64,000 nucleotides of DNA. Source: Phycisphaerales bacterium (GTDB lineage Bacteria; Planctomycetota; Phycisphaerae; Phycisphaerales; UBA1924). The DNA lies in contig JAJDCZ010000042.1 of the NCBI GenBank assembly GCA_029260555.1, positions 1 to 64,000 on the forward strand. The letters run 5' to 3'. Made by a program: the position numbers and the translations under genes. Below are positions 1 through 64,000 of the stretch, piece after piece. Numbering within the stretch: the first letter of the stretch is position 1; every line of letters starts with the position of its first letter. Under the pieces are notes generated by a model. That model did not search any database and was not told the DNA's origin. It worked only from the letters and a program-made list of their open reading frames with translations.

Positions 1-1
1 G

Positions 2-130
2 CTGCGCTCGCTGCGCTGTCGAACCAAGGGGGCCCTCTGGAACTCCATGCAGAGCGTGCTCGATCAGGTGACCCCGACCGACGCCACCAACTGCTTCACG
101 CACTGCGGATACTCGATACGCTTTGACTGA
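2..130 (+). pseudogene. C-terminal fragment of an IS630-like transposase
   Basis: The frame is open from the window edge and ends at a TGA at 128-130. The last residues, THCGYSIRFD, and the preceding pattern (a VLDQVTPTDA helix followed by a Phe-x-His-Cys-Gly-Tyr block) resemble the end of IS630-family DDE transposases, which commonly finish with a F-x-H-C-G-Y block. Only about 42 residues are visible, so whether the gene is intact to the left is unknown. No inverted repeat can be assigned. The family call rests on a short motif and is moderate. Confidence 0.5.
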
Positions 131-320
131 GAGTGCTCTAAGAACAAAATAACGATGCGCTTCTTGAGCATCCGCGCCCATTGCGGCGATGTCAGCAGCA
201 CCCCCAGCCCGCCCGCCGTCGTCAGCATCGGCGACAGCGTAGCAACACAAGTCCCCGGCACCGACCTGAACCTGGCAGCATAAGCATAGCGTAACCCGCC
301 CTGCAAGTTCTCATAAACAG
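131..320. other. Intergenic, no gene recognised
   Basis: Short open frames exist on both strands, for example 154-282 on the plus strand, but none has a ribosome binding site or a recognisable motif. I see no assignable function here. Confidence 0.4.
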
Positions 321-348
321 CCCCGACCTTATGATCGCAAGGCCGGGG
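321..348 (-). terminator. GC-rich hairpin after moaE
   Basis: CCCCGACCTT at 321-330 and AAGGCCGGGG at 339-348 pair with one G-U or A-C imperfection around an 8-nt loop, a few bases beyond the moaE stop. The stem is strong but the following T tract is poor, so it may act in either direction. Confidence 0.55.
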
Positions 349-353
349 GGGTT

Positions 354-767
354 TCAGTTACAACTTCGTTCATAAACCGCAGTCTTCCAGATGGGCACAT
401 CGCACTTGAGGGCGTCGATGAACCCGTCCATGGCTGCAAGGGCTTGCTTGCGGTGAGCGGAGGTGATAAGCAGTCGAAAAGACACCTTGCCAACCGCAAC
501 CATACCTTTGCTGTGCCAGACGCGGACACTGATCAGGTCGTGGTCTTTCAGTGCCTTGTGGGCAAGTTTGTGAAGCTCGTCCTGAGCCATTGGTTCGTAG
601 GCCTGGTATTGCAGGCCTGAGATGGGTTGATCTGCTTCGGTGCTGCGCACGATGCCTTCAAAGAGTACGAATGCTCCAGCTTGTCCATCGGTGCCCAGAG
701 CCTGATCGTCATCATGAGCAGCCAATGGAGCAAGAGGGCCTTGAACAAGCTGAACTTCCACGCTCAT
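354..767 (-). CDS. moaE: Molybdopterin synthase catalytic subunit MoaE
   Basis: MoaE forms the large subunit of the heterotetrameric molybdopterin synthase, which moves sulfur from the MoaD C-terminus onto precursor Z to make molybdopterin in the cytosol. The 137-residue protein has the family hallmarks: GAFVLFEGIVR near residues 31-41, YQAYEPMA, a central HSKGMVAVGKVSF, SAHRKQA, and the late LKCDVPIWK carrying the active-site lysine region. I chose the ATG at 765-767 because AGGAGG lies at 774-779, six bases upstream; a TTG two codons earlier overlaps the spacer. The stop of moaD lies just upstream, so the two genes are probably translationally coupled. Confidence 0.93.
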   Translation of the reverse strand: MSVEVQLVQGPLAPLAAHDDDQALGTDGQAGAFVLFEGIVRSTEADQPISGLQYQAYEPMAQDELHKLAHKALKDHDLISVRVWHSKGMVAVGKVSFRLLITSAHRKQALAAMDGFIDALKCDVPIWKTAVYERSCN

Positions 768-769
768 GT

Positions 770-1018
770 TCAACCTCCTGAAACCATGGCGATCAACGCC
801 AGCTCGTCTGATTCATGAATGCAAACATCTGTCGCTGCAAAGCTGCTGTTGACAGCAAGCCTGGCGCCGGTTGCCATCTCGATCAGCTCGGGATGTTTGC
901 TGAATAGCGCATCAAGCACTTGCTGACAAGTCGCAGGCTCGTCAATCTGGAGCATGATCTCACTGGCTTGAACAACCTGCGCCATTGGCCCGAATAAAAG
1001 CACCTTAACCTTCACCAT
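770..1018 (-). CDS. moaD: Molybdopterin synthase sulfur carrier subunit MoaD
   Basis: A small ubiquitin-fold protein of about 82 residues ending in Gly-Gly (SGG), the tail that is adenylated and thiocarboxylated and then inserted into the MoaE active site. The fold pattern VKVLLFGPMAQVV at the N-terminus, LAVN in the middle and ALIAMVSGG at the end fits MoaD. GGAGG at 1021-1025 precedes an ATG at 1016-1018 (2-base spacer) and a GTG at 1013-1015 (5-base spacer), so the true start may be the GTG. The moaE start follows the stop immediately. No moaA, moaC or moeB is in the window. Confidence 0.9.
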   Translation of the reverse strand: MVKVKVLLFGPMAQVVQASEIMLQIDEPATCQQVLDALFSKHPELIEMATGARLAVNSSFAATDVCIHESDELALIAMVSGG

Positions 1019-1070
1019 CGCCTCCAAATCCTGACCATGAGCACAATCTGCACCAATAAGCTCTGGCAGA

Positions 1071-1541
1071 TTATTCGCTGTGTTCGCTTGTTATCTTTGC
1101 GACGACTTTCAGCTCGACCGCAATGGGCGCACTGGCACCCTGAGGCAGCCTTTGCACCTGAATCGTTGTTCGCGCGGGGTTGGGGTTGCCCTCGCCGGAA
1201 AACGCCTGAGCATAGAGTTTGTTGAAGGTTGCAAAGTCACGCTTGATGTCGGTCAGGAAGACCTGCACATCCACGATATCGAGCCATTGAGCCCCTGCAT
1301 CTTCCAGAACCATCCTGACATTATCAAAGCATGATCGGCATTGTGCTGCGATGTCGTAATCGATCATTTTGCCATGATCATCAAGAACCACGCCGGGGAT
1401 TTTGTCAGAGTCACGCACGCGAGGTCCGATGCCACTAAGGAAGAGCAGATCGTCATGCGAACTGATCCGCCTTGCATGGGGATAGGCACCAACGGGTCTG
1501 GGTGCGTGCGAAGAATCGATCTGTGAGTGTTGATCCGTCAC
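1071..1541 (-). CDS. RidA/YjgF-family deaminase, probably 2-aminomuconate deaminase type
   Basis: A 156-residue member of the RidA/YER057c/UK114 family, enamine or imine deaminases that act as trimers. Family features seen are PRPVGAYPHARR, FLSGIGP, a Q-C-R-x-x-x-N-V-R-x-x-L segment, VFLTDIKRDFATFN, and NPARTTIQVQRLP with the conserved Arg. It follows a 2-aminomuconate-type semialdehyde dehydrogenase by 14 bases, the arrangement of aminomuconate deaminases in kynurenine and aminophenol catabolism, so I infer that substrate. The start is a GTG at 1539-1541 with GGAG six bases upstream; a TTG four codons earlier overlaps that GGAG. Confidence 0.82.
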   Translation of the reverse strand: MTDQHSQIDSSHAPRPVGAYPHARRISSHDDLLFLSGIGPRVRDSDKIPGVVLDDHGKMIDYDIAAQCRSCFDNVRMVLEDAGAQWLDIVDVQVFLTDIKRDFATFNKLYAQAFSGEGNPNPARTTIQVQRLPQGASAPIAVELKVVAKITSEHSE

Positions 1542-1555
1542 CGTCGGCTCCAATC

Positions 1556-3028
1556 TTAATCTGCATCAGACACAGCGATGCAGACATTTTTAGGCTCAGA
1601 GAAGAAAGCGATCGCTGCGGTGCCTCCTTCGCGTCCGAGGCCAGATTGCCGGGCACCGCCAAAGGGCGTGCGCAGATCCCGCAGCATCCAGCAGTTGACC
1701 CACACCATGCCGACATCCAGAGATGCTGCAACACGGTGAGCACGCGAGACATTGCCCGTCCATACATTGGCGCACAAGCCAAAGGGCGTGGCATTGGCCA
1801 GTTCAACAGCATGGGCTTCATCTGTAAAGGGCGTAACTGTCACGACAGGCCCGAAGATTTCTTCCTGCTGAACTCTGCACGACATCTCAAGCCCGGTTAT
1901 GAGTGTGGGTTCATAGAACGCTCCTCCAGCACAACGCTCATTGGGTGCGGGTGCGTTCTTGCCGCCACAGATGATTGAGCCCTGATCTTTGCGGGCGAGC
2001 TGCACGAAGCTGTCGACTTTTACACGATGCTCAAGGGAGATGAGCGAGCCAAGGTTCGTGGCGTGGTCCATCGGATCGCCGACTGTCAACTCAGCGACAT
2101 GGCATGTGAGTTTTTCAAGGAATGATTCGTAGATGGAAGCCTGCACCAGAATGCGTGAGCCACAGGTGCAGACCTGTCCTTGATTGGTAAACCCAGCCCG
2201 GCAGGCCTGTGCTGCAGCCTGATCTAACTCAGCATCATCAAATACAATCGTCGCATTTTTTCCTCCCAGCTCCAGCGAGATGCGCTTGAACTGCTTTGCA
2301 GCACTGATGGCAATAGCGCGACCCGTTGCGGTGCCACCCGTGAACGAAATAGTGGGCACATCCTGATGATCGACAATGGCTGCTCCCACACTTGCGCCCG
2401 TGCCATGCACGATGTTCATGACCCCCGGTGCAAAGCCCGCTTCAATGACAAGTTTGCTGAACATCCATGCAGTAACAGGCGTGATTTCACTGGGCTTTGC
2501 GACCACAGCGCAGCCAGCCGCAAGTGCTGGGGCAATCTTCCAGGTCAGCAGATACAAAGGCAGGTTCCAGGGCGAGACCAGCCCGGCTACGCCTCGAGGC
2601 TTCATCAGCGTGTAGTTGATTGCCTTGCCATCGGTGTCATAGGCCTTTGAAGAACGATGCAGAATCTCGGTAGCGAAAAAACGGATATTGGCAATTGCCC
2701 GCGGTATGTCCACAGCACATGCGAGCGAGATTGGCTTGCCCGTATCGCGTGATTCAGCATCAGCGAGCTTATCAGCATCTCGCTCCATCAATGAAGCAAG
2801 TGCCATCATCCGGGCAGACCGCTCAGACGCAGGCATGGATGCCCATGATTCAAACGCATCGCCTGCTGCAGCTACAGCCTGATCAACATCGCGTTGATCG
2901 CTCGCAGGAACACGAGCCAGTTCCAAGCCTGTTGCGGGTTCGATGCTCTTTAACCACTGGCTGGACTGGGGATCGACCAGCTGGCCTGCGATAAGATTTT
3001 GCAACTGGATGGGCGATGCATCAGCCAT
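1556..3028 (-). CDS. Aldehyde dehydrogenase, 2-aminomuconate/2-hydroxymuconate semialdehyde type
   Basis: A 490-residue NAD-dependent aldehyde dehydrogenase that would oxidise a muconic semialdehyde to the dicarboxylate. Seen: the catalytic set Asn154 (SPWNLPLYLLTWK), Glu253 (LELGGKN) and nucleophile Cys287 (NQGQVC), the FTGGTATG NAD loop, and the tail VWVNCWMLRDLRTPFGG followed by SGLGREGG. The WNLPLYLLTWKIAPAL and NCWMLRDLRTPFGG segments are typical of the ALDH8/2-hydroxymuconic semialdehyde branch. It begins 3 bases after the preceding small gene and is followed by the RidA gene, so the three form one transcription unit. Whether the physiological substrate is the amino or the hydroxy compound cannot be told from sequence. 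Confidence 0.88.
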   Translation of the reverse strand: MADASPIQLQNLIAGQLVDPQSSQWLKSIEPATGLELARVPASDQRDVDQAVAAAGDAFESWASMPASERSARMMALASLMERDADKLADAESRDTGKPISLACAVDIPRAIANIRFFATEILHRSSKAYDTDGKAINYTLMKPRGVAGLVSPWNLPLYLLTWKIAPALAAGCAVVAKPSEITPVTAWMFSKLVIEAGFAPGVMNIVHGTGASVGAAIVDHQDVPTISFTGGTATGRAIAISAAKQFKRISLELGGKNATIVFDDAELDQAAAQACRAGFTNQGQVCTCGSRILVQASIYESFLEKLTCHVAELTVGDPMDHATNLGSLISLEHRVKVDSFVQLARKDQGSIICGGKNAPAPNERCAGGAFYEPTLITGLEMSCRVQQEEIFGPVVTVTPFTDEAHAVELANATPFGLCANVWTGNVSRAHRVAASLDVGMVWVNCWMLRDLRTPFGGARQSGLGREGGTAAIAFFSEPKNVCIAVSDAD

Positions 3029-3031
3029 TGC

Positions 3032-3271
3032 TCATGCGCCCAGTTGATCACACTCATCTGGATCGAAATCGACCGAGTCAGCCAGCAGGACATCCAGTAC
3101 AGGCATGCATCTGGCTTCGTCGACCTGGCGGATTCGCACGCGGACGCCGCTTTTGGCTTGCGTCAGCCTGGCTGGGATGCCTTCGCGTTCAAGAGCTTCT
3201 GCGATCACAGCTGCTTCCAGATCGGTCTCACACTCCGCCACGATGATGTTCATTTCTGTTGCTTCACTCAC
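3032..3271 (-). CDS. Small DUF2007-like putative signal-transducing protein
   Basis: A 79-residue acidic protein. The core, NIIVAECETDLEAAVIAEALEREGIPARL, has the shape of DUF2007 proteins: a beta strand followed by a helix ending in a-L-x-x-x-G-I-P-A. These are small ferredoxin-like folds of unknown function that often accompany other genes. The GTG start at 3269-3271 has GGGAG seven bases upstream; an in-frame ATG six codons later has no such site. A TATACT box lies about 40 bases upstream, so this gene may start the mini-operon with the dehydrogenase and RidA genes. Confidence 0.6.
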   Translation of the reverse strand: MSEATEMNIIVAECETDLEAAVIAEALEREGIPARLTQAKSGVRVRIRQVDEARCMPVLDVLLADSVDFDPDECDQLGA

Positions 3272-3309
3272 CAGAATGCTCCCAGCGGCTCACAACTTGA
3301 CCGCGCTTG

Positions 3310-3315
3310 AGTATA
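3310..3315 (-). promoter_or_regulatory. Candidate -10 box before the muconate genes
   Basis: TATACT on the minus strand within a GGACTATACTC context that recurs at 13243-13248. A convincing -35 box is not seen. Transcription would start near 3303, about 30 bases before the GTG start. Confidence 0.45.
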
Positions 3316-3339
3316 GTCCGCGCTTCGACCAATACGCGG

Positions 3340-4128
3340 TCATAAACAAGGGGTTCGGCCGCCATCGACCGGCAGGTTGATCCCGTTGATGTAGGCAGCC
3401 TGTTCGCTGCACAGAAACACCACCGCAGCTGCGAGTTCCTCAGGCTCAGCCAGCCTGCCCATGGGAATGGTGGCGAGTGCTTCCTGCTCGATCTGTTGCG
3501 GGGTTTTGCCCAGCCTTTGGGCCTTGGCAGAGAAGAGTGAAGCCAGCCTGGCGGTATCGGTAAACCCGGGCAGGACATTGTTCACGGTGATGCCTTTGGA
3601 ACCAAGTTCGCCAGCCAGCGTTTTGGCCCAGCTGGCTACAGCCCCGCGAATGGTGTTGGAAACACCAAGCCCTGCGATGGGCACTTTAACGCTCGTAGAG
3701 ATGACATTGACAATTCGGCCTGAGCCCAGCGATTCAAAGCCAGGCAAGAGGGCATTCACAAGTGTCTGAGCACTGAGCAAATGGGTGCGGAAGGCTGACA
3801 GGTATGCATCGACATCTGCCTGGATTGCCGGGCCACCGGGCGGGCCACCCGCGTTGTGAACCAGAATGTGGTACGGCTCAGCTTCATTGATATGCGCAGA
3901 CAATAAGGCACCCAGCGCCTCGGTGTCAGCCATATTTGCTATGAGTAAACCGTGTGACTGGCCACTTGAGGTGTCCAGTTCATCGACGAGTTGAGTCAGC
4001 TTTTCCTGGTTGCGCGCGAGTGCTGTGACAGAAACGCCTTCTCTTGCCAGAGCAAGGGCGCATGCTCTGCCAATGCCCTGGCTTGCGCCGCATACAAGTG
4101 CCCGTCTGCCTTTGATTTTCAGGTCCAT
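3340..4128 (-). CDS. Atypical short-chain dehydrogenase/reductase family protein
   Basis: A 262-residue SDR-fold protein. The Rossmann motif GASQGIGRA (residues 14-22), the HNAGGPPGG segment near 91 and the tail INGINLPVDGG are standard. The catalytic YxxxK motif is missing: where Tyr and Lys should lie the protein has Ser157 and Arg161 (GVSNTIRG). Such SDRs are found beside muconate-semialdehyde dehydrogenases in kynurenine clusters, and the neighbours here fit that. The ATG at 4126-4128 is preceded by GGAGG four bases upstream. It could be a hydro-lyase or tautomerase-like enzyme rather than an oxidoreductase; the activity is unknown. Confidence 0.8.
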   Translation of the reverse strand: MDLKIKGRRALVCGASQGIGRACALALAREGVSVTALARNQEKLTQLVDELDTSSGQSHGLLIANMADTEALGALLSAHINEAEPYHILVHNAGGPPGGPAIQADVDAYLSAFRTHLLSAQTLVNALLPGFESLGSGRIVNVISTSVKVPIAGLGVSNTIRGAVASWAKTLAGELGSKGITVNNVLPGFTDTARLASLFSAKAQRLGKTPQQIEQEALATIPMGRLAEPEELAAAVVFLCSEQAAYINGINLPVDGGRTPCL

Positions 4129-4141
4129 CACGCCTCCAGAA

Positions 4142-4167
4142 TAAACGATCTAAACGATCTAAACGAT
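4142..4167. repeat. Triple 9-bp direct repeat TAAACGATC
   Basis: Two full copies and one 8-base copy of TAAACGATC lie in tandem just upstream of the SDR start and downstream of the FHA gene stop. This could be an operator array for the SDR gene or simple slippage; no partner protein can be named. Confidence 0.6.
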
Positions 4168-4196
4168 GCCCATGATGTCAACACTCAGTCAGATGA

Positions 4197-5039
4197 TCAG
4201 ATGACGAAAACCACGATCACGATGACGACAATCGCAAAGCCCAGGACGATCAGCATGGGTCCAAAGACCCGGTGCTTGATAACAGGCAGCGCCTTGATCC
4301 GCCAGAAGCGGCGGATGCCTTGCGTAAACCTGCTCATTCGTGATCGCTTTGCTACCTTTGCAATCAGATCTGGTGTATCACTGGCGGGTTGCTGAGCCTC
4401 GGGCGGCGTCAGGCTTGTCGGTCGAATCTTCGGTTGATCCGCAGCACCAGCATAGCGATAAATAATCGAAGATTTGCCGAATGCGATCTCATCGCCATCA
4501 GAAAGTTCCACGGGTGTGGTGATGGGTGCATTGTTAAGAGAGGTGCCCCAGCGACTTTTGAGGTCTTCGACCAGATGTTGCCCGCGTCTGACAAAAAATC
4601 GTAAATGCTGACGCGAGACATGGTCATCATCGACGATGAGATCTGTGCCCTGGCGAGATCGACCCACCACGAGTTGCCCGCCTTCACTCAATGGAAGAAG
4701 GCACGAGAGCTTCACAATTCGATCGCCATCGCTTGTGGAAAGCTCCAGCGTGGGTGACTGCCCCTGGCTTGCCTGTGATACATCAGCGTCATGGTCAGTA
4801 GCATCCGCAGCGACCTTCTTGATGCGAAGTCGAAACGATTGTCCATAAAGCCATTGCCCGAGCTGACTGGTTGCATCATGCAGGCCCGCAGCCCCGGTTG
4901 CAGTAAACGCATCATTATCCACGCATACTTCAAGGCAGGGGCTCTCGTCATTCCCATCCGGGCTGAGCGAAACCGCAACGCGAGGCAGCTGAGTATCAGC
5001 CTGCTTCTGGTCCATCTCCAACTCTATGACATACCTCAT
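4197..5039 (-). CDS. FHA-domain protein with C-terminal membrane anchor
   Basis: A 280-residue protein with one forkhead-associated domain at about residues 120-200, recognised by VVGRSRQGTDLIVDDDHVSRQH, then EDLKSRWGTSLN and LSDGDEIAFG: the conserved Gly-Arg, Ser-x-x-His and Asn that bind phosphothreonine peptides. The last 20 residues are a hydrophobic Ile/Val helix that probably tail-anchors it in the membrane with the FHA domain in the cytosol. The start is an ATG at 5037-5039; an upstream extension lacks protein-like composition. It lies near an FHA-kinase and a degenerate kinase, suggesting a phospho-threonine signalling locus. The Shine-Dalgarno is weak. Confidence 0.8.
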   Translation of the reverse strand: MRYVIELEMDQKQADTQLPRVAVSLSPDGNDESPCLEVCVDNDAFTATGAAGLHDATSQLGQWLYGQSFRLRIKKVAADATDHDADVSQASQGQSPTLELSTSDGDRIVKLSCLLPLSEGGQLVVGRSRQGTDLIVDDDHVSRQHLRFFVRRGQHLVEDLKSRWGTSLNNAPITTPVELSDGDEIAFGKSSIIYRYAGAADQPKIRPTSLTPPEAQQPASDTPDLIAKVAKRSRMSRFTQGIRRFWRIKALPVIKHRVFGPMLIVLGFAIVVIVIVVFVI

Positions 5040-5345
5040 CGTATTAGCGCACCTGCAAACCCAAGACACTTTACACACGCACACTTCACGCGATGACATG
5101 AGCATACATGCCCCGCGAGCAAAGCTCAACTGCACACTTCCTGGACACCCAGCAATAACCCGATTGCCAGAGGCTGGCAAGTATCTGGGCTACATATCCA
5201 GATACTCGGACTGGATGGCCGAAGATGTGTGCTTATTGGCACGCTGATATCAGGCAATCAGGCCGATTTGGTGCAGCCTGAATAATCCGGCGTTTGAAAA
5301 TAATGCCAGTGCATACGAGTTCTGGTATCCGTGACAGGGAAAGTG
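5040..5345. promoter_or_regulatory. Divergent promoter region with three palindromes
   Basis: This spacer separates the leftward FHA gene and the rightward channel gene. It holds TTGCCAG-agg-CTGGCAA at 5164-5180, a perfect 9-bp inverted repeat AGTATCTGG/CCAGATACT at 5180-5188 and 5198-5206, and the 10-bp palindrome CTGATATCAG at 5244-5253. They look like operators for a dimeric regulator, but no regulator is encoded next to them. No clear -35/-10 pair is visible. Confidence 0.5.
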
Positions 5346-6197
5346 ATGTCAACAGATTATTCTGACCAGCAGCAAAATCAGATCGCCCCCTGGCGTGACC
5401 GCCTGCAGTTGATCATATTTGAAGCTGACACGAAAGCTGGCAAAGCCTTTGATGTGGGACTCATCATTGCCATCTGTGCCTCAGTCTGTGTTGTAATTTT
5501 AAGCACACTGCCTTCAGCAGCCAGCGAACCATATCGAACGATTTTCCTCACGCTGGAATGGATCTTCACTGCATTATTTACAGCTGAATACATCCTGCGC
5601 TTGATCATTGTCCGTAGACCAGCTCGTTACGCGACATCTTTCTTTGGCATCATCGACCTGATGTCGATTCTTCCCGCATTCATCGGGTTGTTTGTGCCTG
5701 GCGGCGAACATTTGCTGGTTGTGCGGACACTTCGCCTCTTGCGTATTTTCAGAGTATTCAAACTTGTCCGGTTTCTGACAGAAGCCAATGCACTCCGCCA
5801 TGCGTTTTATATCAGTCGGCACAAAATCGCGGTATTCATGACGACGGTTCTCATCGTCGTACTGATCGCAAGTTCATTCATGCATGTGGTTGAGAGCCAT
5901 GCTGGCAACGAAGCATTTGATTCAATGCCCAGCGCCATGTACTGGGCAGTCATCACGATGACCACTGTAGGCTATGGCGACATCATCCCCATCACCGCAC
6001 TGGGGAAAGCGACGACCATCGTACTGGTTCTGGTGGGTTATTCTCTGATCATCGTCCCTACGGGGATTCTCTCCGCAGAGATCGCAGGCATCAGCAGCAA
6101 ATCGGTGACATCCAGATCATGCCCTTCGTGTACCGCGGATGGACATGATCAAGATGCACATTTTTGTAAACGCTGTGGCGAATCGCTCAACAGCTAG
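5346..6197 (+). CDS. Voltage-gated potassium channel with C-terminal zinc ribbon
   Basis: A 283-residue six-helix cation channel. S1-S3 lie at about residues 30-125, followed by the S4 voltage sensor RTLRLLRIFRVFKLVRF with arginines about every third position, S5, a pore helix, the K+ selectivity filter TTVGYGD and S6. The last ~30 residues, CPSCTADGHDQDAHFCKRCG, form a CxxC...CxxC zinc ribbon in the cytosol, an unusual tail that could bind a ligand or partner. The ATG at 5346 has AGGGA five bases upstream and is preferred over a GTG at 5331. It is divergent from the FHA gene. Confidence 0.92.
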   Translation: MSTDYSDQQQNQIAPWRDRLQLIIFEADTKAGKAFDVGLIIAICASVCVVILSTLPSAASEPYRTIFLTLEWIFTALFTAEYILRLIIVRRPARYATSFFGIIDLMSILPAFIGLFVPGGEHLLVVRTLRLLRIFRVFKLVRFLTEANALRHAFYISRHKIAVFMTTVLIVVLIASSFMHVVESHAGNEAFDSMPSAMYWAVITMTTVGYGDIIPITALGKATTIVLVLVGYSLIIVPTGILSAEIAGISSKSVTSRSCPSCTADGHDQDAHFCKRCGESLNS

Positions 6198-6233
6198 AAC
6201 AGATTGCCTGAAATTGCAGCGATAAAAGCATGT

Positions 6234-8558
6234 TCAGCGTTCTTGTCGTCCTTTGCCCGCAGCCTTTCCGCCCAGCCACGACCACACCGATACCGAACTG
6301 CTCTGACGAATCGGAAGGGGTTGGCCTGCAAGCCAGGTTCGCAGGTCATCTGCCAGATCCTTGGCGTGCTGATAACGCCCCTCAGGATCTCTCAGCATTG
6401 CCCGGCGGCAGATCTGCTCAAGCTCGCGAGGCACTTGCCAGCAGTACGCACTGGGAGCAGGGGGATCTGTCGTGACGATCTGGTGAATGACGCTTTCAGA
6501 ATCACCATCCCATGGACTTCTTAGTGCCAGCAGCTCATACATGGTGATGCCGAGTGACCAGATATCTACGCGACAATCGCCCAGCGTCTGCGTGGAACGA
6601 ACAGCCCAGTCTGCAACGCGCTCAGGCGAAAGATAACGAGGTGTACCCACACGCGCAGGCTCCATGCCTGAAGCATCACTCAGCCGAGTTGCCAGCCCAA
6701 AGTCTGCGATCATCATTCGACCATCGGGGGCTAACAGCAGATTGCTGGGCTTGATATCACGGTGGATGACATGCTCGCGATGTGCATGGTCCAGACCATC
6801 TGCAACGCCTGCAAGCCACCAGGCGATCATGCGGAAATAAGGCTCTTTATTTGAGAGAACTTCCCGAAGATTTGCCACCATCGTCGATCGATTCAGCTCT
6901 GCAAGCTCTGTCAGCTGATCGCCCGTCAGGGTTTGAGCATCAGCTTGTGCAAACCGGCTGATCAGCTCGCGTGCGTTGGCACCACGGATGAGCTGCATGA
7001 CTGAATAACCCCCCGTACCTGCCTGGACAAAACGCATGACCTGCACGATGTTGGGATGCTGAATGCGGGCAGCAGCCTGGGCTTCTTTTTGGAGTTGCTC
7101 CTGAGCTTCAGGATGAACCGAGCGGATCACCTTGATGGCGACATCCACATCGAGGTTTATATCGTGAGCCTGATAGACGGTCCCCATGCCACCGGATCCG
7201 ATCTTGTTTCGGATTTCATAGCCTTCAAGTTCGGTTTCGATCTGAACCGCCTCGGGAGACATCTCAGGCTGATCCATCGGCGGCGCGGTTTGTCTTGTGT
7301 CGTGGGTTGAACCTCGCTCTACAGATACGGTCGCTGCTGCACTCAAGGTTTGGGCTGGAGTTGGGGGTGAGTTTGGCTCGCTGACTGTCTGTGAAGCGGG
7401 TGGTTCGGTGCTGGTTTCATCATCGACAGCGTTGGTCAACGCAGACGGTGCGGAGCTCTGACTGATGGAAACCGTCGGCGGGGGAGTTGATGCAGGAGGG
7501 GGGGGAGGGGGGGGAGGGGATTTAGGCTGAGTTGATTGTGCCTTGCTCAAGCCTTGAGCACCGGCTTGGCCTGGAGCGGTGCTGGTGTTTGGTGCATCTC
7601 CAAGCGTGCGTGCTTTTTCACGGGCTAATCGCAACGCACGGTCCAGTCGATCCCGGGCTGACTTTCGTGGATGGGCCAGCGTGAAATAGACTTCAGAAAA
7701 CGCTGAATCCTTGCTTTGAAGCGAATCACCCAGAAGCACCACGCATTCTGCAAACAGCTCAATCTGCTCTGGGGTCTCCAGCCGATGCAGGCTCGCGGTT
7801 GAGGGAATCGTCTCCAGCAACGCTTCCAGCTGGCTGGAGTTGTAGGAGCTGATTCTGGCTGAGAACTCTGCCATGAGTCGTTCGATCAACTCAGTGTACT
7901 CGCCGAAGTTTCCCGAGAGTTGACTCTGAGGTGCGGGGCTTTGAAATGCTTCATCCTCAGCAATGTCTTCTTGCCAAGGCTCATCATCCACTTCCGTGAC
8001 AGATGACTCACTCTGCACCGGAGCAGGAGGTGGCTCAACTGCCTGCACAGGATCTGGGGCTGAGGATGCCCATGGATCAGGTTCTGGTTCTGGCTCAGGT
8101 TTCGGCTCGGGTTCAGGTTCAATAGATTCTTGAACAGGCGGCTCAGGGATGCCGGGATCAACCGTCGACAACTCAACTTCGGGCTCAGGTTCTACAGCTG
8201 GTGCTGCATCAACAGCGGCTGAAGACTGACCGACACGACAACTACGAATCACAATGCGGACGCTGCCCGCTTCGATCTCGTCACCCGCATGGATGGGCGT
8301 TTCAGAATCGAGCTCGTTGCTGTTGAAGAGGGTGCCCCACTCATCATCCAGATTGTTGATCAGAATCTGATCGCCTGTGATGTGCAGGGAAAACTGCCGG
8401 GTGCCTACGGTGGGGTCGTCGATGACAAAGTCGACACCAACCCCTGAACCGACGATGAAAGCGGACCCGTCATCAGGAAGCTCGATGGTGGCTTCTTCAG
8501 CCTGACCATCGGGCATGACAACCTCAATGTTGCACAATCCTGACAAAGCATTCTCCAT
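6234..8558 (-). CDS. FHA-domain Ser/Thr protein kinase (PknB-like)
   Basis: A 774-residue protein. An N-terminal FHA-like domain spans about residues 20-100 (VGSGVGVDFVIDDPTVGTRQFSLH). A Glu/Pro-rich low-complexity linker follows, including a run of prolines encoded by a G-rich tract near 7494-7520. The C-terminal kinase domain starts near residue 447 with GSGGMGTVY, Lys476 (VAIKV), HRDIKPSN with Asp601, and DFG with Asp620, followed by GTPRYLSPE. All catalytic residues are present, so it should be an active Hanks-type kinase whose FHA domain may bind autophosphorylated sites. No transmembrane helix is evident. The ATG at 8556-8558 is preferred over a longer start. Confidence 0.92.
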   Translation of the reverse strand: MENALSGLCNIEVVMPDGQAEEATIELPDDGSAFIVGSGVGVDFVIDDPTVGTRQFSLHITGDQILINNLDDEWGTLFNSNELDSETPIHAGDEIEAGSVRIVIRSCRVGQSSAAVDAAPAVEPEPEVELSTVDPGIPEPPVQESIEPEPEPKPEPEPEPDPWASSAPDPVQAVEPPPAPVQSESSVTEVDDEPWQEDIAEDEAFQSPAPQSQLSGNFGEYTELIERLMAEFSARISSYNSSQLEALLETIPSTASLHRLETPEQIELFAECVVLLGDSLQSKDSAFSEVYFTLAHPRKSARDRLDRALRLAREKARTLGDAPNTSTAPGQAGAQGLSKAQSTQPKSPPPPPPPPASTPPPTVSISQSSAPSALTNAVDDETSTEPPASQTVSEPNSPPTPAQTLSAAATVSVERGSTHDTRQTAPPMDQPEMSPEAVQIETELEGYEIRNKIGSGGMGTVYQAHDINLDVDVAIKVIRSVHPEAQEQLQKEAQAAARIQHPNIVQVMRFVQAGTGGYSVMQLIRGANARELISRFAQADAQTLTGDQLTELAELNRSTMVANLREVLSNKEPYFRMIAWWLAGVADGLDHAHREHVIHRDIKPSNLLLAPDGRMMIADFGLATRLSDASGMEPARVGTPRYLSPERVADWAVRSTQTLGDCRVDIWSLGITMYELLALRSPWDGDSESVIHQIVTTDPPAPSAYCWQVPRELEQICRRAMLRDPEGRYQHAKDLADDLRTWLAGQPLPIRQSSSVSVWSWLGGKAAGKGRQER

Positions 8559-8674
8559 CAACAAGCGACACCGACAGCCCGGCTGCACTGTACATCGGTC
8601 AGCCTAACACAAACACACAATAGAACATGACAGATTCGGCCCGATCAGAACCCAACTCTACAAAAACAGCGTGT

Positions 8675-10057
8675 TTAGTGTTTTCGGCTCATGCGTGCTT
8701 TGAGTTTTTTGATTCGCCTGGCAAACCATTCGCCTACAGACCTGAGGCGAAGGTTCAGCCGAAGCCTGCGTAACGAGGCATCATCAGAATCAACGCGGAC
8801 AGCCCGGCGAACCCAGTATCGTGCCCTTGCCCATTGCTGCTGTTGCACCAGTGCCAACGCCAGGTTGTGGATGGCAGCAACATTGCCCGGGTTCAGCCGA
8901 ATTGCCTGGCGGGATGCATCCATCCCCGCCTGTACCTGCTCGAGCATGAACTGAGACACCGCCAGTTGATGCCAGGCATCAGCATCATCAGATTCGATGT
9001 CAATGAGTTTCTTGAACACCTTGGCTGCACGCTGATACATGCTTGCTTCAATCAACAGCCGCCCCAGATCCCGCAGGGCTTTGGGATCTTGATCCCTGTT
9101 ATGCCTGTGATCGCACTGCTGAGCATGGTCAACATCATCATTGAGAAGCTCACGCGCACGGGGCAGGTCGCCTTGTTTGTGTCTGGTGAGCAGAAGCTCT
9201 GCAACCCGACGGCGAACGCCCGGCACGGTTTCATCAAGCCGAAGCACAATGTCAAATCGCGTCAAGGCCTCGTCGCGATCATCGCATCGCAATGCAAGCT
9301 CACCCAATGCAAAGTGGGCATCTGCATTGTCAGGCTCAAGCTCAAGCACCCTGCGGAACTTTTCGCCGGCTTCATCGTGCCTGCGCATATCCACAAGCAG
9401 CAAGCCAACATCCAGCAGTGTGCGCACATCGCCAGGATGCTGACGCAACTCACGCATGTAAAGCTGACGGGCACGCTCAAGCCGACCCGTCGAGGCATAG
9501 GCCTCAGCCAGGCGAGACTGAAGCCCGGGCAGTGATGGGTCCAGACTGGCAGCTTCACGCAGGCATGATACCGCCCGTTCAAACTGCCCTTGATCCAGCA
9601 GCGACTCAGCCATGCAAACAAAGGCCTGAGACTCTTGAGGATCGGTCTGCTGAGCCATGTAGAACATCACTTCAGCCTGCTCATGGTCGCCCAAAGCAGC
9701 GTAAGCCTCGATGCGGCCGATGTAAGAAGCGACCCGGTGGGTCTGTCCTTTTTCTGCCTGCTCGAGCCACTGGATCGCCAGTCGAGGCCGATCCATCCTG
9801 AGCTGACAATACCCGATCATGAGTGCTGCGTTTCCATCAGCTTCATCAAGTTCATGACTCTGGGTGAACGCTTCGATAGCTTCACGCCAGCGCTGGGAGG
9901 CTTCAAGGGTCAAACCCAGATTGAAATGCCATTGAGACTGGTAGGGATTGCGCAACAATGCTTCGCGGAGTTCCGCTTCAGCCTCAGCCATGCGACCCAG
10001 TTCGTACAGATCGTGTGCACGCTCTACATGTTGTTCTGCGTCATGCCAGTCGTTCAT
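8675..10057 (-). CDS. Tetratricopeptide-repeat protein
   Basis: A 460-residue protein built almost entirely of TPR units: about eleven helix-turn-helix repeats with the W-x-x-L-G-x-x-x / A-x-x-x-F / P pattern, such as WHFNLGLTLEASQRWREAIEAFTQSHELD and AHFALGELALRCDDRDEALTRFDIVLRLD. It has no signal peptide and ends in a basic tail (RRIKKLKARMSRKH). TPR solenoids act as protein-binding scaffolds, and its place beside the FHA-kinase suggests a scaffold role, but no partner is known. A TATACT box lies about 90 bases upstream of the start. Confidence 0.88.
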   Translation of the reverse strand: MNDWHDAEQHVERAHDLYELGRMAEAEAELREALLRNPYQSQWHFNLGLTLEASQRWREAIEAFTQSHELDEADGNAALMIGYCQLRMDRPRLAIQWLEQAEKGQTHRVASYIGRIEAYAALGDHEQAEVMFYMAQQTDPQESQAFVCMAESLLDQGQFERAVSCLREAASLDPSLPGLQSRLAEAYASTGRLERARQLYMRELRQHPGDVRTLLDVGLLLVDMRRHDEAGEKFRRVLELEPDNADAHFALGELALRCDDRDEALTRFDIVLRLDETVPGVRRRVAELLLTRHKQGDLPRARELLNDDVDHAQQCDHRHNRDQDPKALRDLGRLLIEASMYQRAAKVFKKLIDIESDDADAWHQLAVSQFMLEQVQAGMDASRQAIRLNPGNVAAIHNLALALVQQQQWARARYWVRRAVRVDSDDASLRRLRLNLRLRSVGEWFARRIKKLKARMSRKH

Positions 10058-10148
10058 CTTGTCCCTGCCAAACGCTCGTTTTCGAGTTCGAGTCTGGTCT
10101 TTGTCATGCTATCGGGCCGATGTAAGAACATCAATCAATTCGAGTCGT

Positions 10149-10154
10149 AGTATA
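10149..10154 (-). promoter_or_regulatory. Candidate -10 box of the TPR gene
   Basis: TATACT on the minus strand, about 92 bases from the TPR start codon. No good -35 box is seen. Confidence 0.4.
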
Positions 10155-10260
10155 CCTGTCCTGACAATAAAGTTATGACTCTTTTGCTGAGAGATGTCGA
10201 CATTCAACCCCTTACAAAGATCAATCATACCTGTTGCTTTTTGAGCCAACCCAACACGCT

Positions 10261-12249
10261 GTGAAACACTCAGGTTGCACATCCGGTTTTTCATACGCAG
10301 GGCTCATGGCTCTGTTCGTTGCATTGTGCCCTGTCTTGCCCCTTTGGGCCCAGCCGACCACGCCTGACGCTGGCACCCCTGCTCAAAGCCCAGCATCCAC
10401 ACGAACTGACATCCAGAAGGACCTCGCCACGCTGATTGACGCATCGCAAGCTGCAGATGCTCGCAAGCGTGCTTCATCAGCACTCGCCCGGGTGACTCAG
10501 CCAGAGCACATCACACTGATCGCCCAGTCGATTCTGTTCTCCGAGCCTGCTGACTGGGCTTCAGCCCAGCTGCTTTTGAGCGAGTTGGCCCTGGTCCCTT
10601 CAATCAGCAAAGCCTGGCTTGAGCCTCTCATGCAAGCGCTGACACAAAGCAGCACAACCCCGGAGCAGCAGGTTGCGATCATTCAATCGCTCAGCTCAAT
10701 GCGTACCCGTGGCGCAGTTCGCCTGTTGATTGATCAACTCAGTGAGCCTGTTGATCCGACAATTCGCAGCACTTCACACGCAGCCCTTGTCAGACTTACG
10801 GGTGTGCGCCATGTCGTGCCTGATTACCAGGCCTGGAATACATGGTTTGCAGTTTCAGACCACCTTCCCGAGTTACAATGGCAGCAGCTGCTTATCACCA
10901 ACCTTGCGACAGAAGCTGACGAGTCCGCCCGCCTGGTTCGTGCGTTGCGTGAAGACCTGATCCAAACCAGCCGCGCCTTGTATCGACAGACCGAACCTGA
11001 TCAGCGATCATCTTTGCTGGCGTCAATGCTCCTCTCGAATCATCTTGTGTTGCGAGATCTTGGATATGAGTTGATCTACCGTGAACTCTCCGCAGCCCAG
11101 CGTCCCGGCGAGCAGGTTGCCGCGACCGCGACGCAGTTACTGACTCATAAAAGCGCCCGTGAACGCATCCGGGCTGCCAGATTGATTCACAGACTCGCTC
11201 CTCCCGATGCCAGCGAGCCTCTGGCCATCGCCCTTCGCAATGAAAAAAACGCAGAGGCCGCTGCAGCTCAACTGGCAGCAATAGCGCGCTGGCCTGATGC
11301 CATCCCTCTGGACACTTCCCTGAACTGGCTCAGCACAGAGACTCTGGCTCAAGACCCTGCATCGCAAGCGGTGCTGGAGCTTTTCAAAGCAGGTCGGCTC
11401 GATCAGCCCCCTGACCAGACTCGCGTGCTTGAAGCTTTACGGAAAAAACCCGTAGCGAGCTTGACACCGGCTGCAGCAACGCTGTTGATCACACTTGGCA
11501 CTCTTGAAGATCGCCAGGCATGTCAAATCCTTCTCAAGTCAGCCGATCGTCAACTCAAAATCGCAGCAGCCCTGGCATTGAGCCATGATCAAAGTTTCAC
11601 ACTGGCACTGTTAGATGCTGCGGACCAGGATGCCTTGCTCATCGTCGCTGCAGCAGCTTCGGTCGCGCGTTTTGCACCCACCAGCGACAATTATCTGTTC
11701 CTTCAATCTCTTGCTCTTGCTGCTGAACCGGTTGCAACATCAGCTCTGGATGTCGTCATCGCGGCATTGCCTCCAAGCCAGAAGGTCATCGTTGCATCAC
11801 ATCAGGACACACCTGTCGATCAGCAACTCCGCGTGCTTGAGAGTCTCAATGCCCTCGACTTTTCAACACTTTCACCAACAGAGCGGGCATCTTCAGTCCT
11901 TGGGCTGCATCAGCTGGCAGAACTCCATCTCCAGCAATCCGACCCTGAAAAGGCTCTCTTGACGCTGTCAGCTTTGAATGAAGTAGCGAGCGAAACTCAC
12001 AACGAACTTCGCTGTGTCGCTCTGGTGATGTTGGAACGGTTTGACGAAGCTCAAAAAGCGGCTTGCGACACCAATGCCTGGTTCCGCGCTCTGGAACTTC
12101 AATCTGATCAGGCTCGCAAGACCGCCATCGCATTGAAAATCGATCAACTCTTTAAAGCATCACTCAACGAAGCTCAACAGGCGATCGTGGCTCTCTACAT
12201 CAAGCAAGACCCACCAGCACCTCAAGTCGACGACCGCAAAGGCAGCTGA
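10261..12249 (+). CDS. Secreted HEAT-like repeat protein
   Basis: About 660 residues. The N-terminus forms a signal peptide whose hydrophobic stretch MALFVALCPVLPLWAQ ends at a likely cleavage site near Ala-Gln, then a Thr/Pro/Ala-rich linker. The rest is alpha-helical with degenerate HEAT/armadillo-like repeats (for example MRTRGAVRLLIDQLSEP and LKIAAALALSHDQSFTLALLDAADQD) and a TPR-like section near the end. It probably works in the periplasm. The GTG at 10261 gives a normal n-region (KHSG); TTG at 10234 and ATG at 10306 are alternatives, and no Shine-Dalgarno decides. It is an orphan in function. Confidence 0.78.
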   Translation: MKHSGCTSGFSYAGLMALFVALCPVLPLWAQPTTPDAGTPAQSPASTRTDIQKDLATLIDASQAADARKRASSALARVTQPEHITLIAQSILFSEPADWASAQLLLSELALVPSISKAWLEPLMQALTQSSTTPEQQVAIIQSLSSMRTRGAVRLLIDQLSEPVDPTIRSTSHAALVRLTGVRHVVPDYQAWNTWFAVSDHLPELQWQQLLITNLATEADESARLVRALREDLIQTSRALYRQTEPDQRSSLLASMLLSNHLVLRDLGYELIYRELSAAQRPGEQVAATATQLLTHKSARERIRAARLIHRLAPPDASEPLAIALRNEKNAEAAAAQLAAIARWPDAIPLDTSLNWLSTETLAQDPASQAVLELFKAGRLDQPPDQTRVLEALRKKPVASLTPAAATLLITLGTLEDRQACQILLKSADRQLKIAAALALSHDQSFTLALLDAADQDALLIVAAAASVARFAPTSDNYLFLQSLALAAEPVATSALDVVIAALPPSQKVIVASHQDTPVDQQLRVLESLNALDFSTLSPTERASSVLGLHQLAELHLQQSDPEKALLTLSALNEVASETHNELRCVALVMLERFDEAQKAACDTNAWFRALELQSDQARKTAIALKIDQLFKASLNEAQQAIVALYIKQDPPAPQVDDRKGS

Positions 12250-12326
12250 AGAGTGGGCAAGCTGATAACTTGACAGTCAAAACGCCATGATCCTCAGCAC
12301 AGGTATCGTAGTGCAAGCAGATCGCT

Positions 12327-13130
12327 TTACACCGACGAGCCGACCCACAAAGCACTGCGCATGCGTTTGAGTACGGTGCGAACGATGGGCTTTTCTTCGA
12401 TGACCGGATTTGTAAACACATCCAGTGCCTGTCTGGCATCATCAAACCCGCGCAGCTCGTCAAGCCCCTGATCAAACCACGCTGCCCAGTGGCTGGGGAT
12501 CTTGCGAACCAGGCGATCAGCACGAATGCGAGGCTCATCGCCGGGCTGACCCGTCAATGCCCGATACACAAGCTGCACCACCGAACGGACCTCATCGCGG
12601 ATCAACTCGCGTGAACAGCTTTGACCCTGGCTTGCAGCTTTCAAGCCATAGAGTTCCACAGCCAGAGAACCGTGACGATCCACCAATACCTGATCAGCAG
12701 TGATCACACCATGACAAACAGATTGTGCCTGCATTGCGATCATCGCTTCAAACAGTTGTGATGTCAGTCGCTGTACCTCAAGTACAGGCAGTGGCCCGCC
12801 ACGATCGTTCAGCAGCTGCTCCAGCGTGACCAGGCCATCAACCGTTCCGGGATAGGGACAGACCAGCCAGGGTCTTTGGTCCTGCGCCATGCCCAGCGCG
12901 AACTCTTCGACAGGCAGGACATGGGGATGTCCAATAGCCATGAGTCTTTCAATAGCACCAGCAAAACGCCGGATGTGAGTCCGGTCAGAAAGATGGGCGA
13001 ACTTGTAGATGATGTGGGAGGTCTGATTCCCTTCATGGAGCGCCAGCCAGCGATCGGCCATGGGGTGCGCATCAAGAGGGCGGATCAGTCTGTACATGCC
13101 CAGTCGCGGGCGAGGATCGTTCGTGTTCAT
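12327..13130 (-). CDS. Degenerate protein kinase (pseudokinase)
   Basis: A 267-residue protein with the outline of a Hanks kinase: YRLIRPLDAHPMADRWLALH in place of the glycine loop, IIYKFAH where the lysine strand lies, HPHVLPVEEF, and LVYRALTGQPG like helix F. The catalytic elements are lost: the HRDxxxxN loop reads CHGVITADQVLV and the DFG motif reads VELYGL. It should therefore lack ordinary phosphotransfer activity and could serve as a binding or regulatory partner of the intact kinase 4 kb away. The ATG at 13128-13130 has AAGG eight bases upstream; a GTG ten codons earlier is the alternative. Confidence 0.7.
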   Translation of the reverse strand: MNTNDPRPRLGMYRLIRPLDAHPMADRWLALHEGNQTSHIIYKFAHLSDRTHIRRFAGAIERLMAIGHPHVLPVEEFALGMAQDQRPWLVCPYPGTVDGLVTLEQLLNDRGGPLPVLEVQRLTSQLFEAMIAMQAQSVCHGVITADQVLVDRHGSLAVELYGLKAASQGQSCSRELIRDEVRSVVQLVYRALTGQPGDEPRIRADRLVRKIPSHWAAWFDQGLDELRGFDDARQALDVFTNPVIEEKPIVRTVLKRMRSALWVGSSV

Positions 13131-13448
13131 CCAGTCAGCCTTATATTGCCGATCATGCACGCTTCATGCGTTTGTGAGCTGGGCAGCCACACCGCGAGCC
13201 CGGAGCAAGCCACTCCTTGGCTTTGATCGCACCGGGGCACGGAGTATAGTCCAGATAAGACATCGGCGATCAAAGCATTGCCAGTGCAACAGTCCGTCTC
13301 TTGCATACCGATCATATCCCGATTATCATAGGGTCTTTGAACTTGAGGATGGTCTGAGTAGGCCTGACAAACTAGACTTGTGTGTATCTTGTTTTGCAAG
13401 CAAAATGCTGGCCTTTGGATGCCAGAGAAGCCACCGGGAGATTGAACC
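13131..13448. promoter_or_regulatory. Divergent spacer with -10 box for the pseudokinase
   Basis: This 318-bp spacer separates the leftward pseudokinase and the rightward HPPD gene. A minus-strand TATACT lies at 13243-13248 in the same GGACTATACTC context as at 3310, with a loose TTGATC nineteen bases upstream. On the plus strand, TGTGTATCTTGT at about 13381-13392, 67 bases before hppD, is repeated 69 bases before the gene at 40168 and may be an extended -10 region. Confidence 0.4.
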
Positions 13449-14627
13449 ATGACCACGGCACCCACTCCAACACCCGCCACGACCACCGACCCACTCAGCC
13501 TGATTGATATCGACCACATCCGTTTTTATGTGGGGAATGCCAAACAGGCTGCATATTTCTATGCCTACACCTTCGGGTTCACCATCGAGCAATACGAAGA
13601 CCTGACCACAGGCTCTCGCGAGCAGGCGACATATCTGCTCACTCAGGGAAACATCCGCCTGCTGCTCACCTCGGGCATCACGCCCGGGCATCCTGCACAA
13701 GAAGAAGTGCGACGGTTTGGCGATGGCGTCAAGGATGTCTCCATGACCGTTCACAATGCGGAAGCGTCTTATGAACGAGCGATCAAAAACGGCGCCATCA
13801 GCGATCTTGAGCCTGTCACCTGGTCTGACGAGAACGGCTCAGTCACCCGCGCATCCATCAAAACCTATGGCCGAGTCGTTCACTCGTTCGTAAGCCGAAC
13901 CGGATCCTACGCCTTGCCCAATATCAAAAAGGGTGGCATGTTTGCACCCGGCTTTGCCAAAATGAATGACATCTGGGTCAACCAATACAACAAGGACAAC
14001 CCTTGTGGCCTGCTCTACACCGACCATCTGGTCGGCAATGTCGAACTCGGCAAAATGAACTACTGGGTCAAGTGGTACGAAGATGTCCTTGAGTTCAAAA
14101 TGTTCAAACACTTTGATGATGAAGACATCTCCACTGAATACTCCGCCCTTATGTCCAAAGTGATGACCTCAGGCAACAACCTCATCAAAATGCCCATCAA
14201 TGAACCCGCTGAGGGCAAACGCAAAAGCCAGATTCAGGAATATCTGGAATGGCACGACATGACCCCCGGGGTGCAACATCTGGCTTTTCGCAATGACGAT
14301 GAAATCTCATCCGTAGCAGAGTTGTCACGAAGAGGCGTGGATTTTCTCTATGTGCCCAAGTCATATTATGACGAGGTGTGGGATCGCGTTGCCAAGTTGG
14401 GCTGGGATGTCAAGGAAGACCACGAAAGGATCAGGGATCTGGGCATCCTTGTCGATGCTGATGACGAAGGGTATCTGCTTCAGCTGTTTACCAAGCCGTT
14501 GCAGGACCGCCCCACTCTCTTCATCGAAATCATCTGTCGCCGAGGCAGCCAGAGCTTTGGCAAGGGCAACTTCAAAGCCCTCTTTGAAAGCCTAGAAAGA
14601 GAACAGGATCGACGGGGCAACCTGTAG
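13449..14627 (+). CDS. hppD: 4-hydroxyphenylpyruvate dioxygenase
   Basis: A 392-residue Fe(II) dioxygenase that converts 4-hydroxyphenylpyruvate and O2 to homogentisate and CO2 in tyrosine breakdown. The facial triad is visible: His193 (LLYTDHLVGN), His277 (PGVQHLAF) and Glu360 (FIEIICRRG). The C-terminal gate helix SQSFGKGNFKALFESLE is canonical. Length fits the family. The ATG follows GGGAG by eight bases. No homogentisate dioxygenase or fumarylacetoacetase gene is adjacent, so the remainder of the pathway must lie elsewhere. Confidence 0.97.
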   Translation: MTTAPTPTPATTTDPLSLIDIDHIRFYVGNAKQAAYFYAYTFGFTIEQYEDLTTGSREQATYLLTQGNIRLLLTSGITPGHPAQEEVRRFGDGVKDVSMTVHNAEASYERAIKNGAISDLEPVTWSDENGSVTRASIKTYGRVVHSFVSRTGSYALPNIKKGGMFAPGFAKMNDIWVNQYNKDNPCGLLYTDHLVGNVELGKMNYWVKWYEDVLEFKMFKHFDDEDISTEYSALMSKVMTSGNNLIKMPINEPAEGKRKSQIQEYLEWHDMTPGVQHLAFRNDDEISSVAELSRRGVDFLYVPKSYYDEVWDRVAKLGWDVKEDHERIRDLGILVDADDEGYLLQLFTKPLQDRPTLFIEIICRRGSQSFGKGNFKALFESLEREQDRRGNL

Positions 14628-14727
14628 CAGCTCTCATCCTTTAATGATGCTTCTCATATTTTCGGAAAATTATTTCTGTTTTTATCACTTTGCCCTTGCC
14701 CCCCCCCCTGTGTGGTACTCTCCCGCA

Positions 14728-15966
14728 ATGCCAAGGAAAAGCCCGTTCGCATCTCGAGTTTCTTTATCTGTTCTTTTTTTCATCTTGAGTTGGATTCCAA
14801 CTGCAAATGTGCTGGCAAACAGCACTCGTATCGAGCCGGTTAAAGATAAACTCCGCACTTGGCTTGTTGAACAACTCCAAACCCCAGCCTGGAAACAGAA
14901 CTTCCAAGGCAAAGGCGCCATTAAACTACAGTGGACGAGTGAGGTTTCGACAAATCTGTCAAATGCAGAACTTGACCAGTTGTGGAGACAAGTTCGCGAG
15001 TTACCCGATCATCCTGCTCGAAATGGTATTCAGTACCAGCAAAGGCTCAAGAAGAACCCTGAAACCGGACAATCCATCGCTCTATACAAAGACAGTTCTA
15101 CCTGGTATTCAAGTAATGTTACCAACACATCAATTGGCAAAATGAACTTTGAAAATGGCGGACTGAACAAATCCCGCTGGATGATGATGCGTACTGATTC
15201 CATGAGCCAGCTTACAAAGATCCGAGCGGGAGTGCCGTTCCCTTCAGGGTACAATGTGAGTCGCTACCTGGATATTCTCCGCGACCATTTGGATCTTTTT
15301 CTTGGTTCTGGCATGGGAAAGATTGGACCCGATGCAAATATTGTTTCTGTAAAACTACTTGATGATACCAATTGGAATGCTGCTATCAGTTTTTCTGATA
15401 ATGGGATTAAGATGATAGCAGAGGTCGTCGGGACTTGGGATCAATCAGATACTGATCCGGTTGTAACTGTTGTACGCACAAAACCCGTTGATGTCAGTTC
15501 TTGGGATTCTAAAACATTATTTAAAGACTATTCGGACGGTGATTCTTCTGAGCCAAGGCACCCACAACGCATTATTATAGATCGAAGTGATGGCCTGCGT
15601 ACATCATACACTCTGACAACGATCTCTTTTATTTCCAAATTTGAAATAACGAAAAAAGCAAGGGCTCCAGAAATTCAAAATGAGGATGTCACAGTTCTGG
15701 ATTTTACAACGCCAGATTCGTCTTCGTGGGAACTTTATAAAAACAGCTCTACTGTAACATGGAGTCATAATTCCAGCAATGATTCCTATATCGCCAACTC
15801 CCAGACAGCCAAAGATCCAGGCGCCAAGAATAACCAGACCGGAAGCAAGCCGGGCATCCAAAAACACTCTCATTCAAAATCATTTCCCGCGTTCCCCCTG
15901 CTGATTGTTGCCCTGACAGTTGCAGGCATACTTTTACTTGTCAGCATTGTTCGTCGCAGTTCATAA
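14728..15966 (+). CDS. Exported protein with C-terminal membrane anchor, function unknown
   Basis: A 412-residue protein that I do not recognise. A signal peptide covers about residues 1-32 (hydrophobic core VSLSVLFFILSWIPTANVLA). The body is rich in Ser, Thr, Trp and Asn and probably beta-structured. A Ser/Asn/Lys-rich linker leads to a C-terminal transmembrane helix FPLLIVALTVAGILLLVSIV and a short basic tail, so it should be held in the inner membrane facing the periplasm. I chose the ATG at 14728; an earlier ATG at 14644 lies in very AT-rich DNA with poor protein character. Its base composition is lower in GC than the neighbours. Confidence 0.7.
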   Translation: MPRKSPFASRVSLSVLFFILSWIPTANVLANSTRIEPVKDKLRTWLVEQLQTPAWKQNFQGKGAIKLQWTSEVSTNLSNAELDQLWRQVRELPDHPARNGIQYQQRLKKNPETGQSIALYKDSSTWYSSNVTNTSIGKMNFENGGLNKSRWMMMRTDSMSQLTKIRAGVPFPSGYNVSRYLDILRDHLDLFLGSGMGKIGPDANIVSVKLLDDTNWNAAISFSDNGIKMIAEVVGTWDQSDTDPVVTVVRTKPVDVSSWDSKTLFKDYSDGDSSEPRHPQRIIIDRSDGLRTSYTLTTISFISKFEITKKARAPEIQNEDVTVLDFTTPDSSSWELYKNSSTVTWSHNSSNDSYIANSQTAKDPGAKNNQTGSKPGIQKHSHSKSFPAFPLLIVALTVAGILLLVSIVRRSS

Positions 15967-16199
15967 GTATCTGCTATTTTATTGAAAGGAATGTTATGAA
16001 TCCCTTGAGATCAAAATTTAAATCTCCAACGAGACTTGGTGCAATCTGAATAATATCACACCAGACTGTGCATGTATGGGATTGTAGAACAAGTATTACC
16101 AAGTAAAACATGGGACTGAGGCAGTAATTATTCGAGATGTGATTTTTTTAGCGATATCTTTAGTGTCACTCCTCATCAGCAATCCAGTATTCAATAGAT
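15967..16199. other. AT-rich spacer, no gene
   Basis: A 233-bp AT-rich gap between the exported protein and the pseudopilin. No long frame, terminator or clear promoter pair is visible. Confidence 0.4.
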
Positions 16200-16979
16200 A
16201 TGAAACCATTTCAACCTCCAACTGACTCAAAGTGCCTTGGATTTACACTCCTTGAAACTTTGATTGTGCTGACGATTGGAAGCGTCTTGGTCGTACTCAC
16301 AGCAACGACGATTCGTTTTGCCCGTCAGAACGCAAAGGGTTCTATATCTCTGTCGAATCTTCGCTCCCACAGCCAGGCGATACAGATGTATGTGGGCGAT
16401 TACAATGACACATACCCCTTTTTTACAACTCCAGGATTTGAGACAGGTGAAGTCCATGGTGGAGGGCTTGATTTTCCCCGCATTTCTTTCTTCGATGCCC
16501 ACCGCGTCTGGCACATTGCACTCTCTGATGCTTATTTCGACAGCAATGCTCGTTCAAAGATCTTTTCCCCTCCTGATTTTGTTCGTCTTGATGGCACCAA
16601 CTGGCCGTTCTATACGCCTTATCTATATGCGTGTAGTTTCATTGCTGAACCAAAATACTGGAATGAGCTGACACGCACAGGTCCTGAACAGTTTGGACCA
16701 ACCCGTGCAAGTCAAGTTAGATACCCCTCAATGAAGTCGCTCGTCATCGAGTCTTGGCCTTATACTGCAACCGCGGATAATTCAAACCAGCTTCCGAGTA
16801 TCCCACTTCGCATTGCAAACTGCGATGGCTCTGCCAAGGCACTATCCATCTTCCAGAGATTCAACGGCTACGAAAAAGGCGATGGCTTCATCTTTGCAAA
16901 TGATGGAGCCATCCACTACACAGACCAACCACCGCTCCTGCATACAATTGATGGTGTTCTTGGACGCGATACCCGATAA
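16200..16979 (+). CDS. Prepilin-type N-methylation protein (type II pseudopilin-like)
   Basis: A 259-residue protein with a prepilin leader: a short positive segment ending KCLGFTLLETLIVLTIGSVLVVLTATTIRFA, in which cleavage follows the Gly, Phe becomes residue 1 and Glu5 is conserved. The first helix would be membrane-inserted before assembly. The C-terminal domain contains YVGDYNDTYPFF and a late FANDGAIHYTD, a pattern shared by many planctomycete pseudopilins whose C-termini carry a H-x-x-G-x-N-x-x-F-x-D-G-like segment. Export and assembly by a type II secretion or type IV pilus-like machine is inferred; no machine genes are nearby. Confidence 0.85.
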   Translation: MKPFQPPTDSKCLGFTLLETLIVLTIGSVLVVLTATTIRFARQNAKGSISLSNLRSHSQAIQMYVGDYNDTYPFFTTPGFETGEVHGGGLDFPRISFFDAHRVWHIALSDAYFDSNARSKIFSPPDFVRLDGTNWPFYTPYLYACSFIAEPKYWNELTRTGPEQFGPTRASQVRYPSMKSLVIESWPYTATADNSNQLPSIPLRIANCDGSAKALSIFQRFNGYEKGDGFIFANDGAIHYTDQPPLLHTIDGVLGRDTR

Positions 16980-17066
16980 AAAGTCATTTATCATCTTGCC
17001 CATTTCATTAAAATAAACAAACAACGCATGACCCAAGGTTCAGTCTTGGTTGTGCCGAGTCATGGT

Positions 17067-17696
17067 TCAGATGACATCGTCGTCGATGCCTCCGGTCATC
17101 TGCTCATGCTTCGTTTTGATCGCACCAAACCAGATCAGACAAAAGAGCGGATAGGCAAGACCAATCACAAGTCCAATCCCCAGCCCAATCATCATGCCAC
17201 CCGTGCCAGACCCCGGCGAACTCGCAAGAGTGCTGTCGGGGTTGTCCAGGAGCCACTGTTCCATCTCAGCGATTGCCTTGAGCTGAATCCACACGCCAAA
17301 CATCGCCACGGGCAGACTCAAACCTCCATAAAGAAGGTGCAGCATGCGCCCTGCATTCTTTCGGCTCAGGGTCATGATGCCTGCCATCAACAACAAAACC
17401 GTCAGCAGCAATCCAATACCCATCTGCGTGAACTGCAGCGTCTGCATCACAGCGGAGGGGTCCATCGAGGGTGGCAGAGGTTCACCTTCAGGCCTTGCAT
17501 TGCGAGCCATCGGCAAAAATGCCACCATGCTCACAACGCCACAGCCCATACAGGTTAATGAAAGACCCGAGAAGACAATCGAGATGATCCCTACGACCTT
17601 CGGCCAGCCTGGTAACTTGGCAAACTCGTCTTCATCCCATTCCGGTGCTGTGGTAGGGGGCAAAGTTCCTTCAGCCTGATCGATTTCATCGGACAT
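17067..17696 (-). CDS. Multi-pass membrane protein of unknown function
   Basis: A 209-residue protein with an acidic soluble N-terminus of about 32 residues and four predicted membrane helices, near residues 33-60, 88-108, 117-138 and 167-190, with a Gly-rich GMMIGLGIGLVIGLAYPLF last pair. There is no recognisable catalytic motif. It ends in IDDDVI. An extended -10 box lies about 70 bases upstream. It could be a general planctomycete membrane family; I do not recognise it. Confidence 0.75.
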   Translation of the reverse strand: MSDEIDQAEGTLPPTTAPEWDEDEFAKLPGWPKVVGIISIVFSGLSLTCMGCGVVSMVAFLPMARNARPEGEPLPPSMDPSAVMQTLQFTQMGIGLLLTVLLLMAGIMTLSRKNAGRMLHLLYGGLSLPVAMFGVWIQLKAIAEMEQWLLDNPDSTLASSPGSGTGGMMIGLGIGLVIGLAYPLFCLIWFGAIKTKHEQMTGGIDDDVI

Positions 17697-17761
17697 TGGT
17701 CAAATCTCCTGCTTGCGCTATCTTCATCTTCTCTTGTGTATGCTGACGCATTGTGCACAAA

Positions 17762-17767
17762 AGTATA
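17762..17767 (-). promoter_or_regulatory. Extended -10 box upstream of the membrane-protein gene
   Basis: CTGGTATACT on the minus strand, an extended -10 (TGn-TATACT) about 70 bases before the start at 17696. It lies just inside the spacer after pheS. Confidence 0.5.
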
Positions 17768-17802
17768 CCAGCTGCTGCAAAATCCCGTTTCATCAACAGC
17801 AA

Positions 17803-18915
17803 TCAAACCTGGCTCAGGAATCGAATGTCGTTTTCATAGAGCATGCGGATATCGGGAATGCCATACTTGCCCATGGCCAGCCGTTCGATGCCAAAGCCAA
17901 ACGCAAAGCCTGTGTAGGTCTCTGCATCGATGCCACAGGCTTCAAGCACATTGGGGTCCACCATGCCACAGCCTCCCAGCTCGATCCATGCTGCGGGCTT
18001 GTCAGGCGAGAGTTGAATCAGCATGTCAAACTCGGCTGAAGGCTCGGTGAAGGGGAAATAGCTGGGACGAAACCTGATCTGAGCATCAGCTCCAAAGTAT
18101 GCCCGGGCAAACTGGTAGAGTGTCGTCTTCAGATCCGACATCGACACGCCGCGATCAATATAAAGCCCCTCGATCTGATGAAACATGAACGAGTGGGTTG
18201 CATCAACCGTATCGGGCCGATACACCCGCCCCGGCGACACGATCTTGAGATAGGCATCAGGTTGATCAAACAACCCGTCAGCCACCGCCTGCTCCATGAC
18301 ACGGATCTGCACCGTCGAGGTCTGCGACCGCAACATCCGAGGCTCAGCAGCTGTCACAGGATCATCAATATAAAAGTTGTCAACAGGATCGCGGGCAGGA
18401 TGCGATTCAGGAATGTTGAGCTGAACAAAGTTGTGAGCTTCATCCTCAAGCTCAGGCCCCTGAGCCACCATGAACCCCATGCGCGCAAACACTTCGACCA
18501 ACTCCTCACGAACACGAGTAACGATGTGCCTGCGACCCACCGCCTGAGCACTCACCACGCCGGGTTCCGTCACATCAATCAAAGGCTTTGGACTCTTTCC
18601 CCCACCCCCACCCCCACCCCCGCCCCCACCACCCCCACCACCACTCGCGCCACGCCCACCACCACCTGCTGTGTTCCCAAGCTCTGCCTTTTTCTGCTCG
18701 TAGGCACCTTCCAGTGCCTGCTTGACTTCATTGGCTCGCTTGCCCATCGCGGGCTTGTCCGCCTTTGGTACATCTTTCATGCCCGCAAGCGCAGCCTTGA
18801 GCTGCCCCTTGACCCCCAGATACGCAATGCGCCACGCTTCAAGCGCATCCGCATCGCCAGCCTCAGCCAGTTGACCCAGCCCAACTCGTTCGATCTCACT
18901 TAGTGTTTCCAGCAT
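17803..18915 (-). CDS. pheS: Phenylalanyl-tRNA synthetase alpha subunit with polyglycine linker
   Basis: A 370-residue alpha subunit of PheRS, which charges tRNA-Phe as an alpha2beta2 enzyme. The N-terminal coiled coil covers about residues 1-85. The catalytic core runs from about 112 onward, with class II motif 1, motif 2 (FRPSYFPFTEPSAEFD) and motif 3 (GFAFGFGIERLAM). Between them is a run of 15 consecutive glycines within a Gly/Ser/Arg-rich stretch near residues 83-106, absent from usual PheS. It lies downstream of the ribosomal cluster after a terminator and has its own -10 box. No pheT follows. Confidence 0.97.
   Translation of the reverse strand: MLETLSEIERVGLGQLAEAGDADALEAWRIAYLGVKGQLKAALAGMKDVPKADKPAMGKRANEVKQALEGAYEQKKAELGNTAGGGGRGASGGGGGGGGGGGGGGGKSPKPLIDVTEPGVVSAQAVGRRHIVTRVREELVEVFARMGFMVAQGPELEDEAHNFVQLNIPESHPARDPVDNFYIDDPVTAAEPRMLRSQTSTVQIRVMEQAVADGLFDQPDAYLKIVSPGRVYRPDTVDATHSFMFHQIEGLYIDRGVSMSDLKTTLYQFARAYFGADAQIRFRPSYFPFTEPSAEFDMLIQLSPDKPAAWIELGGCGMVDPNVLEACGIDAETYTGFAFGFGIERLAMGKYGIPDIRMLYENDIRFLSQV
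18599..18672. repeat. GGGGGT-type microsatellite inside pheS
   Basis: The minus strand carries repeated GGGGGT and GGT units encoding the polyglycine linker of PheS. Such tracts are prone to replication slippage; changes by multiples of three would only alter the linker length, while others would shift the frame of an essential gene. Confidence 0.85.
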
Positions 18916-18920
18916 GGGTG

Positions 18921-18926
18921 ACTATA
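18921..18926 (-). promoter_or_regulatory. -10 box five bases before pheS
   Basis: TATAGT on the minus strand ends five bases before the pheS ATG, which would make the transcript nearly leaderless. The -35 region is weak, so this is tentative. Confidence 0.35.
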
Positions 18927-19012
18927 GAGCCATAAGTTCCAGAAGATGATCATTTGCCAGCCAACACTTCCTGACTGCGTAATGTGTGCTCAAGAACACA
19001 TTGCCACGCATT

Positions 19013-19038
19013 GAAAAAACCCCGCACGCGCGGGGTTG
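19013..19038 (-). terminator. Rho-independent terminator after rplQ
   Basis: On the minus strand CCCCGC-gcgt-GCGGGG is followed directly by TTTTTTC. This is a strong intrinsic terminator that closes the S10-spc-alpha cluster before pheS. Confidence 0.9.
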
Positions 19039-19081
19039 ATAATCAAAGTTGAGTTGTTTGTGTCGCGAGTCGCTGTGCGTT

Positions 19082-19756
19082 TTACTCGCTGGATTCGCCT
19101 TCGTCTGTCTTCTCTTCATTCGATGCTTCAACTGTCGCACCCGCATTGACCTTGGCTTTACCATTCTGGGCCCACCAGGCTGTTCTGCGGTCAGAAGCGC
19201 GTCTGCGGTTGCCAGGGTTCGAGCCAATCTCGGGGCCTTCCTCTGCACCGACAAACTGAATGACGCACATCTCGCCGCCATCGCCCAGACGATGCTGACC
19301 AAGCTTGACGATGCGTGTGTAACCACCAGCACGATCAGCAAATCGTGGCGCGACATTCTCAAAGATATGGCGGACCAGACGCGGGGCTTTGCGAAGCTCG
19401 CCATAGCGGTTGCGCTCAACCAGCTCAGAATCCGGGATATCAAAGAAGACTTCGGTCCGCTCGCGGAGCTTGGCGACCGCCTGCTTTTCTTCTTCGGTGG
19501 CGTTCTTGGCAATGTAAAGCCAGTCAAACGCCAGACGATCGCGACCGAGCGTCGCGATGACCTGCCGACGCGCGTGCAAATCGCCACGCTTGGCTTTGGT
19601 GATAATCTTCTCAACAAACGGCCGCAGCGCTTTGGCTTTGGGAACCGTGGTTACGATCTGTCCGTGCTCGAACAGACTCGCAGCCATATTCCTGAGCATG
19701 GCGGTGCGATGGGCAGTCGTCCGCCCCAGCTTGTATCCTGCTTTGCGATGACGCAT
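19082..19756 (-). CDS. rplQ: Ribosomal protein bL17 with long acidic tail
   Basis: A large-subunit protein. The first ~120 residues are canonical ([23 protein letters not shown], then the ITTVPKAK-like [18 protein letters not shown]). At 224 residues it is nearly twice the usual 115-130: an insertion (about 75-115) and a C-terminal extension of about 65 residues, basic then acidic (ending [11 protein letters not shown]), are added. It is the last gene of the cluster, with GGAG eight bases before the ATG and the terminator 45 bases downstream of its stop. Confidence 0.96.
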
Positions 19757-19801
19757 CTTAAAAACTCCAAACTACCGGGCATTCAAGCCCATAAGCCGGT
19801 C

Positions 19802-19807
19802 AGTATA
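19802..19807 (-). promoter_or_regulatory. Possible internal -10 box before rplQ
   Basis: TATACT on the minus strand in the rpoA-rplQ spacer, with a loose TTCTGT sixteen bases upstream. It could drive extra rplQ expression. Confidence 0.35.
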
Positions 19808-19878
19808 GGCGCCCTGAAACACCACAGAACCGACGAAAACTCTCATATCACCCCCCACCATAACCCAACTTTCCCGAC

Positions 19879-20898
19879 TTACACACTCTGGGTTGTCGGA
19901 AGAACAAAACCCTCAGGAAGGGTCATGCCCAGCTCCATGCCAATGTCCTGAAGCTTGCGTTTGACCTCACGAAGGCTGGTGCGACCAAAAGCACGCAGCT
20001 TGAGAAGCTCAGGCTCAGTGTGTGACAGAAGATGACCAACCGTGTCAATCTTGGCTGATTCCAGGCAGTTGCCCGCACGAACCGAAAGATCCAGATCCGC
20101 GATAGGCATGTTCAGCTTGCGGATCAGTTCTTCATCCACACCCGCAGCAGCTGCTGCTTCATCTGAAACACGCTCTTCACCAAGCTCAAAGTACTGCACG
20201 ATCGGATTCAGGTGCTTGCGGAGAATCTTGCCCGCTTCAACCAGCGCCATGTCCGGAGCCACTGTGCCATCCGTCCAGACCTCAAGGATCAGCTTGTCAA
20301 AGTTGGTCTTCTGACCCACGCGGGTTTCTTCGATCTTGTACCGGACACGCTGAACGGGGGAATAGATCGCATCGATGGGAATCCACCCGATCTCGACCTC
20401 CTCGGTCTGATTCTCGTACTGCTCGCTGGCAGGAACATACCCGCGGCCTTTCTCAACCTCGAACTCGATCTCGATATCAACCTCTTCGGTCAGCGTCGCC
20501 AGAACAAGATTCTTGTTCATAATCGTCACATTGGTGTCTGCTTCGATCAGGTCCGCGGTCACTTCACCCGGCCCACGAGCACCCAGACGCATCGTCCGAG
20601 ACCCCTCGCCTTCCATCCGAACCACCAGGTTCTTGATGTTCAGCACAATGTCAGCGACATCTTCCTTCACACCAGGCAACGAGCTGAACTCGTGCTCAGC
20701 GCCGTGAATCTTCACGCGAGTGATGGAAGCACCCTCCAGCGAACTCAGCAGAATCCGACGCAGCGAGTTGCCGATCGTCGTGCCAAAGCCGCGCTCAAAG
20801 GGCTCAATGTAAAACCTTGCGAACTCGTTGCTGCCTCTGAACTTTTCATCAGCAACAACACAACCCGGAAGTTCCAGACCTCTCCAGCGTACACGCAT
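19879..20898 (-). CDS. rpoA: RNA polymerase alpha subunit
   Basis: A 339-residue alpha subunit that dimerises to nucleate RNA polymerase assembly. The N-terminal domain has FERGFGTTIGNSLRRILLSSLEGASITRVKI and the DVADIVLNIKNL block; the C-terminal domain (about 260-325) has the helix-hairpin-helix DNA- and activator-binding segment LNMPIADLDLSVRAGNCLESAKIDTVGHLL. Length matches the family. GAGG lies nine bases before the ATG. The usual upstream neighbour rpsD is absent. Confidence 0.98.
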   Translation of the reverse strand: MRVRWRGLELPGCVVADEKFRGSNEFARFYIEPFERGFGTTIGNSLRRILLSSLEGASITRVKIHGAEHEFSSLPGVKEDVADIVLNIKNLVVRMEGEGSRTMRLGARGPGEVTADLIEADTNVTIMNKNLVLATLTEEVDIEIEFEVEKGRGYVPASEQYENQTEEVEIGWIPIDAIYSPVQRVRYKIEETRVGQKTNFDKLILEVWTDGTVAPDMALVEAGKILRKHLNPIVQYFELGEERVSDEAAAAAGVDEELIRKLNMPIADLDLSVRAGNCLESAKIDTVGHLLSHTEPELLKLRAFGRTSLREVKRKLQDIGMELGMTLPEGFVLPTTQSV

Positions 20899-21145
20899 AA
20901 CTACAGTCCTCTTTAGATCGGCAAACGCCCGTTAAGCGCCAAAGCCAGCAACTCTCAAGAACCCTGCTCAGGCCGATCACGAGCAACGCCTTTTCTTGAT
21001 ACTGACTCACAAAGCTGCATTCAAATCCGCAGCCTTTAATGATCGGCAAATGCCCGATCATGTTTCAACAAACTTTCAAACCCCCAGAAGCAAACTCCCA
21101 CGCCGTGATGCCATTTCAGCACACGAAGGGGATCAACGCACAGAT
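20899..21145. other. Spacer where rpsD is expected; holds a hairpin
   Basis: A 247-bp gap between rpsK and rpoA, too short for ribosomal protein S4. It contains an 8-bp perfect stem ATGATCGG/CCGATCAT at 21039-21061 with a 7-nt loop. No open frame with a ribosome binding site is seen. Confidence 0.6.
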
Positions 21146-21523
21146 TTAGACGCGGCGCTTTTTACAAGGCCGACAGCCATTGTGGGGAATGGGTGTGTGG
21201 TCTTCGATCGCACTGACCCTCAGCCCAGTTGAGACCAGGCCATTGACCGCAGCTTCGCGTCCGCCACCGGTGCCTTTGATGCGAACTTCGATCTCGCTCA
21301 TGCCCATCTTGCGAACTTTCTGTCCGACAGATTCACCGGCACGGGTCGCTGCAAAGGGCGTTGCTTTACGCGTGCCTTTGAAGCCGATCGTTCCTGATGA
21401 ATCCCACGCAACGGTTTCGCCGTTGACATCGGTGATGGTGATCATCGTGTTGTTGTGGGAGGATTTGATGTACGCCACACCCCGTGTGACATTCTTGCGT
21501 ACTTTGCGACTCTTCTTGGCCAT
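21146..21523 (-). CDS. rpsK: Ribosomal protein uS11
   Basis: A 125-residue small-subunit platform protein, starting MAKKSRKVRKNVTRGVAYIKSSHNNTMITITD and ending PHNGCRPCKKRRV, as in bacterial S11. A nine-codon upstream extension was dropped because the family begins at MAKK. A CCGCA/TGCGG stem-loop with an inner CAAC/GTTG pair lies at 21545-21571, about 20 bases before the start. Confidence 0.98.
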   Translation of the reverse strand: MAKKSRKVRKNVTRGVAYIKSSHNNTMITITDVNGETVAWDSSGTIGFKGTRKATPFAATRAGESVGQKVRKMGMSEIEVRIKGTGGGREAAVNGLVSTGLRVSAIEDHTPIPHNGCRPCKKRRV

Positions 21524-21628
21524 GGCTTTGCTCGTGCTCCAAACCCGCAACTCAACTTGTTGTCAGTGCGGAATATCGTTTTCTTGTCAACTCTATCAAA
21601 GGCTTCCTGAGCCTTGGGATCAGGCTCT

Positions 21629-22006
21629 TTAGCCCTTCACGCCCTTCTTCCCTGCCACAGTCTTCTTGCGACCCTTGCGTGTACGAGCATTGCATCGTGT
21701 GCGCTGGCCTCTGGTGGGAAGCCCTCGACGATGCCGATCGCCACGATACGAACGAATGTCCTTGAGTCTCTGGATGTTCTGGCTGGTCTGGCGACGCAGC
21801 GCACCCTCGACAAGGTAACTTGTATCGATCAGTGAGTTGATCTGCGAAACCTGATGGTCTGTCAACTCTGACGCTTTCGTGTCAAAGTCGATCTGGGCTT
21901 CGGTCAGAATATCACGCGCAAACTTCGGCCCGATACCATGCACATACCGCAATGAATACAAAATCTTCTTGCGTTCGGGAATATCAATACCAGCAATACG
22001 AGGCAC
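21629..22006 (-). CDS. rpsM: Ribosomal protein uS13
   Basis: A 125-residue head protein of the 30S subunit that contacts the P-site tRNA through its basic tail. Seen: PRIAGIDIPERKKILYSLRYVHGIGP, the helix-two-turn-helix core, and GLPTRGQRTRCNARTRKGRKKTVAGKKG. The start is a GTG with AGGAG seven bases upstream. It follows rpmJ in the order infA-rpmJ-rpsM-rpsK common in bacteria. Confidence 0.98.
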   Translation of the reverse strand: MPRIAGIDIPERKKILYSLRYVHGIGPKFARDILTEAQIDFDTKASELTDHQVSQINSLIDTSYLVEGALRRQTSQNIQRLKDIRSYRGDRHRRGLPTRGQRTRCNARTRKGRKKTVAGKKGVKG

Positions 22007-22090
22007 CTTAACGCTCCTTGCATCGACCCTGTCGTCGACTCATTTCTCACTTCGCCTGTCTACCCACAAACTCGCCATAAGCCAGAACAC

Positions 22091-22207
22091 TCAGCCCTGA
22101 ACCTGCTTGTGCTTGGGGTCTGCCTTGCAGATCACACGGACCTTACCTTTACGCCGAATAATCTGACACTGATTGCAAATCCGCTTGACGCTTGCCCTGA
22201 CTTTCAT
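22091..22207 (-). CDS. rpmJ: Ribosomal protein bL36, zinc-binding form
   Basis: A 38-residue protein beginning [21 protein letters not shown] and continuing [17 protein letters not shown]. The CxxC, later Cys and His are the four zinc ligands of the C+ form of L36. GGAGG lies six bases before the ATG. It is short and easily missed, but its position between infA and rpsM is the conserved one. Confidence 0.95.
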
Positions 22208-22314
22208 GGCAAACCTCCATTCATTTCTAAATAACCCAGCCAAACCTCAAACAAAGCCCATCTCGCGCCGGGCACAGATCGTAGGAGCCGATTCAACGCT
22301 CGGCCACACCCATC

Positions 22315-22539
22315 TCAATGGCGATATGTAATTCTCGCCTTCGTCAGATCATACGGGCTGATCTCTACCGTCACCGTATCACCAGGCAAAATCCGAATCC
22401 AGTTCATCCGCATCTTGCCCGAAACATACGCCAGAACCTCCGTCTTCTGCTCGTTGGGTAAACGAACCTTGAACATCGCATTCGGCAGTGCTTCTACGAC
22501 GGTCGCTTCAAAAGTAAACTTGTCGTCCTGCTTGGCCAT
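22315..22539 (-). CDS. infA: Translation initiation factor IF-1
   Basis: A 74-residue S1-like OB-fold protein that sits in the ribosomal A site during initiation. Typical segments are [61 protein letters not shown]. It lies between secY and rpmJ, its usual location; map and adk, often placed here, are absent. GAGG precedes the ATG. Confidence 0.97.
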
Positions 22540-22681
22540 GAATCCTCGTTACATGCCTCAAAACGCGAGGCTCACTTTCCAACTCTGCTGCCCCTTCTTC
22601 AAGGGCTGCTCCACTCTCTGCCAGAAACTCAACGCCTGACTGCATTCTTTTACAACTCTCAGATTCGCCTGATCAAGCCGA
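22540..22681. other. infA-secY spacer with stem-loop
   Basis: This 142-bp spacer contains a CCTCG/CGAGG stem around 22545-22571 overlapping the infA ribosome-binding region. No adk or map gene is present. Confidence 0.4.
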
Positions 22682-24073
22682 TTATCTCGGCCCGCGAACC
22701 CGAGGCCCCTTACCATCATCCCCACCACCCAGGAATCCCGCATAGTTCCGCATCATCAGATTCGCCTCGATCCGCTGAATAAAGTCCAGCACCACCGACA
22801 CAACAATCAACAGCCCCGTCCCCCCCAGGAACTGAGTCACCGAAAAATCTATCCCCAGACTTTTGTTCACAACCATAGGCATCACCGCAATCACCGCCAG
22901 CATCGCCGAGCCGACATATGTGATCCGCTCCATCACCGTTTCGAGGTATTCCGCGGTGCGAGGCCCAGGACGAAGCCCGGGAATAAACGAACCATGATCC
23001 CGCAACTGCTTGGACATCTCCTCAGGATTGAACTGCACCGTGATCCAGAAGTAACTGAAGAAATACAGAAGCACAATGTAGAACATCACATACGGGAACT
23101 CACCCATATTGAAGTTGTCGCTCATCCAGTTGGAAAAATCTGCCAGCCAGCCTGTTGAGCCCGAGTTCTTGGTCGCGTCGGCAATCCCGCCAAAAATCAC
23201 CGAAGGAAAGATCATCAAAGACGATGCAAAGATGATCGGCATCACCCCGCCATGGTTAATCCGCAATGGCAGGTACGATCGTTGCCCGCCAAAGACCTTC
23301 CGCCCTCGAGTATGCTTGGCCTGCTGAACAGGGATCCGCCTTTGCGCCACAGTCAACAGCACCGACCCCGCAATCACACCTATAAACCCACCCAGCAACA
23401 GAATCAAACCCATCCAGCCCAGCTTGCCAGGCTGCCCGGGTTCAAAATTAGTCACCACCCAGTTAATAGCCCCGGGCATACCCGTGAGAATTCCCGCGGT
23501 GATGATCATCGAAACTCCATTGCCGATGCCATAGCGATCAATCTGCTCGCCTAGCCACATCAGAAATACCGTCCCTGCGGTCAGCGTGGTGACACCTACG
23601 ACCCACCAGATGGGCGTGCCCGCCCACTGCTGATACACGAGTCCTGACTTGGAGATAAACCCAAGCCACGCCATCGCCTGAATCATACAAAGAGCGACCG
23701 TGGTATACCGTGTCCATTCCTGGATCTTTTGGCCACCCGTCGGTCCTTCTTCTTTGAGCTTCTTTAGAGCTGGTGAAACCGAGCCCACCAACTGGAAAAT
23801 AATCGCTGCAGAGATGTAAGGCATGATGCCCAGGCCGAAGATCGTTGACTGCTTGAACGACCCGCCTGAAAAGACCGCTACGAAACTCGTCGCACGGGCG
23901 ACCGCTCCGCCTTGCTCTTGAGCAATCTGAAAATATCGTGCCAGTTCACCCTGATTCACGCCCGGCAGTGGAATCCAGAAGCCAATCCGATAGACCACCA
24001 GCATACCGATCGTGAACAAAAGCTTGTTCCGAAGCTCAGAGATCTTGAAGATGTTGATCAGTGCCTGAAACAT
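22682..24073 (-). CDS. secY: Preprotein translocase channel subunit SecY
   Basis: A 463-residue inner-membrane protein with ten transmembrane helices that forms the Sec channel with SecE and SecG. Recognised by LRNKLLFTIGMLVVYRIGFWIPLPGVN at the start, the plug region after TM1, GIGNGVSMIITAGI, the cytosolic loop QQAKHTRGRKVFGGQRSYLPLRIN and the C-terminal GGTGLLIVVSVVLDFIQRIEANL. AGGAG sits four to five bases before the ATG at 24071-24073, right next to a 7-bp GGCAGGC/GCCTGCC stem at 24084-24105. Confidence 0.98.
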   Translation of the reverse strand: MFQALINIFKISELRNKLLFTIGMLVVYRIGFWIPLPGVNQGELARYFQIAQEQGGAVARATSFVAVFSGGSFKQSTIFGLGIMPYISAAIIFQLVGSVSPALKKLKEEGPTGGQKIQEWTRYTTVALCMIQAMAWLGFISKSGLVYQQWAGTPIWWVVGVTTLTAGTVFLMWLGEQIDRYGIGNGVSMIITAGILTGMPGAINWVVTNFEPGQPGKLGWMGLILLLGGFIGVIAGSVLLTVAQRRIPVQQAKHTRGRKVFGGQRSYLPLRINHGGVMPIIFASSLMIFPSVIFGGIADATKNSGSTGWLADFSNWMSDNFNMGEFPYVMFYIVLLYFFSYFWITVQFNPEEMSKQLRDHGSFIPGLRPGPRTAEYLETVMERITYVGSAMLAVIAVMPMVVNKSLGIDFSVTQFLGGTGLLIVVSVVLDFIQRIEANLMMRNYAGFLGGGDDGKGPRVRGPR

Positions 24074-24083
24074 TAAGACTCCT

Positions 24084-24105
24084 GGCAGGCTCACTCATGC
24101 CTGCC
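24084..24105 (-). promoter_or_regulatory. Stem-loop just upstream of secY
   Basis: GGCAGGC and GCCTGCC form a perfect 7-bp stem with an 8-nt loop directly upstream of the secY Shine-Dalgarno. It could influence secY translation or mRNA processing. Confidence 0.55.
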
Positions 24106-24136
24106 TCAACCCCACCACCTCAAACCACACGAAGCG

Positions 24137-24700
24137 TTATCCCTTTTTCTTACCAGGAACACGATTGAGCTTCTTGGTCAGATTCTTGGGTGAACGATCA
24201 TCGCTGTTGCGATCAATCCCGCGAATGCGGTCGCGCCTGGTGCCCAGCTCAGTCACCGAACCACCCGCATCGGTGATCAGCTTGCGAGCAGAATCCGTAA
24301 CTCGATTGGCAACCACATCCAGCTTCACTTTCAGGCCATCCTCGCTGATACCACCCAGAATCTTCAAATCCCGGCTCGTATCACGCACCAGACCCGCTGC
24401 AATAAGCGTCTCAGCGTTAATCTGGCCACCCTTTGTAAAATCGGGATGCAGGACAATGTCGCTGAGGTTGACAATCCAGAAGTGCGTCTTGAAGTTGGCA
24501 TTGGTAAAACCCATCTTCGGCAAACGCCTGAAGAATGGCATCTGCCCGCCTTCAAATTGATACATCCTGGAATGACCACGCCGGCTGCCCGCACCTTTTT
24601 GACCACGACCGGCGCGTTTGCCGCCTGAGCCATGGCCTCTGCCAATGCGTTTACGCTGCTTGTACTTTCCTGCCAGTGCCGTGATGTCGTGAATCATCAT
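24137..24700 (-). CDS. rplO: Ribosomal protein uL15
   Basis: A 187-residue large-subunit assembly protein. Seen: KRIGRGHGSGGKRAGRGQKGAGSRRG, the FEGGQMPFFRRLPKMGF motif and a later LGGI core. It is longer than the usual ~145 residues because of a basic C-terminal extension rich in Arg, Asn and Lys (from about 148). The ATG at 24698-24700 has AGGAG upstream; no rpmD gene precedes it. Confidence 0.96.
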   Translation of the reverse strand: MMIHDITALAGKYKQRKRIGRGHGSGGKRAGRGQKGAGSRRGHSRMYQFEGGQMPFFRRLPKMGFTNANFKTHFWIVNLSDIVLHPDFTKGGQINAETLIAAGLVRDTSRDLKILGGISEDGLKVKLDVVANRVTDSARKLITDAGGSVTELGTRRDRIRGIDRNSDDRSPKNLTKKLNRVPGKKKG

Positions 24701-24835
24701 GTTCGGGCACTCCTCATGCTTGTGTAACAAATACTGTTATGCGCTGATTTCTCAACGCTTATCAAATCTCATTCGATCGCTTCGATGCGATCACACTCCC
24801 CCACCCCGACCCCCGCCTTTCACCCTGACTTCATC

Positions 24836-25444
24836 TCATGAAGCTTCAGGCGTTTCCTCTGAAGGCTTTGTTTCATCTGTTGCAACCGATGTTGAAGACG
24901 ATGATCCAGAGCTCATGAACTTCCTGCTTCGCTCGACGCGTTCTTCAATGACGGTCTTCTCCAGATCAACCCCGCGAAGCTTCTCAACCTCTGCAGGCAT
25001 GCGAAGCTTGCCCAGGCCATCAATCACTGCCTTGACAGTGTTGATCTGATTGGTTGAGCCAAAGCACTTGGTCAGGCAGTCTGTCACGCCCGCCATCTCA
25101 AGGATGGCGCGAACCGTGCCGCCTGCGATCACGCCCGTACCAGGCGAAGCCGGGATCAGCCGAACTCGCGAAGCACCAAAACGCCCTTCGACCTCATGGG
25201 GAATCGTTCCGCCCATCAGGCTCACATTCTGCAAGCTGCGTTTGCCATCTTTCTGAGCCTTCTCGATCGCTGAAGGCACTTCGGTGGACTTGCCATAGCC
25301 ATATCCAACCCGCCCGTTACGATCGCCAACGACAACCAGTGCGCCAAAGCTAAAACGCCTGCCGCCCTTGACCGTCGCAGCTGTGCGCATGATCTTGACC
25401 GTTGAGGATTCAAGCTGTCCCGATTCTTCCAGTAGTTCTGCCAT
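24836..25444 (-). CDS. rpsE: Ribosomal protein uS5
   Basis: A 202-residue 30S protein of decoding fidelity. The double-stranded RNA-binding-like N-terminal part (RTAATVKGGRRFSFGALVVVGDRNGRVGYGYGKSTEVPSAIEKA) and the LIPASPGTGVIAGGTVRAILEMAGV segment are canonical. A Ser/Thr/Glu-rich tail of about 30 residues extends beyond the family core. The ATG at 25442-25444 is chosen to begin MAELLEE. The 135-bp space to rplO has no room for rpmD. Confidence 0.97.
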   Translation of the reverse strand: MAELLEESGQLESSTVKIMRTAATVKGGRRFSFGALVVVGDRNGRVGYGYGKSTEVPSAIEKAQKDGKRSLQNVSLMGGTIPHEVEGRFGASRVRLIPASPGTGVIAGGTVRAILEMAGVTDCLTKCFGSTNQINTVKAVIDGLGKLRMPAEVEKLRGVDLEKTVIEERVERSRKFMSSGSSSSTSVATDETKPSEETPEAS

Positions 25445-25500
25445 CAATACTTCTCTTTCAGGGTCTGTGTCACTTGCTTACGCAAACTTCCAGGCCTTGG

Positions 25501-25866
25501 TTAAAACTCCAGACCTGCTTTTCTGGCAGCGTCGGCAAGCGCCTTGATCCGCCCATGATATTGAAACCCGCCACGATCAAAAACAACCTTTGACACACCC
25601 GCTGCCTTGGCACGCTGAGCGATCAACTCGCCCACACCTGCTGCTGCTGCAACATTGCCCGTCGCGCCGCTTCCTGCTGCGTCCTTGTCGCGCGTCGAGG
25701 CAGACACCAGGGTTTTGCCTTGCAGGTCATCGATCACCTGGCAGTAAATGTGATTCAACGATCGATAGATCGACAGGCGCGGCCGATCAGGCGTGCCAGC
25801 AATCCGCTTGCGGATCCCCACACGACGCCGACGCCGTCTTGTTGCTTTTACACTCTGCTTGTCCAT
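25501..25866 (-). CDS. rplR: Ribosomal protein uL18
   Basis: A 121-residue 5S-rRNA-binding protein. The basic N-terminus [39 protein letters not shown] and the end [28 protein letters not shown] are those of L18. It stands in the conserved rplF-rplR-rpsE order. Confidence 0.98.
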
Positions 25867-25930
25867 CGTTCACTTACGCCTTTCTTGTACCGCTTACTTT
25901 CGCCTGAATCCGTTTATCACTTGCATGACA

Positions 25931-26485
25931 TCATGAGCCGAACTGCTTGCCCTGCTTGCGACGAATCGTCTCACTCTGGTACTTAATGCCCTTGCCGTTG
26001 TAAGGCTCAGGCTTGCGATAAGACTTCATCCGAGCAGCAAACTGCCCCACCATCTGCTTGTCACAACCAGCAATACGAACCAGCATCTTGTCGACCTTGA
26101 CTTCAAGACCCTGAGGAATGTCCATGAAAATCGGGTTGGCAAAGCCAACATTCAGCTTCAGCTTGTTGCCTTGAACCTCTGAACCCCAGCCAACACCAAC
26201 GATCTCCATAGTCTCGTTGTAGCCTTCGGTCACGCCCTTGATCATGTTCGCCAGCAGCGCACGGGTTGTACCCCACAAGGCTTTTTCAAACTTCTCAAGA
26301 TCGCCTTTCTCACGCACCGTCTGAACAACGATCGACTTCTCGTCCTCGCTCCAGCCCACTTTCACAGCTTGATGAAAATCAAGCTTCAGCGTGCCCTTGG
26401 GACCTTCGACCGTCACCGTCGAATCCGCGATGGTCACCTTCACATTCGAAGGCACTGCGATTGGTTTAACTCCAACTCTTGACAT
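25931..26485 (-). CDS. rplF: Ribosomal protein uL6
   Basis: A 184-residue large-subunit protein near the factor-binding site. It opens MSRVGVKPIAVPSNVKVTIADSTVTVEGPKG and ends with PEPYNGKGIKYQSETIRRKQGK, the diagnostic L6 tail. GGAG lies six bases upstream of the ATG. Confidence 0.98.
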   Translation of the reverse strand: MSRVGVKPIAVPSNVKVTIADSTVTVEGPKGTLKLDFHQAVKVGWSEDEKSIVVQTVREKGDLEKFEKALWGTTRALLANMIKGVTEGYNETMEIVGVGWGSEVQGNKLKLNVGFANPIFMDIPQGLEVKVDKMLVRIAGCDKQMVGQFAARMKSYRKPEPYNGKGIKYQSETIRRKQGKQFGS

Positions 26486-26551
26486 GACTATCTCCGCCCC
26501 CCACCTGTTCCCATTGCCTGCGGGCTGATATATCCCTGACTTACCTGCTGC

Positions 26552-26950
26552 TTACTCAACCGTACAAAGAAGCTCGCCGCCCACACGCTCGCTGCGGCAC
26601 ATGCGATCACTCTTTACTCCGGAACTCGTCGATACCACCGCAATACCAAGACCCTGCAACGGCCTGGGCAGATCATCAACCTTCCTGTAAACCCGCAGCC
26701 CGGGCTTGGACTCACGCTTGATCACATGGATCACACGCTCGCCACGCTCGCCATATTTAAGCTGAACACGGATCATGCCCTGGTTGCCATCATCAATGAC
26801 ATCAAAGCCTTCGATGTAGCCTTCGTCTGCCAGAACTCCCGCGATGCCGCGGCAAACTTTCGAGTTCTTGCAGTTCACTGTCTTGGCGTGATTCCGCACA
26901 GCGTTGCGGATCCGCGTCAGCATGTCAGCAATGGGGTCGCTCAGTGCCAT
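26552..26950 (-). CDS. rpsH: Ribosomal protein uS8
   Basis: A 132-residue central-domain 30S protein. MALSDPIADMLTRIRNAVRN at the start and STSSGVKSDRMCRSERVGGELLCTVE at the end match S8. In E. coli S8 represses the spc operon; no comparable target can be defined here, although an imperfect stem lies at 26976-26994 upstream of the gene. Confidence 0.97.
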   Translation of the reverse strand: MALSDPIADMLTRIRNAVRNHAKTVNCKNSKVCRGIAGVLADEGYIEGFDVIDDGNQGMIRVQLKYGERGERVIHVIKRESKPGLRVYRKVDDLPRPLQGLGIAVVSTSSGVKSDRMCRSERVGGELLCTVE

Positions 26951-27054
26951 CTGTTCATTCCAGTCTCATTCTTGAGTGCCCAATAGTGGACACCGCTCTA
27001 CTTGCTCTTTCGGTCCAGGTCCAAACCAACGCTCAGGTCAGACTCTCTCAATCC

Positions 27055-27240
27055 TTACCAACTCGCCTTGCGCATGCCGGGGATCTTCCCCTCAAGCGCC
27101 AACTGACGCAGCATGATTCGGCTTACCCGAAACTTGCGATACACACCCCGTGCCCGGCCTGTCAACTGACAACGCCGAACCTTCCTGCTTGAGAACTTCG
27201 GGGTTCTGTTGGACTTTGCTACCTGTGCTTTGGTCGCCAT
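27055..27240 (-). CDS. rpsN: Ribosomal protein uS14, short form without zinc ligands
   Basis: A 61-residue short S14, starting [25 protein letters not shown] and ending [13 protein letters not shown]. Short S14 proteins usually carry a CxxC-x12-CxxC zinc site. Here only Cys24 remains; the other positions are Thr27, Ser40 and Met43 (RCQLTG and RVSRIMLR), so zinc binding should be lost. The length is that of the zinc type, not of the 89-101-residue zinc-free long type. GGAG is eight bases before the ATG. Confidence 0.95.
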
Positions 27241-27274
27241 CACTTACACTCCACTGGCCATATCGCAGTTCTTA

Positions 27275-27919
27275 TCACCGCGCAGGCTTGTCACTCTTTT
27301 CAAACGGCATACCCAACGCTTCGAGAACAAACAAGCTCTTCTCAGCGTTGGAGTTCGTAAATACAAAGTTGATGTTCATGCCGTGGGTAAAGTTTACCTC
27401 CGCCATGTTGATCTCCGGGAACACACCCTGCTCCGTCAGGCCCATCGAATAGCTGCCCTGACGATCAAAGCTCGTGCGCTTCAGTCCCTGGAAATCCTTG
27501 ATACGAGGCGTAACCAAGTTCACCATGCGATCCAGAAAGTGCCACATGTGATCACGCCGAAGTGTCACATACGCACTGGACTCATAGCCCTCACGCACCT
27601 TGAAGTTCGACACCGACCGTTTGGCCTTTGCCACGATGGGTTTCTGGCCACTGATCTTGGTGAGTGTTGAGAGCACCGTCGAACGGATGTTCGGCGGGAT
27701 CTTGGTGCCATCAAGATGACGACCCATGTTCACATTCACCACGATCTTGTCCAGCGACGCCACCGCCATCGGATTCGTCACGCCAAACTTCTCAGCAAAC
27801 TGGCTGCGGATCTCGTCGTTGAAACGAGTCTTGAGCCGAGGCGTGGGCCAAGGCCCCTGAGCCTGCTCAGCTGATGCGTCGTCTGCGCTACCCTTGGTTG
27901 TCTTCTTTTCCTTGGCCAT
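27275..27919 (-). CDS. rplE: Ribosomal protein uL5
   Basis: A 214-residue 5S-rRNA-binding protein of the central protuberance. Seen: LDKIVVNVNMG, ISGQKPIVAKAKRSVSNFKVREG, RDHMWHFLDRMVNLVTPRIKDFQGL and QGVFPEINM. A Lys/Thr/Ala-rich N-terminal extension of about 30 residues precedes the usual start. A 7-bp TTTCATC/GATGAAA stem lies at 27944-27966 just upstream. Confidence 0.97.
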   Translation of the reverse strand: MAKEKKTTKGSADDASAEQAQGPWPTPRLKTRFNDEIRSQFAEKFGVTNPMAVASLDKIVVNVNMGRHLDGTKIPPNIRSTVLSTLTKISGQKPIVAKAKRSVSNFKVREGYESSAYVTLRRDHMWHFLDRMVNLVTPRIKDFQGLKRTSFDRQGSYSMGLTEQGVFPEINMAEVNFTHGMNINFVFTNSNAEKSLFVLEALGMPFEKSDKPAR

Positions 27920-27943
27920 CTGTTTCTACTCGGCTTTGCTTGG

Positions 27944-27966
27944 TTTCATCCACTGGGCTGATGAAA
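27944..27966 (-). promoter_or_regulatory. Stem-loop upstream of rplE
   Basis: A perfect 7-bp inverted repeat (TTTCATC/GATGAAA) with a 9-nt loop, 24 bases before the rplE start; one of a series of such spacer hairpins in the cluster. Confidence 0.5.
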
Positions 27967-28006
27967 AGTTGTCATCCGTCAAATACCGGATTGCTCCGTT
28001 TGTCAC

Positions 28007-28339
28007 TTACTTCTTTGCGCCTCGAACTGTGCCCAGAACCTTGCCGCCTCGCACTGCGATGCGAACCTTTGAGCCATCATCTCGAGTCTCAAACCGCACT
28101 CGCGTCGGCTTGCCATCAACCACCGGGCTCACATTGGAAATGTGCACCGGTGCTTCCTTGGTGATGATCCCGCCCTGAGGGCTGATCTTCGTGGGCTTGA
28201 GATGCTTGGTCCGCAGGTTCAGACCCTTGACAAACACCCGGTCATTCTTGGGATCAACACGCATCACCATGCCGATCTGACCCTTGTTCTTGCCTGAAGT
28301 GATGATCACCTCGTCACCTTTGCGTACATGCTTGGGCAT
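28007..28339 (-). CDS. rplX: Ribosomal protein uL24
   Basis: A 110-residue assembly-initiator protein with a KOW motif: KHVRKGDEVIITSGKNKGQIGMVMRVDPKNDRVFVKGLN, then HISNVSPVVDGKPTRV. The ATG at 28337-28339 starts MPKHVRK; it is one base clear of the rplN stop at 28341-28343, so the two genes are translationally coupled. Confidence 0.97.
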   Translation of the reverse strand: MPKHVRKGDEVIITSGKNKGQIGMVMRVDPKNDRVFVKGLNLRTKHLKPTKISPQGGIITKEAPVHISNVSPVVDGKPTRVRFETRDDGSKVRIAVRGGKVLGTVRGAKK

Positions 28340-28340
28340 C

Positions 28341-28727
28341 TCACACCACCTCACTTGCAAGGGAAACAATCTTCATGTAGTTCCGCTCACGCAGTTCACG
28401 AGCCACCGGCCCGAAAATACGCGTACCCTTGGGATTGCCATCGTCCTGAATCAGGACCACAGCGTTATTGTCAAACCGTACATATGACCCATCAGCCCGT
28501 CGCGTTGCCTTGGAGGTCCGCACGATCACAGCTTTGGACATCGTCCCGGACTTGATGTCCGAACCCGGCATGGCCTTCTTCACTGTCACCAGCACGCGGT
28601 CTCCAACACCAGCAGTCCTTCTGGTGTACTGGCCTCGGGCGCTTGACCCGCCATACACGCGGATCACCATCACCACCTTGGCTCCAGAGTTGTCCGCGAC
28701 TTCACATCTTGATTCTGATTGCAGCAT
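28341..28727 (-). CDS. rplN: Ribosomal protein uL14
   Basis: A 128-residue large-subunit protein that forms an intersubunit bridge. [28 protein letters not shown] at the start and [27 protein letters not shown] at the end are canonical. A seven-codon upstream extension was rejected. A 6-bp AACGGA/TCCGTT stem lies at 28751-28769. Confidence 0.98.
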
Positions 28728-28750
28728 CGTTACACCATGCTCGTTCATAA

Positions 28751-28769
28751 AACGGACCAGAGATCCGTT
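28751..28769 (-). promoter_or_regulatory. Stem-loop upstream of rplN
   Basis: AACGGA and TCCGTT form a perfect 6-bp stem with a 7-nt loop, 24 bases upstream of the rplN start. Confidence 0.45.
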
Positions 28770-28816
28770 GGTTGATTCTGCCCATACTCACCAGGTCGCT
28801 CGTCCGCCTGGCGTTC

Positions 28817-29089
28817 TTACTCGCCAACTGCCCGCGTCACGACACGCACCAGCTTCCACGATTTGGTCTTGGAGATCGGCCTACAAGGCATCACCTCCAC
28901 CTTGTCACCAAGTTGCGATTCGTTGTTCTCATCATGAACATGCAGCACCGTCCGCTTACGCATGTACTTGCCGTACTTGGGGTGCTTGGCCATGAAGCTC
29001 ACAACCACCTTGCGCGTCTTGTCACGAGCGCTCGATTCGACCACACCCAGCTTGATCTGCACGCTTTTGTCAGCATTCGTCGTTGTCAT
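28817..29089 (-). CDS. rpsQ: Ribosomal protein uS17
   Basis: A 90-residue OB-fold 30S protein. Seen: LGVVESSARDKTRKVVVSFMAKHPKYGKYMRKRTVLHVHDENNESQLGDKVEVMPCRPISKTKSWKLVRVV, with the conserved D-K-T and H-D-E segments. A short GCCC/GGGC stem is at 29106-29120 upstream. Confidence 0.97.
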   Translation of the reverse strand: MTTTNADKSVQIKLGVVESSARDKTRKVVVSFMAKHPKYGKYMRKRTVLHVHDENNESQLGDKVEVMPCRPISKTKSWKLVRVVTRAVGE

Positions 29090-29169
29090 CGTTGCTCAAG
29101 TCCTCGCCCAGCTTCCGGGCAACCTTTTCTTTCACGAGCCGACTCATCTGTCAGCCATTGTTCCTTCAA

Positions 29170-29370
29170 TCACGCTCTGGCAGCTGCCCGCCGAACATGC
29201 CGTTCCGTCATCAGCCTGGCAACATCCCGGCGGACCTTGCAAAACTGCGAGTTATCCTCGATCTTCTCTGTCACAGTCTGACAACGAAAATCGTAAAGCT
29301 TCTCGCGAAGCCTGTGAAGCTCGACGCCAATCTCTTCATCTGAAAGTGCTCTTACTTCCTTGCCCGTCAT
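29170..29370 (-). CDS. rpmC: Ribosomal protein uL29
   Basis: A 66-residue two-helix protein at the exit tunnel that helps dock SRP and trigger factor. It begins MTGKEVRALSDEEIGVELHRLREKLYDFR and ends in a basic helix (KVRRDVARLMTERHVRR). GGAG is seven bases before the ATG; the longer open frame upstream is not protein-like. Confidence 0.95.
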   Translation of the reverse strand: MTGKEVRALSDEEIGVELHRLREKLYDFRCQTVTEKIEDNSQFCKVRRDVARLMTERHVRRAAARA

Positions 29371-29459
29371 CGCCAAACTCCAACTCTGCCCACCCGCTTT
29401 GAACTTCCAACCCTTCAACACGCCATCTGACGCGCCAAACTTTATCTTGCCGCTATCTG

Positions 29460-29879
29460 TTACACCGTAATACGGCGTTGAACAAATCGGCACCGCACCG
29501 GCATCTTGTTCGCCACTCTGGCCATCGCCTCTCTGGCCCGGGTCTCAGAGACACCCGCCAGTTCATAAAGGATTGTGCCTGGCTTCACACGAGCCGCCCA
29601 GTAATCAACATCCGCCTTGCCCTTACCCATGCGAGTTTCCAGAGGTTTCTTGGAAACAGGCTTGTCGGGAAAAACGCGAATGAACATCTTGCCATCACGC
29701 TTGAGATAGTGCGTCGCAGCAATACGCCCAGCCTCGATCGACCGAGCTGAAAGCCACGCACCCTCAAGTGCCTGAAGCCCAAAATCACCAAACGCAACAT
29801 AGTTGCCTTTGGTCGCCTTGCGATCTCTCGCCCGACGAAACTCTTTGCGATGCTTGACTCGCTTCGGCATCAACGCCAT
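29460..29879 (-). CDS. rplP: Ribosomal protein uL16
   Basis: A 139-residue protein close to the A-site tRNA elbow. [50 protein letters not shown] and the later [28 protein letters not shown] are canonical. GGAG precedes the ATG at 29877-29879 by eight bases; MPKRV three codons later is the alternative. A CGGGC/GCCCG hairpin sits at 29899-29914. Confidence 0.97.
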
Positions 29880-29898
29880 GACTGACACTCCATCTCAC

Positions 29899-29914
29899 CG
29901 GGCTCAAATGCCCG
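29899..29914 (-). promoter_or_regulatory. CGGGC/GCCCG hairpin upstream of rplP
   Basis: A 5-bp GC stem with a 6-nt loop, just upstream of the rplP Shine-Dalgarno. The same CGGGC/GCCCG stem recurs before rplV at 31339-31352. Confidence 0.5.
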
Positions 29915-30011
29915 ACACGAAAAACAATCCATCGTTCCATGAACCCAGCCCATACCAGGCCTGGATTCATTCTTACTCGTCCGCCCAACCGGGGCTGACC
30001 TTCGCTTGCGA

Positions 30012-30719
30012 TCAACGCCGGCCTCGGGCTCTTGCCCTGCCGCCTGCAGCATTGGTCTGTGCCTCATCAGGCTCCTGCACTTGTGAATAAAGACCCTTGT
30101 AGATCCAAACCTTCACGCCGATCACGCCATAGGTCGTGTGTGATTCAGAAAAGCCATAGTTAATGTTCGCCTGAAGCGTGCTCAAAGGCAGTGATCCAAG
30201 CCTCGTATCCATGGTTCGGCTCATCTCAGCTCCACCCAGACGCCCGGAGATTTTGATCCGAACACCCTTGGCACCAGCTTGCATTGCACCCTCAGCACGC
30301 ATCTTCACAATGCGGCGGAAGCTGCCACGCTTTTTGAGTTGCTCCGCCACTGCATCTGACACAAGCTGAGCTTCCACATCTGCATTCTTGATCTCAAGGA
30401 TCGAAATCGAAACCTTGCGGCCCGTTATGTACTGCAACGCCTCGGTGATCTTCTCGACCTCAGCCCCCTTGGGACCAATCACCAAGCCCGGCCTGGCAGT
30501 ACGAATGATGACCTTAAGCTCCTCACGGGTGCGCTCGATCAGAATCTCTGCAACCGCAGCGTATGGTGGCTGCTTGTTCAAACGATCAATCAGAAAACGC
30601 CTGATCTTCTCGTCTTCAATCAGCAACTCGCCAAACAACGCCTTGGGAGCATACCAACGGCTCCGATGAGCTTCGGTAATGCCAAGTCGCAGTCCAAATG
30701 GATGGGTCTTCTGTCCCAT
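30012..30719 (-). CDS. rpsC: Ribosomal protein uS3
   Basis: A 235-residue protein of the mRNA entry tunnel. MGQKTHPFGLRLGITEAHRSRWYA opens it; the KH domain carries RPGLVIGPKGAEVEKITEAL (the usual GKGG variant is GPKG); RIVKMRAEGAMQAGAKGVRIKISGRLGGAEMSRT and GVIGVKVWIYKG follow. AAGG precedes the ATG. Confidence 0.98.
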   Translation of the reverse strand: MGQKTHPFGLRLGITEAHRSRWYAPKALFGELLIEDEKIRRFLIDRLNKQPPYAAVAEILIERTREELKVIIRTARPGLVIGPKGAEVEKITEALQYITGRKVSISILEIKNADVEAQLVSDAVAEQLKKRGSFRRIVKMRAEGAMQAGAKGVRIKISGRLGGAEMSRTMDTRLGSLPLSTLQANINYGFSESHTTYGVIGVKVWIYKGLYSQVQEPDEAQTNAAGGRARARGRR

Positions 30720-30779
30720 GTACCAAACCTTTTCTATGCCCGTCCGCCAATACCCAGCGAAATCGGTATGAATATTGAA

Positions 30780-31322
30780 CTATCGCTCTTCCACGCTGAT
30801 CGTCAAATGACTCGTCCGCTTGAGAATCGGATGTGCCCGACCTCGATCCTTGGGCTGAAACCGCTTGATCACAGGCCCTTCATCTACACGACTCTCAACC
30901 ACATACAACGCTGTCACATCTGCATCTGAAAGCTCTGCATCAGCAATCGCTGCATCCAGGGCTTTTTTCAAGTTCACCGCAGCACGCTTCGTAGTAAAAG
31001 TAAGCAGGTTGATTGCTTCATCAACACGCTTGCCACGAATCAGATCCGCCACCAGGCGGGCCTTGCGATAACTGCCGCGATGATGCCGAACCATGCTTGT
31101 GAACAGGCAAATATCCTTGGCCTGAACTCCAAGAGCCCCAGCCATCTGCTGAATATCCGCAGCTTTGCAACGGGGGTGATCGCTGCCCGCAAGCCAGTTG
31201 TTCACCGCACGCCTGGCTCGAGGACCACTCAGCCCCGTACGCTCCACAGCCTGGGCGAGCTGATCTCGCGTCAGACCCGAAGCCATCAACGCCTTGCTCA
31301 GTTTGTTTGACTGCACTCTCAT
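30780..31322 (-). CDS. rplV: Ribosomal protein uL22 with N-terminal XRE-like HTH domain
   Basis: The last ~105 residues of this 180-residue protein are standard L22 (VRHHRGSYRKARLVADLIRGKRVDEAINLLTFTTKRAA, ending RFQPKDRGRAHPILKRTSHLTI). The first ~72 residues are extra and look like a Cro/C1-type helix-turn-helix: LSKALMASGLTRDQLAQAVERTGLS, then RRAVNNWLAGSDHPRCKAADIQQMAGALGVQAKDI, matching the pattern of XRE domains from helix 1 through the closing A-L-G-V. The extension is in frame from an ATG right after the rpsS spacer, with no second ribosome binding site at the fusion point. A DNA- or RNA-binding role for the extra domain is an inference. Confidence 0.93.
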   Translation of the reverse strand: MRVQSNKLSKALMASGLTRDQLAQAVERTGLSGPRARRAVNNWLAGSDHPRCKAADIQQMAGALGVQAKDICLFTSMVRHHRGSYRKARLVADLIRGKRVDEAINLLTFTTKRAAVNLKKALDAAIADAELSDADVTALYVVESRVDEGPVIKRFQPKDRGRAHPILKRTSHLTISVEER

Positions 31323-31338
31323 CGTGTTTCATCCAACT

Positions 31339-31352
31339 CGGGCTCATGCCCG
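31339..31352 (-). promoter_or_regulatory. CGGGC/GCCCG hairpin upstream of rplV
   Basis: A 5-bp GC stem with a TCAT loop about 17 bases upstream of the rplV ATG, nearly identical to that before rplP. Confidence 0.5.
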
Positions 31353-31420
31353 CCATAATCCCTACTTAGCCTGACCCATTCAGCCATTCGCTCATGGGCA
31401 TTGCCCTGAAATGAGCAAAG

Positions 31421-31699
31421 TTACCTGCGAATGCCCTCTTTCTTATTCGTGTGCCCGCGGAAGGTTCTCGTCGGGCTGAACTCACCGAGCTTGTGCCCCA
31501 CCATGTCTTCTGTCACATACACCTCATTGAAGTGGCGGCCGTTGTGCACCTGAAATGTACTACCCACAAACTCGGGCACAATCGTGCAGCGACGAGCCCA
31601 GGTCTTGATCGGCCCTCGCGTGCCAGATTCCTGCTGCTTCATGACTTTCATGTACAGCTTCTCATCAACGAACGGGCCTTTCTTGAGACTCCGACTCAT
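31421..31699 (-). CDS. rpsS: Ribosomal protein uS19
   Basis: A 92-residue 30S head protein that pairs with S13. [22 protein letters not shown] and the tail [23 protein letters not shown] are diagnostic. GGAGG lies upstream, immediately preceded by a perfect ACGGGT/ACCCGT hairpin at 31714-31729. Confidence 0.98.
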
Positions 31700-31713
31700 G
31701 CCTTTGATCCTCC

Positions 31714-31729
31714 ACGGGTCCAAACCCGT
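31714..31729 (-). promoter_or_regulatory. Hairpin abutting the rpsS Shine-Dalgarno
   Basis: ACGGGT and ACCCGT form a perfect 6-bp stem with a 4-nt loop; the GGAGG of rpsS follows at once, so the stem could help present or occlude the site. Confidence 0.55.
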
Positions 31730-31748
31730 TCAATCTCGCCAAAACCCA

Positions 31749-32606
31749 TCATCGCACCAACCCGTAACGCTTGCTCATCCGCCGACGAATAATCAACTTG
31801 GAGCTGTGCTGCTTCTTGTTTCTCGTGCGACCACCCTTGGAAAGCACGCCAGTAGGTCCACATGGTGGACGATTACCTTTGGATCGACCTTCACCACCAC
31901 CCAGAGGATGTGCATGGTGACTCTTGGCCATGCCTCGAGTAATTGGCTTGCGACCCAGATGGCGGTTTATCCCCGCCTTGCCAATCTTGCGCAGGCGATG
32001 GTCAGGATTACCAACCTCGCCGATCGTTGCTCGGCAATCCACAGGCACACGCCGAGTCTCGCCACTGGGAAGTACCAGCGTTGCATAACGCCCCTCCCTG
32101 TTGGTCAAACGAGCGTATGTCCCCGCAGAGCGGCACATCTGGGCTCCACGCCCAATATTCAACTCGACACAGTGAACATTCAGACCCGTAGGAATGAACC
32201 GCAGCGGCATGCAGTTGCCAACCTTGGGTTCCACAGCTTCAGTCGACGAAGTCTGGATAATCTGCCCATCTTCGATCTTCTTGGGTGCAACGATATATCG
32301 CTTCACACCATCTGTATATTCAATCAAGGCAATATGACAGGTCCGGTTCGGGTCATATTCGATCCCGATCACTTTGCCTTCGATCCCATCGCGGTCACGA
32401 CGCTTAAAGTCGATCTTGCGGTACATCCGCTTGGCACCGCCACCACGACCACGCGTGGTCACGATGCCGTGGTGGTTGCGACCAGCCTTCTTCTTGATAG
32501 GCCTGCACAACGACTTCTCAGGCGTCTTCTTGGTGACCTCCGCGTGCATGTTCACCGACGCATCGCGCCGGCCGGGGGTCGTTGGTTTGTAGTTGCGAAT
32601 CGGCAT
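31749..32606 (-). CDS. rplB: Ribosomal protein uL2
   Basis: A 285-residue core protein of the peptidyl-transferase region. It opens with RNYKPTTPGRRDASVNMHAEVTKKTPEKSL, has the SH3-like barrels (IEYDPNRTCHIALIEYTDG) and ends with the conserved HAHPLGGGEGRSKGNRPP, whose histidine lies near the active centre. Length is about 10 residues longer than usual. Confidence 0.98.
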   Translation of the reverse strand: MPIRNYKPTTPGRRDASVNMHAEVTKKTPEKSLCRPIKKKAGRNHHGIVTTRGRGGGAKRMYRKIDFKRRDRDGIEGKVIGIEYDPNRTCHIALIEYTDGVKRYIVAPKKIEDGQIIQTSSTEAVEPKVGNCMPLRFIPTGLNVHCVELNIGRGAQMCRSAGTYARLTNREGRYATLVLPSGETRRVPVDCRATIGEVGNPDHRLRKIGKAGINRHLGRKPITRGMAKSHHAHPLGGGEGRSKGNRPPCGPTGVLSKGGRTRNKKQHSSKLIIRRRMSKRYGLVR

Positions 32607-32634
32607 GATTGCTTCCCGCTTCTTTCCTACTAAA

Positions 32635-32913
32635 TCAGAACAACTCGATCGTCTTGCCTTCAGGCAGACGCACGATGGCTTTCTTGGTTACTTTCGCACC
32701 CACCCACCCGAACTTCATCCGACGCGTCCTGCCCTTGCGGGTCTGCGTCACGACTTTCACCGGGCGGATGCCATAGATCTGCTGAAAGGCATCTCGGATG
32801 TCATCCTTGTTCGCCCGACGATCCACAAGAAAGGTGTACTTGCCTTCCTCATTCATCGCATAGGTGGTCTTTTCCGTGAGGATCGGCTTTTTGATTACAT
32901 CTGTCGCCAGCAT
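32635..32913 (-). CDS. rplW: Ribosomal protein uL23
   Basis: A 92-residue protein at the tunnel exit that binds trigger factor and SRP. Seen: DVIKKPILTEKTTYAMNEEGKYTFLVDRRANKDDIRDAFQQIYGIRPVKVVTQTRKGRTRRMKF. The ATG at 32911-32913 overlaps the rplD stop (TGATG) and has GGGAGG nine bases upstream. Confidence 0.97.
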   Translation of the reverse strand: MLATDVIKKPILTEKTTYAMNEEGKYTFLVDRRANKDDIRDAFQQIYGIRPVKVVTQTRKGRTRRMKFGWVGAKVTKKAIVRLPEGKTIELF

Positions 32914-33605
32914 CACACATTACCTCCCGCTGCACCCATTGGGTTGGTCTTGGCGGTCTTGTCAATCTGAGAGCTGGGTCCAGTCAACCATGCTTCCAGA
33001 TCCTCTTTGGCGATCACAAGATATCGGTTGTTGAGCATCTCAAAGCAGTTCAGATCGCACGCACGAATCGTGGAAACCGCCTCGACATTTCGCGATGAAA
33101 GCCTCACATTTCCCTTCTTGCTCTCCTTGGATGAAAGAGCAATCAGAGCATTGCGATCAACGCCAATCGCCTGCAGGAAATCTACAAACGACCGTGTCTT
33201 AGGCGTATCCATGATCAAGGAATCAATCACCTTGACCTCGCCATCGATCAGTTTGGCAAGCAGGGCATTGCGATTTGCCTTGCGGCGCATCTTCTTGGGC
33301 ATGTCCTGGCAGAAATCTGCATGAGTACGGGTCTTGGCAAACGCCACACCACCGCCTCGCATCTGCACAACACGCTTAGAGCCATGCCGGGCACGGCCCG
33401 TGCCCTTCTGCTTGTAGATCTTCTTGGTTGAGCCAGAAATCATGCCACGGCTCTTGGTCCGTGAAGATCCCTGACGACGGTTCGCGTGGTAACGAACATA
33501 CGCTTGTTTGATCAACCCGGGATTGATCGTTCCACCAAGGGCTGATTCATCGATAGTCAGCATGCTGACTTCGTCGCCCTTCATATTCAAGACGGGGACA
33601 TCCAT
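32913..33605 (-). CDS. rplD: Ribosomal protein uL4
   Basis: A 230-residue tunnel protein; in E. coli it also represses the S10 operon. Seen: NPGLIKQAYVRYHANRRQGSSRTKSRGMISGSTKKIYKQKGTGRARHGSKRVVQMRGGGVAFAKT, then a Rossmann-like domain (VIDSLIMDTPKTRSFVDFL). The tail after residue 205 is extended. It overlaps rplW and is separated from rplC by an unusually long spacer. Confidence 0.97.
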   Translation of the reverse strand: MDVPVLNMKGDEVSMLTIDESALGGTINPGLIKQAYVRYHANRRQGSSRTKSRGMISGSTKKIYKQKGTGRARHGSKRVVQMRGGGVAFAKTRTHADFCQDMPKKMRRKANRNALLAKLIDGEVKVIDSLIMDTPKTRSFVDFLQAIGVDRNALIALSSKESKKGNVRLSSRNVEAVSTIRACDLNCFEMLNNRYLVIAKEDLEAWLTGPSSQIDKTAKTNPMGAAGGNV

Positions 33606-33878
33606 GTGTCTCTTACCTCGTCTTACGCCTTAGGGTTGGACAGATGCCCAACCTGGTTAAACTCGCCTATCCGTCTGACCACCTCTTATTTGATGGGATC
33701 AGCTCGGAATCGACTCGGCATGCCCGCGACGCTCGCGGGAACCCATGTCCTTGTCCGGCGGTTTCGATAAACCCGACCTTCCGGACTCGCCGATCAGCAT
33801 TCTGCAAACCGACGATATTTCATCAATCTCTACCAACCCGATCCAACTACGAACCGGGCATAATAACTCGTCCCTACA
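33606..33878. promoter_or_regulatory. Long rplC-rplD spacer with hairpins
   Basis: This 273-bp spacer is far longer than others in the cluster. It contains a near-perfect GGTTGG/CCAACC hairpin at 33634-33653 upstream of rplD and a GC-rich CCCGCGA/TCGCGGG stem with a triloop at 33723-33739. No gene is seen. It could be a processing or L4-feedback site; that is speculative. Confidence 0.45.
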
Positions 33879-34568
33879 CTAGGCCTCTGCAATCTCCTTG
33901 GCGAGGGTTGCCTTACTTCTGTAAAGCCTCGTCGAACAACGAACCTGCACCAAACTCGTATTGCAGCCTGGCACCGGCCCCTTGACCAGCATAAGACTTT
34001 GCTCAGCATCAATCCGAACCACTGGCAGGCTTCTGACCGTCACCTGATGATCACCCATGTGACCCGCCATGTGCTTGCCCTTTTTAATCCGACCAGCCTT
34101 ACCAGCGTTATTGCCATGGCCACCGATCGAACCGGGCGAGCGATGCTTGCGCTCCACGCCGTGCGTCGCCTGCTGGCCCTTGAACCCGTAACGCTTCATG
34201 CCACCAGCAAAGCCCTTGCCCTTGCTCGTGCCCGTCACATCAACAAATGCAATCTTCTCAAATGCATCAGCAGCAATCACCTGGCCCAGCTCGTAATCGC
34301 CAATCGTCTTTTCACAAACGCGAAACTCGCGATGATACAACTTGGGCGATGTCCCCGCTTTGGCATCATGAGCCATCTCGGGAATCGTCTGCGTGCGGAT
34401 TTTCGCATCCGCAAAGCCAAGCTGCACACCGTTGTAGCCATCGGTTTCCTGCGTCTTGACCTGCGTCACAACGCAAGGCCCAAGCTGCAGCACCGTCACA
34501 GGAACGATCTTGCCGTCAACAAAGACACGCGTCATTCCAAGTTTGGTTCCCATCAGCATCAACGACAT
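33879..34568 (-). CDS. rplC: Ribosomal protein uL3
   Basis: A 229-residue large-subunit assembly protein. LMGTKLGMTRVFVDGKIVPVTVLQLGPCVVTQVKT, the VTGTSKGKGFAGGMKRYGFKGQQATHGVERKHRSPGSIGG block and KKGKHMAGHMGDHQVTVRSLPVV are canonical; the Gln in RSPGSIG-like context is methylated in many species. GAGG precedes the ATG at 34566-34568. Confidence 0.98.
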   Translation of the reverse strand: MSLMLMGTKLGMTRVFVDGKIVPVTVLQLGPCVVTQVKTQETDGYNGVQLGFADAKIRTQTIPEMAHDAKAGTSPKLYHREFRVCEKTIGDYELGQVIAADAFEKIAFVDVTGTSKGKGFAGGMKRYGFKGQQATHGVERKHRSPGSIGGHGNNAGKAGRIKKGKHMAGHMGDHQVTVRSLPVVRIDAEQSLMLVKGPVPGCNTSLVQVRCSTRLYRSKATLAKEIAEA

Positions 34569-34675
34569 CACAACCCTCGATTCTCAGCCAGCCCAGTCCT
34601 GATCAAGACCGCCCAACTCCTGCTTCATTCGCTTCAAGCACACGCTCAAATCCAGAGGAAGCAATCTATCTAACG

Positions 34676-34706
34676 AAAAAAACCGGACACCCTCCCAGGT
34701 ATCCGG
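34676..34706 (-). terminator. Intrinsic terminator/attenuator between rpsJ and rplC
   Basis: On the minus strand CCGGATACC and GGTGTCCGG pair with one G-U around a 6-nt loop, followed by TTTTTTCG. It lies 15 bases after the rpsJ stop, within the cluster, so some transcripts should end after the first gene. Confidence 0.8.
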
Positions 34707-34720
34707 CTTGAACTCTGCTC

Positions 34721-35029
34721 TCACGCCTTGATTTTCACGAACACGCCCGCTGGAACAACCAGACGATTTAACGCCTCAACTGTTCTCGCATTGGGCTCGA
34801 GAATATCAATGATCCTTTTATGTGTACGGATCTCGAACTGCTCACGGCTCTTCTTGTTCACAAAGGGGCTTCGCAGCACCGTGTACCTCTCAATACGCGT
34901 CGGCAACGGGATCGGTCCCGCAACCTTGGCATTGGTACGCTTGGCGTGGTCCACAATCTCCCGTGCTGATGCATCAAGAGCAATGTGGTCGTACGCTTCC
35001 ATTCGGATTCGAATCTTGCCGCCAGTCAT
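34721..35029 (-). CDS. rpsJ: Ribosomal protein uS10
   Basis: A 102-residue 30S head protein, also NusE in antitermination. [68 protein letters not shown] is canonical. The ATG at 35027-35029 gives the usual length. It is the first gene of the cluster; no tuf, fusA, rpsG or rpsL lies upstream. A terminator-like hairpin follows directly. Confidence 0.98.
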
Positions 35030-35298
35030 CGCGTTTCCCAAATCCAGACATACCTGATCAGGCACAAACCTCTACCCCGGCAAACCACTTGCCAGGTTCC
35101 ATGAGCTGACATCCCTGCCAGTTACAAACTCGCTCAACGCTCCGCGTCGACAGACTCGTCAGCAGATGCCATGCCCCGGCTCACAACTGACTGCTTCTGT
35201 GCAAATACTCAGAACCATCCAATCTGACCCGAAACCGACCCAAAGGCCGATGACACCATAACAGACGGGTTTATACCCGCTGTTACACCGAGCGGACA
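35030..35298 (-). promoter_or_regulatory. Long S10-operon leader with stem-loops
   Basis: About 260 bases lie between the predicted start of transcription and rpsJ. A strong stem at 35259-35285, TAACAG(A)CGGGT pairing with ACCCG-CTGTTA with one bulged A and a 4-nt loop, would be near the 5' end of the transcript, and a GGCA/TGCC stem occurs at about 35083-35097. A ribosomal-protein feedback leader is plausible but no known leader motif is recognised. Confidence 0.5.
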
Positions 35299-35326
35299 AG
35301 AATAGATGCTACGATCCGCCAGTCAA
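35299..35326 (-). promoter_or_regulatory. Promoter of the S10-spc-alpha cluster
   Basis: Minus strand: -35 TTGACT at 35321-35326, a 16-base spacer, and -10 TATTCT at 35299-35304. This is a near-consensus sigma-70-type promoter pointing at rpsJ. Confidence 0.75.
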
Positions 35327-35377
35327 ACCCCAACTGCACGATTCCTCCACCTTTTTTGTCATCAAGAGCACCATGCC

Positions 35378-36871
35378 ATGAAACAAACCTCCCACTTCAC
35401 ACCCAAACTCGCCCAGTTCGCCTCCCTCAGCTTCGCAGGACTCCTCCTCTTTTCCCCTCCCGCCACTGCCAGATCCACCCCCACTGCTCCCCCCAGCACC
35501 TCCGCCATTGAGATGGCAGCAGACCCTTTCACACTGCCCAGCGTGGGCCTTTCGCTCTACCTGCCCGTCGGCTGTACCACGCAAACCTCTCAGATTGAAC
35601 AGGTTGTCACCGTACAGATCATCCCCGAAGATGCCTCCTGGCGCCTTCTTATCCGTACTCCACGCTCAAATGACCCCAAAGTCACCATCAAACAGGTCAT
35701 CGATCACAGCGTAGAACAGCTCCTCGCATCCACCGCCATCAGGGATAGCCAAAACAACACCATCTCCACCAAAGCCAAAGTCATCGAAAACAACACCACC
35801 CTCATAATTGCAGGAAAACCTGCAGGCAGAGCGTATGTTTCACTCCCCCAGGCGAATAATCAGCCCAATGTCATCAAAGGCTTTACTGCATTTCAAGTTG
35901 GCTCGGGAAAATTCGTCACCTTTGAGCTGACAACCTTCGAATCTCAGCTTGAAAAGGTCCGACCTGTCTACGAAACCATCGTCAGCGGAGCCTCATTCAC
36001 CGACCCCGGTGATTTGGCAACTTCCCGGGCAGCTGCGGTTCAGGCGGGCATTCTCATGTTTGACCAGTTCTCGTCCGGGCAGATGGCAACACTGATCCAG
36101 ACCAATGCCGATCGCTTTGAACGCCTCTACGAACCTGCAACTTCAGACGATGATGCGATGGAACGCGAAAAAGGCTATCGGCGCATTCGGTTCAGCAAAG
36201 GCTTCCGAGGCGAGCTTGATCCTTCCAAATCTCGCTCAAAATGGGCCGGGCTGGACCATCAGGAAGGCTATATTGCTCAAATTGACGCCAGATTGCTCAT
36301 TGATGACCCCCAGAGCAACGCTGTGCAGGTCTACGACTCCATCGGCATCTTCTTTATGACACCCGACCGCAAAGATGAAGCATGGCTCGTCAAAATGACG
36401 CTCCGCGATGGAAATACCAACCGCCCCTGGACCGAAATCGGCGCACGACAAACCAATGATGTTGGCAAAATCACCATCAATGTCACAACCCAAGGCCCCG
36501 GCATCAGCCCCTCACACACCCAGCCACTCATCCAGGGCCAAGGCTACATCAGCAGGCTCGAAACCTACATCCTCCCCCAGATCCTCATCGCCCATGGCAT
36601 CGAAGCGGACTTTGGTTTCTACACCTATCAACCCGCTGGCGCAGGCGGTGCTGTCCACCTCCGCCGCGATCTGCTTGAGCAAGTCCCAAGCCGCCCCGGG
36701 CTCTACAAAATCACCACCCACCAAACCGAAAACGCTGAGCCTCAGATTAGCTTCTTTCGCGCCGATGGATCGCTCATCCAGACCACCCTGCCCGATGGAC
36801 GAACCTGGGAACCCATCACCTTTGAACGCCTGCTCAAAATCTGGAAAGCCAAAGGCCTGCCGACGCAATAA
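35378..36871 (+). CDS. Secreted protein of unknown function
   Basis: A 497-residue protein that I do not recognise. A signal peptide spans about residues 1-31 (basic start, hydrophobic LAQFASLSFAGLLLFSPPATA). The mature part is mixed alpha/beta without cysteine-rich or catalytic motifs; it contains DPFTLPSVGLSLYLPVG near the start and PAGAGGAVHLRRDLLEQVP and a final LDGRTWEPITFERLLKIWKAKG-like region. It is transcribed divergently from the S10 cluster. The ATG at 35378 was chosen because it begins the signal peptide. Confidence 0.75.
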   Translation: MKQTSHFTPKLAQFASLSFAGLLLFSPPATARSTPTAPPSTSAIEMAADPFTLPSVGLSLYLPVGCTTQTSQIEQVVTVQIIPEDASWRLLIRTPRSNDPKVTIKQVIDHSVEQLLASTAIRDSQNNTISTKAKVIENNTTLIIAGKPAGRAYVSLPQANNQPNVIKGFTAFQVGSGKFVTFELTTFESQLEKVRPVYETIVSGASFTDPGDLATSRAAAVQAGILMFDQFSSGQMATLIQTNADRFERLYEPATSDDDAMEREKGYRRIRFSKGFRGELDPSKSRSKWAGLDHQEGYIAQIDARLLIDDPQSNAVQVYDSIGIFFMTPDRKDEAWLVKMTLRDGNTNRPWTEIGARQTNDVGKITINVTTQGPGISPSHTQPLIQGQGYISRLETYILPQILIAHGIEADFGFYTYQPAGAGGAVHLRRDLLEQVPSRPGLYKITTHQTENAEPQISFFRADGSLIQTTLPDGRTWEPITFERLLKIWKAKGLPTQ

Positions 36872-36901
36872 GCACTTCATGCAGCAACTGCACCGAACCC
36901 G

Positions 36902-38122
36902 TCACTCCGGCTCCAGCGTGCCCACTGTCCATGTAGAAAGTGGAAAACGCTCGCTCACTTTGTGCAGATCCGCAACGCTGACTGCATTAATCTGCTTTAG
37001 CTCATCTGCCAGCGAACGATATTCGCCCGTATAAGTCCAAAGCCTGCCCATGCGCTGCATGCAGTCATTGGGTTTTTCGCTTTCAATCGTCACCGCTGTG
37101 GCCAGCTTGGATCGAAGTTTGATCAAGTCATCCTCCCGGATCGAATCCACCAGTTCCCTGAGCTCCTGCTCAATCACCTTCTGAAACTCACCCAGCTGGC
37201 TCGGCTCACCAGATGCATAAACATAACAATCCCCCGAGCCATCGTGAGCTTCGTACCCCGCCATCGCCTCCTCAGCCAGCCCCGTCTCGATCAGCTTCCA
37301 GTGCAGCCTGGAGTTGTCGCTCCCGCCCAGCACCTGCATCAAAAGCATCATGGCATAGCGTGCATCGTCCTGCAACGCAGGCCCCGGTGCCAGCATGAGC
37401 AGATATCCCCGGTTCACGGTTTTTCGCTGCATTTTCAGCGCGCAAGGCTCATGTTGAATGCTTGGAAATGCACGATCCACTCCAGTTGTCTGCCATGTGC
37501 TGCACAACTTGGACACCTGCTGCACAGCCTTGTCAAAATCCAGCCGACCAGCAAGCACAACCACGGTGTTATCCGCTGCATATCGATTGTCAAAGTACTG
37601 CTGCATCTGATCGCGTGTCAGATCACTGACGGTCTGGTTGGTGCCGAGCACGCGATGTGCGAGCGGATGTTCCTGATAGTGCTTTTCCATGGTCGCTTCG
37701 TAAAGCACCCAGAATGGATTGTCGTTGTACATGGCGATTTCTTCGAGAATGACATTCTTCTCGGTGTCAAAGTCATCCTGCCTCAACGCAGGCCTCATCA
37801 TTCTGCTCAGCGTGTCCAGCCCATCTTCCAGATACTCCGGCAAGACCTGAGCAAAGAAGCAGGTCAGCTCACTTGAGGTGTATGCGTTGTTGCGCGCACC
37901 AATGCGGTCAAAGCATTGATTGAGTTCATCCGCAGCGATGTCCTTCGTGCCTTTGAACATCATGTGCTCAAGAAAATGACTCACGCCCATAAGCGCAGCA
38001 TCTTCATCACGGGCACCAGTACGAACAAAGAAACCTGCTGCAGCAGTGTGCGCTTCAGGCATGATCTCTGCAATGATCGTCAAACCATTATCAAGCGTGT
38101 GCTTTTTGAATATGTCAGCCAT
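36902..38122 (-). CDS. M16-family zinc peptidase (processing-peptidase-like)
   Basis: A 406-residue metalloprotease related to mitochondrial processing peptidase and PqqF-like enzymes. The inverted zinc motif HFLEH (His49, Glu52, His53) in GVSHFLEHMMFKGT is intact, with the third ligand in VILEEIAMYND near residue 127. The N-terminus DNGLTIIAEIMPEAHTAAAGFFVRTGARDE is typical. It has no signal peptide, so a cytosolic role is likely. It lies downstream of efp in the same direction, about 95 bases away. The start at 38120-38122 (MADIFKKHTL) fits the family better than the longer frame. Confidence 0.93.
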   Translation of the reverse strand: MADIFKKHTLDNGLTIIAEIMPEAHTAAAGFFVRTGARDEDAALMGVSHFLEHMMFKGTKDIAADELNQCFDRIGARNNAYTSSELTCFFAQVLPEYLEDGLDTLSRMMRPALRQDDFDTEKNVILEEIAMYNDNPFWVLYEATMEKHYQEHPLAHRVLGTNQTVSDLTRDQMQQYFDNRYAADNTVVVLAGRLDFDKAVQQVSKLCSTWQTTGVDRAFPSIQHEPCALKMQRKTVNRGYLLMLAPGPALQDDARYAMMLLMQVLGGSDNSRLHWKLIETGLAEEAMAGYEAHDGSGDCYVYASGEPSQLGEFQKVIEQELRELVDSIREDDLIKLRSKLATAVTIESEKPNDCMQRMGRLWTYTGEYRSLADELKQINAVSVADLHKVSERFPLSTWTVGTLEPE

Positions 38123-38218
38123 GCCAGATGATAGCGCCACAGGTGATTGAGCATCACCGTCACAACTCATTCACAAGGATTTGACTGCATCACGATGGGT
38201 GAAGCACCGGATTGATGC

Positions 38219-38782
38219 TTATTCTTCCTTGGCGCGAGAGAGGTATGACCCGTCCGCCGTAGAAACCTTGATCTTCTCGCCGATTTCAATGAACGGCGGC
38301 ACACGGGTCTTCAACCCCGTATCACACTCAGCATCTTTAAGCTGATTGGTGACCGTCGCACCCTTGATGCCCGGCGGCGTATCTGTCACCGTCACAATCA
38401 CCGATGCTGGAAGCTCGCAGGTGATGGGATTCCCCTCGTGACAAAGAACCAGCATCGTCGCATTCGGTGCCAGGAACTTCAGTGCCTCACCCAGCACCTC
38501 TGAGCTGATGACGAACTGGTCATATGTTTCCTGGTCCATGAAAGTGGCACCATCGTTGTCCGAGTAGAGATACTCCATCGGACGGCGATCAAGCGTAATG
38601 CCTTCGACATCGTCATTTGAGTTGAACCGGTTTTCAATATTAAGCCCCGTGAAAATGTCCTTGAGCTTGGCCTGGATGTACGCGGGGCCTTTACCGGGCT
38701 TGGTGTGCTCGGTTTTGACAACGACATAAAGCTTGCCGTTGTGGCGGACTGCATTACCTGGCTTGAGACTGGTCGCCTTCAT
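38219..38782 (-). CDS. efp: Translation elongation factor P
   Basis: A 187-residue EF-P, which relieves stalling at polyproline sequences from the ribosomal E site. The KOW-like domain with the tip lysine Lys31 (TKPGKGPAYIQAKL) is present, followed by two OB domains and the conserved CDTGLKTRVPPFIEIGEKIKVSTADGSYLSR. It would be needed to translate the proline-rich kinase in this window. No epmA or epmB gene is nearby, so the lysine modification is unknown. Confidence 0.97.
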   Translation of the reverse strand: MKATSLKPGNAVRHNGKLYVVVKTEHTKPGKGPAYIQAKLKDIFTGLNIENRFNSNDDVEGITLDRRPMEYLYSDNDGATFMDQETYDQFVISSEVLGEALKFLAPNATMLVLCHEGNPITCELPASVIVTVTDTPPGIKGATVTNQLKDAECDTGLKTRVPPFIEIGEKIKVSTADGSYLSRAKEE

Positions 38783-38886
38783 GGATGATATTCCTGGAAT
38801 GATTTGGGACTTGGTATGGTCTGTTTACTGTCATCGTAGACACACCCCAGCCAGTCAGATCACAATCAACCAGGGAGATTCTTGTC

Positions 38887-39909
38887 ATGAGCACCACTCG
38901 ACGCGTTTTTTTAAGATCAGCCTGCCTTTCCGCAGCCGCTTTGATGCCACTTGCAGGCACCGCCCGGTCACTGGCCCGACCAAGGGTCTCAACCGGGGCT
39001 CGGGCTGGGCGAACTTACTTTGACTGGCAAAGGATTGCTGAGGATGTCCACGCTGTTGCTGACCTCTCCACGGGGGGCAATGTACTGGTCCTGAAGCAGA
39101 GTTCGGGCGCGTTGGTCATCGACTCGAAGTTTGCCCATCTTGGATCTGCACTGGTACAGGATGCGCAAAAGTTGGCCGGGCCAGTGCGTTTATTGATCAA
39201 CACCCACCATCATGGGGACCATACGGGCGGAAATGTTGCGTTTTCGCCCGAAACGCGAATCATGGCACATACAAAGGCTGAGCCTCGCATCAAAGCTCAG
39301 CATGGAAAGTATCTCAATCAGCTTCGAACAGGCGTAAGCCGCATGGATGAGGGTGACGAGGCTCACAATACAGCCAAAAATGCTGCCCAGGGATTGCTCA
39401 CTGAGATTGACGAACTGGCTGCAGCCCGCTGGGCACCCACAGAGCTCATGAAAGGCTCACAACAGACAATCCAATTCGACAGCGTACAACTCGAACTCAC
39501 TCATGTCGGCCAGGGACACACCGACAATGATGTGTTCATCAAGCTAGCCGAGCTCAATGTGATCCACACGGGCGATCTGCTCTTTCACGGGCTTCATCCT
39601 TTCTTTGATCCTGCTGGAGGCTACTCCGCGCTGGGATGGATCAAAAGTGTTCAGGCGATCATCGAGGCTTCAGACGACAAGACGGTGATCGTGCCCGGTC
39701 ACGGCAAGATAACCGATAAGAGTGCGCTTATTGCACAGAAGAACTATCTGCAAGGTCTGGTTAATGCTGTGCGAGAGGGGATTGCCTCAGGACAGAGTGA
39801 AGATGAACTGGCCACGCAGACCTGGGACTTCATGCAGGGCCTGGGCTTTGAGCAAATCCGTGAGCGCGCAATCCGGGCGGTGTATACAGAGCTGAGCAAG
39901 CGCAGATGA
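38887..39909 (+). CDS. Tat-exported metallo-beta-lactamase-fold hydrolase
   Basis: A 340-residue protein. A twin-arginine signal (TTRRVFLRSACLSAAALMPLAGTARS) sends it folded to the periplasm. The MBL zinc motif NTHHHGDHTGGN is complete, followed by HVGQGHTDNDVFI, IHTGDLLFHGLHPFFD and VIVPGHGKI, giving ligands for a di-metal site. The arrangement resembles the SoxH/quinoprotein-relay group of MBL hydrolases; the substrate is unknown. AGGGAG is nine bases before the ATG. Divergent from efp. Confidence 0.9.
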   Translation: MSTTRRVFLRSACLSAAALMPLAGTARSLARPRVSTGARAGRTYFDWQRIAEDVHAVADLSTGGNVLVLKQSSGALVIDSKFAHLGSALVQDAQKLAGPVRLLINTHHHGDHTGGNVAFSPETRIMAHTKAEPRIKAQHGKYLNQLRTGVSRMDEGDEAHNTAKNAAQGLLTEIDELAAARWAPTELMKGSQQTIQFDSVQLELTHVGQGHTDNDVFIKLAELNVIHTGDLLFHGLHPFFDPAGGYSALGWIKSVQAIIEASDDKTVIVPGHGKITDKSALIAQKNYLQGLVNAVREGIASGQSEDELATQTWDFMQGLGFEQIRERAIRAVYTELSKRR

Positions 39910-40167
39910 TTTTGGTCCATAATATGCGCTCATGCACATTCCGGATCTTGACGCCCCCTTTTGAACAAAGTATCGTTGAAGTGCGATAGGCGATATTCCG
40001 ATCCTTATATAGTGGGTAAACTGTGCCGTCCAAAGGACTTGCACGAGGCACTATAAAGATTAGTTTTTTGATTTGAGATGTATCTGCAAGAGATGATGTG
40101 TATCTTGTCTAGCAGGTAGATTTAGGAAGCGGCTCAACAAGCAAACCTGATGCAATGGAGTAATATC
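39910..40167. promoter_or_regulatory. Upstream region of the LEPR-type surface protein
   Basis: A 258-bp spacer with a nested stem at about 40028-40052 (GTCC-aaa-GGAC within GTGCC/GGCAC) and the TGTGTATCTTGT block at about 40098-40109 that is also found upstream of hppD. No gene is seen. Confidence 0.35.
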
Positions 40168-41838
40168 ATGGCAAACCCTAAGCCCGATAACAATATGATG
40201 GAGCATCTTGAAGCCAGAAAACTGCTCAGTGGAGACGGAGCATCTCTGGATTTCGAAGCCTTTTATCCAGAAGGATTCGCCAACGACAATATCAGCGAAT
40301 ATGTACCCATCACCAACCCCAATGACTTTGCCATCGATTATGAGCTTTATGCTCAATATGCCAAGGGAGAGCGGGATCAGTTGATTCAGCGAGGCACCAT
40401 TCCCGCCAACACGCGCCGGGGGGTGGTCATTAATGAAGCAGGCCGTCCTGAGACACTTCGAGTGCGCCCAAACGATCCATACTCGCTGGTGCTTCGTTCC
40501 ACAGCACCAGTAGGGGCGACTCTCAGCCATTATGACTTTGGCACAGCCATCGGCGAAACCTTCACCCAGCAGACCAGCACCGAGTGGTCATTTGGCGAAG
40601 GCAAGCGAGGCGGCGCAACACGCAACTTCGTGGTGCTTTACAACCCCTCTGATCAGGATGCAACCGTGACGCTGACAGTCTTCACGGAAACCGGTCAGAC
40701 TCAATCCATGACACGAGTGATCGGTGCCAATCGCCGAGGCGGCTGGAACCTGGCCGCTTCAGGATCACTGCCTCAAGGTGAGTTCGGCATCCGCATCGTT
40801 TCTGATGTACCCATTGTGTCAGCAATCTCAGCTTATGAAACGGATACAAACCAGGGCTTTGGTGCACTTGGCCAGACCGATGGCGGCGCCCTTGCTGGTG
40901 TCATCAATGGCATGAAGATCCGTTCTGACGGTGCCGGTGGCTCAGATGACGACTTTGCAAATGATGGCTCCGGAGATGACAGCCATAACGGCAACGACGA
41001 CAGTCACAATGGCAACGATGACAGCCATAACGGCAACGACGACAGTCACAATGGCAATGATGACAGCCACAACGGCAACGACGACAGTCATAACGGCAAC
41101 GATGACAGTCACAATGGCAATGACGACAGCCACAACGGCGGATCAGGAGACGACAGCAACAACAGTAACGGCGGCTCCGGGCACATCTCAGACGCATTCG
41201 TCAAAGTGCTCAACACCAACGCAACAGATGCAACCGTCACATTCACCTTCATTCCCAAAGCAAGCAACATTGATCCCGCGACCCTCCCACCGCCTCAGAT
41301 CATGACCATCGCCAGCAACTCGCGATCTCAGTTCTCACTTGTGGAACTGTCCGCTCCTGTCAATGAAAAGTTCACTATCGCGTACCGATCTGATGTCCCC
41401 GTCACCGTCACAGCTTCTCGCTTTGAAGCTGCCGATGCCGTCGGTGTTGAAGCGGCCCCCATCGCTGCAACCCAGTGGACCTATGGCGAAGGCTTCATGA
41501 GTCAGAATCGTGCTGGTAACTCTGTGACTGAAGATATCTACATGTTCAACCCCACCACCCAGAACTTCTCAGTAACGATTGAGTTCTTCTTCAACAACTC
41601 CACCAAGATCACAATCACCGAGTCGATGCAGTCGCTCAGGCTGAAAGACATTGAAGTCCATGATCTTCTTGAGATCAGAGACTTCTCAACCCAGTCGTTC
41701 TATGGCATCCGCATCACCTCGCCCGTACCCATCGTTTCCACAATGGAGCACTGGGACCGTGATCAGGGTGGCGGCTTCAGCACGCTGGGTATGCCCGGTG
41801 GCACCATCGTTGATCTCATCGATGTCCTTGCAGTCTAA
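40168..41838 (+). CDS. LEPR-motif secreted or surface protein with NDDSHNG repeats
   Basis: A 556-residue protein. It opens with MEHLEARKLLSGDG, a form of the LEPRxLLS N-terminal signature of planctomycete secreted or surface proteins. Two similar beta-rich halves follow: FVVLYNPSDQDATVTLTVF and a later IYMFNPTTQNFSVTIEFFF, each preceded by a WSFGEGK or WTYGEGF strand. The halves are joined by about eight exact NDDSHNG repeats (residues ~270-325), rich in Asp and probably calcium-binding. GGAG is seven bases upstream of the ATG at 40168. A terminator follows within the neighbouring thiE gene. Confidence 0.82.
   Translation: MANPKPDNNMMEHLEARKLLSGDGASLDFEAFYPEGFANDNISEYVPITNPNDFAIDYELYAQYAKGERDQLIQRGTIPANTRRGVVINEAGRPETLRVRPNDPYSLVLRSTAPVGATLSHYDFGTAIGETFTQQTSTEWSFGEGKRGGATRNFVVLYNPSDQDATVTLTVFTETGQTQSMTRVIGANRRGGWNLAASGSLPQGEFGIRIVSDVPIVSAISAYETDTNQGFGALGQTDGGALAGVINGMKIRSDGAGGSDDDFANDGSGDDSHNGNDDSHNGNDDSHNGNDDSHNGNDDSHNGNDDSHNGNDDSHNGNDDSHNGGSGDDSNNSNGGSGHISDAFVKVLNTNATDATVTFTFIPKASNIDPATLPPPQIMTIASNSRSQFSLVELSAPVNEKFTIAYRSDVPVTVTASRFEAADAVGVEAAPIAATQWTYGEGFMSQNRAGNSVTEDIYMFNPTTQNFSVTIEFFFNNSTKITITESMQSLRLKDIEVHDLLEIRDFSTQSFYGIRITSPVPIVSTMEHWDRDQGGGFSTLGMPGGTIVDLIDVLAV
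40972..41140 (+). repeat. Tandem 21-bp repeats encoding NDDSHNG
   Basis: About eight tandem 21-bp units (GATGACAGCCATAACGGCAA type) alternate between AGCCATAAC/AGTCACAAT-like variants at third codon positions, so the protein repeat is exact while the DNA differs by synonymous changes. This points to selection on the peptide as well as duplication of a 42-bp pair. Confidence 0.85.
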
Positions 41839-41850
41839 CCAGCAAGAGTC

Positions 41851-42960
41851 TCACTGAGACTCGCCAACCAAACCTAGCACAAGCGCCCGGCAGACCTCTG
41901 TCGGGCGTTTTTCCTGGCACACACACGAACAAACCGCAACACCTGCACACCCCGCCTGCACAAGTTCGCCAACATTGAAAGAATCTATGCCGGATATTGC
42001 AAGATGAGGCACCATGCAAAGCGTTTCATGCTTCATATAGCTCTCAATAAGTTCAATGCCCGCCAGATGGGGTTTGGCTTTGGTCGTTGACGCAAACATT
42101 GGTCCCAAGCCACAATAATCTGCTCCTTGTTCCACAGCCTCCAAAGCACGATCAACTGTGCTCGAAGTCGCGCCAATCCAGAGCTTTGAACCCACGATTT
42201 TGCGTGCATCCGAGATGCACAGATCATCTTTGCCCAGATGCACGCCATGGGCCTGAGCCAGCAGCGCGATGTCAGGGCGATCATTGATGATGACACTGAC
42301 AGGCTGATCAGGCAAAGGCTCAGCACGAACCAGCTCAACCAGCGCCTTGGCGCGTGCAAGCAACTCTGCATCAGACAGGTTTTTTTCACGCAACTGAATA
42401 CAGTCTGCACCGCCAGCAATTGCAAGTCTGGCAACCTCCAGCCAGCTGTGATGTGTGCAAAGCGATTCGGTAATCAACACGCACAAACGCCATTGTGGGC
42501 ACTGGAGCTTTGCCAGCGCCAGCCGAAGATCACGGTCAAGCGTATAAGCTCGATAGCGGAGTGATTCAAAGGCACCCGCCCTGGTCATCTGCCCCGAATT
42601 ACCTGTCTTTCCCGCTATTTGTGCCTGATCCAGCGCCTTGGCAGCTTCTTCGATGACACGGAGTGACTCGGTTAGCCTGCCTCCCGCAGCTGAGGCGATG
42701 TCGATGAGAGCCTCTCGCTTGTGCTCTGCAGGCGTACTGATCTGCGTGCCGATATCGCTGACGGTGTCTCGCGCGGACAGCAACTCCTGCCAGTCGATTC
42801 CCAAACCCCCCACCGCTGCGATGAGATCGTGGCGAAGCGTTTTGGCAGCGTGACTGATGTTGGCATCGTCCAGCGCAAAGCGAGCGATGTCCTCTATCGT
42901 GCGCACAGCTTCGCGGGCACGGTTGGCATTGGCATCAATCATGCGCAAGAGTGAGGTCAT
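41851..42960 (-). CDS. thiE: Thiamine-phosphate synthase with extra N-terminal domain
   Basis: A 369-residue protein. The C-terminal TIM barrel (about 160-369) joins HMP-PP and HET-P to make thiamine phosphate: IQLREKNLSDAELL, VIINDRPDIALLAQAHGVHLGKDDL, GATSSTVDRALEAVEQGADYCGLGPMFASTTK. The N-terminal ~150 residues (RMIDANANRAREAVRTIEDIARFALDD...LRHDLIAA) form the helical ThiE-associated domain seen in planctomycetes and Aquifex. The barrel end is encoded over a terminator for the convergent surface-protein gene. It follows tyrS by 25 bases. Confidence 0.93.
   Translation of the reverse strand: MTSLLRMIDANANRAREAVRTIEDIARFALDDANISHAAKTLRHDLIAAVGGLGIDWQELLSARDTVSDIGTQISTPAEHKREALIDIASAAGGRLTESLRVIEEAAKALDQAQIAGKTGNSGQMTRAGAFESLRYRAYTLDRDLRLALAKLQCPQWRLCVLITESLCTHHSWLEVARLAIAGGADCIQLREKNLSDAELLARAKALVELVRAEPLPDQPVSVIINDRPDIALLAQAHGVHLGKDDLCISDARKIVGSKLWIGATSSTVDRALEAVEQGADYCGLGPMFASTTKAKPHLAGIELIESYMKHETLCMVPHLAISGIDSFNVGELVQAGCAGVAVCSCVCQEKRPTEVCRALVLGLVGESQ
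41884..41912 (+). terminator. Intrinsic terminator inside the 3' end of thiE
   Basis: Plus strand: CGCCCGGCAG and CTGTCGGGCG pair with one G-U around a 4-nt loop and are followed by TTTTT. It ends the rightward surface-protein transcript while lying within the last 20 codons of convergent thiE. Confidence 0.8.
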
Positions 42961-42985
42961 GGCGAGCAACTCTTTTCAGGCTGAT

Positions 42986-44404
42986 CTAGTTCCATCGCGT
43001 GAGGTGCCATGCTTTTTTCCCTCGGCGGATGGCGATGATTTCATCGTGAAGCAGATGCTCAAGAGCCAGTTTCGTCTCAGGCGTGATCTTTGAGCCATTG
43101 ATCGAAACTGAGCCATTAGCAAGAAACTCGCGAGCCTGACGCTTGGACTGGGCAAGCTTCGTCTCAACCAGCAGTTCCACAAGATCCACACTCTGATTCT
43201 CCAGATCAGCTTTGGAATGATCGCTGGAGGGGATATTTGCAAAGACATCTTCAAGCAAAGCCTTGGGCAGGCTGACGATGTCACCACTGAAGAGAGCCTT
43301 TGAAGCATTTTCCGCTTGCTCCGCTTCTTTCTTGCCATGTATTATGGCGGTGGCGCACTGAGCGAGCTTCTTGTGCGCTTCACGAGCACCGGGGTTATCT
43401 ACATGGCCTCTTTCCAGTTCGTCGACCTCATCCTTGGTGAGCAGCGTAAAGATTTTCAAAAACTTGATGACATCGTCATCGCTGGCATTGAGCCAGAACT
43501 GGTAGTAGGCATACGGGCTGGTGCGCTCGCGCGTAAGCCAGATCGCTCCGGTTTCAGTCTTGCCAAACTTTGAGCCATCAGACTTGGTAACAAGTGGAGC
43601 GGTGAGGCCGAAGGACTCAGGCTCGGGGCTAGCTGCATACATTGCGGCTTGTTTAGCCAGCGAAGCGGCCAGTTCTATCTGCCCTGCAGCAGCGGCGGCT
43701 TGGGCTTCAGCCGCCAGCATTGGAACAGATTTTATCAGATCAAAACTTATTCTTCTGATCAAATCAATACCCGCAATAATGTTACCATACTGATCGGAAC
43801 CACCCACTTGCACGGCGACTTGGTCGTCATAAAACAACTTCCAAAAGTCATACGCTTGTAAAATCATGTAACTAAATTCTGTATACGAGATTCCCTGTTC
43901 ACGGTTATGAAGCCTTTCCTTGACTGACTCCTTCTGCATCATCATATTGACGGAGAAATGCTTGCCAATATTGCGCAGGACCTCAATGTACCCAAGCCCT
44001 CCAAGCCAGTCCACATTATTAACCACACAGTGCTTAGGTCCTTCGACGCAGCCGAGGACAATTTCGAAGATGGGTTGCTGTGCGTGCACATTTGCTTCTA
44101 CCGTCTGGTCAGTTATCAGCGACCGCTCCGCACTCTTGCCCGACGGATCCCCAATGAGCCCAGTCCCTCCGCCCATGAGTACCACCGGCACATGCCCAGC
44201 CCGCTTGACATGGGCCAAAAGCATAATCGGCACCAGGTTCCCGATTGTCAGACTGTCCGCTGTCGGATCGAAACCCGCATACACCTTCCGAGGCGCCCGT
44301 TCTGGATCTGCCAAGTACTTGCGCAATCCATCCTCATCTGTACACTGATGCAACAGCCCGCGCCATTCCAGTTCTTCAATGAAATCGATTTTCTGCTGTG
44401 TCAT
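42986..44404 (-). CDS. tyrS: Tyrosyl-tRNA synthetase with internal insertion
   Basis: A 472-residue class I synthetase charging tRNA-Tyr. Signature segments: GFDPTADSLTIGNLVPIMLLAH (HIGH-like), GGSDQYGNIIAGIDLI, the KMSKS-like KFGKTE, and a C-terminal S4-like RNA-binding domain (SKRQAREFLANGSVSINGSKI). Between IAGIDLIRR and FGLTAPLVTKSDG there is an insertion of about 40 residues, mostly Ala/Gln/Glu helix, making it longer than the usual ~420. The ATG at 44402-44404 begins MTQQKIDFIEEL. The upstream leader carries a 29-bp inverted repeat. Confidence 0.96.
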   Translation of the reverse strand: MTQQKIDFIEELEWRGLLHQCTDEDGLRKYLADPERAPRKVYAGFDPTADSLTIGNLVPIMLLAHVKRAGHVPVVLMGGGTGLIGDPSGKSAERSLITDQTVEANVHAQQPIFEIVLGCVEGPKHCVVNNVDWLGGLGYIEVLRNIGKHFSVNMMMQKESVKERLHNREQGISYTEFSYMILQAYDFWKLFYDDQVAVQVGGSDQYGNIIAGIDLIRRISFDLIKSVPMLAAEAQAAAAAGQIELAASLAKQAAMYAASPEPESFGLTAPLVTKSDGSKFGKTETGAIWLTRERTSPYAYYQFWLNASDDDVIKFLKIFTLLTKDEVDELERGHVDNPGAREAHKKLAQCATAIIHGKKEAEQAENASKALFSGDIVSLPKALLEDVFANIPSSDHSKADLENQSVDLVELLVETKLAQSKRQAREFLANGSVSINGSKITPETKLALEHLLHDEIIAIRRGKKAWHLTRWN

Positions 44405-44476
44405 GGGAACAAGGATAGGTTTGCTGGAGCGGGCAGACAGGTCCATCGGTGACCGAACCAGAGAAGACCGCTTCTT

Positions 44477-44634
44477 GACGAGCCACGACCGTGAGGGAGT
44501 GGTCTTCTTTGAAAGCACATCCCCCGAGTTTTGCACTAACGGGGCTGTGACTGCGATGGAACGGGATATCTGGAAACGAAAAGCGTAAGACCACTCCCTC
44601 ACGGTCGTGGCTCGTTAAAGAGTCGTGGCTCGTT
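44477..44634. repeat. 29-bp perfect inverted repeat in the tyrS leader
   Basis: Arms at 44477-44505 and 44587-44615 are perfect reverse complements, 81 bp apart; the left arm begins ACGAGCCACGACCG. A partial third copy (GTCGTGGCTCGTT) follows at 44622-44634. It lies between trpF and tyrS and would form a long stem in the tyrS leader RNA. It could be a REP/MITE-like element. Confidence 0.85.
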
Positions 44635-44657
44635 TATGACGGGAAAAAGACTCCTGA

Positions 44658-45308
44658 TCATTCGCGAGGATCGTGAGACGCCATCTCAGCGTCTGCCTGC
44701 TGGACAGCATGGCAGAATGCTTTGATTTTCGCATCGTCCTTGACGCCCGGAGCTGATTCGACGCTGCTGGAGACATCAACCGCATAGGGACGGACAATGC
44801 GGATCGCTTCATGGACATTGTCAGGCGACAGACCACCCGCCAGGATGAGAGGCTTGGTGATGGTCTTTGTCAGCGTGGCGAGTTTGGCCCAGTCCAGCGT
44901 GGTGCCCTGGCCACCGGATGAGCCATCGACAAGGACCGCTTCGACCGCATCGCAGGCCTGCCATCGTGCTAGCTCTTGTTCAGCAGTATCGGGCTTGAAA
45001 TGGACAGCCTTGATCGCCGGGCCACACTGTTCGACGAGGGCTTCATCTTCCTGCCCATGAAGCTGGACATGGGTTGTAGGGCAGGTTTGCTCGATCTCGA
45101 TGAATGTATCGACAGATGGATTGACAAACAGGCTGACAGTGGCGACAAAGAGCGGCAGGTCTGCCATGATCTCCGCAGCATCTTCAGAACGAATGCGCCG
45201 AGGCGAACGGGGTGCAAAGACAAAGCCTATTGCATCGGCCCCTGCGTCCACAGCGGCCTGTGCTGATTGCATGGTGGTGATGCCACAGATTTTGATGCGT
45301 GTTTTCAT
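44658..45308 (-). CDS. trpF: Phosphoribosylanthranilate isomerase
   Basis: A 216-residue TIM barrel that converts phosphoribosylanthranilate to CdRP in tryptophan synthesis. RIKICGITTMQSAQAAVDAGADAIGFVFAPRSPR carries the catalytic Cys; VQLHGQEDEALV, VLVDGSSGGQGTTLDW (catalytic Asp region) and ILAGGLSPDNVHEAI follow. It starts 3 bases after the rhomboid gene stop, so the two are co-transcribed. No other trp gene is adjacent. Confidence 0.97.
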   Translation of the reverse strand: MKTRIKICGITTMQSAQAAVDAGADAIGFVFAPRSPRRIRSEDAAEIMADLPLFVATVSLFVNPSVDTFIEIEQTCPTTHVQLHGQEDEALVEQCGPAIKAVHFKPDTAEQELARWQACDAVEAVLVDGSSGGQGTTLDWAKLATLTKTITKPLILAGGLSPDNVHEAIRIVRPYAVDVSSSVESAPGVKDDAKIKAFCHAVQQADAEMASHDPRE

Positions 45309-45311
45309 GGG

Positions 45312-46496
45312 TCATGCCTCAGCGTTACTGAGCTCGCCTGCCAATATCCGGGCCAGCTCTTCATGTTGATCATCAAGCCCCATGTCGCGAGCCTTGTCAA
45401 TGTGCTTGAGCGCCAACGCAGGCTCATTGAGATAGCGCGTTCGGAGCAACCCCAGCATCAGCCAGAAAGAGGACGCTTGGGAATCAGAGGGAAAAACAGC
45501 CAAAAAGCGTTCGTAGGCATGTGCAGCCTGCTTGTGGAAACCATTGGCCATCAGATGGTTGGCGAGTTGAATATGGGCATCACGGGGGAGGGTGAGCAGG
45601 CTGAACTGCTTTTCTGTCGCGTCGGGTATCGAAGTGATCTGGTCAACGAGCTTTTGATATTCGTCAGCTGCTTTTTCGAGTTGATTTTGTGAGATCAGAC
45701 TCAGCACAGCACCCCGCTGAATAAACAGAGGATCAGGCGGCGTGTCTTTTTCCACCGCATCAAGGGTTTTCCCGATCTGGCTGTCGGTGGCGTGGGATGC
45801 TTCTTTGAACTGACGACGGCGGGCAGCCTGCTTCCAGATCGTAAACAGATCCCAAGGCTCACGATCCAGGCGTCTTGTTGCGAGCAGAACGATGCTCAGC
45901 CCGATTCCAAAGGCGTAACCTCCGATGTGGGCGAGGGTCGCAACGCCATCAGAAAGCCCCAGCCCCTGCGTGAAAAGATCGCGGGCAATGGCAAAGCCAA
46001 TGAACCAGGTCGCGGGAATATTGAAAATTCCGATGATGAAGAAGAATAAAAGCGTGCGAATGTGGGTTTTAGGAAAGAGAACGAGGTAGGCCCCGGTGAC
46101 CCCCGCGATGCCGCCTGAGGCTCCGATGACCGGGTTGCCATCAAATACCGCGTGAAGGAGACCCGCTGCCACCGACGCCACGAGAAAAAAGGCCAGATAG
46201 CCCAACCTGCCAAAGCGATCCTCAACATTGGCACCAAAGACCCAGAGAAAGAGCATGTTGCCCAGAATGTGCATGAAACCGGCAGGATCATGCACGAAGG
46301 CGTAGGTGAAATAGGTCCAAACCCCGCTGGAACCGGGGGAAAGTGTCACAGCGTGCATAAACGAATCAAAAGCTCCGGGATTGAATCGTTGCAGGATCAA
46401 CTCCAGGGCATACACGACTACACACACGCCAATAAGGGCGTGGTTGACCAAAGTGGGCCTTTTCAGGGGTCGATCTGTACCGAGAGGGATGAGCAC
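45312..46496 (-). CDS. Rhomboid-family intramembrane serine protease with TPR tail
   Basis: A 394-residue protein. The membrane part (about residues 15-215) has six or seven helices with the rhomboid motifs: GNMLFLWVFGANVEDRFG, the catalytic Ser in GASGGIAGVTGAY and the catalytic His in AHIGGYAFG. After about residue 230 there is a soluble helical region with TPR-like repeats (AADEYQKLVDQ, AAHAYERFLAVFP, ALKHIDKARDMG), which may recruit substrates in the cytosol. Coupled to trpF, with no obvious functional link. Confidence 0.93.
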   Translation of the reverse strand: MLIPLGTDRPLKRPTLVNHALIGVCVVVYALELILQRFNPGAFDSFMHAVTLSPGSSGVWTYFTYAFVHDPAGFMHILGNMLFLWVFGANVEDRFGRLGYLAFFLVASVAAGLLHAVFDGNPVIGASGGIAGVTGAYLVLFPKTHIRTLLFFFIIGIFNIPATWFIGFAIARDLFTQGLGLSDGVATLAHIGGYAFGIGLSIVLLATRRLDREPWDLFTIWKQAARRRQFKEASHATDSQIGKTLDAVEKDTPPDPLFIQRGAVLSLISQNQLEKAADEYQKLVDQITSIPDATEKQFSLLTLPRDAHIQLANHLMANGFHKQAAHAYERFLAVFPSDSQASSFWLMLGLLRTRYLNEPALALKHIDKARDMGLDDQHEELARILAGELSNAEA

Positions 46497-46563
46497 GGGC
46501 AGATGGTAGTGCCCAGCGAGGTTCGAGCCAGCCCGTCAAGACGAAATCCCTGATGAGCTCAAC

Positions 46564-46592
46564 TTGGATTCTGCTCCGGACGATCCTATATT
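46564..46592 (+). promoter_or_regulatory. Promoter of citrate synthase
   Basis: -35 TTGGAT at 46564-46569, a 17-base spacer and -10 TATATT at 46587-46592 on the plus strand; transcription would start near 46599, about 60 bases before the ATG. Confidence 0.65.
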
Positions 46593-46659
46593 TAATGTCG
46601 CAGGTCTATTTTTTGCTGTTTAACAAGGTCAAGGCACAAACGAAAGAGGGTTCGTACTC

Positions 46660-47799
46660 ATGAGTACCACAAGCACTATTGCCAAGGGATTGGACGGTAT
46701 CGTTGCAGCGGAAACAGAGATGTCCTACATCGATGGGATTAATGGCATTCTCGAGTATGTCGGAATCCGAATCGGCGATCTTTCCAGCAACTCCACCTTC
46801 GAAGAAACCGTGTTTCTCCTCTGGAACCGGCGCCTTCCCAACGCCAGCGAGCTTTCTGCCTTTGTCAATGAACTTCGCGCCGCGTATGCCTTGCCTGAAG
46901 GTATGGTGGAGCGCATTGGACAGCTTCCCAAGGACGCCCTTCCGATGCATGTGCTTCGGACGCTGGTTTCAGAACTGGCGCTGAGCGACCCAAACCCCAA
47001 CGACAACAACACCAAGGCTGCCCAGGCTAAAGCAGTCAGGATTCTTGGTTGTGCACCAGCACTGGTTGCATGCTTTGATCGCCATCGTCGCGGTCTTGAG
47101 TTTGTTGCACCAGATCCTCAGCGGTCATTTGCATCCAACTTCCTGTACATGCTCAACGGGAGTGATCCCACCGAAACCATGGTCCGGGCCTTTGATATCT
47201 GCATGATTCTGCACGCTGACCACGGGCTGAACAACTCGACATTTGCTGCTCGAGTGATCATCTCGACACTCAGCGATGTGTACTCCGCACTGACGGGCGC
47301 AATCGGTAGCCTGCGCGGGCCTTTGCATGGCGGTGCCAACGAAGGCGTGATGCACATGCTCAACGAGATCCCCTCGGTGGATGATGTCGAGTCATACATC
47401 ATGGGCAAGATTCAGCGCAAGGAAAAGATCATGGGGTTTGGGCATCGGATCTACAAAGCCAAGGATCCACGGGCGACGGACCTGCAGAGCCTTGCCAGGA
47501 AGCTGGCAGAAGATACCGGCAATGCCGATCTGTACGAGAAGTCATCCAGGATCGAACAGATCATGGAGCGCGAGCTTGCCCACAGAGGCATCTATCCCAA
47601 TGTCGATTTCTATAGCGCAACGACATACTTCTGCATCGGGCTGAAGCTTGATCTGTTCACGCCGATGTTTGCCTTGAGCAGGCTGGGTGGCTGGAGCGGG
47701 CACATTATCGAACAGCTATCAGACAATCGTCTGTTCAGGCCCAAGGCTCAGTATGTCGGTCCTCACGATGTGCCTTACACACCGATGGACAATCGCTGA
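46660..47799 (+). CDS. gltA: Citrate synthase
   Basis: A 379-residue short-type citrate synthase condensing acetyl-CoA and oxaloacetate. Active-site segments: ILHADHGLNNSTFAARV, GPLHGGANEGVM (His), KIMGFGHRIYKAKDPRA (His) and VDFYSATTYFCIGLKLDLFTPMFALSRLGGWSGHIIEQ with the catalytic Asp region. The size fits the bacterial dimeric type rather than the larger NADH-sensitive form. It lies upstream of the pyruvate dehydrogenase genes that make its substrate. Confidence 0.95.
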   Translation: MSTTSTIAKGLDGIVAAETEMSYIDGINGILEYVGIRIGDLSSNSTFEETVFLLWNRRLPNASELSAFVNELRAAYALPEGMVERIGQLPKDALPMHVLRTLVSELALSDPNPNDNNTKAAQAKAVRILGCAPALVACFDRHRRGLEFVAPDPQRSFASNFLYMLNGSDPTETMVRAFDICMILHADHGLNNSTFAARVIISTLSDVYSALTGAIGSLRGPLHGGANEGVMHMLNEIPSVDDVESYIMGKIQRKEKIMGFGHRIYKAKDPRATDLQSLARKLAEDTGNADLYEKSSRIEQIMERELAHRGIYPNVDFYSATTYFCIGLKLDLFTPMFALSRLGGWSGHIIEQLSDNRLFRPKAQYVGPHDVPYTPMDNR

Positions 47800-48257
47800 A
47801 TCGTCAGCTTGCCTGGAAAAACATTTCCGTGTTGAGCAGCTCGACCAATCTGTTGAGTGTGCTGAGGTTACAGATTGCATATTAACCGAATCCTTGCATA
47901 GTGCGAACATGGCCAAGACTGACGGTGAGCACTACACTTGAGCTGTTGATCGTTCGGATCAAGAGCCTTGTGAGGATGATGTTCAGGGGTAAACCTGGCA
48001 TTGCCAGAGATTCCAGCTCCCTCAAAGCCTCAGCCTGTAACAAGAACAAGGGGGGTGTTGAAAAGGGAGGAAAGGGGGGTGTTTGTCCAGTGCCTATTCT
48101 GATGTGATCCGGTTGACGGATCCTCTGCAATGCACTTTGAATGACCGATAGATGAGATGACAGCGACCCGCCATCGGTGGGTGAAATGAGGAAAACCCGT
48201 TCCATGGCTCAAACATCTGCTGTAGATTCTGCCAGGTCCAAGATTCAGGAGCATGCC
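47800..48257. promoter_or_regulatory. Spacer upstream of pdhA with repeats and hairpin
   Basis: This 458-bp gap has no credible gene. It contains two direct copies of GGGGGGTGTT at about 48050-48059 and 48074-48083 flanking a G/A-rich stretch, and a GATCCG-gttga-CGGATC hairpin at 48107-48123. Several short ATGs precede the pdhA start. No riboswitch or clear promoter pair is recognised. Confidence 0.4.
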
Positions 48258-49361
48258 ATGGCAAAGACTGCCATCAGCAGCAAACGCCTCAGCGATCAAC
48301 TGCCTAATCAGGTTCTTATCGACTGGCTCAGGTCGATGCAGCTCATCCGCGAGTTTGAGAGCCGAACCATGCAGGCCTATCAGCAAGCCAAGATCGGCGG
48401 GTTCTGCCATGTCTATACCGGGCAAGAAGCCTGTGCAGTAGGCACGCTGGCATGTGTCAATGATGACGATCCCGTGGTGCTGGCCTATCGCGATCATGGG
48501 CACGCCTTGGCGCGGAAGATGACCCCCGAAGCCTGCATGGCTGAGATGTTCGGCAAGACCACAGGCTGCGCCAAGGGCAAGGGCGGCTCCATGCATATGT
48601 TCGACCGTCCCCACTGGCTTTTTGGAGGCCATGGCATCGTCGGTGCCCAGACACCCTTGGGCACGGGGCTTGCCTTTGCTGCAAAGTATGAGCGCGAAGT
48701 GCTCGGCCAGGGGCTGGATGGATCCGAAGCAAAGAAAAAGGTTTCGCTGTGCTATCTGGGAGATGGAGCCTTGAATCAGGGTGCTTTTCATGAAGCGCAA
48801 AACCTGGCTGGGCTTTTCTCGCTGCCTGTGATTTACATTGTCGAGAACAATGGCTATTCGATGGGCACTGCGATTCAACGAGGCACGACCATGCCTGACG
48901 ATTTGTGCCTCAAGGCAGCGGGGTATGGAATTGATGCGATTCAGATCGACGGGATGGACATTCGCAACCTGTACGATCATTTCAAGCCCTTTGCTGATGC
49001 ATGCCGGGCTGAACAAAAACCCGGCTTTGTAGATCTGAAGACCTACCGCTATCAAGGGCATTCGCTCTCAGACCCGCAGAAATACCGCACCAAGGATGAG
49101 GTTGATCAATGGAAGGAGCGTGACTCAATCGCAGCCCTTCTGCACCATCTGATGACCGAGCGAGCATGTGTAAGTGAGGAAGACTGGAAGAACATGACCG
49201 GGGACATCCGTCAGCAAGTGCGCGAAGCTGTGGATCTTGCAGACAAGGCACCTGATCCTGATGTCGCTACCGAGTTGTATTCAGATGTGTACGCCAATCC
49301 TCAAAAAGGTTTAAGCCCAAGTTGTGATTACAACCATGGGCTTAAGAATCCGCTGCTGTAA
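48258..49361 (+). CDS. pdhA: Pyruvate dehydrogenase E1 alpha subunit
   Basis: A 367-residue E1-alpha. With E1-beta it decarboxylates pyruvate on thiamine diphosphate and acetylates the E2 lipoyl group. Seen: IREFESRTMQAYQQAKIGGFCHVYTGQEA, YRDHGHALARKM, GKGGSMHMFD, and the ThDP/Mg motif GDGALNQGAFHEAQNLAG...VENNGYSMGT, plus the phosphorylation-loop-like YRYQGHSLSDPQKYRTKDEV. The ATG at 48258 has AGGAG six bases upstream; ATGs at 48186 and 48204 lack it. The gene heads a pdhA-methyltransferase-pdhB-pdhC operon. Confidence 0.95.
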   Translation: MAKTAISSKRLSDQLPNQVLIDWLRSMQLIREFESRTMQAYQQAKIGGFCHVYTGQEACAVGTLACVNDDDPVVLAYRDHGHALARKMTPEACMAEMFGKTTGCAKGKGGSMHMFDRPHWLFGGHGIVGAQTPLGTGLAFAAKYEREVLGQGLDGSEAKKKVSLCYLGDGALNQGAFHEAQNLAGLFSLPVIYIVENNGYSMGTAIQRGTTMPDDLCLKAAGYGIDAIQIDGMDIRNLYDHFKPFADACRAEQKPGFVDLKTYRYQGHSLSDPQKYRTKDEVDQWKERDSIAALLHHLMTERACVSEEDWKNMTGDIRQQVREAVDLADKAPDPDVATELYSDVYANPQKGLSPSCDYNHGLKNPLL

Positions 49362-49411
49362 GTCGTTCCCGTCGTTGCTGAAGATCGATCTTCGAGTCAG
49401 GAACCCTCATC

Positions 49412-49990
49412 ATGACCACTGATTACGCCACCATTTACGATCATGTTGTTTCGACCAATGCTGCTTATACCGCAGCTGAACATTCGCCTGGCTATCAGCT
49501 TGTGCTGGAAAACTTGACACGACTCAAGGGAGTCAAGGGACCAGCACTGGACATTGGTTGCGGCGCCGGGTTTGCGCTACAAAAACTTATGCAACCGCCT
49601 TTGAATCTTGATGCCTTTGGCATTGACATCAGCCCTGCTGCCATTGAGCTGGCCTCAAGGCGTGTTGATCCCGAGCGTGTGCAAGTCGCCAGCAGCACTC
49701 AGCTGCCGTTTGATGACAACCGCTTTGACCTGATCACCTGCTTTGATGTATTTGAACATCTGGACGAAGTTGACCTGCCTCAGATGATCAACGAAATCCG
49801 TCGTGTAACCAGACCGGGCGGACTCATGATGCTTTCAGCAGCGCTTCGAGCTGCAAGTGCAACCGATCAGTTCGGCGACAATGTTCACCGCACCGTCAAA
49901 CCCGTCCAGTGGTGGATCGATCTGATCGACCCCGACGAAGCGCAGTGGATCAAAGAGCCAGCACAAGCCATCTTCTGGATCAACAAATAA
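49412..49990 (+). CDS. Class I SAM-dependent methyltransferase inside the pdh operon
   Basis: A 192-residue methyltransferase with motif I ALDIGCGAGFALQ, the acidic FGIDIS end of strand 2, and post-motif FDLITCFDVFEHLDE with RVTRPGGLMMLSA. It belongs to the broad Methyltransf_11/25 fold; the substrate is unknown. It sits between pdhA and pdhB, 50 bases after the first and 24 before the second, in the same direction, with AGGAA upstream. Membership in the pdh transcript is likely from spacing; a functional link to the complex is not shown. Confidence 0.85.
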   Translation: MTTDYATIYDHVVSTNAAYTAAEHSPGYQLVLENLTRLKGVKGPALDIGCGAGFALQKLMQPPLNLDAFGIDISPAAIELASRRVDPERVQVASSTQLPFDDNRFDLITCFDVFEHLDEVDLPQMINEIRRVTRPGGLMMLSAALRAASATDQFGDNVHRTVKPVQWWIDLIDPDEAQWIKEPAQAIFWINK

Positions 49991-50014
49991 CGACCCCGAC
50001 AAGGAACACTTGCA

Positions 50015-51088
50015 ATGCCTGAACTCATCGAAACCCCCATCCATCCCGCAGCTGGCCCGTGGGATCTGCCAGAGTTTGTCTCTGAAGATCAGCTCCCATC
50101 ACGCCAGGGAGACCGGGTGATTCAGTATCGTGAAGCACTGCGTGAAGCCATGGCTGAGGAAATGCGTCGCGACAAACGCGTGTACCTCATCGGTGAAGAA
50201 GTCGCCCAGTACAACGGTGCGTACAAGATTTCACAAGGCATGCTCGAAGAGTTCGGCCCAAAACGCATCATCGACTCACCAATCAGTGAGAGCGGCTTTG
50301 CAGGCATGTCCATCGCCGCTGCCATGTATGGCCTGCGACCCATCGTTGAGTTCATGAGCTGGTCGTTCAGCCTCGTCGCTGCGGACCCGATCCTCAACAA
50401 CGCTGCCAAAATGCTTTACATGTCTGGCGGCCAATGGGGTTGCCCGATCGTATTCCGAGGCAACGACGGCGCTGGTGGTCAGCTCGGTTCGACACACTCC
50501 TGGTGTGTAGAAGGGCTCTTTGCCAATGTTCCCGGCATGAAGATGGTAATTCCGTCGTGCCCATATGACGCCAAGGGCCTTCTCAAGACTGCCATCCGGG
50601 ATCCTGATCCGGTGTTTTTTCTTGAGTCAGAGCGCATGCTGGGCGATCGTGCCCATGTACCCGCTGAGGAGTATTACATCCCCTTCGGTCAGGCTGCCAA
50701 GTTGCGCGAGGGTGATGCCTGCACACTGGTCAGCTTTGGTCGCCCGGTGAACTTCTGTCTTGAAGCTGCCAGGAGGCTGGCAGAGGATGGTATCGAGTGT
50801 GATGTGCTGGACATGCGAACGATTCGGCCTCTGGATATCGAGTCGATCGCAGCGTCTGTTCAGCGAACAGGCCGAGTGGTGGTGGTCGATCAGTCATGGC
50901 CCTTTGGCTCGGTTGCCAGCGAAGTCATGGCCCAGGTCTGCGAGCACTGCTTTGACTGGCTGGACGCGCCCCCAGCACGAGTGAACACCGCTGATGTACC
51001 CACGCCTTATGCCAAGGGGCTGGAGCAGGCATATCTGCCCAATCCTGACAGGATTGTGGCTGCGGTAGAAAATATTGTTCAAGGATAA
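50015..51088 (+). CDS. pdhB: Pyruvate dehydrogenase E1 beta subunit
   Basis: A 357-residue E1-beta forming the alpha2beta2 heterotetramer with PdhA. Seen: YREALREAMAEEMRRDKRVYLIGEEVAQYNGAYKISQGMLEEFGPKRIIDSPISESGFAGMSIAAAM, the FMSWSF segment, and the transketolase C-terminal domain (DVLDMRTIRPLDIESI, VVVDQSWPFGSVASEVMA). A 30-residue N-terminal extension precedes the usual start. AAGGAA is eight bases upstream. Confidence 0.96.
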   Translation: MPELIETPIHPAAGPWDLPEFVSEDQLPSRQGDRVIQYREALREAMAEEMRRDKRVYLIGEEVAQYNGAYKISQGMLEEFGPKRIIDSPISESGFAGMSIAAAMYGLRPIVEFMSWSFSLVAADPILNNAAKMLYMSGGQWGCPIVFRGNDGAGGQLGSTHSWCVEGLFANVPGMKMVIPSCPYDAKGLLKTAIRDPDPVFFLESERMLGDRAHVPAEEYYIPFGQAAKLREGDACTLVSFGRPVNFCLEAARRLAEDGIECDVLDMRTIRPLDIESIAASVQRTGRVVVVDQSWPFGSVASEVMAQVCEHCFDWLDAPPARVNTADVPTPYAKGLEQAYLPNPDRIVAAVENIVQG

Positions 51089-51120
51089 AACGAGTACACG
51101 CTGGACTCTGGAGCAGACCA

Positions 51121-52461
51121 ATGGCCATTGAAATCACCATGCCACGCCTCTCTGACACCATGGAGCAAGGCACTATCGTCAAGTGGAATGTCAAGGAAGG
51201 TGACACCGTCACCCAGGGCGATGTCATCGCTGATATCGAAACCGACAAAGCCACCATGGAACTCGAAGCCTTCGACGATGGCATCGTTGCAAGTCTTCCC
51301 GTACCAGAAGGCAAGGCTGTGCCCGTCGGGTCTGTCATCATGGTGCTGGCAGAAGATGGCGAAAGCACATCTCAAGCCAACGCCCAATCCGGCGCATCTG
51401 TCTCGACAAGTGCCTCCGCGGCGGGCTCATCATCCGCCTCGACATCGTCAGGGTCCACCGCTGTTGCAGAACCTCCCTCCAACGGCTCCCCCGCGGACCG
51501 CGTCTTTGCCTCGCCCCTTGCTCGCAAAATCGCAACAGAAAAAGGTCTGGACCTCTCACAAGTCCAAGGCTCAGGCCCCTCAGGCAGAATCGTTCGCAAA
51601 GATGTTGAATCAATCACCGGCACAGCACCCAGCATGACCCAGAGTGCCCCCCTCCCCGCACCCGCAGCACCCACCCAGTCTTCTATGCCATCGCGCCCAG
51701 CGCCGCAACCTGTGACATTGCCTGCTGCTGGGGCAAGTCTTGAACATCAGGTCGTGCCACTGAGCACCATGCGAGGCATCATCGCCAGCAGACTGGTTGA
51801 ATCCAAAACCACCATCCCCCACTATCAGGTCACCGTCGAGGTTGACATGGATGCGCTCATGGCTCTGCGTGTTCAACTCAACGCCCAGCTCACAAGCCAG
51901 GGTGTCAAACTCACGGTCAATGATTTTCTGGTCCGGGCGTGTGCTCTTGCGATGCACCAGCATCCCTTCACCAACAGCCGATGGATCGAGCCGACGGATG
52001 CCAATGCTCAACCTGCTATTGAGATCCTGCCTGATATCAACATCGGTGTCGCCATCGCACTCCCCTCAGAGCGAGGCGGCGGCCTGGTCGTGGCATCACT
52101 CCGCAATGCCGACCAGATGGGGCTACGCCAGATTTCCGCCCAGACCAAATATCTGGCTACCAAAGCCCGCGAAAAAGGGCTGAGCATCGACGAAATGCAA
52201 GGCTCAACCTTCACCATCTCAAACCTCGGCATGTTTGGTGTAGATCATTTCACAGCCATCATCAACCCGCCCAACGCAGCCATCCTCGCGGTGGGCAGTG
52301 CCATGGAAAAACCCGTCGTGCGCGATGGCCAGATCGTGCCAGGCAAAGTCATGAGCATGACCATGTCAAGCGATCACCGCATCATCGACGGCGCCATGGC
52401 TGGAGCCTACCTGGCCCAGGTCAAAGCACTGCTTGAAGCCCCCGCGACATTGCTGGTGTAG
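51121..52461 (+). CDS. pdhC: Pyruvate dehydrogenase E2 (dihydrolipoamide acetyltransferase)
   Basis: A 446-residue E2 core protein. One lipoyl domain (residues ~1-80) carries the modified lysine in IETDKATMELEAFDDG. A Ser/Ala-rich linker, a peripheral-subunit-binding domain (VFASPLARKIATEKGLDLSQVQGSGPSGRIVRKDV), a second Pro/Ala linker and the catalytic domain ending SSDHRIIDGAMAGAYL (active His and Asp) follow. It moves the acetyl group to CoA. The E3 gene (lpd) is not in the window. GGAG is seven bases upstream. Confidence 0.96.
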   Translation: MAIEITMPRLSDTMEQGTIVKWNVKEGDTVTQGDVIADIETDKATMELEAFDDGIVASLPVPEGKAVPVGSVIMVLAEDGESTSQANAQSGASVSTSASAAGSSSASTSSGSTAVAEPPSNGSPADRVFASPLARKIATEKGLDLSQVQGSGPSGRIVRKDVESITGTAPSMTQSAPLPAPAAPTQSSMPSRPAPQPVTLPAAGASLEHQVVPLSTMRGIIASRLVESKTTIPHYQVTVEVDMDALMALRVQLNAQLTSQGVKLTVNDFLVRACALAMHQHPFTNSRWIEPTDANAQPAIEILPDINIGVAIALPSERGGGLVVASLRNADQMGLRQISAQTKYLATKAREKGLSIDEMQGSTFTISNLGMFGVDHFTAIINPPNAAILAVGSAMEKPVVRDGQIVPGKVMSMTMSSDHRIIDGAMAGAYLAQVKALLEAPATLLV

Positions 52462-52462
52462 A

Positions 52463-52768
52463 GTGACCAAACGCCTGGTCATCGCGTTATTCCTCGTGGT
52501 GCTGATGTGGTTTGCGTGTTATGCAGTGCTGCCTCAGTACCATATTGTGCTGCCTGTGATCGTGCCTGCGCTGGTTTCGCTCGTGATGATCGCAGCTGTG
52601 GTCGTCGAGGAATTTGAGAAAAACAAAGACGATGACGAGGAAAACGAGGCTGATGGCGAGCCTCCCCAGGCGTTCATCGGCGGGTCAAGCTGCTGCAATC
52701 GCCTGAACCGATCCAACAGTTCATGCACGAGTAACAACCCTGACGATGACAATGACTCATTTGAGTAG
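52463..52768 (+). CDS. Small membrane protein with acidic tail
   Basis: A 101-residue protein from a GTG one base after the pdhC stop. Two hydrophobic helices (about residues 5-24 and 29-51: VIALFLVVLMWFACYAVL and HIVLPVIVPALVSLVMIAAVVV) are followed by an acidic Asp/Glu segment and a Ser/Asn/Cys-rich tail. No family is recognised. The spacing suggests it is the last gene of the pdh operon. The Shine-Dalgarno is weak, so the call is moderate. Confidence 0.5.
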   Translation: MTKRLVIALFLVVLMWFACYAVLPQYHIVLPVIVPALVSLVMIAAVVVEEFEKNKDDDEENEADGEPPQAFIGGSSCCNRLNRSNSSCTSNNPDDDNDSFE

Positions 52769-52870
52769 TCAAGGCATGTTGCCCGGGCGATCGTCCTGCC
52801 ATACCCTGTGTGCGTCGCAGGCATGATGATGGCTTGGCCTCAGGCATTGGTCGATATCAATGACCATCCT

Positions 52871-52943
52871 GCCACCTTAGCTCAGTTGGTAGAGCAGCGG
52901 TTTTGTAAACCGCAGGTCCTCAGTTCGAGTCTGAGAGGTGGCT
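52871..52943 (+). tRNA. tRNA-Thr (anticodon UGU)
   Basis: A 73-nt cloverleaf: acceptor GCCACCT/AGGTGGC, D arm with AGCTCAGTTGGTAGAGC, anticodon stem GCGGT/ACCGC with loop TTTGTAA (anticodon TGT), T arm CTCAG-TTCGAGT-CTGAG. The CCA end is not encoded. Its 3' half from 52902 is identical to the attachment repeat of the integrated element, so the functional gene is rebuilt by the left junction. Confidence 0.95.
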
Positions 52944-54340
52944 TTGGATTGTGGGGGTTCTTGGAGCGTTTCTAAGTGTTGCTGAGCGTTGCAATACAAC
53001 AGCTTACCGCTTCCAAGGGGGGTTCCGTCAATAGGTATAGTTGTGGTGCCAAGTGTTGCGGAGTTTTGCCCAGACTCGCTGCTACTGGTGCCGCTACTGG
53101 CTTTTGAGTTTTCTGTACCTGTTGCTTTGAGTCGCTGGGGTCCAGTTGGATTGCTGCTATCGGTTGATGGCATATTCTCGAGTGCGCCAGCCAGATCATG
53201 GATACCCAGCTTTGTGTAGACATTCAGCGTGAGCTTTGGATCTGAGTGCCTGGCAAGCTCCTGGGTTTCCTTGGCGTTTGCGCCGCTACGGATCAGAGCT
53301 GTGATGTAAGTTACCCTGAGTGCGTGGAAATCTACAACACGACCATTGCTGGCCAGGTGGGAGAGGAAGTCTGATTCGCTTCGCCTGATCTGCTCTGCTG
53401 GATCTTGTGTTGATCTGATCCACTGGTCCCTTGCACGCTTCATATCAGCGTGGAGCATTGGGGGGAGCTTGTCAGGCATCTTGAATACGGGTGTGCTCTT
53501 TGGCCTGCCTTTGAGCCAGATTGTGAGCAGATCAGCTAGATCCTGGCGAATTGGCTGACGATCTTCTTTTCTTCGCTTTGAATATCCAGCTTCGACCGTC
53601 ACCACTGGCGGCGACGCTTCAAGGTCAAAGCTTGCTGGCGTGAGGCTTCTGATCTCGTTGGCTCTGAATCCTGTGCCAGTTGCCAGGCGGTAGAGCATGG
53701 CACGATCATCGCCAGACATTGCTCTGTAGCCTGGCGCCTGCTCAGTCACCTGAAATAGCCATGCAAGCTCATCAGCATCCAGGGGGCGACGATTGACGCT
53801 TTGACCTACAACCTTGACCATCGAGACGCTTGCCAGTGGGTCAGCTGCAAGCCGCCCATCAGCCAGTGCCCATCGAATGAACTGGCCAATGGCCTGCCGA
53901 TACCCGTTGACCGTGCGCGGGGTCTTGCCTTCGTCAGTGAGCTCTTGCATGAATGACTTGGTGCAGGTTGAGTCAATTTCACCAAGCGTTGTGAACCCAC
54001 AATCATTTATCAGTTTCTCCGCTCGTCTGGATACTTGCGAAGTTTGCTTGCTTGTGCCCCCCTTGGCCCGCAGTGATGCACGCCAATCGTCCAGGTGCTC
54101 ACTGATGGGTCGATGGGTCTGAATCCCGATTGCTTCAAGCCTGGGATCGATCACGCCAGCCCGCCTGAGAGCGTCGTCTGTGACGAGCTTGTTCAGTATG
54201 CGCAGGGCAGCTGCTTTGTCAGTCGTTCGCGTGGATTGCCCGTGTCGCTTGCCATCATGCCCGTACCACCTGGCAATCCATGCGCCGCGTCCATTGCGTT
54301 TGAAGATCGTTCCCGATCCGTTTCCTCTGCGACTGGCCAT
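52877..54340 (-). CDS. int: Tyrosine-family integrase, C-terminus replaced by tRNA-encoded residues
   Basis: A 487-residue site-specific recombinase. An Arg-rich N-terminal AP2-like/SAM-like binding region (about 1-170) is followed by the catalytic domain: Arg226 (TGTGFRANEIRS), His339 and Arg342 (DFHALRVTY), His365 (LARHSDP) and nucleophile Tyr375 (LNVYTKLG). After residue 390 there is a Ser/Thr-rich linker. The frame crosses attL and ends RFTKPLLYQLS, with the last 8 residues encoded by chromosomal tRNA-Thr sequence. In an excised circle the same frame would run into the tail at 62521-62797. Its ATG overlaps the stop of the XRE gene (TGATG). Confidence 0.95.
   Translation of the reverse strand: MASRRGNGSGTIFKRNGRGAWIARWYGHDGKRHGQSTRTTDKAAALRILNKLVTDDALRRAGVIDPRLEAIGIQTHRPISEHLDDWRASLRAKGGTSKQTSQVSRRAEKLINDCGFTTLGEIDSTCTKSFMQELTDEGKTPRTVNGYRQAIGQFIRWALADGRLAADPLASVSMVKVVGQSVNRRPLDADELAWLFQVTEQAPGYRAMSGDDRAMLYRLATGTGFRANEIRSLTPASFDLEASPPVVTVEAGYSKRRKEDRQPIRQDLADLLTIWLKGRPKSTPVFKMPDKLPPMLHADMKRARDQWIRSTQDPAEQIRRSESDFLSHLASNGRVVDFHALRVTYITALIRSGANAKETQELARHSDPKLTLNVYTKLGIHDLAGALENMPSTDSSNPTGPQRLKATGTENSKASSGTSSSESGQNSATLGTTTIPIDGTPLGSGKLLYCNAQQHLETLQEPPQSKATSQTRTEDLRFTKPLLYQLS
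52902..52957. repeat. Left attachment site (attL)
   Basis: A 56-bp sequence identical to 62798-62853. It starts in the tRNA-Thr anticodon loop, covers the 3' half of the tRNA and 14 bases beyond it, and also encodes part of the integrase C-terminus on the other strand. Confidence 0.95.
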
Positions 54341-54555
54341 CACTTGCCCCCCCTCTTCTTGGCCTTGGGTCTGACGACGATCTCAAGCCCCAGGTAGTCT
54401 GCCAACCGCTCAGCTGTCTCGATATTTAGACCAAAGATGCCTTTGACCAGACGGCAAAGCTGGGAAGCATGTATGCCCGATCCCCTGGCAATCTGATGCC
54501 TTGATTCATCCGAATCCTCGACTGCCCGTATCAATGTCTTGATGGTTTTAGACAC
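54340..54555 (-). CDS. XRE-family helix-turn-helix regulator
   Basis: A 71-residue protein: RHQIARGSGIHASQLCRLVKG forms the HTH (helices 2-3) and LNIETAERLADYLGLEIVV the closing helices, ending in a basic tail. It overlaps int by one base at TGATG, so it is coupled to integrase and may control integration or excision. A near-consensus promoter places the start of transcription at or within a base or two of the ATG, giving a leaderless mRNA. Confidence 0.85.
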   Translation of the reverse strand: MSKTIKTLIRAVEDSDESRHQIARGSGIHASQLCRLVKGIFGLNIETAERLADYLGLEIVVRPKAKKRGGK

Positions 54556-54561
54556 AGCTTG

Positions 54562-54590
54562 AGTATACTCCCTGAATTGACTTTGTGCAA
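54562..54590 (-). promoter_or_regulatory. Promoter of the XRE-int operon
   Basis: Minus strand: -35 TTGCAC at 54585-54590, 17-base spacer, -10 TATACT at 54562-54567 inside the palindrome GAGTATACTC. The -10 lies 6 bases from the ATG. The same TTGCAC-17-TATACT arrangement recurs at 61336-61364. Confidence 0.75.
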
Positions 54591-54620
54591 CTTGTAAAAA
54601 AACTCATCAAAATACAGTAA

Positions 54621-54643
54621 CGCGAAACGCAGAACGCAGAACC
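54621..54643. repeat. 23-bp repeat, inverted copy at 61827-61849
   Basis: A 23-bp sequence starting CGCGAAACGCAGAACGC, with the internal direct repeat ACGCAGA, recurs in inverted orientation with one mismatch at 61827-61849, where it codes for the tail of the LexA-like protein. The copies lie toward opposite ends of the element. Confidence 0.7.
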
Positions 54644-54677
54644 CTGTCTGTTGTGTGCATTAGTGGGGGTTTGGCGA

Positions 54678-57104
54678 TCAGCCTTGGTGCTTTTGGCCAT
54701 GTTGGACGAATCGCTTGGATGTTCTGCCCCCCTTCGCCCCTGGTTTTGAATGTTCCCATTTGCCTAGATCAGCTTCAACCAACGCATTGAGAGCTTTCTC
54801 AGCCATGGCTGCTTTGGGGTACGCTTTGCGTCTTGAATCCTGTAGCATCTTTGCGGTCACAGACCCTCCTTTGCTTGTGACCCACTCATCAAGCTGGCGC
54901 CGCTCGCGGTCATCCTCATCACCATCAAGAGCCGCGTACACGCGCTCCACTTCACCAGTAAACCACCGCACCAATTTCACGCCGGCCTCAATGCTCGCTT
55001 CGTCGACCATATCTGGATTTGTGAGTGTGGGGTCTTTCGATGCAGCTCGCGTCAGGTGGATGACCAGGGCGAATCGCGCAGCGTACCCTTCCAGCTTGCC
55101 CCATGCCGCAGCTTCGTCACCAACTCGCTGGTGTTGCTCGAATCCATGCTCATTGACGAACTTCTTGAACAGACGCTGCGCATCACGGTTCATGGGTACC
55201 AGCTTGGGATTTTGATTGCCTTGGCTGTCGATTTCAAAATCAAGACCATATAGCGAATCAAACACTTCAAGCATTGCTCTTTCTTTGCATTCATCAACAT
55301 CACTATCGGTCCACATTTTTTGCCTTCGTGGTGGCATGGCAAACAGCAATCGTGAAGCCAGGCCATTTTCCCGGTTCTCTTGTGCCAGGGCCCGTCGAAG
55401 GATCTCGGGTTGTATGCCGCCAGCAATACTCACTGAAGCGCGTGAAACAAACTCAGTGCCGCTTGTTTTTCGATCAACAACCAGCTCCCGGCCCCCAAAT
55501 ACCCGCAGCCATTTTTCAACATCGCCACCGCCCCTCCCCCCAGCGTAGCGATCAAAGTTGAACCACCCAGAGAGTTCGTCACGAATCATCAACAGCCCGC
55601 GCGGGTTCTCTTGCAGCTTTGATACAAGCGCTTCGGTAGTTGTGTCATCGGTCCAGGTGCGTGAGCACACGGGCCTCTCTGGTGGCTCAGGGGCATCGTC
55701 AAAATCGTTGCCGGATCTTGCGGCTTTTGACGCAGCCTGTTTCCATGCCGTGTGCTGGATCTCCCAATTTGAGTGGGCCGTCTCCCAAGTATTTATCGCC
55801 TTAGCATGGTCTTCCCTAAAAAATCTTCCCCTCTCTTGAATAGCGAGCAGAGCCAACTCAAGTGCAGGGCTTTTGTATTTACTGGGCTCCGCAATAATTG
55901 CTGCCCAGATGATCGCAGGTTCAGTCCATGCTCTTTTTATCTTGATTTTGCGAGTGTTGCCAATCGCAGATGCGAGTCCTGAAAGCATTGGAAGTGCAAC
56001 GAATGATTCATCGCAACCAATCGAAGTAGCGCACGCAACGACATATGACCGGATCTGCTCCGGGAACACTTCCACCGGGAAGGGGCGGAATGGAGCAGGC
56101 CCAACGGGGGGCTGTGATTCTTCATCACCCGATTGATCCTCCCCAGGCCTAACCCCAAACCCCACCAGATCAACGCCGTTGCCAGGGTTCAACAACCACC
56201 CCACAGGCTTACCAAACGGCTGGCACCTGGCTTCCTGAATCTTGCGGTCAATCTGGTGATATTCGTGAGGCTCCCATGGCGGATCACAACGCGGGTTGTA
56301 GTCTTCAATTAAAATCTTGCGGGCTGCATCATCTGGCAATTGCAAACCTCTGACCAGGACGCGCGAAATCCAGAGCAGCTTTGATTGTCCGGCTTCGCCT
56401 TGAACCGCTGGATCTTTGGTCACAGCCTCTATCGCATATGCTCGAGCGCGCTTGATCCGCTCAGGTGTCGCCTTGATCGGCTCAACCAAAGCCTGGCCCG
56501 CCTCTGTGCCCTTTGCTGGCTCAGGGCGTTGAGCTGCCTTGAGCTTGTCAATGAGCCAGTCAGGACACGGTGGAAGTTCGCCAGGGGCGACCTCTACGCG
56601 ACCGTCCTTGTACCATTCCCACACGCCGTCAATGTTCGCATCACGATCTACAAAGCGTGACGGGGGAGCAACGACGAACCCGCCATCGGATCTGATATCC
56701 AGCCCCTTGCCAATCTTGCCCGCGCTGTTGGTCAAACTGATCCCTTCAGGCGCACGGTAGAACAAGTGGATTCCGCCGCGTGGGGTTCGTGCTCGTGGCT
56801 GGTCAACGCTCTGAAGTTCCAGCTCCGCAAGATGTTCTTTGCTGAATGCGCAGCCCTCTTTGTATGCGTCGATATCCAGCACAAGCATCCCCTCACCTGT
56901 GGCCAAGGCAAGGTTTGCATTGGGCGCATGATCCCACCACTGGCGAATCTTCGCATCGTCAGTTGTGGCATCGTGTACGCCGTGTGTGTTCTGCCAGGGA
57001 ACTTTGGTAAAAGCCCTCAGTGGAAACACGCGATACCCCAAGCCAGCCAGCCTGAGCGCCTCATCGAGCCTGATGTTCGTTTTGATCGTGGTTGTGCTGC
57101 TCAT
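54678..57104 (-). CDS. Primase-polymerase / DUF3987 replication protein
   Basis: An 808-residue protein. The N-terminal ~190 residues form an AEP-type bifunctional primase-polymerase domain: YRVFPLRAFTKVPWQ, the metal-binding pair Asp77/Asp79 in VLDIDAY, and His113 in TPRGGIHLFYR. The C-terminal half (about 345-740) is a DUF3987-like helicase-related domain (AALIWAAIIAEPSKYKSPALELAL-type core, LLMIRDELSGWF, SIAGGIQPEILRRAL, RLLFAMPP). Such fusions replicate many plasmids, prophages and satellites. It overlaps the upstream excisionase gene by 4 bases. The lack of a clear Walker A (KS in YKSPA only) suggests a modified helicase domain. Confidence 0.88.
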   Translation of the reverse strand: MSSTTTIKTNIRLDEALRLAGLGYRVFPLRAFTKVPWQNTHGVHDATTDDAKIRQWWDHAPNANLALATGEGMLVLDIDAYKEGCAFSKEHLAELELQSVDQPRARTPRGGIHLFYRAPEGISLTNSAGKIGKGLDIRSDGGFVVAPPSRFVDRDANIDGVWEWYKDGRVEVAPGELPPCPDWLIDKLKAAQRPEPAKGTEAGQALVEPIKATPERIKRARAYAIEAVTKDPAVQGEAGQSKLLWISRVLVRGLQLPDDAARKILIEDYNPRCDPPWEPHEYHQIDRKIQEARCQPFGKPVGWLLNPGNGVDLVGFGVRPGEDQSGDEESQPPVGPAPFRPFPVEVFPEQIRSYVVACATSIGCDESFVALPMLSGLASAIGNTRKIKIKRAWTEPAIIWAAIIAEPSKYKSPALELALLAIQERGRFFREDHAKAINTWETAHSNWEIQHTAWKQAASKAARSGNDFDDAPEPPERPVCSRTWTDDTTTEALVSKLQENPRGLLMIRDELSGWFNFDRYAGGRGGGDVEKWLRVFGGRELVVDRKTSGTEFVSRASVSIAGGIQPEILRRALAQENRENGLASRLLFAMPPRRQKMWTDSDVDECKERAMLEVFDSLYGLDFEIDSQGNQNPKLVPMNRDAQRLFKKFVNEHGFEQHQRVGDEAAAWGKLEGYAARFALVIHLTRAASKDPTLTNPDMVDEASIEAGVKLVRWFTGEVERVYAALDGDEDDRERRQLDEWVTSKGGSVTAKMLQDSRRKAYPKAAMAEKALNALVEADLGKWEHSKPGAKGGRTSKRFVQHGQKHQG

Positions 57105-57289
57105 CGCTGACCTCCCTTGATTTGCTTGCGCACCCAGCGTTCAAGCTCTGCAATTGGGTACAACACCCGCCGTCCAACTTTGATGTGTGGGATCTCACCG
57201 CTGACCGTCAGGCTCCACAGCTTGCTCATCCCGATGCCCAGGGCCTCAGCTGCTTCCTTGCGACTCAGGTTAATCTTGGCGTTACTCAT
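57101..57289 (-). CDS. AlpA/excisionase-type helix-turn-helix protein
   Basis: A 62-residue winged-HTH protein: INLSRKEAAEALGIGMSKLWSLTVSGEIPHIKVGRRVLYPIAELERWVRKQ is the classic MerR-like excisionase fold (helix-turn-helix then the IP-x-x-K-V-G-R-R-x-x-Y wing). It should act as recombination directionality factor or as an AlpA-type activator of int. It overlaps its two neighbours by 4 bases each. Confidence 0.88.
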   Translation of the reverse strand: MSNAKINLSRKEAAEALGIGMSKLWSLTVSGEIPHIKVGRRVLYPIAELERWVRKQIKGGQR

Positions 57290-57981
57290 GTATTGACCCC
57301 TTCCATGCAGTTGGTGAGTTCTGCGACAAGTGATTGCGCGTACCTGGTACCCAGGGCATCGAGCAGAACCCCTGCTGCTCGTTTTGTGTCCCAGGGCATT
57401 GAGACCAGAGTGTGACCCTGGCCATGGCGTTGTTTCGTTTGTAAAGTTGGTCCAGCTGGTGGCTTGATGGTTCTGGTTAACAAAGCTACCGACTGGCGTT
57501 TGATGCTTGCCGTGGGATCAATCCGAACCTGTGAGACAAGCTGGAGATCAACACAGCAATGTTCAGCGATCTCATGGTCTGACCAGGGGTATCCGCCTTT
57601 CTTGGTTGACACCAGTTTGTTTGTTAGCATCGTGAGCACAGCTGCACGCTTGTCTGCATCTGACCTTGGTAGAGCGTGGTTTGATCTGAGAGAGAGCAAC
57701 ACAGCGTCTCTCTGCGTACCGCTATAGACCACTGCGCGGATTATCGCGCCGTCCCCGTTTGCGACTTGGCACGCAAGGCAACGATGGCGCCCGTCAATGA
57801 GCCAGTATTTCAATTTTCCACTGTGGTTTTTGACAACTTCGATTGGGGGAAAGAAGAGTTGGCCCGCCTTCAACGCCTTTGTAAGTTCATCCACCACCTG
57901 GTCATTGATTTCAGCCCGATTGGTTGCGCCGCAGAAGTCGATATCTCTTACTTTTATATGAACCGAATCTGAATAGTTCAT
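57286..57981 (-). CDS. ParB/sulfiredoxin-fold DNA-binding protein
   Basis: A 231-residue protein with the ParB N-terminal motif: FFPPIEVVKNHSGKLKYWLIDGRHRCLACQVANGD (usual form DGxHRxxA), followed by an HTH-like region (WSDHEIAEHCCVDLQLVSQVR). It has a role in partition or in regulation of the element; the C-terminal part is not recognised. AAGGAA precedes the ATG. It overlaps the excisionase gene by 4 bases, forming the ParB-AlpA-primase block. Confidence 0.8.
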   Translation of the reverse strand: MNYSDSVHIKVRDIDFCGATNRAEINDQVVDELTKALKAGQLFFPPIEVVKNHSGKLKYWLIDGRHRCLACQVANGDGAIIRAVVYSGTQRDAVLLSLRSNHALPRSDADKRAAVLTMLTNKLVSTKKGGYPWSDHEIAEHCCVDLQLVSQVRIDPTASIKRQSVALLTRTIKPPAGPTLQTKQRHGQGHTLVSMPWDTKRAAGVLLDALGTRYAQSLVAELTNCMEGVNT

Positions 57982-58019
57982 CATGGCAGGATTCCTTCTT
58001 TTTGTTGTACTGTTTTTGA

Positions 58020-58679
58020 CTATTTATTCGTGCGCATTGGTGTGAATCGCAGCATGCGCTGACCGCGTGGATGGTTCCATTTGCCGAGGTAGTCAACTGC
58101 CCAACACGCACAATTGCCCATCTCTATCATCTCGCTTCGCGTATATCTAAAAAGCAATCGTGAGTGTGATACTCTGGGGTTTGCCATTGCCCCGTTACAC
58201 TCGGTGAAAGTTGCATAAAACACGCCTTCATCGGCAATGACTCGCCTCAGATTTGCAAGACAAAGGTGAATGTCATCAGGGGTTAAATGTGTAAACACAG
58301 ACTGCGCAAGAGCGAAGTCTGGTTTTGATGGAAGACGATCGAACTCGAAGTTAGATAATGCAATCATCGTCGGCTGTTTTGCTTTGCGTATTGCGGGGTC
58401 AAGTTCTTCTTCAATGCCAAGGCGAATCAACTCAGGTTCTTTGTCTATGCCAAAATAACAACCGCGATTCAGATATTCGATAAAATGCCTTCCGGCTCTT
58501 AATGGGCCGCAACCAATATCGAGCAGCTTGTGTTCTGGACGCAATCCAGCACTCAGCATAAATCTGTATTGCAAATTGCCAAGCCTGTCCCAAAACCCGC
58601 CAACATATTCCCGATGCCCAGATTGAGCAATGCCCACTGGACCTTGAATTAACTTTTTACGCTTGCTCGATTCCATCAT
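58020..58679 (-). CDS. SAM-dependent methyltransferase (element cargo)
   Basis: A 219-residue class I methyltransferase: HKLLDIGCGPLRAGRHFIEYL (motif I), GIDKEPELI, FALAQSVFTHLTPDD (motif IV-like) and VFYATFTE. It resembles small-molecule or sugar methyltransferases of the Methyltransf_25 group rather than DNA methyltransferases, since no DPPY-type or PC motif is seen. It is 38 bases upstream of the ParB gene. It may be a cargo gene that changes the host surface; this is inference. Confidence 0.8.
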   Translation of the reverse strand: MMESSKRKKLIQGPVGIAQSGHREYVGGFWDRLGNLQYRFMLSAGLRPEHKLLDIGCGPLRAGRHFIEYLNRGCYFGIDKEPELIRLGIEEELDPAIRKAKQPTMIALSNFEFDRLPSKPDFALAQSVFTHLTPDDIHLCLANLRRVIADEGVFYATFTECNGAMANPRVSHSRLLFRYTRSEMIEMGNCACWAVDYLGKWNHPRGQRMLRFTPMRTNK

Positions 58680-58789
58680 GTGACACCTTATTTGCGTGTG
58701 ACTCAATCCGTTGTTTGAACTTTGATTCGTGCGCAACGATGGCGCTCACCTTTTGGCGTTTGGTTCTTCAGAAATCTCAGACCTTGAAA

Positions 58790-58821
58790 CCCCCCCGATC
58801 ACTTTTCAGTGACCGGGGGGC
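58790..58821 (-). terminator. Terminator between capsid and methyltransferase genes
   Basis: Minus strand CCCCCCGGTCACT and AGTGATCGGGGGG pair with one G-U around GAAA, followed by TTTC. It separates the RHH-capsid transcript from the methyltransferase-ParB-primase block. Confidence 0.75.
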
Positions 58822-58874
58822 GAACAAATGTGGCCAGTGGGGGCAATCCACTTACGCCACAAACCAATGACTCG

Positions 58875-60743
58875 TTATGCCTCGCCCTTGGACTTGACGA
58901 CCGCTCTGGTTTCACCAAGACCTACAGCGAAGTCGTGGTAAATTCTCCAGGTCAAACCCAGCGTGCTGGGGTCTGCGTTGACGCCTGCAAAGTCAAGAAT
59001 GGGTGACTCGCGCCCATCCAGGAACCCAACCAATGCGGCTGCTGATTCGGGGCGTGCAAACAGGTACCAGGCCTTCGCCGAGTTTCCTGTAAAGCTCGCG
59101 TTGCTCAGTCGCGGCTCAACAGCCAGTTGAGCAACCTGACGGTGAGGATTACCCGTTGGCTGACCATCGCTTCGACCGAGCAACTCAGAGCTGATAAGCC
59201 CTCTTGCAGTCGCCTCAAGCTCCGGTGGCACCAGCAGCGTCGCAGGGATCATGTCAACAGGCAGGCCATTCTCATCGGTCTGCGATCGCAGCATTTGGAT
59301 CGCCGTGCTCAAAGAGCTGACGCTCAAAGCCGAGCTTGCACCCGTGAAGTAGTTTTTGTTTGCCGTGTCAAAGAAGCTGCTGGGGTTTGAAAGAAGAAGC
59401 GTGTAGAAATCGTCTGAGATTCTTCGAGCAGCTGATGCGCCGAGCTGGTCACCCAGCTGATCGAACACACCAAGGTCATCATTGATAATGTCCTGCCGCG
59501 TGATGCCAATGATCCCGCCAACTGTTTTGAGTTGCAACGATCCTGTTGATTCAGCGACGCTCATGTATTTGATTTCACCACCAGGGGCGATGTCCTCAAG
59601 CCGACTGCTCAGGTATGTCCGAATCGTTTTGATTTGATGGAAGTTCTTCAGAGGGAGCTTTTTCACAATTGTTGGCCAACTCGAAGGGACGGTTTCAAAG
59701 CCGCTTTGTGTCACCTTGTCAAACGCTGAACCCAAAGCAATGGGCAGTGACATTGTGCTGAATGCCGCCTTGATGATCGCAGATCGGCTTGATGGCACAT
59801 TGATGCCCTCGAGCCCGAGTACAGCCTTGAGCAAGTCAAGAGGGTTGTGGACTCGCAGATCTTCGCCCTGCTGGGCGATCTGAGCGCCGAACTGTTGTTC
59901 AGCAATATCTGAACGACCCATGTAGGACAGAACCGCTGATGCCATGATGCTCGATCGTGGGGCATCCGTTCCCTCAATCATCACACCTGGCACACTCGGC
60001 CTGCTGCTCCGCATTTCAGTGAGCAGGCCACTGGTCAGCTCTGTATTGTCGATCTCGCCGTCAATCGCCTTGGCTTCGAGCTGGCGTGCTCTTTCAGTGT
60101 CCGGGCCGTTCGCTTTCAAGGCTTTGATTTCCTTGATTCGATTGCGCTCTGCAATCACGATTGCTTCTTTTTCTTTTTCGTCCATGATTGAATCCTTATT
60201 TTGTTGTTTTGCTGCGATACGAACTTCCGTGTTCGGATCTGCGCCCTTCGGCACAAGGCTCGCCTCTTGGAGTGTGCTTTTCGTGGCAACATAAACCGGG
60301 CCCTTGAATGTCTGGCCATTCACCTGCACGCTCTTGCCTTCTTTGATAAACTCAAGCGCCTCGATTGATGCGCCGATCGACGCTTGCAGGGGGATGCCTG
60401 CTTTGGTCAGGGGGATAATTTCATCTAATACCTTGGGGACTCTCGCCAGCTTGCCCTCGATGATGATCTTGTCAGTTGCAGCCTTGACTTCGCCGTTGCC
60501 AACGAATGATCCCGTTGAGTTTTCGTGATTGACCAGGATGGGGATCGCGGGCGGATAGATCATTCCTGCAATATCCACGATTACGGAGTGTGTATGCCCA
60601 ACCCGCATATCACCACCGGTGTAGGCAATCATCGAGAAGCGGATGCCCTCGTCCTTGCCCTCTGCTGCCTGGATATCAACCTGGGCAACAAGTTTGATCT
60701 CGGTGGGACTGTTCCCCTTCCTGGCCAAAGCTGGTGTGCTCAT
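58875..60743 (-). CDS. Prohead protease-major capsid protein fusion
   Basis: A 622-residue protein. The N-terminal ~180 residues form a prohead protease: His73 (ILVNHENSTGSFVG), Ser122 (LQASIGAS) and Glu160 (LQEASLVPKGADPNTEV), the U35/S78 pattern. A charged linker with a delta-domain-like coiled coil (EKEKEAIVIAERNRIKEIKAL) leads to an HK97/Mu-gpT-like major capsid protein (about 270-622: SIMASAVLSYMG, GGEIKYMSVAESTGSLQLKTVGGIIGITRQDIINDDLGVFDQLGD, YHDFAVGLGETRAVVK). Such fusions are known in phages, where self-cleavage accompanies maturation. Its start overlaps the RHH gene by 4 bases. Confidence 0.93.
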   Translation of the reverse strand: MSTPALARKGNSPTEIKLVAQVDIQAAEGKDEGIRFSMIAYTGGDMRVGHTHSVIVDIAGMIYPPAIPILVNHENSTGSFVGNGEVKAATDKIIIEGKLARVPKVLDEIIPLTKAGIPLQASIGASIEALEFIKEGKSVQVNGQTFKGPVYVATKSTLQEASLVPKGADPNTEVRIAAKQQNKDSIMDEKEKEAIVIAERNRIKEIKALKANGPDTERARQLEAKAIDGEIDNTELTSGLLTEMRSSRPSVPGVMIEGTDAPRSSIMASAVLSYMGRSDIAEQQFGAQIAQQGEDLRVHNPLDLLKAVLGLEGINVPSSRSAIIKAAFSTMSLPIALGSAFDKVTQSGFETVPSSWPTIVKKLPLKNFHQIKTIRTYLSSRLEDIAPGGEIKYMSVAESTGSLQLKTVGGIIGITRQDIINDDLGVFDQLGDQLGASAARRISDDFYTLLLSNPSSFFDTANKNYFTGASSALSVSSLSTAIQMLRSQTDENGLPVDMIPATLLVPPELEATARGLISSELLGRSDGQPTGNPHRQVAQLAVEPRLSNASFTGNSAKAWYLFARPESAAALVGFLDGRESPILDFAGVNADPSTLGLTWRIYHDFAVGLGETRAVVKSKGEA

Positions 60744-61258
60744 CGGTCACCGCCCTCTGGTGGAACCTCGATAAACCTGACACCATGTTCAATGCCATCG
60801 GCTGTGAATCGTTCGTTGGAGCCTAATACCTGCTGCCCCATCTGCCCTGCTTGCTCCCATTGGCCGCCTGCCGGTGGAGTTTCAATGCGATACTCTGGCA
60901 GCTGACCATCTTCGGGGACCAACATACCAATCCTGTATTGAATTGCTTTGTTGAATTCGTCCCAATAATGGAGCACGCCCTGGCTTGAAAGCTGATCGAG
61001 TACAGCAGGCTCGATGCCAGCTCGCATCATTCGCCAACGCAAGCCGTCGGCCATCAGTTCGCGGGATGATTCTTTGATAGATTCAGGGCCACCGTTCTGT
61101 GCGCCATTTACAATCTCTTGTAAAAAGGCGAGGTCAGTCGGGACCAGTTGACGCACAACATCGCTTTGTGTCATCTCGGTGGCTTTGCTCATTCGTGCAA
61201 TTGCCCGCTGTTTGTCTATCGGAAAACGAAAACTCATTTGTACTGTTTTAGAACTCAT
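60740..61258 (-). CDS. RHH-like protein upstream of the capsid gene
   Basis: A 172-residue protein. The N-terminus (SSKTVQMSFRFPIDKQRAIARMSKATEMTQSDVVRQLV) looks like a ribbon-helix-helix DNA-binding domain; the remainder, with a Pro/Gly/Gln-rich region (TPPAGGQWEQAGQMGQQVLG), is not recognised and could be a structural or packaging accessory. The ATG at 61256-61258 is chosen to start at the RHH domain. It is coupled to the capsid gene by a 4-base overlap. Confidence 0.65.
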   Translation of the reverse strand: MSSKTVQMSFRFPIDKQRAIARMSKATEMTQSDVVRQLVPTDLAFLQEIVNGAQNGGPESIKESSRELMADGLRWRMMRAGIEPAVLDQLSSQGVLHYWDEFNKAIQYRIGMLVPEDGQLPEYRIETPPAGGQWEQAGQMGQQVLGSNERFTADGIEHGVRFIEVPPEGGDR

Positions 61259-61335
61259 GCTACTTCCTTCTTGTCCTGTTAGACCATGTGTGTGACGATG
61301 CCAATGTGAAACATGCCCAGTAAGGCATACCAATA

Positions 61336-61364
61336 AGTATACCATATTGAAAACCACAGTGCAA
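61336..61364 (-). promoter_or_regulatory. Promoter of the capsid operon
   Basis: Minus strand: -35 TTGCAC at 61359-61364, 17-base spacer, extended -10 TGGTATACT (TATACT at 61336-61341). It matches the XRE-int promoter in both boxes and spacing, so the two operons may share control. Confidence 0.75.
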
Positions 61365-61382
61365 ATGGCCTACCTCAGTATT

Positions 61383-61559
61383 TCAAATTTCTTCCCTTGT
61401 CGTCACTCTTTTGCCACAGCTCCGGCATTCCTTGCGTCGCTGGATGCAGTTTTTCTTGGGCCTGGTGTAGATCACAAAGAAGTGGCCACACCCACACCTT
61501 GAACACCTGATGCCGACCGGGGAGTCTTGATCATCTTGTTTTTTGCTGATTTTGCTCAT
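61383..61559 (-). CDS. Small zinc-ribbon protein
   Basis: A 58-residue protein with four cysteines in CSRCGCG...ECRSCGKRVTTREE, the pattern of NrdR-like and phage zinc ribbons with the R-x-C-x-x-C-G-x-R-x-T-T end. It should bind one zinc and probably nucleic acid. It stands alone between the structured spacer and the capsid promoter. A start at 61580 would add seven residues. Confidence 0.65.
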   Translation of the reverse strand: MSKISKKQDDQDSPVGIRCSRCGCGHFFVIYTRPKKNCIQRRKECRSCGKRVTTREEI

Positions 61560-61808
61560 CGTTTTGGTCCAAATCTTCATGCCAAATTCTCTACTTTAGA
61601 ATCTTTCTAAACAAAGTCACTTTGCAATTGCGGTAGTTCCCGCAGGGGTGAATGATCCCGATGCCCTCGGGAGAACCTATTTTTTTTAATTTCCCAGTTT
61701 TTTCGGCTCCCAGGCTGGCCAGAGGGAATGTGTGAACGATCCTGACGATTCACACCACCCACAGCACCAATGCGCATGCTGTGGGTGTGCGGATCGTGAT
61801 ACCCCTGC
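61560..61808. other. Structured spacer with nested inverted repeats
   Basis: A 249-bp gap. It holds an 11-bp perfect stem CACCCACAGCA/TGCTGTGGGTG at 61756-61787, an outer ACGATCC/GGATCGT pair at about 61735-61797, an overlapping GTGTGAA/TTCACAC pair at about 61728-61754, and a TCCCGA/TCGGGA hairpin at about 61658-61674 followed by a T run. This could be a replication origin, a packaging site or an RNA; no gene is seen. Confidence 0.55.
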
Positions 61809-62510
61809 TCAGTCTTCGTCACCGGGGGTTCTGCGTTTTGCGTTTCGCGGGTCAGTATTCTGCTGTAGTTTTTTGCCGCCCCCTTCACTGGCCTGCATCT
61901 TGTCCGCGTCCTTGGCCTCATCACCGGGGGTTATGTCGGTTGTGTCGTTTGTCGGCGTAGGGGATGGTTCTGAGTTTTTTGTGTATTTGCTTGCTGCCTC
62001 AGCCTTGGCGATTTCCTCCCGCTCCATCCGCCAGGTGATGCCCAGCTTTGACTGTTGGTAGTGCCTCTGGCATTCGGTCCAGTCATACCGCCGATCCACC
62101 ATCCTCACATTCCCTGCCCGTCTCACTTCAAGGAACATCCCCTTGATCCAGCTTTCCTGTTCAGGCATGAGAACCAAAGCGGCTTCACCCCCAGGTATAT
62201 TGCCCTTGAGAAGGATCATGCCTCCCATACCGGCTCTGAATACCCGCGAGATAAAACCTTCTTCAAACTTCTGTCCCTCGGGCACAACATAAACAGGGTC
62301 GCCGTCTTCAAGCCAATCACCAAAGCCGTGCGGGTGAAACACCACGATGTTGCCGTCTAGAACTTGTGGCTCAAGATCGTCTCCCTCTGCAGCGACTCCG
62401 AATGCCCCCATGTGTTCAATAAAATCATCAATGCTTATGTGTCTGTGTGCCTCTCTTTTTGGCAGTGCTGGTGACTTCGTTGTTGTTTCCGATATCATGT
62501 TCGAGTTCAT
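61809..62510 (-). CDS. LexA/S24-like protein without HTH and without catalytic serine
   Basis: A 233-residue protein. The segment VAAEGDDLEPQVLDGNIVVFHPHGFGDWLEDGDPVYVV matches the S24 signal-peptidase-like fold of phage repressors (usual GDSMxPxxxDGDxV), but the catalytic Ser is replaced by Asp (GDDLEP) and the Lys position reads Arg (ISRVFR). No helix-turn-helix precedes it. The C-terminal 70 residues are polar and low-complexity. It is probably a non-cleavable sensor or binding protein; a SOS-linked role is unproven. Confidence 0.6.
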   Translation of the reverse strand: MNSNMISETTTKSPALPKREAHRHISIDDFIEHMGAFGVAAEGDDLEPQVLDGNIVVFHPHGFGDWLEDGDPVYVVPEGQKFEEGFISRVFRAGMGGMILLKGNIPGGEAALVLMPEQESWIKGMFLEVRRAGNVRMVDRRYDWTECQRHYQQSKLGITWRMEREEIAKAEAASKYTKNSEPSPTPTNDTTDITPGDEAKDADKMQASEGGGKKLQQNTDPRNAKRRTPGDED

Positions 62511-62520
62511 CTTGATCCTT

Positions 62521-62797
62521 TCAAACCTTGGGATGATGGACAAGGCCTGGTGCGCAATGCACCGGGCCGCTTTTATGAGTGGGGACACTCCCCGCTCGTG
62601 ATATTGTGTTGGTCCTGGCTGATGCAAGGATGGCCGACCTGATTGGCTCAGGCAGCGTGTCCCAAGCCTCGATCAAACGATCAAAGCCTTGAGTTAACTT
62701 TGAATTTCTGTTTCTACTGATGCCTCTACTGTTCCACTTTGCACAGGTGGAACTGCAACCCGATGCTAAATCAGGCTTTGCAAAACCAATCTTCCCA
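62521..62797 (-). pseudogene. Displaced C-terminal coding segment of the integrase
   Basis: Downstream of attR, in the same frame that the integrase has through the attachment repeat, about 91 further codons run to a stop at 62521. They include LIEAWDTLPEPIRSAIL, a pattern common at the end of planctomycete integrases. In the excised circle this segment would rejoin int; in the integrated state it has no start of its own. Confidence 0.75.
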
Positions 62798-62853
62798 TTT
62801 GTAAACCGCAGGTCCTCAGTTCGAGTCTGAGAGGTGGCTTTGGATTGTGGGGG
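62798..62853. repeat. Right attachment site (attR)
   Basis: A 56-bp exact copy of attL. Only the 3' half of the tRNA is present, so it is not a functional tRNA. It is followed by a G-rich tract that belongs to the chromosome. Confidence 0.95.
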
Positions 62854-63167
62854 GGAGGGGGGGCAGCATGCCATTTGCGCATTCACACCCATCTCTCGCC
62901 CAGCAAGCCAGCCTCAGCATAAATGCAATCGACAGCTCCATCATCTTTGACAGATCCTTAAAACCATCTTCCAAACAAAGACCTGCTTCCTCGCCGTACC
63001 TCATTCAGCATGCAGGGCTGGATCCGGGTTTAGCCCCCATAATTTCAAATATGTATAAAGAATAGTCTTGTATCTATAAAAGAGATGCATTAGGCTGCGG
63101 TTTGTTTTGTTGCGCTGCTGATGTAACTGCGGCAGTGATCAGTGTATAGAAGAGAAGGAGATCCTCA
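62854..63167. other. Chromosomal flank with G-rich tract, no gene
   Basis: A 314-bp region from the element end to the next gene. It starts with a G run at 62854-62873 and becomes AT-rich near 63040-63090 (ATGTATAAAG, TATCTATAAAAG), which may hold the promoter of the following gene. No complete gene is seen. Confidence 0.45.
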
Positions 63168-64000
63168 ATGTTGTCGACCAATTTTTCCCACTTGCGCAAG
63201 ACAAATGAATCCAGCCAAAGCGTTCTTCAGGCCAACAAGATTCGCTCACCAGGCGTTGTCACGAAACGCTCATTCCAGCACATGCTTCAGAGTCGCCGCA
63301 GAGTTGCTCTGGCATCTTTTGCTCTGATGGCAGCTGCGGGAAGTGCTCAGGCACAACCCGAAATCCTCTCCACCTGGATCGGCAACGGCTCAGTTTGGAG
63401 CCTGTCTGGAAACTGGATTCCTGCCACTGTTCCCAGCAACAATGCTGTGAACTCCTTCGCAGTCATCATCAACGCTGGACAGGGTTGCAACCTGGACATG
63501 TCTGCAACGATCAATCGCATCGGCATGGACACCAGCACAACTCTAAACCTGTTCAGTGGCACATCATTTACCATTCTTGCTGAGCCTCAAGGTGGCACGG
63601 GGGCACTTGGCACTTTCAGCCTTATCGGTGCCTCTTGCTTTTTGTCTTCTACTGGAGCCAATACCAATCTCATCGCATCTGGTCCTGCTGGGTCAAAGTT
63701 GATCATCGGTGGTGGTACACCAGGAAATCCCGGCCTCCTTCAGATGTCAAACTTGTTATCCAACAGAATCTACGGCGTAAGTGGAAATGAGGAAATACAA
63801 TTTTCAGGCGTGGTGACTGTGCAAGGATCCGGGCTGATCGGTTTGAACCAGACGAACTTTTTGACTGCCAACGAAGCGATCGTACAAGCGACGCAATCCC
63901 AGCCTTTGATTCTTGATCCCAAAACAATCTGGGCCAATATTGGCGTATTACGCGCTCTAGGCGGCACACTTCAGCTCAATCCCGGGGAGTTTAACAACCT
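63168..64000 (+). CDS. Secreted beta-helix/autotransporter-like protein, partial
   Basis: At least 277 residues, open to the window edge. A long N-terminus with RSFQHMLQSRRRVALASFALMAAAGSAQAQP is a signal peptide of extended type (cleavage likely after AQA). The mature start STWIGNGSVWSLSGNWIPATVPSNN matches the W-x-G-x-x-x-W-x-x-x-x-N-W motif that begins many planctomycete and PEP-CTERM or autotransporter-associated repeat proteins. The rest is Gly/Asn/Thr-rich and probably a beta-helix. AGGAG is seven bases before the ATG. Confidence 0.8.
   Translation, partial: MLSTNFSHLRKTNESSQSVLQANKIRSPGVVTKRSFQHMLQSRRRVALASFALMAAAGSAQAQPEILSTWIGNGSVWSLSGNWIPATVPSNNAVNSFAVIINAGQGCNLDMSATINRIGMDTSTTLNLFSGTSFTILAEPQGGTGALGTFSLIGASCFLSSTGANTNLIASGPAGSKLIIGGGTPGNPGLLQMSNLLSNRIYGVSGNEEIQFSGVVTVQGSGLIGLNQTNFLTANEAIVQATQSQPLILDPKTIWANIGVLRALGGTLQLNPGEFNN

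Follow-up and report, generated by a model that had tools for sequence, protein, structure and literature searches.

Background

Whole extra domains are rare gains for universal ribosomal proteins. An rplV-like gene in a 64,000-nucleotide stretch (hereafter the window) of a Phycisphaerales contig raises the question of whether ribosomal protein L22 has acquired a helix-turn-helix (HTH) domain at its N-terminus, how widely this domain is distributed and what it might do on the ribosome. No earlier description of an L22-HTH fusion was found in the open-access papers searched, and the domain may already be recorded in annotation databases. Profile searches, structure prediction, phylogeny reconstruction and rRNA comparison were combined to analyze the fused gene and its relatives.

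Results and discussion

The fused gene and its operon setting

The L22 part of the encoded protein (Table 1) scored 112.7 bits against PF00237 (cut-off 28) and 107.9 bits against TIGR01044 (E 2.6e-31, cut-off 73.65), and the gene holds the place of L22 in the S19-L22-S3 order of the S10 operon. An L22 domain starting near residue 75, after a Cro/C1-type HTH of about 72 residues, had been proposed in a first-pass annotation of this DNA; the fusion itself was borne out, and the boundaries were revised to an L22 match over residues 78-177 and an extension of about 74 residues. L22 was detected above the cut-off in 378 of 397 Phycisphaerae genomes, as a single copy in nearly all, and in nearly all of the 397 this class-wide search returned no second confident L22. 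The fused gene is thus taken to be the ribosome's supply of L22.

Table 1. Features of the fused L22 gene and its neighbours, with positions in the window
Feature	Position	Strand	Evidence
rplV-like gene, L22 with N-terminal XRE-type HTH	30780..31322	-	180 aa, ATG start; orthologues compared
N-terminal HTH domain, residues 1-74	31101..31322	-	AlphaFold2; HTH Pfam families across orthologues; XRE structural matches
Helix 2, extended turn and helix 3, residues 19-45, hallmark N42-W43	31188..31268	-	alignments; column entropies
Post-helix-3 loop, residues 46-53, GSDHPRCK	31164..31187	-	strongly conserved in the window's family
Ribosomal_L22 domain, residues 78-177	30792..31091	-	PF00237 1.1e-32; Foldseek to L22 chains of solved ribosomes
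rpsS (S19), directly upstream, S10 operon	31421..31699	-	translation; S19 in nearly all related loci
rpsC (S3), directly downstream, S10 operon	30012..30719	-	translation; S3 in as many related loci as L22

Elsewhere in the window, a tRNA-Thr (TGT) at 52871-52943 on the forward strand was the sole tRNA and the sole Rfam match. Repeated NDDSHNG-like units at 40931-41197, inside a predicted ORF at 40150-41838 (+), are not part of the fusion finding.

Distribution of the fusion

Close relatives of the locus belong to Phycisphaerales and, more widely, Phycisphaerae (Planctomycetota). When the 397 class genomes were searched with a profile of the extension, 138 gave matches, and the fusion is counted in about 137. 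Two matches were weak (E 1e-4 to 3e-4) and lay in other long frames, one in genome G037 and the other an additional match in G017; the remaining matches were frames of the size of an L22 fusion, and every one that was fetched was fused to L22. The fused genomes fall into the window's family (f1), where all 44 genomes carry the extension on L22, a second family of the same order (f4) and an order-level clade within the class (iii, the third clade below). Closed genomes in the third clade hint at cultured members. Fused and unfused L22 are both present in the window's order. Outside Phycisphaerae, the phylum set of 392 genomes gave just three weak matches to the extension profile, all in other frames, and none of 27 L22 loci from outside the class had the extension. 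Beyond the phylum, a motif scan of genome contigs returned no matches except two weak ones in Pseudomonas. A survey of planctomycete rplV had been advised by the first-pass annotation; a planctomycete origin was supported, with about 137 of 397 Phycisphaerae genomes fused and the sampled L22 of the phylum outside the class lacking the extension.

Identity of the extension

Taken alone, the window sequence gave a weak HTH profile signal (HTH_31, 0.015; NsdA-family HTH, 9.4e-5), and its extension fell under the cut-offs of the Pfam HTH families. Of 27 orthologue extensions, 19 matched HTH_31 (best 3.1e-8) and 17 matched HTH_26 (best 3.8e-7); six members of the third clade also matched HTH_3, HTH_26 or HTH_31, one of them over the HTH_3 cut-off. 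A PDB profile match to 1knz (E 0.0069) was dropped as weak.

AlphaFold2 predicted the full-length fused L22 with a mean pLDDT of 93.3 and a pTM of 0.83, and the extension alone with a pLDDT of 92.7. Five helices were predicted in the extension (residues 5-15, 19-26, 34-45, 54-64 and 68-71), and the strand that follows helix 5 (72-81) runs into L22 without a linker. The five-helix fold, with helices 2 and 3 as the HTH, is that of XRE domains in both the model and the structural matches. Foldseek ranked the extension nearest to XRE regulators and to phosphonate enzymes that bear an XRE domain (E from 0.017 upwards, with no match at E < 0.001), and VIA-align gave Z of 8-10 to C.Csp231I, SinR, P22 c2 and 434 Cro. 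The same program aligned 60 residues with 7o81_AU of a collided 80S ribosome (Z 7.8, rmsd 1.9), a chain that we take to be EDF1, the row being titled by the ribosome entry. Because Z of about 8 is common among small helical domains, we base the XRE assignment on profile and structure jointly, and because many XRE domains reach such a value, the match to EDF1 is unspecific. Judged from the orthologue profiles and the predicted fold, the L22 extension is an XRE-type HTH domain. For residues 1-75, for which a structure check had been proposed earlier, the AlphaFold2 fold was XRE-like, and HTH Pfam families were matched across orthologues.

Start codons and selection on the extension

In all 27 fused orthologues a GTG or ATG start lies 78-84 residues ahead of a fixed L22 reference point, and among 86 fused sequences 55 begin with GTG and 31 with ATG. 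At the junction the window has an ATG (MVRHH...) five residues before the reference point; it is without a Shine-Dalgarno-like sequence and is unconserved among the 27 fused orthologues; in these, only scattered starts occur around the usual L22 N-terminus, with no conserved ribosome-binding site. The upstream start, found at a fixed distance, is therefore the conserved one. One start and no ribosome-binding site at the junction had been reported at first pass: the absence of the site was upheld, and the single start was not, given the junction ATG. In one f4 genome (locus L021, G039) the L22 frame is broken inside the HTH domain, with the N-terminal half in another frame, likely an assembly indel.

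For close pairs with enough changes, dN/dS was about 0.03-0.16 in the extension, and the L22 domains of these pairs gave about 0.01-0.05. Two pairs so close that few changes separate them gave 0.3-0.5 in the extension; most of the other high values were set aside, since they arose from divergent or misregistered pairs compared unaligned or, again, from very close pairs differing at few sites. By these ratios the extension is under purifying selection, and the fused L22, as far as sequence can tell, is a genuine and conserved two-domain protein.

Origin and history

In a tree of S19, S3 and L2, from which L22 was left out, the fused state requires three changes, leading to f1, to f4 and to clade iii (f13, f18, f20, f23, f24, f26 and f27), which is well supported. 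The L22-only tree, with too few columns to settle the history, did not reject a clade of f1 with f4 or of f1 with iii (AU p 0.85 and 0.61, respectively). A profile built from f1 alone matched the extensions of the other two clades at averages of 54 and 52 bits (range 24-70), and the best non-L22 match of an f1 plus f4 profile in the 397 genomes reached 24.4 bits. Since the three clades have extensions closer to one another than to other XRE domains, a single origin of the HTH extension appears likely; it may have been followed either by repeated losses or by transfer between lineages. The joining of the HTH to the L22 N-terminus is placed within the class Phycisphaerae.

Surface conservation and charge

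Column entropies over the 86 sequences showed N42-W43, G46 and P50 to be nearly invariant, and N42 and W43 are conserved across the three fused clades. Position 41 in helix 3 is mostly R or K, and the helix-3 positions equivalent to DNA-base contacts are variable and in part hydrophobic; positions 37 and 38, which our alignment matches to base-reading residues of 434 repressor, are among the variable ones. The loop RDHPRCK is conserved in f1, where its conservation is inflated in that many f1 sequences among the 86 were fetched by the loop motif itself, and it is also the majority form in an unbiased set of 24. The mean net charge of the extension was +4.5 in the window's family, the other means being +6 and +3.9; within the third clade it falls to as low as -4, so electrostatic RNA binding would not be universal. 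This pattern of conservation seems to suit a fixed partner more than changing operators.

Comparison of 23S rRNA

The 23S genes were located by a DNA probe, and 19 fused and 15 unfused genomes were compared over E. coli positions 1-1973. No insertion, deletion or clean base change tracked the fusion in this region; columns 815, 1192 and 1209 were weakly associated with it, and not cleanly. A specific rRNA site is therefore unsupported by coevolution, and there is no sign that the domain makes up for a missing rRNA helix. The segment at E. coli 271-300 is shortened in all f1 members compared (L176, L183, L184 and L186-L194); as a fusion-linked change it was rejected, being absent from the other fused clades. 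Some genomes of f4, of the third clade and of unfused members of the class carry inserts of about 300-470 bases near E. coli 541-555, 1951-1965 and 1171-1185 that resemble intervening sequences or introns.

Proposed role and alternative explanations

We put at slightly better than even (roughly 0.55) the probability that the HTH belongs permanently to the ribosome, where it would hold rRNA or a neighbouring protein, and is not a transcription factor, an explanation framed only after the conservation pattern was known. HTH-L22 would enter each 50S subunit with the HTH as a permanent surface domain, predicted to pack directly on the first L22 strand. The face of the old recognition helix, with the basic residue 41 and N42, might hold a fixed partner together with the loop after helix 3. 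Candidate partners beside the L22 N-terminus would be 23S rRNA around H2/H19/H24/H46 or a neighbouring protein; in C. acnes, an N-terminal extension of uL22 anchors H2, H24 and H46 as well as the H19 tip (PMC10085706). The mode of holding would resemble that of the Mbf1/EDF1 HTH, an XRE-type domain wedged between two small-subunit rRNA helices, h33 and h16 of 18S rRNA (PMC7486125). More tentatively, with the odds somewhat against it, the repressor-type HTH may as a permanent part of the 50S in some Phycisphaerae occupy a fixed rRNA or protein site and alter assembly, tunnel-exit traffic or the stress response.

Roles on DNA were also considered. Free L22 might use a working DNA-binding HTH to repress other genes or the S10 operon that encodes it; ribosomal proteins are known to exert autogenous control, and the domain has both the fold and the sequence of a DNA-binding XRE repressor. 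However, the helix-3 positions equivalent to base-reading ones are variable and some are hydrophobic, helix 5, which often serves dimerisation in XRE domains, passes directly into L22 in the model, and no inverted repeat or k-mer resembling an operator was shared by the S10 upstream regions of 20 family genomes, where a degenerate site could escape the k-mer test. We regard such autoregulation as distinctly unlikely. A role of the HTH in tying ribosomes to the nucleoid or in coupling translation with transcription is very improbable: the XRE fold and net basic charge would permit non-specific DNA binding, but the conserved N-W pair and loop indicate a specific partner, and a tether on all ribosomes would seem costly. 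The first-pass proposal that the HTH links translation and transcription finds no support: the base-reading positions vary, no shared operator was seen upstream of S10 in the 20 genomes, and the HTH passes directly into L22. Its companion proposal, an RNA-binding surface added to the ribosome, seems the better fit.

Instead, a protein factor (a chaperone, or one for targeting or quality control) could dock on the HTH close to the tunnel exit through protein contacts; we think this unlikely, and the H2/H24/H46 region is not a docking site known to us. A conserved surface motif without a matching rRNA change would suit a protein partner, and uL22 is one of the tunnel-exit proteins, the exit serving as a docking platform (PMC5071890); against this, the L22 N-terminus of C. 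acnes faces H2/H24/H46 (PMC10085706). Cleavage or non-translation of the extension, with mature L22 beginning at its usual place, is scarcely credible: an ATG does lie near the junction in the window, but the junction lacks a conserved start or ribosome-binding site, the extension is under purifying selection, and the predicted fold is continuous without a linker.

Comparison with known systems

In two families and an order-level clade, a core large-subunit protein bears a domain from a repressor family that is very common in bacteria. Compared with bacterial uL22 (rplV; PF00237, TIGR01044), the fused protein has a complete L22 domain, the usual S19-L22-S3 order and apparently the sole confident copy, but it carries about 74 extra N-terminal residues, the XRE-type domain, and the usual start is gone. 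NF008917, an L22/unknown domain fusion, matches the fused L22 only in its L22 part. The lineage-specific additions to uL22 in C. acnes and the chloroplast are comparable, but are not described as HTH in the parts of those reports available.

With XRE/Cro-C1 domains (PF13560, PF13443, PF01381) the extension shares the five-helix fold and the pattern LA...NW..G...P...DI..LA.ALGV; it differs in a longer, length-variable turn between helices 2 and 3, in variable base-reading positions and in its fusion to a ribosomal protein. The HTH has probably been re-used to hold rRNA or a partner on the ribosome surface. Fused and unfused relatives within one class offer a natural contrast for testing the re-use of a DNA-binding fold on the bacterial ribosome.

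Mbf1/EDF1 likewise places an XRE-type HTH on the ribosome, where it binds rRNA (PMC7486125), but as a separate small-subunit factor of colliding eukaryotic ribosomes and not as a domain of a core large-subunit protein. The N-terminal MBF1/zinc-ribbon domain is absent from the fused L22, in which the HTH occupies the N-terminus from residue 1 and L22 comes next, and there is no evidence that the L22 HTH descends from Mbf1/EDF1. By analogy, with Mbf1/EDF1 as the eukaryotic example of a DNA-binding fold turned to the ribosome, the fused L22 of Phycisphaerae may serve as a bacterial test case.
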